A DNA stretch of 13,211 bases from Desulfuromonas sp. SDB (GTDB lineage Bacteria > SDB-A): positions 1 to 13,211 of the forward strand of contig LKUE01000380.1 of assembly GCA_001412365.1 (NCBI GenBank), written 5' to 3'. Numbering within the stretch: position 1 is the first letter of the stretch; each line of letters opens with the position of its first letter. The notes beneath the pieces were generated by a model, which worked only from the letters and a program-made list of their open reading frames with translations, was not told the DNA's origin and ran no database searches. The position numbers and the translations under genes are program-made. This document shows positions 1 to 13,211 of this stretch, in pieces.

Positions 1-243
1 AAAGTTTTTTAAGAAATACAAGATAACTAGACCAATTAAAGATATTATCCCGGAAGCCAGCATTAATTTACCGGCATACTTATTGGCAGGATACCATATC
101 TTTTCATCGGAAAGGGTCTTGGTGGTTCTAAATCCGTACCACCAGTTTGGTTTTATTTTTTCCAAAATCATGGGTATGGAAACGGGGATAAGCACTAATG
201 GAATTAACAGATTCCAGAGGTATATGAAAATTTTGTCATCCAT
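1..243 (-). CDS. SdpI-family integral membrane protein, N-terminal part (incomplete at the window edge)
   Basis: This is an open frame of 81 codons from the ATG at 243 running off the left edge, so the C-terminus is missing. The start is preceded by AGGAGG at good spacing. Residues 5-27 form a hydrophobic helix. Next comes a signature segment, N33-W-W-Y-G-F-R-T40, followed by W50, N54 and A57-G-K59, and then a second hydrophobic helix at about 60-78. The pattern N...G.R...T...W...N...G is the hallmark of the SdpI family. These are small multi-pass membrane proteins whose Bacillus founder gives immunity to the SdpC toxin and signals its presence; most homologues elsewhere have no known role. 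No toxin gene is visible in the window. The gene diverges from the secreted protein at 362. Family assignment is fairly sure; function is open. Confidence 0.8.
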   Translation of the reverse strand, partial: MDDKIFIYLWNLLIPLVLIPVSIPMILEKIKPNWWYGFRTTKTLSDEKIWYPANKYAGKLMLASGIISLIGLVILYFLKNF

Positions 244-294
244 AAATCCTCCTAAAGTTTCAATTAAAATTCATTATCGATGATATTATTAATC

Positions 295-328
295 TTGTCA
301 AATCTATTAATCCGGGGATATTTATATT
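295..328 (+). promoter_or_regulatory. possible promoter in the divergent intergenic region
   Basis: The 118-bp gap between the divergent genes is AT-rich. It holds TTGTCA at 295-300, which resembles a -35 box, followed by TATTTA at 319-324 (18-bp spacer) or TATATT at 323-328 (22-bp spacer), either a possible -10 box. A transcript would begin shortly before the AGGAG at 349-353 that serves the gene at 362. This is motif resemblance only. If the organism uses a non-standard primary sigma consensus, the call is void. Confidence 0.25.
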
Positions 329-361
329 AAAATAACATAACTTAAACCAGGAGATGAAATC

Positions 362-1111
362 ATGATTGGATTACTTTCCCCATTTAGCTTAATTCTAGCT
401 TTTGCATCTTTGTCTTTTTCAGTTGACCAGGATTTTCTAACAGGTGAATGGAACAGATTAGGAGATAATCTCCACAGCAATTCAGAAGTTACATTTTTTG
501 TTACTGATGAAGGTTATGTCTCTTTTTCACTGAAAGCCAACTGTGGAGCGCATATAGGCGAAGTTGACGGCTACGCCGTTGACGGTGATGAATGGCTGAT
601 TTATTCAGATAGCACCAGTGAAGCTGAAATAAAATTTATATTTTCTGGAGATACTCTGATTGTTGAGCAGAATGAGGCTTCCTACATTTACTGCGGAAGT
701 GGGGTTAGTTTTCAAGGAAAATATCTTAAAGGTCCAAAACGGGAAGTAAATTTCAGTTTGGCAGAACAAGGAATTTTACTCAATCCTTATCAGGAAGATA
801 TTTTAAAACAATTGGTGGGTGATTATTATGATTACCTGTTGTACTGTTTCCATATTGTAGAAGATTTAGTTGATATTGACGATTTGGGGACAAAAGTGAC
901 CGGGGGCAGAGTGATGGGATTAGCTTTAGCCATGGAGGCGATTATCATGGCTAATCATGAAAATATACTTTGGTTGGCATTTGTGGACAGTGAACAAGAA
1001 CCTCCAGTTATCCGATACTACACTAATTGTCCCAGTTTTGCTGATAACATTCCCCAAACCATTGAACACTGGGTGCAGAAATTCCCTGATTATGAAGTTA
1101 TATTTCAATAA
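362..1111 (+). CDS. secreted protein of unknown function with a beta-rich N-terminal half
   Basis: The gene encodes 249 residues. The ATG at 362 follows AGGAG at 349-353. Residues 1-20 are hydrophobic and end in small residues, like a Sec signal peptide, although no positive charge precedes the core. Residues 24-122 look beta-rich (lipocalin-like alternation of hydrophobic strands) and contain two Cys-Gly pairs at C61-G62 and C111-G112. The segment around 108-121 (Y-I-Y-C-G-S-G, then F-Q-G-K-Y) loosely recalls small periplasmic beta-barrel domains of the lysozyme-inhibitor type, but I cannot assign it. Residues 140-249 are more helical and add C162 and C223, so two disulfides in an exported protein are possible. 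The gene lies 80 bp before the DUF3160 lipoprotein on the same strand, so the two may share a cell-envelope role. I do not recognise a function. Confidence 0.75.
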   Translation: MIGLLSPFSLILAFASLSFSVDQDFLTGEWNRLGDNLHSNSEVTFFVTDEGYVSFSLKANCGAHIGEVDGYAVDGDEWLIYSDSTSEAEIKFIFSGDTLIVEQNEASYIYCGSGVSFQGKYLKGPKREVNFSLAEQGILLNPYQEDILKQLVGDYYDYLLYCFHIVEDLVDIDDLGTKVTGGRVMGLALAMEAIIMANHENILWLAFVDSEQEPPVIRYYTNCPSFADNIPQTIEHWVQKFPDYEVIFQ

Positions 1112-1140
1112 GAGGAATTATGGAATATTTTCAAATATGA

Positions 1141-1168
1141 TTGCGTATTAACTATAAATGAATATAAC
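1141..1168 (+). promoter_or_regulatory. possible promoter of the DUF3160 gene
   Basis: TTGCGT at 1141-1146 and TATAAC at 1163-1168 are separated by 16 bp, a plausible -35/-10 pair. They lie in the 80-bp gap before the TTG start at 1192. The leader would be very short, with the predicted start site only a few bases before the AGGAGG at 1181-1186. This rests on motif similarity alone. Confidence 0.3.
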
Positions 1169-1180
1169 TGCAAAATTGGG

Positions 1181-1186
1181 AGGAGG
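1181..1186 (+). promoter_or_regulatory. ribosome binding site that selects a TTG start
   Basis: A perfect AGGAGG ends 5 bases before TTG 1192. The next in-frame ATG (1204) would lie 17 bases away, too far. TTG at 1192 also supplies the Lys-Thr-Lys charged end expected before the lipoprotein signal core. Confidence 0.75.
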
Positions 1187-1191
1187 AAATT

Positions 1192-3405
1192 TTGAAGACT
1201 AAAATGATAGTCATAGTAATCCTGGTTTTTTTGTTTTTTGCCTGCAGCAATCAGGAAAGCTTTTCTTCATCAGGAGAAGATAGTGTTATGAATATTGAAA
1301 TTCAGGATCAACCGGTGGAGTTATCTGAATTGACGGTTAGGGATAATTTTTATGAAAGCTTTTATGAACCGGTGTTTTGTGAAGTAGATCCCCAGATGCC
1401 CAGAGCTGGCTTGCCTTTTAATCCTTCTAAAATTATAAATTTAAACGAAATTCAGTTGTTGGCAGGATTATCCGCTATACCTTCAAACCTTTTGGAAAAT
1501 GGATTCACCGTTAAATCAACTCATCTGTTTACCGATAATCCAGTGGAAGCTTTTGAGGTTCTGGAAAGTTATCATCAGCCCGTTTATATATCATCAGGAA
1601 TTGCTCTGCACTTAATGCATATCTTCTTTGATGAATCACTGAAGTATATTGAGCAGAAATATCTTTTCTCGGAACTGTTCAGTTTATTGGATTACCTCTA
1701 TCAAAAAAATCTGGAAAGAGGAAATCTACTGGGGGCAGCCTATACCGGAGTTCCTTTGAAGTTATTGGATCCTGAATATGAGCTGGACCGCAGGATTGAG
1801 GAAAAGGTTAATCAGGACCTGGAGTATATTGAACAGCATCAAGGTTTTCAAGTTAGCGCGGTTTTTGGATATAAAGAAGACTTTTCCCAATACGTGCCCC
1901 GGGGTCATTATGACACTTCAGATTCGCTGAAAAGATATTTCAAGGCGATGATGTGGCTGGGCAGACTGACCTTTTTAGCCAAAGGAAACGCCGGCAGCGG
2001 GGATGACTTCATCGTAAGTAGAGAGCAGGCTATAGAATTCACTGCTACTGCGGTTCAAATAATATCTGATCTTTGTTCAGGAACTGCTGAAGACGGAGAA
2101 AGTTATCTGGAAAAATGGAATAAAATCTACTCCATTACCGCATTTTTTGCAGGCTTTGCTGATGATCTTTCAGTTCCGGATTATTTAAAAGTACTTAACA
2201 CTATGGATTTAGAAAATCTTTCAGTTAAACAGCTGTATGAAGATGAATTTTACGATAAGTTGGTGAAAGATTTAGTGGAACAATGCGGTGGCCCTAAGAT
2301 TTACAGCGGCACGGGAGCATTGGTTTCCTGGCCGGATGAACAAAATGAATTTGATCCGGAAGATCTTCAAAAAGCATTTGAAAAAACCTTGGGGTTCAGG
2401 CTATTCGGGCAGAGGTATGCCTTTGACAGTGAAGTGTTAGGTCTGATGGTTTTCCCCAATGTGGGAGCTAATCCTGCAGGAAATTATCGTTACATGCCCT
2501 CAGGTTTGGATGTGGCTGCTGTTTTTAACAGTCCCGCTGCTTATGAGATTCTATGCCAGCGGGGGGACACTAATTATGAGCGGTATAATAAGATTCATCA
2601 ACACCTTGTGGAAAAATTATCTGAGTTTGACCAGGAAACCTGGCATTCTACCCTGTACAATAGCTGGTTGTATTGTTTGTATTTGGTAATTCAGCCCCGA
2701 GAACAGGGGTATGCTGATTTTATGACAACCGATGCCTGGGATTATCATTGCACCAGCAATTTTCTCGCCTCCTGGGCAGTACTGAGACATGACAATATTT
2801 TATATGTCAAACAGAGTTACACCATGGAGGCAGGTTGCGCTCCCAACGGATATGATGAGCCACCTCCGCCCCCTTCCGCCGGATTTGTGGAGCCAGTTCC
2901 GGAAGTATATGCTGAGGTTATTGGAGTTTTATTGATGCTTCAATCTGGATTGCAGGAATACGGATACTTGGATGATCAGATGGAATGGAGATATGACCGG
3001 GCGATATATTTAATGGAGAGATTGCAGGAAATTGCGGAAACTGAATTATCTGGTGAACCGATAAGTGAACAAGATGCTGATTTCTTAAAGTACTTCTCCA
3101 CCTCTTTAAAAAGCGCGATAGCGGGAGGAGAAGATATATCCGAAGGATTGGAAACTACACTTATTGCGGATGTGCATACTGATCAAAATTCTTCTTCGGT
3201 ATTGGAAGTAGGCTCGGGCAATTTGGATTTGGGTATAGTTGTATACCAGAGACCGGATGGGTATTTAGAAGCAGCGGTTGGTCCGGTGCTGAGTTACTAT
3301 GAATTTACCTGGCCCATGGGAGATCGGTTAACTGATACTAAGTGGAGAGATATGATAGCGCAGGATAAACAAAACCGGCCTGATTGGGTTTATGTGGAAG
3401 ACTGA
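1192..3405 (+). CDS. DUF3160 family lipoprotein
   Basis: The protein has 737 residues, a normal size for the DUF3160 family. The start is TTG, fixed by AGGAGG at 1181-1186. Residues 1-18 are a lipoprotein signal: K2/K4, a hydrophobic core, then F-F-A-C with the lipidated Cys at 18. Family landmarks are clear. The helix around 130-155 carries S-G-I-A-L-H-L-M-H and F-F-D. Residues 514-540 include D-A-W-D and L-A-S-W-A-V-L-R-H-D followed by N-I-L-Y and K-Q-S-Y. G-F-V-E-P starts at 564 just after a run of five prolines (about 558-562). The C-terminus carries A-D-V-H-T-D, G-P-V-L-S-Y-Y-E-F and R-L-T-D-T-K-W-R. The family is a large, mostly helical set of exported proteins in diverse bacteria and archaea and has no established biochemical role. 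It is probably anchored in the envelope facing the periplasm or outside. The secreted protein upstream is a possible partner. Confidence 0.9.
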   Translation: MKTKMIVIVILVFLFFACSNQESFSSSGEDSVMNIEIQDQPVELSELTVRDNFYESFYEPVFCEVDPQMPRAGLPFNPSKIINLNEIQLLAGLSAIPSNLLENGFTVKSTHLFTDNPVEAFEVLESYHQPVYISSGIALHLMHIFFDESLKYIEQKYLFSELFSLLDYLYQKNLERGNLLGAAYTGVPLKLLDPEYELDRRIEEKVNQDLEYIEQHQGFQVSAVFGYKEDFSQYVPRGHYDTSDSLKRYFKAMMWLGRLTFLAKGNAGSGDDFIVSREQAIEFTATAVQIISDLCSGTAEDGESYLEKWNKIYSITAFFAGFADDLSVPDYLKVLNTMDLENLSVKQLYEDEFYDKLVKDLVEQCGGPKIYSGTGALVSWPDEQNEFDPEDLQKAFEKTLGFRLFGQRYAFDSEVLGLMVFPNVGANPAGNYRYMPSGLDVAAVFNSPAAYEILCQRGDTNYERYNKIHQHLVEKLSEFDQETWHSTLYNSWLYCLYLVIQPREQGYADFMTTDAWDYHCTSNFLASWAVLRHDNILYVKQSYTMEAGCAPNGYDEPPPPPSAGFVEPVPEVYAEVIGVLLMLQSGLQEYGYLDDQMEWRYDRAIYLMERLQEIAETELSGEPISEQDADFLKYFSTSLKSAIAGGEDISEGLETTLIADVHTDQNSSSVLEVGSGNLDLGIVVYQRPDGYLEAAVGPVLSYYEFTWPMGDRLTDTKWRDMIAQDKQNRPDWVYVED

Positions 3406-3429
3406 GCAGGTGAAATATTTCACCTGCTC
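3404..3429. terminator. perfect 26-nt palindrome between convergent genes, probable bidirectional terminator
   Basis: GAGCAGGTGAAA is followed by TA and then its exact reverse complement, giving a 12-bp stem closed by only two unpaired bases; the ideal loop would open one or two A-T pairs. It begins inside the TGA stop (3403-3405) of the DUF3160 gene and lies 18 bp beyond the end of the convergent GtrA gene (3448). On the plus strand a modest T-rich stretch (TTGTTTTA) follows about 15 bases later. There is no immediate U-tract on either side, so termination may need help or the hairpin may mainly protect 3' ends. Confidence 0.65.
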
Positions 3430-3447
3430 CCTGATATTCAGATTGTT

Positions 3448-3876
3448 TTAATTGATAAATACAAATTTTCGATCCAGGAAATACTTACAGGTGTATCCAA
3501 TGGTTAAACCGATAAATGCTCCCAGATACTGTGATCCCTGAAAATGAAAACAGTAGTTGAAGATTAATTCCACCGACCAGAATATCACTGTAGTGAAAAT
3601 TCCCATAACAGTGTATAAGATGAATTTTGCCAGGTCATGATGGATAGATTTTGTTTTGTAGTAAAATATAAATTTTTTATCTAAAATGTATTTCACTACC
3701 AAGCCAGCTAAAGTTCCAACTCCCATGGCTAGGTAAATGGTGTAATTTAATGAAATTACAGTAAACACAATTTTTTGCAGAGCGATGTTGGTTAAAGTTG
3801 CAATTAATGCAAAAACTGTATATTTAAAAGTTAATTTGGCAAATGGGTTTGATTTCATCAAAATATGTTTTTTCAT
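3448..3876 (-). CDS. GtrA-family four-helix membrane protein
   Basis: The protein has 142 residues, the usual length for the family. It has four predicted hydrophobic helices at about 17-39, 47-65, 86-106 and 117-132. The internal repeat typical of GtrA-like proteins is plain: Y-I-L-D-K-K-F-I-F after helix 2 and Y-F-L-D-R-K-F-V-F at the C-terminus. GtrA and relatives are thought to help move polyprenyl-linked sugars across the inner membrane or to assist membrane glycosyltransferases in decorating surface polysaccharides. No glycosyltransferase gene is seen in this window. The start lies 8 bp after the stop of the ferredoxin-nitroreductase gene on the same strand and has only a weak ribosome site, so translational coupling is likely. 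A second Met at residue 7 is an alternative start. The family call is firm; the substrate is unknown. Confidence 0.85.
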   Translation of the reverse strand: MKKHILMKSNPFAKLTFKYTVFALIATLTNIALQKIVFTVISLNYTIYLAMGVGTLAGLVVKYILDKKFIFYYKTKSIHHDLAKFILYTVMGIFTTVIFWSVELIFNYCFHFQGSQYLGAFIGLTIGYTCKYFLDRKFVFIN

Positions 3877-3884
3877 CCATTTAA

Positions 3885-4736
3885 TTAAATATAATTAACC
3901 TTGATTTTCTTTCGGGGAGGTATGCGGGAATAATTCAGCTGAGGATAACCCAGGGTAAATACCGCGCAAATCCTGTAATTTTTGGGTATGCCTAATATCT
4001 TTTTAATTTTTTTGCTTTTGGCTATTGCCTGCATGACAAAACCCATCCAACAGCTGCCCAAACCCAGCAGATGAGCAGCATGTATTCCGTTGGTGGCTGC
4101 TATGATGGGATCAATTAAACTCATTTCACCCATTTCCGGATAGTAAATTAAAATCACCAGGGGAGCATAGAAAAAAATTACATCTTTGCCCTTTTCATAA
4201 TCCGAGATCATTGATTTAATACCCACAGAAGTGGAGGGATCATTTAAAAGTTCAAATAATATGGAGGGAATGAACAGTTTTATGAAGTATCTCAGTTTGA
4301 TCAAAACCAGAAATTTCTTCATTGCCTTAATAGTGAAATCACTGAGAGCTAGTTGTACTTTCCTGTCTTTTATTACTATGTATTTGCAGCCCTGAAGATT
4401 ATGTCCGCTTGCTGAATATCTCATCGCTTCCAAAATAAATTCAATTTTTTCAGGAGACACTTGTTCTTCTGAATAATTCCGGATAGATCTTTGGTTTAGC
4501 AGGTTTAGTAATTGATGGGGAATGTTTTTAGAATACTCTCGATAGGAAGGGGATAAATCATATTCCACTGCCTGAGCAGGGCATATAGCCAGACAATGCC
4601 CGCATTTTATGCACCAGTGGTTAGGATCTTGAAAATTTATGCAATCATTTTGGAAACTGAATAAATTTGCAGGACAGGCGCTAAGGCATAACTTACACTT
4701 TGTGCACTTGTTTAGATTAACTTCGATTATTTTCAT
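3885..4736 (-). CDS. ferredoxin-nitroreductase fusion (2[4Fe-4S] domain plus FMN nitroreductase domain)
   Basis: The protein has 283 residues. The ATG at 4736 has GGAGA just upstream. Residues 1-60 form a bacterial ferredoxin domain with two cluster motifs: C11-x2-C14-x2-C17-x3-C21-P and C42-x2-C45-x2-C48-x3-C52-P. Residues 78-283 form a nitroreductase domain: N-Q-R83-S-I-R86-N-Y is the FMN-phosphate-binding start, S-A-S-G-H-N-L-Q (108-115) follows, then the G-L-G-S-C-W segment and a closing L-G-Y-P. Such fusions are common in anaerobes and pass electrons from reduced ferredoxin or an internal chain to FMN for reduction of an unknown, often nitro- or quinone-like, substrate. The middle of the nitroreductase domain (about 125-180) looks extended and hydrophobic (F-L-V-L-I-K-L-R-Y-F-I-K-L-F-I-P), which might favour membrane association. 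It appears to be the first gene of a two-gene unit with the GtrA-family gene. Confidence 0.9.
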   Translation of the reverse strand: MKIIEVNLNKCTKCKLCLSACPANLFSFQNDCINFQDPNHWCIKCGHCLAICPAQAVEYDLSPSYREYSKNIPHQLLNLLNQRSIRNYSEEQVSPEKIEFILEAMRYSASGHNLQGCKYIVIKDRKVQLALSDFTIKAMKKFLVLIKLRYFIKLFIPSILFELLNDPSTSVGIKSMISDYEKGKDVIFFYAPLVILIYYPEMGEMSLIDPIIAATNGIHAAHLLGLGSCWMGFVMQAIAKSKKIKKILGIPKNYRICAVFTLGYPQLNYSRIPPRKKIKVNYI

Positions 4737-4844
4737 CTAATTCTCCATTTTAATATAAATAATATGATATTCTGATTAATTTAAGGTAAGATATCTAATA
4801 TTACTATATCAGTTAAGAGATGGTGTAAATAAAAAATAGCTGCA

Positions 4845-6281
4845 ATGAAAACCGAAGATATTCAACAAACTATTAATCAACTGCAGAGTATTCCTCCGGA
4901 TAAAAAAGTGGAGGAGATTATAAAACTGGTTAAGCAAATTGATAATTTCCCTCCGGAAATTGACTTTACCCAAATTATTAAGGAAGCAATAGAAATCACT
5001 GAGAAAAATGACAATTTAAAGAATCATTCTGATCTTTACTGTCATCTGGGAAAATTATATCAGCAGCAGAACAAATACGGCGAGGCATTGGAATGTTATA
5101 GAAAAGCGGAAACAATTAAAATTGCATTAAATGATATCAAAGGTTTAGGCGATCTTTACACCCATATCGGAATACTGAATATTAATACTGAAAAATTTGA
5201 CTATGCCATTGAATGTTTAAATAAAGCCATGCAATTTTACCAGCAAGTTGATGAAAATGCCTCCATTGCTCACTGCCTCAATAATATCGGTTCAGTTATG
5301 TGGCATCAGCATAGATTTGAAAAAGCTTTGGATTATTTCAATCAGGCTTTTAAGATTTGGAAAAAGCATGATGATCAGAATAGTCTGATTAAAGCTTATA
5401 GTAACTTAGGGTTGGTTTATTTTGATAAAAAACAAGTGGAAAAGAGCAGGGAATATCATTTAAAAGCCCTGGAATTAGAAGAAAAACTTGATGCTGATTA
5501 TCCTAAAGCGATTACTTTAAATAATTTAGCTATAATTGATGAATTTGAAGACAAGTATCAGCAGTCCTTGGATAAAATGCTATGTTCAGAAGAAATTGCC
5601 CTAAACCAAAAAGAACTTCACTTTCTTGCTCATCTTCAGCTGAATATAGCCAGACTTTATTTAAAAACCGATCAGTTGGAAAATGCCCGGAGTTACCTGG
5701 ACAAGTGTTATGAGCCCATTCAAAAACTAGACTCTGAGAAGATGCTGGAATATTATTACAAATATTTTTCGGATTATTACTATAAAACCAAAGATAGTAA
5801 TTTAGCTTATGAATATCTCAGTAAATCTTTGGAAATCAGCAAAAAAGTATGGCAATCGGAATCTTTGAAAAAGATAATGAAAGTTCAAATGGAGATGGAA
5901 ATAACCAAGAGGAAAAAGTTGATAGATGAGAAGAATTGCATTAATAAATTTCTGATAAACCAGTTTGATAAACCTGCGATTTTATTTGATTTGAACAGCG
6001 AACAAATTTTGGAAATAAATAAAATTTTTGAAAAAATAATTGGTTATTCAGAAAATGAAATTTATGAAATGAATTTCAGCCAGTTGATTACTGAAAATTC
6101 TATGGCAAGATTAAGGGAAATTCCCCGACATATTCAAACAGGAGAAATTGTTGAACCGGATGTTGAATTTATAACTGAAAGCAAAAGCAGAACTGTGTCT
6201 AAATGTAAAGCTGAATTATTAAGCATGGGACCCAAAAAAATTATCTTATTAATTTTAAAGACAAATGATGGAATTAATTAA
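4845..6281 (+). CDS. seven-repeat TPR protein with a C-terminal PAS-like domain
   Basis: The protein has 478 residues and no signal peptide, so it is probably cytoplasmic. Seven tetratricopeptide repeats start near 63, 103, 143, 183, 223, 263 and 303. They are exactly 40 residues apart, as in the longer-period TPRs of Rap/LGN-type scaffolds. Position 8 (first L-G, I-G, I-G, L-G) and position 19-20 (E-A, Y-A, K-A) are conserved in the early repeats and drift in the last three. A charged helix (about 335-370) leads into a PAS-like domain at about 372-472, with A-I-L-F-D-L, then I-L-E-I-N and I-G-Y-S-E-N-E-I. No kinase, GGDEF, HTH or phosphatase domain follows; the stop is genuine and the downstream bases do not extend the frame. 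It probably senses or scaffolds through binding partners. The ATG has no convincing ribosome site. The gene starts 58 bp before the acetyltransferase and may be read with it. Confidence 0.85.
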   Translation: MKTEDIQQTINQLQSIPPDKKVEEIIKLVKQIDNFPPEIDFTQIIKEAIEITEKNDNLKNHSDLYCHLGKLYQQQNKYGEALECYRKAETIKIALNDIKGLGDLYTHIGILNINTEKFDYAIECLNKAMQFYQQVDENASIAHCLNNIGSVMWHQHRFEKALDYFNQAFKIWKKHDDQNSLIKAYSNLGLVYFDKKQVEKSREYHLKALELEEKLDADYPKAITLNNLAIIDEFEDKYQQSLDKMLCSEEIALNQKELHFLAHLQLNIARLYLKTDQLENARSYLDKCYEPIQKLDSEKMLEYYYKYFSDYYYKTKDSNLAYEYLSKSLEISKKVWQSESLKKIMKVQMEMEITKRKKLIDEKNCINKFLINQFDKPAILFDLNSEQILEINKIFEKIIGYSENEIYEMNFSQLITENSMARLREIPRHIQTGEIVEPDVEFITESKSRTVSKCKAELLSMGPKKIILLILKTNDGIN

Positions 6282-6326
6282 TTATTTATGCAAATTTTTC
6301 ATTAAAGTATTTAACTGATAAAAAAA

Positions 6327-6333
6327 TCCGGAG
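6327..6333 (+). promoter_or_regulatory. ribosome binding site of the acetyltransferase gene
   Basis: TCCGGAG lies about 6 bases before ATG 6340 and supports that start. It is the only clear Shine-Dalgarno site between the TPR-PAS gene and the small lipoprotein gene. The genes in between seem to rely on coupling. Confidence 0.55.
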
Positions 6334-6339
6334 TATATC

Positions 6340-6870
6340 ATGATAATTGAGAATATTTACGGAAAAAGAGTATTCCTTAGAAAAGTTAAAAAGTCGGATG
6401 CGGATATATTGTGTAGATGGAAAAATGATACTTACTTCAAGAAAATGGCATTAGATGAAGACAGTATAATAACCCTGTCCAATCAGCAGCAGGATATTGA
6501 AAAAGCCCAACAAGATAAAAATCAGCTTTACTACATTATTCACCACAAACAGAAAGATCAACCCATAGGATATATCAGAATAAATTGGATAAATATCAAA
6601 AATAAGATAGCTTGGTTGAGATTTGGCTTAGGTGATTTACGAAAGCAGGGTTACGGAGAGGAATCATTGAGGATATTCTTTAATTATTGGTTTGAAAATA
6701 GTTTACACCGGGCGGAGGCTGAAGTTTTTGAATATAATCTCCCCAGTGTAAAATTGTTAACCAAGCTGAACTTCAAAAGAGAAGGAGAAAAGAGGAAAGC
6801 CCATTTTTATCAGGGAAAATACTATGATGTCATTTTATTCGGTCTTTTAAAAGAGGATATACTGGGTTGA
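6340..6870 (+). CDS. GNAT-family N-acetyltransferase (RimJ/RimL type)
   Basis: The protein has 176 residues, standard for this family. The N-terminus (L-R-K-V-K-K-S-D-A-D) is the typical first strand and helix. P75-I-G-Y-I-R is strand 4. L-R-F-G-L-G-D-L followed by R101-K-Q-G-Y-G106-E-E-S is motif A, the loop that grips the pyrophosphate of acetyl-CoA. V-F-E-Y-N-L-P-S-V-K-L-L-T-K-L-N-F is the helix and strand of the C-terminal half, including the usual N-x-x-S/A-x-x-L. Members acetylate protein N-termini, amino sugars or antibiotics; nothing here shows which. The gene stops one base before the phosphoesterase start, so it leads a tightly spaced cluster. The genetic link to nuclease-like genes is suggestive but may be only shared transcription. 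Confidence 0.85.
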   Translation: MIIENIYGKRVFLRKVKKSDADILCRWKNDTYFKKMALDEDSIITLSNQQQDIEKAQQDKNQLYYIIHHKQKDQPIGYIRINWINIKNKIAWLRFGLGDLRKQGYGEESLRIFFNYWFENSLHRAEAEVFEYNLPSVKLLTKLNFKREGEKRKAHFYQGKYYDVILFGLLKEDILG

Positions 6871-6871
6871 A

Positions 6872-7933
6872 ATGAAGATATTACATACCTCAGATCTGCA
6901 CTTAACCGATAAAAAAAATTATCGCTGGGAAGCTTTAACCCAGCTGTTGAAAATTGCTGATGAGCAGCAGGTTGAATTAATGGTGATTTCCGGTGATTTG
7001 TTCGACAGCAAAAAAGCAGGAGAACATTTAAGAACTGAAATCCGGCATCTTTTTTCACAGAATAGTTACACCATTGTTCTAATTCCCGGAAATCATGACA
7101 GTGAGGTTTTCAACCGGGGTTTTTATCTAGGGGATAATGTAATCACCATTTCTGATTACCGGAAACCCCTGCATTTAAAACAAGTTGATATATGGGGTTT
7201 TCCTTACCGTAAGATGGAAAAACAGGAAGTACAAAGACAAATTATAGAAATAGAAGATATTATCAATCGGCAAAAAAGAAACATACTTCTTTTTCATGGA
7301 GAATTGTTGGATACCATGTTCTGTTCGGAGGATTACGGGGATGAAGTATCTTACCGGTATATGCCGGTGAAATTGGATTATTTTCAGAAAAGCAGTTTTA
7401 ATTATATTTTGGCAGGTCATTATCATACTAAATTTGATGTCCGGACCTTCAATGAAAATGGTTATTTTGTTTATCCCGGTTCCCCGGTTTCAGTTACCCG
7501 GAAAGAAATTGGCAGAAGAAAAGTGAATTTATTTAGTTTAGGAAATCCCCCTGAAGAATTCGATTTACAAACATTTCACTATATTCAGGTTGAAGTGAGT
7601 TTAAATCCTCTCAGTGATATTAATCCCTACTCAATAATTGCGGACCAGTTAAATAAAATTCAGGGAGAACAAAACATTATCCTCAATATAAAGGGATATT
7701 ACCGAAGTTCTGAATTTAAATTAACTGAGCAACAGCTAATTGAAAAAATTAAAACAGAATTCAGTAAAAAACTGGATTCAATCAACTCCTATTTTAAAGA
7801 TGTTAAATTTATCTTAGATGATGATTTGTACATTAAATTCCAAACTGAATTGGAAAAACAGGATATCTCACCAGAAAACAAACAGAAGTTAACTGATATT
7901 TTCATAGAAACCATGTGCAGAGTAGATATATGA
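6872..7933 (+). CDS. Mre11/SbcD/YhaO-like metallophosphoesterase, probable DNA nuclease subunit
   Basis: The protein has 353 residues and shows all metallophosphoesterase metal motifs in order: D8-x-H10, G41-D42-L-F-D45, G73-N74-H75-D76, F-H142-G and G182-H183-Y-H185. Y-P-G-S-P (201-205), then V-T-R-K-E-I-G-R-R-K, matches the capping strand of Mre11/SbcD nucleases. With an intact two-metal (usually Mn) site it should act as an exo/endonuclease on DNA ends or hairpins, powered and gated by the ATPase encoded next door. The C-terminal 100 residues, beyond the catalytic domain, would form the cap and the ATPase-binding part. The gene begins one base after the acetyltransferase stop and ends by ATGA overlap with the ATPase gene, so the two subunits are probably made in a fixed ratio. 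It lacks an obvious ribosome site of its own. No signal peptide or membrane helix is seen. Confidence 0.88.
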   Translation: MKILHTSDLHLTDKKNYRWEALTQLLKIADEQQVELMVISGDLFDSKKAGEHLRTEIRHLFSQNSYTIVLIPGNHDSEVFNRGFYLGDNVITISDYRKPLHLKQVDIWGFPYRKMEKQEVQRQIIEIEDIINRQKRNILLFHGELLDTMFCSEDYGDEVSYRYMPVKLDYFQKSSFNYILAGHYHTKFDVRTFNENGYFVYPGSPVSVTRKEIGRRKVNLFSLGNPPEEFDLQTFHYIQVEVSLNPLSDINPYSIIADQLNKIQGEQNIILNIKGYYRSSEFKLTEQQLIEKIKTEFSKKLDSINSYFKDVKFILDDDLYIKFQTELEKQDISPENKQKLTDIFIETMCRVDI

Positions 7934-10263
7934 AAATAAATGAATTTCAAATATTTAAATACGGTCCCATTAAAAATTTTTCAGTATCAAAATTAAAAGG
8001 ATTTAATTTATTTTGGGGCAAGAATGAAACTGGTAAATCTCTGATAGTTGAAGCTTTGGTAAAATTTTTAGTGAAAAAGAGCGGAATATTCAATTTGATT
8101 GACAGGGTTGATCATCAGCCGGAAGGATATTTAAACCTCATCCTAGATGATCGCAAAGAGCTGAAGATACCTGAGCAGAAAGATAAATTCCGTCAATTGG
8201 CGGGTATTGAAGATAATGAGTACAGGGATTTTTTCATCATCAGGAATAGTGATTTAGAATTGGGCAGGCAAAAAGATATTGATCAGAAAAAAGAAGAACA
8301 AAAAGAGATTGTACTGGGTGTAACTGACAAGTTAACCGGTCTGAAATCTGAAAAAATTAATAGCTTATGCAATCAGCTAAGGGAACAGGGAAGACTTACT
8401 CCGGGGGGAGGTTTAAGAAATGTCAGCGGAGAAAAACTTAAAGAGAGGTACCAACAAGCTGTAGAATTATTACCCAAGATATCTGATATATTTAATAAAA
8501 TCAAATGCCAAGGTTTAGATGATATTGACCAGCAGTGGATGCAGTCCAATATAAGATTTAAAGATATAAAGGGCAAGTTACAGATTATCAGGGACTTGAA
8601 AAAAAGGCTGCAGTTTAATAAGGGAAATGAATCACTAACCGCATTGAAAGAAAATTTGCTGAAACTGGAAGAATTGAAATTAATTAGCGAGGATAAAGAA
8701 GAAAAATGGTTGAAAATGAATTATAAGTTGGAGAGCATGCTGCAGCAAAAGGAAGATCTCCAGAAACAAAAACAGCAGTTAGATGATGAATTATCTGAGG
8801 TGAAAAATAAATTCAGCTCAGCTGAAGATAAATTAAATAAATTAACACTTCTGAAAAAAAAATTAGATCAAGAATTGAAATTTGATATTTTACATTATCA
8901 AGATCAACTAAAGGACTTCTCCGCCAAACATTCTCTATTTGCAGCATTGATTTTGATAGGTTCAAGCTCATTAATTTTACTGCTAATTTCCATGTTGGGA
9001 AGTATATTAACCCGGCAGTTAATATTTTACATTTTGATTATGATACTATTGCCGATTTGTTTATTTATTTCAATAGTGGTTGTGAACAGAAAATTTAAAC
9101 AATCGAAATTAAATAAAAAATTAAGTGATATAATCATTCAGGCTAATCGGTTAGATATAAAAGGAGACGACCTGGATCAGGTGAACTCTCAAATCGAACA
9201 ATTTGAACAGCAATTTTCTCAAATAAATAATGAATACCAGAAATTAGAAGGACTTGAGGAAATTAAACAAAAAGAACTGAATCAGCTCACTCAGGGGAAA
9301 TTACCTGAGTTGGAAGAAAAAATATGTGATTGTAAAACTAATATTCAACAAATCAAGACCACTTCAAAAGTGGATAATTTTGATGAGTACACCCGATTAG
9401 TTCAACAAAAACATAATTGTGAGGAACTAATTGAAAAAAATATTTCTCTTTTGGACAGCATTTTTCAAAAACCTTTTAATAATCTGGAGGAAAATATTAA
9501 ATACTGGGAAACTGAAATAGTTAAACTAGAGTCTTACTCAGAAATTTATCCAGAACAGAGTTATTCCCGAAATGAAGAAATTTCCTGTGAAAATCAAGTT
9601 ATTCAGCAGCAGCAGAATATTGATGAGTTGAAAAAGATGATAAATGAATTAGATGGTGATTTTAGACAAATAGAAACTGAGGTTAATCAAATTTTACAAC
9701 CTTCATCTTTGGTGTGTAATTCCATCGAAGATTTAAAAGCGATTGAACAGCAAGTTAAAAATTTCATTGAAGACATTGATCAACGCAGAAAAGACACCTT
9801 GTTGATAATTAATATTTTAGAAAAAATTGACAAACAGGAAAGAGAGAAAATATCCAGGTTGTTTGAAGATGAAAGCAAAGTATTTAAATATTTCAGTGAG
9901 ATCACTAATGAGCTTTACACCGGATTATCCTTTAATCCTGATAGCATGGAGTTACAGATATACCAAGGAGATGAGGTTTTCTCTCCACAGCAGCTTTCCG
10001 GAGGAGCTTATGATCAGTTGTATTTTTCCATCAGACTGGCTTTCGGTGAATTGCTGATGAAATCAAAACCGGGATTTTTTATATTAGATGATCCATTCAT
10101 TAAGTCTGACCAGGAAAGATTGAACCGCCAATTTGACTTATTACTTAAAATAGTGGAAATGGGCTGGCAGGTACTTTATTTTACCTGTAAATCGGAAATA
10201 AGACAGATGGTTGAATCCAGGTTTGATCAGAATAAATGCAGATCAGTGGAGATAATAAATTGA
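7930..10263 (+). CDS. Rad50/SbcC/YhaN-like coiled-coil ATPase with a membrane hairpin at its apex
   Basis: The protein has 777 residues from ATG 7930, which overlaps the upstream TGA as ATGA. A GTG at 7915 is an alternative start, but homology-like sequence (M-K-I-N-E-F) begins at the ATG. Walker A is G30-K-N-E-T-G-K-S37. The ABC signature is L689-S-G-G-A and Walker B is F716-F-I-L-D720-D721-P. The second Asp sits where many ABC ATPases have the catalytic Glu; L-D-D-P is usual in the YhaN/RecF branch. Long charged coiled coils fill about 200-332 and 386-640. Between them are two adjoining hydrophobic helices, about 336-359 and 364-385, linked by only four residues (L-T-R-Q). There is no CxxC zinc hook. 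It should pair with the Mre11-like phosphoesterase as a DNA-processing ATPase anchored in the inner membrane. As I recall, Bacillus YhaO/YhaN is a similar pair. At 777 residues it is shorter than SbcC (about 1,000 or more). Confidence 0.88.
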   Translation: MKINEFQIFKYGPIKNFSVSKLKGFNLFWGKNETGKSLIVEALVKFLVKKSGIFNLIDRVDHQPEGYLNLILDDRKELKIPEQKDKFRQLAGIEDNEYRDFFIIRNSDLELGRQKDIDQKKEEQKEIVLGVTDKLTGLKSEKINSLCNQLREQGRLTPGGGLRNVSGEKLKERYQQAVELLPKISDIFNKIKCQGLDDIDQQWMQSNIRFKDIKGKLQIIRDLKKRLQFNKGNESLTALKENLLKLEELKLISEDKEEKWLKMNYKLESMLQQKEDLQKQKQQLDDELSEVKNKFSSAEDKLNKLTLLKKKLDQELKFDILHYQDQLKDFSAKHSLFAALILIGSSSLILLLISMLGSILTRQLIFYILIMILLPICLFISIVVVNRKFKQSKLNKKLSDIIIQANRLDIKGDDLDQVNSQIEQFEQQFSQINNEYQKLEGLEEIKQKELNQLTQGKLPELEEKICDCKTNIQQIKTTSKVDNFDEYTRLVQQKHNCEELIEKNISLLDSIFQKPFNNLEENIKYWETEIVKLESYSEIYPEQSYSRNEEISCENQVIQQQQNIDELKKMINELDGDFRQIETEVNQILQPSSLVCNSIEDLKAIEQQVKNFIEDIDQRRKDTLLIINILEKIDKQEREKISRLFEDESKVFKYFSEITNELYTGLSFNPDSMELQIYQGDEVFSPQQLSGGAYDQLYFSIRLAFGELLMKSKPGFFILDDPFIKSDQERLNRQFDLLLKIVEMGWQVLYFTCKSEIRQMVESRFDQNKCRSVEIIN

Positions 10264-10276
10264 AGGCATGCGCCTT
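10263..10276 (+). other. small hairpin between the ATPase and lipoprotein genes
   Basis: AAGGC, loop ATGC, GCCTT forms a 5-bp stem starting at the last base of the ATPase stop codon. No T-run follows, so it is not a convincing terminator. It could stabilise the upstream message end or slightly separate expression of the lipoprotein gene. The match could be chance. Confidence 0.25.
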
Positions 10277-10288
10277 AAACTTTACACA

Positions 10289-10293
10289 AGGGG
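10289..10293 (+). promoter_or_regulatory. ribosome binding site deciding the lipoprotein start
   Basis: AGGGG lies 5 bases before ATG 10299. It favours this start over the upstream in-frame ATG at 10236, which lies inside the ATPase gene and would put 21 extra residues before an otherwise perfect lipoprotein signal. Confidence 0.7.
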
Positions 10294-10298
10294 TAGTT

Positions 10299-10886
10299 AT
10301 GTATAAGTTAGCTGTATTTTTCATGATTATACTTATTTTCTATTCCTGTACAGGAAAGCAGGAAGGGAAAACAGAAACAGATGATGTTAATTCTGCCCCG
10401 GTTGAAGATTCAGCTGCCGTATCCAGAGAGGCAAATATTGAAATTGATGATGATTTGATCAGACAACTGCTTCCCCAATACCCTAATGCAACTGTTTTTA
10501 AACTGGATTATCTTGAATTTTTTGCTGCAGAAGCGGAGATTGAAAAAGAATTGGCTGAAAATAATGACAATAAATACATTGTCCAAGATGATTTCGACAG
10601 AGATGACCTGATTGAATTTGCGGTAGCCGGATTAGCGGATACCGTAGCTATGGACAATATGTATCAGGCTTTTGTGGTAATTTTAGAACTTCAAATAGAT
10701 TCAACTTTAGAAATTGAATATTTTGAAACCTTCAACAAGCACTTGGGTACAGATGATATGACCATAAGGAACATTGCTTTAAAACAAGTAGATCAGGGAA
10801 TTATGGTTATATTTGCCAATAATACTGATTTTGGTGGTTATATTATCTGGGACCATGATAACTATAAATTTGTAAGTTTCAACTGA
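10299..10886 (+). CDS. small lipoprotein of unknown function
   Basis: The protein has 195 residues from ATG 10299. Residues 1-17 are a lipoprotein signal: K3, a hydrophobic core, then F-Y-S-C17. An acidic, Ser/Ala-rich linker (about 20-50) follows. The globular part contains D98-F-D-R-D-D-L-I-E-F-A-V-A-G111. This resembles the calcium-binding loop and following strand of FG-GAP/VCBS-like or EF-hand-like repeats (D-F-D-x-D-x-x-x-D/E-x-A-V). The C-terminus (F-G-G-Y-I-I-W-D-H-D-N-Y) looks like beta strands. After residue 17 the mature chain has no further cysteine. I recognise no family. The gene begins 35 bp after the membrane-anchored ATPase gene on the same strand and is the last gene before a convergent neighbour, so it may be cotranscribed. 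A functional link across the envelope is only a guess. Confidence 0.78.
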   Translation: MYKLAVFFMIILIFYSCTGKQEGKTETDDVNSAPVEDSAAVSREANIEIDDDLIRQLLPQYPNATVFKLDYLEFFAAEAEIEKELAENNDNKYIVQDDFDRDDLIEFAVAGLADTVAMDNMYQAFVVILELQIDSTLEIEYFETFNKHLGTDDMTIRNIALKQVDQGIMVIFANNTDFGGYIIWDHDNYKFVSFN

Positions 10887-10896
10887 TTGCGGTTTT

Positions 10897-12177
10897 TTAA
10901 ACCTTACTGATTTCTCCTGCTTTTTGTAAACCAATTTTAGTAGTTATTGGTCCGATTAACTCGAAAATGATGCAGGTTGCAGTTATAGTGGTAAGCACAG
11001 TGGCGCCGATAAAATCTCCCCGGCTGCCCAAATCCATTTGATAGAACTGCCTTTTTACAATCAAAGCCAAACCAATGGCTACTCCTGCCTGGGATAAGAT
11101 CCCCAATCCTAAATATTTTTTCAACTTTGGCTCTGCTCTCCCCCATACTGCTCCAAGGGTAGCTCCTCCCATTAAACCAGCAGTTCGGGACAAGATATAT
11201 ATCAGTCCCAATAATCCCAGGGATGGAAGTGCGGAAAGGTGTAAATTTGCCCCGGCTAAACCGAAGAATAAAATAAAAAGTAAGGGCATGACATCTGATA
11301 AGTTCTCTCCAATTGAAGAAACCCTGGAATGGTGCAGATTATTTACAATTATTATACCAATGACCATATTGGTTAAGATTAATGATATATCCAATAGCTT
11401 GCAAACTCCGGTCACCGACAAGATTAATCCGAAAGTCAAAATAAATACATCCCGTTGAGATTTTAATTTGGTGACCAGAAAATTGAATATATAACCGCCT
11501 ATTACTCCGATCACTATGCTGAAAACTATTTCCAGCAAAGGTTTAAACAACATAGCTAAAATGTTCACCGATGAACCATTGGTGCTTATTATAATATTTT
11601 TTGCTATTGCTGAAGCAAATCCGAATATTATTATCCCCAGCCCGTCATCAAATCCCACTACTGCGTAAAGGGCGTTGGTTAAAGTTCCTTTCGCTCTGTA
11701 TTCCTTAATTACTGCTACTGTCCCCGCAGGAGCACTGGCGGGGGCGATAGAACCGAAAATCAAGGCTAAGGGAAGGGCGGTAGTGCTTTCCATTCCTGAA
11801 ATAATTTCAAAAATGTAAATAACCCCAGTGACCAATATGAAGGCAAAAATGGATTCAGAAAATATTATGACCACAATACTTTTACCCAGCTTTCTCAATG
11901 TACTTAATTTCAATTCCATCCCAATACTCAAAGCGACAAATCCCAGGGCAATTTCAGTAATGAAGGAAAGGTCAATTTGCACTTGCTCATTTAAAAGATC
12001 AAAACCAGATGGTCCTAAAAGCAGTCCCAGAAGCATAAAGCCAATAATCGAAGGAAGTCTGAATAATTTCATGCTTTTCCCCACATAAAAACCTATGCAG
12101 GTAATCAAGCCGACAATAAGCAAGTAAGGTATATTGACAGAATGAAAAAAAGTCTGGATTGAATGAAGATAATGCAT
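10897..12177 (-). CDS. cation:proton antiporter, CPA2 type (Na+/H+ exchanger family)
   Basis: The protein has 426 residues and is almost entirely hydrophobic, with roughly 12-13 membrane helices. The early segment L-P-S-I-I-G-F-M-L-L-G-L-L-L-G-P-S-G-F (41-59) is the classic start of the Na+/H+ exchanger domain. G142-S-I-A-P-A-S-A-P-A-G is the discontinuous-helix region. V174-G-F-D177-D178-G holds the paired aspartates that mark CPA2-type, typically electrogenic, antiporters. It probably exchanges Na+ or K+ for H+ at the inner membrane. Unlike Kef proteins it ends right after the membrane domain (I-S-K-V) with no RCK/TrkA-N domain. AAGGA seven bases upstream supports the ATG at 12177. The gene lies 10 bp after the EIIA-PII-like gene, hence the same operon. 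It converges with the lipoprotein gene across a 10-bp gap. Confidence 0.88.
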   Translation of the reverse strand: MHYLHSIQTFFHSVNIPYLLIVGLITCIGFYVGKSMKLFRLPSIIGFMLLGLLLGPSGFDLLNEQVQIDLSFITEIALGFVALSIGMELKLSTLRKLGKSIVVIIFSESIFAFILVTGVIYIFEIISGMESTTALPLALIFGSIAPASAPAGTVAVIKEYRAKGTLTNALYAVVGFDDGLGIIIFGFASAIAKNIIISTNGSSVNILAMLFKPLLEIVFSIVIGVIGGYIFNFLVTKLKSQRDVFILTFGLILSVTGVCKLLDISLILTNMVIGIIIVNNLHHSRVSSIGENLSDVMPLLFILFFGLAGANLHLSALPSLGLLGLIYILSRTAGLMGGATLGAVWGRAEPKLKKYLGLGILSQAGVAIGLALIVKRQFYQMDLGSRGDFIGATVLTTITATCIIFELIGPITTKIGLQKAGEISKV

Positions 12178-12187
12178 AATAAATTCC

Positions 12188-13000
12188 TTAAAAATCGAGT
12201 TTTCCTTGTGAATAAAATAGTTCCTGGGCAGTAATTAAAACCCCTGCTTTGCTTTCGATGTCTTCAACAATTGTATTTATTCCTCTAATCACATTGTTAG
12301 CCAGATCTTTATCCACAATAACTTGAATCACCCTGCTGAAAAGATTTTTATCCTCTACCCAGAATGTTGAAAAAAGAGGGAGGGAGTGCAAATAATGAGC
12401 AGCATTGTAAGTTTCAGTAATTGAAATGGACCCCGATGAAATTTCCGACAAAAATTGCAAGATGTCATGAAAATAATCTTCTGTTTGGATGAAGATGTGA
12501 ACCATGACTTGAGGTTTAGAGGATACCTCCAGCGATTTAAAGCTTACATGTTCATTCACGATTTCAATTAATCTATCTGCAGTTCTTGCTTTTAAAATTT
12601 CATTAATTTTTTCAGATGAGCGGGTAATTCTGGAGATGGATGACAGTATTTGAATATGGTTGTTTCTTTTGTGGGGAGGAGCAATAATAAAAAAGAATAT
12701 TTTAGACTTCTTGCCGTCCATGGAATCAAAATCCACACCATGGTGATTGATCAATATTCCCACAATTATTTTTGAACAATCATCCAGAATGCAGTGAGGG
12801 ATAGCAATACCGTTGGTGAAACCGGTAGAACCAATTTCTTCTCTTTTTAACAAGGATTGATATATTGTTTCTTTTTCGATATTTTCCAACTCCCCGCTTT
12901 TTTTGGCTAATTCAGCAATATCCTGGAGAGTTTGTTTTTTGTCTGCAGAAACATTTTTTATATCAATACATTGTGGATATAAATTTGAAGATAAAGGCAT
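12188..13000 (-). CDS. PTS EIIA-like (EIIA-2/PtsN type) domain fused to a PII-like domain
   Basis: The protein has 270 residues. AGGAG before ATG 13000 gives a clear start. Residues 1-150 form a fructose/PtsN-type EIIA domain: R-E-E-I-G-S-T-G, then G64-I-A-I-P-H69-C, in which H69 is the expected phosphorylated His. F-F-F-I-I-A-P-P and N-H-I-Q-I-L-S-S-I-S-R follow. Residues 163-270 have a beta-alpha-beta/beta-alpha-beta pattern: V-M-V-H-I-F-I-Q, the D-I-L-Q-F-L-S-E-I helix, S-I-S-I-T-E-T-Y, then R-V-I-Q-V-I-V-D, N-V-I-R-G-I and G-V-L-I-T-A-Q-E-L. This suggests a PII/CutA-like ferredoxin fold with a short T-loop. No EIIB, EIIC, HPr or EI gene is seen in the window, so the role is more likely regulatory than sugar transport. 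The neighbouring antiporter is the likely target. Confidence 0.82.
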   Translation of the reverse strand: MPLSSNLYPQCIDIKNVSADKKQTLQDIAELAKKSGELENIEKETIYQSLLKREEIGSTGFTNGIAIPHCILDDCSKIIVGILINHHGVDFDSMDGKKSKIFFFIIAPPHKRNNHIQILSSISRITRSSEKINEILKARTADRLIEIVNEHVSFKSLEVSSKPQVMVHIFIQTEDYFHDILQFLSEISSGSISITETYNAAHYLHSLPLFSTFWVEDKNLFSRVIQVIVDKDLANNVIRGINTIVEDIESKAGVLITAQELFYSQGKLDF

Positions 13001-13011
13001 CTTTGCTCCTT

Positions 13012-13211
13012 TTAAATATTTTTAATGAATTTCTGACGGTATTCTTGTTCTATCAGCAAGGTTAAAATTTCGTCGAAATTATTAACTTGCCTGAGTTTAT
13101 CTGAAAATTCTTTATCTCTGAAAACTGATGAAATTTTAGAAATTACCTGGAGGTGGATAATCTCATTATTAGTGTGAACTAATGTAAAAAAATAAGTTAA
13201 TTTGTTATCCA
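13012..13211 (-). CDS. PTS EIIA-like protein, C-terminal part (incomplete at the window edge)
   Basis: An open frame of 65 codons enters from the right edge and stops at TAA 13012-13014, 11 bp before the EIIA-PII-like gene. Its start lies outside the window. The sequence Y-F-F-T-L-V-H-T-N-N-E-I-I-H-L-Q-V-I-S-K-I-S, then F-R-D-K-E-F-S-D-K-L and F-D-E-I-L-T-L-L, matches the end of an EIIA-2 domain: the strand after the active-site region, the H-L-x-x-I/L helix, a short helix and the final D/E-E-I-L-x-L-L helix. It closely parallels residues 101-149 of the next gene. The active-site His would be off the edge. It seems to be a separate EIIA-like protein at or near the head of the antiporter operon. 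Confidence 0.75.
   Translation of the reverse strand, partial: DNKLTYFFTLVHTNNEIIHLQVISKISSVFRDKEFSDKLRQVNNFDEILTLLIEQEYRQKFIKNI

What the first reader, a model, noticed from the sequence alone, without database searches (positions are those of the whole stretch)
10897..13211. Antiporter operon with two EIIA-like proteins, one fused to a PII-like domain
An EIIA-2 domain with its His, a C-terminal ferredoxin-fold PII-like domain, a second EIIA-like gene and an antiporter that lacks the usual C-terminal RCK domain lie in one close-packed unit. No PTS sugar transport genes are seen in the window. This suggests that Na+(K+)/H+ exchange is tuned by PTS phosphorylation (energy or carbon state) together with a PII-type ligand signal (nucleotide, ion or bicarbonate). 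Regulation in trans would replace the missing RCK domain. The fusion of EIIA to a PII-like module is the novel part.
Basis: partly seen in the sequence, partly recalled or inferred. Interest (0 to 1): 0.6.

Follow-up and report, generated by a model that had tools for sequence, protein, structure and literature searches.

The report
PTS–PII fusion paired with ion antiporter
A bacterial ion-exchanger gene sits beside a regulator that joins two well-known signalling parts (a sugar-system phosphate carrier and a PII-type sensor fold), and the same partnership recurs across many bacterial phyla, which suggests an undescribed way of tying ion balance to the cell's energy and carbon state.

Summary
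On the minus strand lie an EIIA gene cut by the contig end, an EIIA–PII fusion (12188-13000) and a CPA-type cation/proton antiporter (10897-12177), 10-11 bases apart. The fusion's C-terminal half has the PII fold: AlphaFold2 pLDDT 82; all 50 listed structural matches are PII-superfamily or PII-like proteins, Z up to 11.0.

The linkage is real. Of 35 relatives in spirochaetes, the PVC group, Fibrobacterota, Cloacimonadota, WOR-3 and others, 32 lie directly behind an antiporter. Of 40 loci from a wider sample, 31 have EIIA fused or nearby and 28 lie by a CPA antiporter, Mrp antiporter or CLC protein; 800 kb of control DNA has none. The window belongs to a well-supported subtype in which the fusion precedes the antiporter.

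Corrections: the cut gene very probably encodes an HTH–EIIA regulator. "Missing RCK" is uninformative. The window's PII copy lacks residues typical of PII nucleotide sites, so its ligand is open.

EI and HPr are present in the genome; PTS_EIIC was not found. Direct antiporter control through His69 phosphorylation plus PII signalling is the best explanation but is inferred. No published description was found in the library searched.

The parts
10897..12177 (-). CPA-type cation/proton antiporter, 426 aa, membrane domain only (no RCK or other C-terminal domain); Asp177-Asp178 pair invariant in 10 relatives
   Evidence: PF00999 97.9 bits, residues 31-415; alignment A6; profile best matches NapA-type and archaeal Na+/H+ antiporters in the PDB
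12188..13000 (-). EIIA–PII fusion protein, 270 aa
12551..12976 (-). EIIA-2 domain of the fusion (residues 9-150), active-site His69 at 12794-12796, second conserved His115
   Evidence: PF00359 E 3.4e-28; His69 invariant and His115 nearly invariant in 35 rows
12191..12538 (-). PII-like domain of the fusion (about residues 155-270), shortened T-loop with PLFxxFW
   Evidence: AlphaFold2 pLDDT 82.1; VIA-align Z up to 11.0, all PII; profile match of relatives; subtype conservation
13012..13209 (-). 3' end of an upstream EIIA gene, cut by the contig end; very probably the end of an HTH–EIIA protein of about 230 aa whose 5' part is at the end of contig C25
   Evidence: PF00359 positions 92-142; 19/20 overlap with C25 in frame; HTH_17 on C25; same gene order in L134

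Best explanation
This is a three-gene regulatory operon for a cation/proton antiporter. The EIIA half of the fusion takes a phosphoryl group at His69 from the cell's EI–HPr relay (inferred). The PII half senses a small molecule, or at least supplies a PII-type oligomer whose T-loop (PLFxxFW) touches the antiporter's cytoplasmic face (inferred). Together they switch or throttle the antiporter, by analogy with unphosphorylated PtsN silencing YcgO and with PII-type T-loops acting on SbtA or AmtB. The upstream HTH–EIIA protein probably couples the same PTS signal to transcription of the operon (inferred). Shown here: the domains, the predicted PII fold, the gene layout, and the recurrence of EIIA plus PII-like plus ion transporter across phyla. 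Not shown: phosphorylation, ligand, contact, direction of control, transported ion.
For: PF00359 with conserved His69 and His115. PII fold. 32 of 35 relatives lie directly behind an antiporter. In a wider sample 31 of 40 PII loci have EIIA on the same strand and 28 of 40 an ion transporter (CPA 20, Mrp 4, CLC 4), against none in 800 kb of other DNA. The domains also occur as separate neighbouring genes (L064, L187, L191, L201). Window subtype is one well-supported group, 100/100, and its antiporters form a matching set, 54-57% against 30-33% identity. HPr and EI adjacent on C391, no PTS_EIIC. PtsN–YcgO precedent (PMC11808508).
Against: No biochemical evidence. The window's PII copy lacks GxG at the T-loop base and the TG motif, so it may not bind a nucleotide. 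PII proteins are trimers and NapA-type antiporters dimers (general knowledge), so a simple plug as in GlnK–AmtB does not fit by symmetry. YcgO is contacted by PtsN through a C-terminal region that this antiporter lacks. A few fusions are not next to a transporter (L077, L079, L196, L208).
Confidence: 0.58

Rival explanations
1. The PII-like half of the window's protein senses nothing. It is a remodelled PII kept as an oligomerisation or docking platform, and only the EIIA half carries a signal to the antiporter.
For: Window copy lacks the GMG and TG motifs conserved in canonical relatives and has a shorter T-loop. No Pfam match of the window domain itself, while 28 of 34 family members match P-II weakly.
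Against: The window's group has its own conserved positions (QxE, P...W, Asn, Y..G), which argues against simple decay and leaves room for another ligand.
Confidence: 0.2
2. Control is at the level of transcription: the HTH–EIIA protein switches the operon, and the EIIA–PII fusion acts on that regulator (for example as a phosphoryl sink or partner) rather than on the antiporter.
For: HTH_17 plus EIIA on C25 and HTH–EIIA also next to L134 and L072 units.
Against: Most loci have only antiporter and fusion; a second EIIA on the same strand was seen in few (L072, L134, L135 and the window).
Confidence: 0.12
3. The neighbourhood is co-expression only: EIIA–PII regulates something else in the same physiological setting (ion or energy stress) and does not act on the antiporter.
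For: Linked genes need not interact. L077 and L079 carry canonical fusions beside a peptidase-like gene instead; L200 and L208 are followed by a BadF-type ATPase-domain gene.
Against: The link survives across phyla, in different gene orders, fused or split, and with unrelated ion-transporter families.
Confidence: 0.07

Closest known systems
PtsN (EIIA-Ntr) – YcgO (CvrA), Escherichia coli (PMC11808508; review PMC13104625)
   Same: An EIIA-2 family protein controls a cation/proton antiporter in trans, depending on phosphorylation of its His; PTS acts as regulator, not sugar importer.
   Different: No PII domain; ptsN is not paired with ycgO as a fusion-plus-antiporter unit (general knowledge); PtsN acts through YcgO's C-terminal RCK/CorC-like region, absent here; the fusion fails the PtsN equivalog cut-off (90.9 against 138.7 bits).
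SbtB–SbtA and GlnK–AmtB (PII-type proteins acting on transporters; PMC10117731)
   Same: PII fold encoded near, or acting on, a membrane transporter; SbtB is among the best structural matches.
   Different: Those are stand-alone PII proteins on trimeric transporters for bicarbonate or ammonium; here PII is fused to EIIA and paired with an antiporter, and the window copy lacks the usual T-loop base motif.
LacS (lactose transporter with a fused EIIA-Glc-like domain; PMC10710835)
   Same: PTS phosphorylation of an EIIA-like domain tied to a secondary transporter.
   Different: EIIA-Glc type, fused to a sugar transporter, no PII part.
NapA-type Na+/H+ antiporters (PDB 5bz2, 4bwz)
   Same: Nearest solved structures to the antiporter by profile; no RCK domain (general knowledge).
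   Different: Not known to me to be under PTS or PII control.

Membership tests
PTS EIIA-2 domain family (PF00359) | Domain profile match above curated cut-off | tested here: met
   98.9 bits against cut-off 27
PTS EIIA-2 domain family (PF00359) | Active-site His in the xxPH motif | tested here: met
   His69 invariant in 35 rows
PTS EIIA-2 domain family (PF00359) | Phosphorylation by HPr | not testable with these tools
   HPr and EI genes present on C391, reaction not tested
PtsN equivalog (TIGR01419) | Score above the equivalog cut-off | tested here: not met
   90.9 bits against 138.7; it is an EIIA-2 protein, not PtsN proper
PII superfamily | Ferredoxin-like b-a-b-b-a-b fold | tested here: met
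   predicted model; best structural matches PII proteins, Z 9.8-11.0 over 73-97 residues
PII superfamily | Sequence profile match (P-II, PF00543) | tested here: inconclusive
   none for the window domain; 28 of 34 family members match up to E 1, best 2.4e-5
PII superfamily, nucleotide-binding type | GxG at the T-loop base and TG/B-loop motif | tested here: not met
   NAA and no TG in the window; GMG and TG are present in most canonical relatives
PII superfamily | Trimer and ligand binding | not testable with these tools
   -
CPA antiporters (PF00999) | Domain profile match above cut-off | tested here: met
   97.9 bits against 26.2
CPA antiporters, Asp-Asp (NapA-like) type | Asp-Asp pair in the ion-binding helix | tested here: inconclusive
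   Asp177-Asp178 invariant in 10 antiporters; equivalence to NapA's pair is from general knowledge, no residue alignment to the structure was made
CPA antiporters (PF00999) | Cation/proton exchange activity | not testable with these tools
   -
PtsN–YcgO type control | Antiporter with a C-terminal RCK/CorC region as EIIA docking site | tested here: not met
   426 aa; the only Pfam domain is PF00999 at residues 31-415

The most novel reading that the evidence does not exclude
A widespread, undescribed signalling module in which an EIIA and a PII-like domain (fused or as neighbours) jointly control ion-moving membrane proteins (CPA antiporters, Mrp antiporters, CLC proteins). It would combine PTS phosphorylation state with a small-molecule signal to set cytoplasmic pH and Na+/K+, an ion-homeostasis counterpart of GlnK–AmtB. 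The window carries a divergent branch with the regulator gene first and a remodelled sensor.
Probability: 0.45. Interest if true: 0.8.

Novelty: new variant of a known kind. Interest (0 to 1): 0.66.

Why it matters
Both halves are familiar regulators of transport, but they are known from separate systems: PTS phosphorylation reports energy and carbon state, and PII proteins report nucleotides and metabolites. Finding them fused, and tied to ion antiporters in many phyla, suggests a general link between central metabolism and ion or pH balance. It also offers a function for EIIA proteins in genomes where no PTS sugar permease is detected. The recurring two-gene unit is small enough to test in antiporter-deficient E. 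coli laboratory strains.

Tried and rejected
PDB sequence search with the PII profile gave no significant hit; the fold comparison settled it. That contig C382 is the missing 5' part of the upstream gene was rejected: best overlap 14/22 against 19/20 for C25. C382 instead appears to continue into C170 as a canonical antiporter > EIIA–PII paralogue, judged by complementary domain coverage only; the two contig ends share no overlap. ACT-like or second-EIIA identity of the C-terminal half was rejected. phmmer of the antiporter alone against the PDB gave nothing; a profile did. The ligand could not be inferred: SbtB, CPII, PstA and GlnK structures match equally well. Rfam and tandem repeats in the window gave nothing relevant. 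The literature searches found no paper on an EIIA–PII–antiporter combination; most subscription papers and all preprints are missing from that library.

Full report
WHAT IS THERE. The window is the whole of contig C380 of a 3.14-Mb, 433-contig genome. A genome of its family, G002, has a contig of the same length (7,891 bases) and with an identical PII domain as L093, a record deposited as 'candidate division WOR-3'. On the minus strand, from the contig end inward, lie the 3' end of an EIIA gene (13012-13209), the EIIA–PII fusion (12188-13000) and an antiporter (10897-12177), with gaps of 11 and 10 bases. The EIIA half matches PF00359 at 98.9 bits and has His69 in AIPH, invariant in an alignment of 35. 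The antiporter matches PF00999 only.

THE C-TERMINAL HALF IS PII. AlphaFold2 on an alignment of 34 domains gives pLDDT 82 and the order b-a-b-b-a-b. Foldseek's best matches are PII proteins. VIA-align's 50 rows are all PII-superfamily or PII-like proteins, with SbtB, CPII, PstA and GlnK tied at Z about 10-11. Most members of the family (28 of 34) also match Pfam P-II weakly, best E 2.4e-5, though the window's own domain does not. HMMER aligns the family's GMG with the GFG at the T-loop base of GlnK (not significant by itself). The full-length model shows two folded domains joined by a low-confidence linker at residues 153-160.

THE UPSTREAM GENE. Contig C25 ends in an open frame with HTH_17 and the first two thirds of an EIIA domain. 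Its last 20 bases match the first 20 of this locus (read on the minus strand) at 19 positions, in frame. The joined protein would be about 230 aa, 33% identical to the HTH–EIIA protein of L072 and 27% to that of L134. L134, from the same genome as the deposited spirochaete locus L073, has exactly the order HTH–EIIA > EIIA–PII > antiporter. I therefore read the operon as three genes, with the junction inferred rather than sequenced.

HOW GENERAL IS IT. A scan of one genome per species found 35 loci encoding the PII domain, labelled as Spirochaetota, Kiritimatiellota, Verrucomicrobiota, Lentisphaerota, Planctomycetota, Fibrobacterota, Cloacimonadota, WOR-3 and UBP14 (names as deposited). In 34 the domain follows an EIIA in the same frame; L089 is cut by its contig start. 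In 32 an antiporter lies directly upstream. The two real exceptions, L077 and L079, sit beside a gene that I read by eye as an SppA-like peptidase. A broader search of 386 genomes found the domain in 57. Of the 40 loci read there, 31 have an EIIA on the same strand, 20 a CPA antiporter, 4 Mrp antiporter subunits and 4 a CLC protein, one of these weak and distant. The same models find nothing in 800 kb of arbitrary DNA from this and related-search genomes; the density in the window's own genome, 5 antiporters in 3.14 Mb, would predict roughly 1-2% per 7.5-kb locus. The domains also occur as separate neighbouring genes (L064, L187, L191, L201, L202, L206), and EIIA is fused directly to an antiporter in L068.

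SUBTYPES. A tree of 86 PII domains puts the window in a group with 100/100 support that holds every locus in which the fusion precedes the antiporter. The alignment is short and the window's branch long. The antiporters agree independently: the window's is 54-57% identical to those of L131, L134 and L135 but 30-33% to the canonical ones. The window's group has lost GMGxYIS and mostly the TG motif but shows its own conserved QxE, P...W, Asn and Y..G positions. Its genome also holds what appears to be a canonical copy split over contigs C382 and C170, and a third type on C383 whose C-terminal half resembles that of L137 (28% identity over 119 residues), itself a PII match.

PTS CONTEXT. HPr and EI are adjacent on contig C391. 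PTS_EIIC (PF02378) was not found; other permease families were not searched. Twelve EIIA-2 matches lie in the genome, some of them halves of one gene on different contigs, and three are in frames of about 610-620 aa whose other part looks like an amino-acid permease (by eye). All five PF00999 antiporters lie next to an EIIA gene: C380, C382, C383 and C64 in tandem, C412 divergently beside one of those permease–EIIA genes.

MECHANISM. The layout resembles two known controls. Unphosphorylated PtsN binds and inhibits the K+/H+ antiporter YcgO through its C-terminal region (PMC11808508). [quoted passage not shown]). I think the fusion binds its antiporter and that His69 phosphorylation, with the PII half as sensor or platform, sets its activity. 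All steps from phosphorylation onward are inferred. A PII trimer and an antiporter dimer do not match in symmetry, and the window's sensor may not bind nucleotides at all.

NOVELTY AND LIMITS. The literature searches of an open-access library found no description of this combination; absence there is weak evidence. Each part is of a known kind, so I class it as a new variant. The 40-locus sample takes the better-scoring matches of a profile built from fusions, which favours loci like these. Weaker, stand-alone PII-like proteins near other genes (L178, L180, L185, L189, L190, L195) show that the domain family is broader than this role.

Noticed in passing
L172, L175, L182, L184, L132, L133: Stand-alone PII-like genes directly beside Mrp (Mnh) Na+/H+ antiporter subunit genes (MnhE, MnhG, MnhB), mostly with an EIIA gene too.
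   Followed up: partly
L176, L177, L174: EIIA and PII-like genes near CLC chloride-channel-family genes (with CBS domains in L176 and L177).
   Followed up: partly
G000 contigs C159 (L057), C194 (L058), C412 (L056): Three genes of about 610-620 aa with a C-terminal EIIA-2 domain behind what looks like an amino-acid permease; not scanned for the permease part.
   Followed up: no
L189:3377-4569, L190:3797-4997: PII-like gene directly before an MlaE-type lipid permease gene in two genomes, without EIIA.
   Followed up: no
L196:2405-4105: 567-aa open frame with about 300 residues without a Pfam match in front of EIIA–PII.
   Followed up: no
window 6872-10263 (+): SbcD-like phosphoesterase gene followed by a SbcC/YhaN-like AAA ATPase with a hydrophobic, membrane-like stretch in the middle of its coiled coil.
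   Followed up: no
window 3448-4736 (-): 4Fe-4S ferredoxin domain fused to a nitroreductase-family domain, followed by a GtrA-like membrane protein gene.
   Followed up: no
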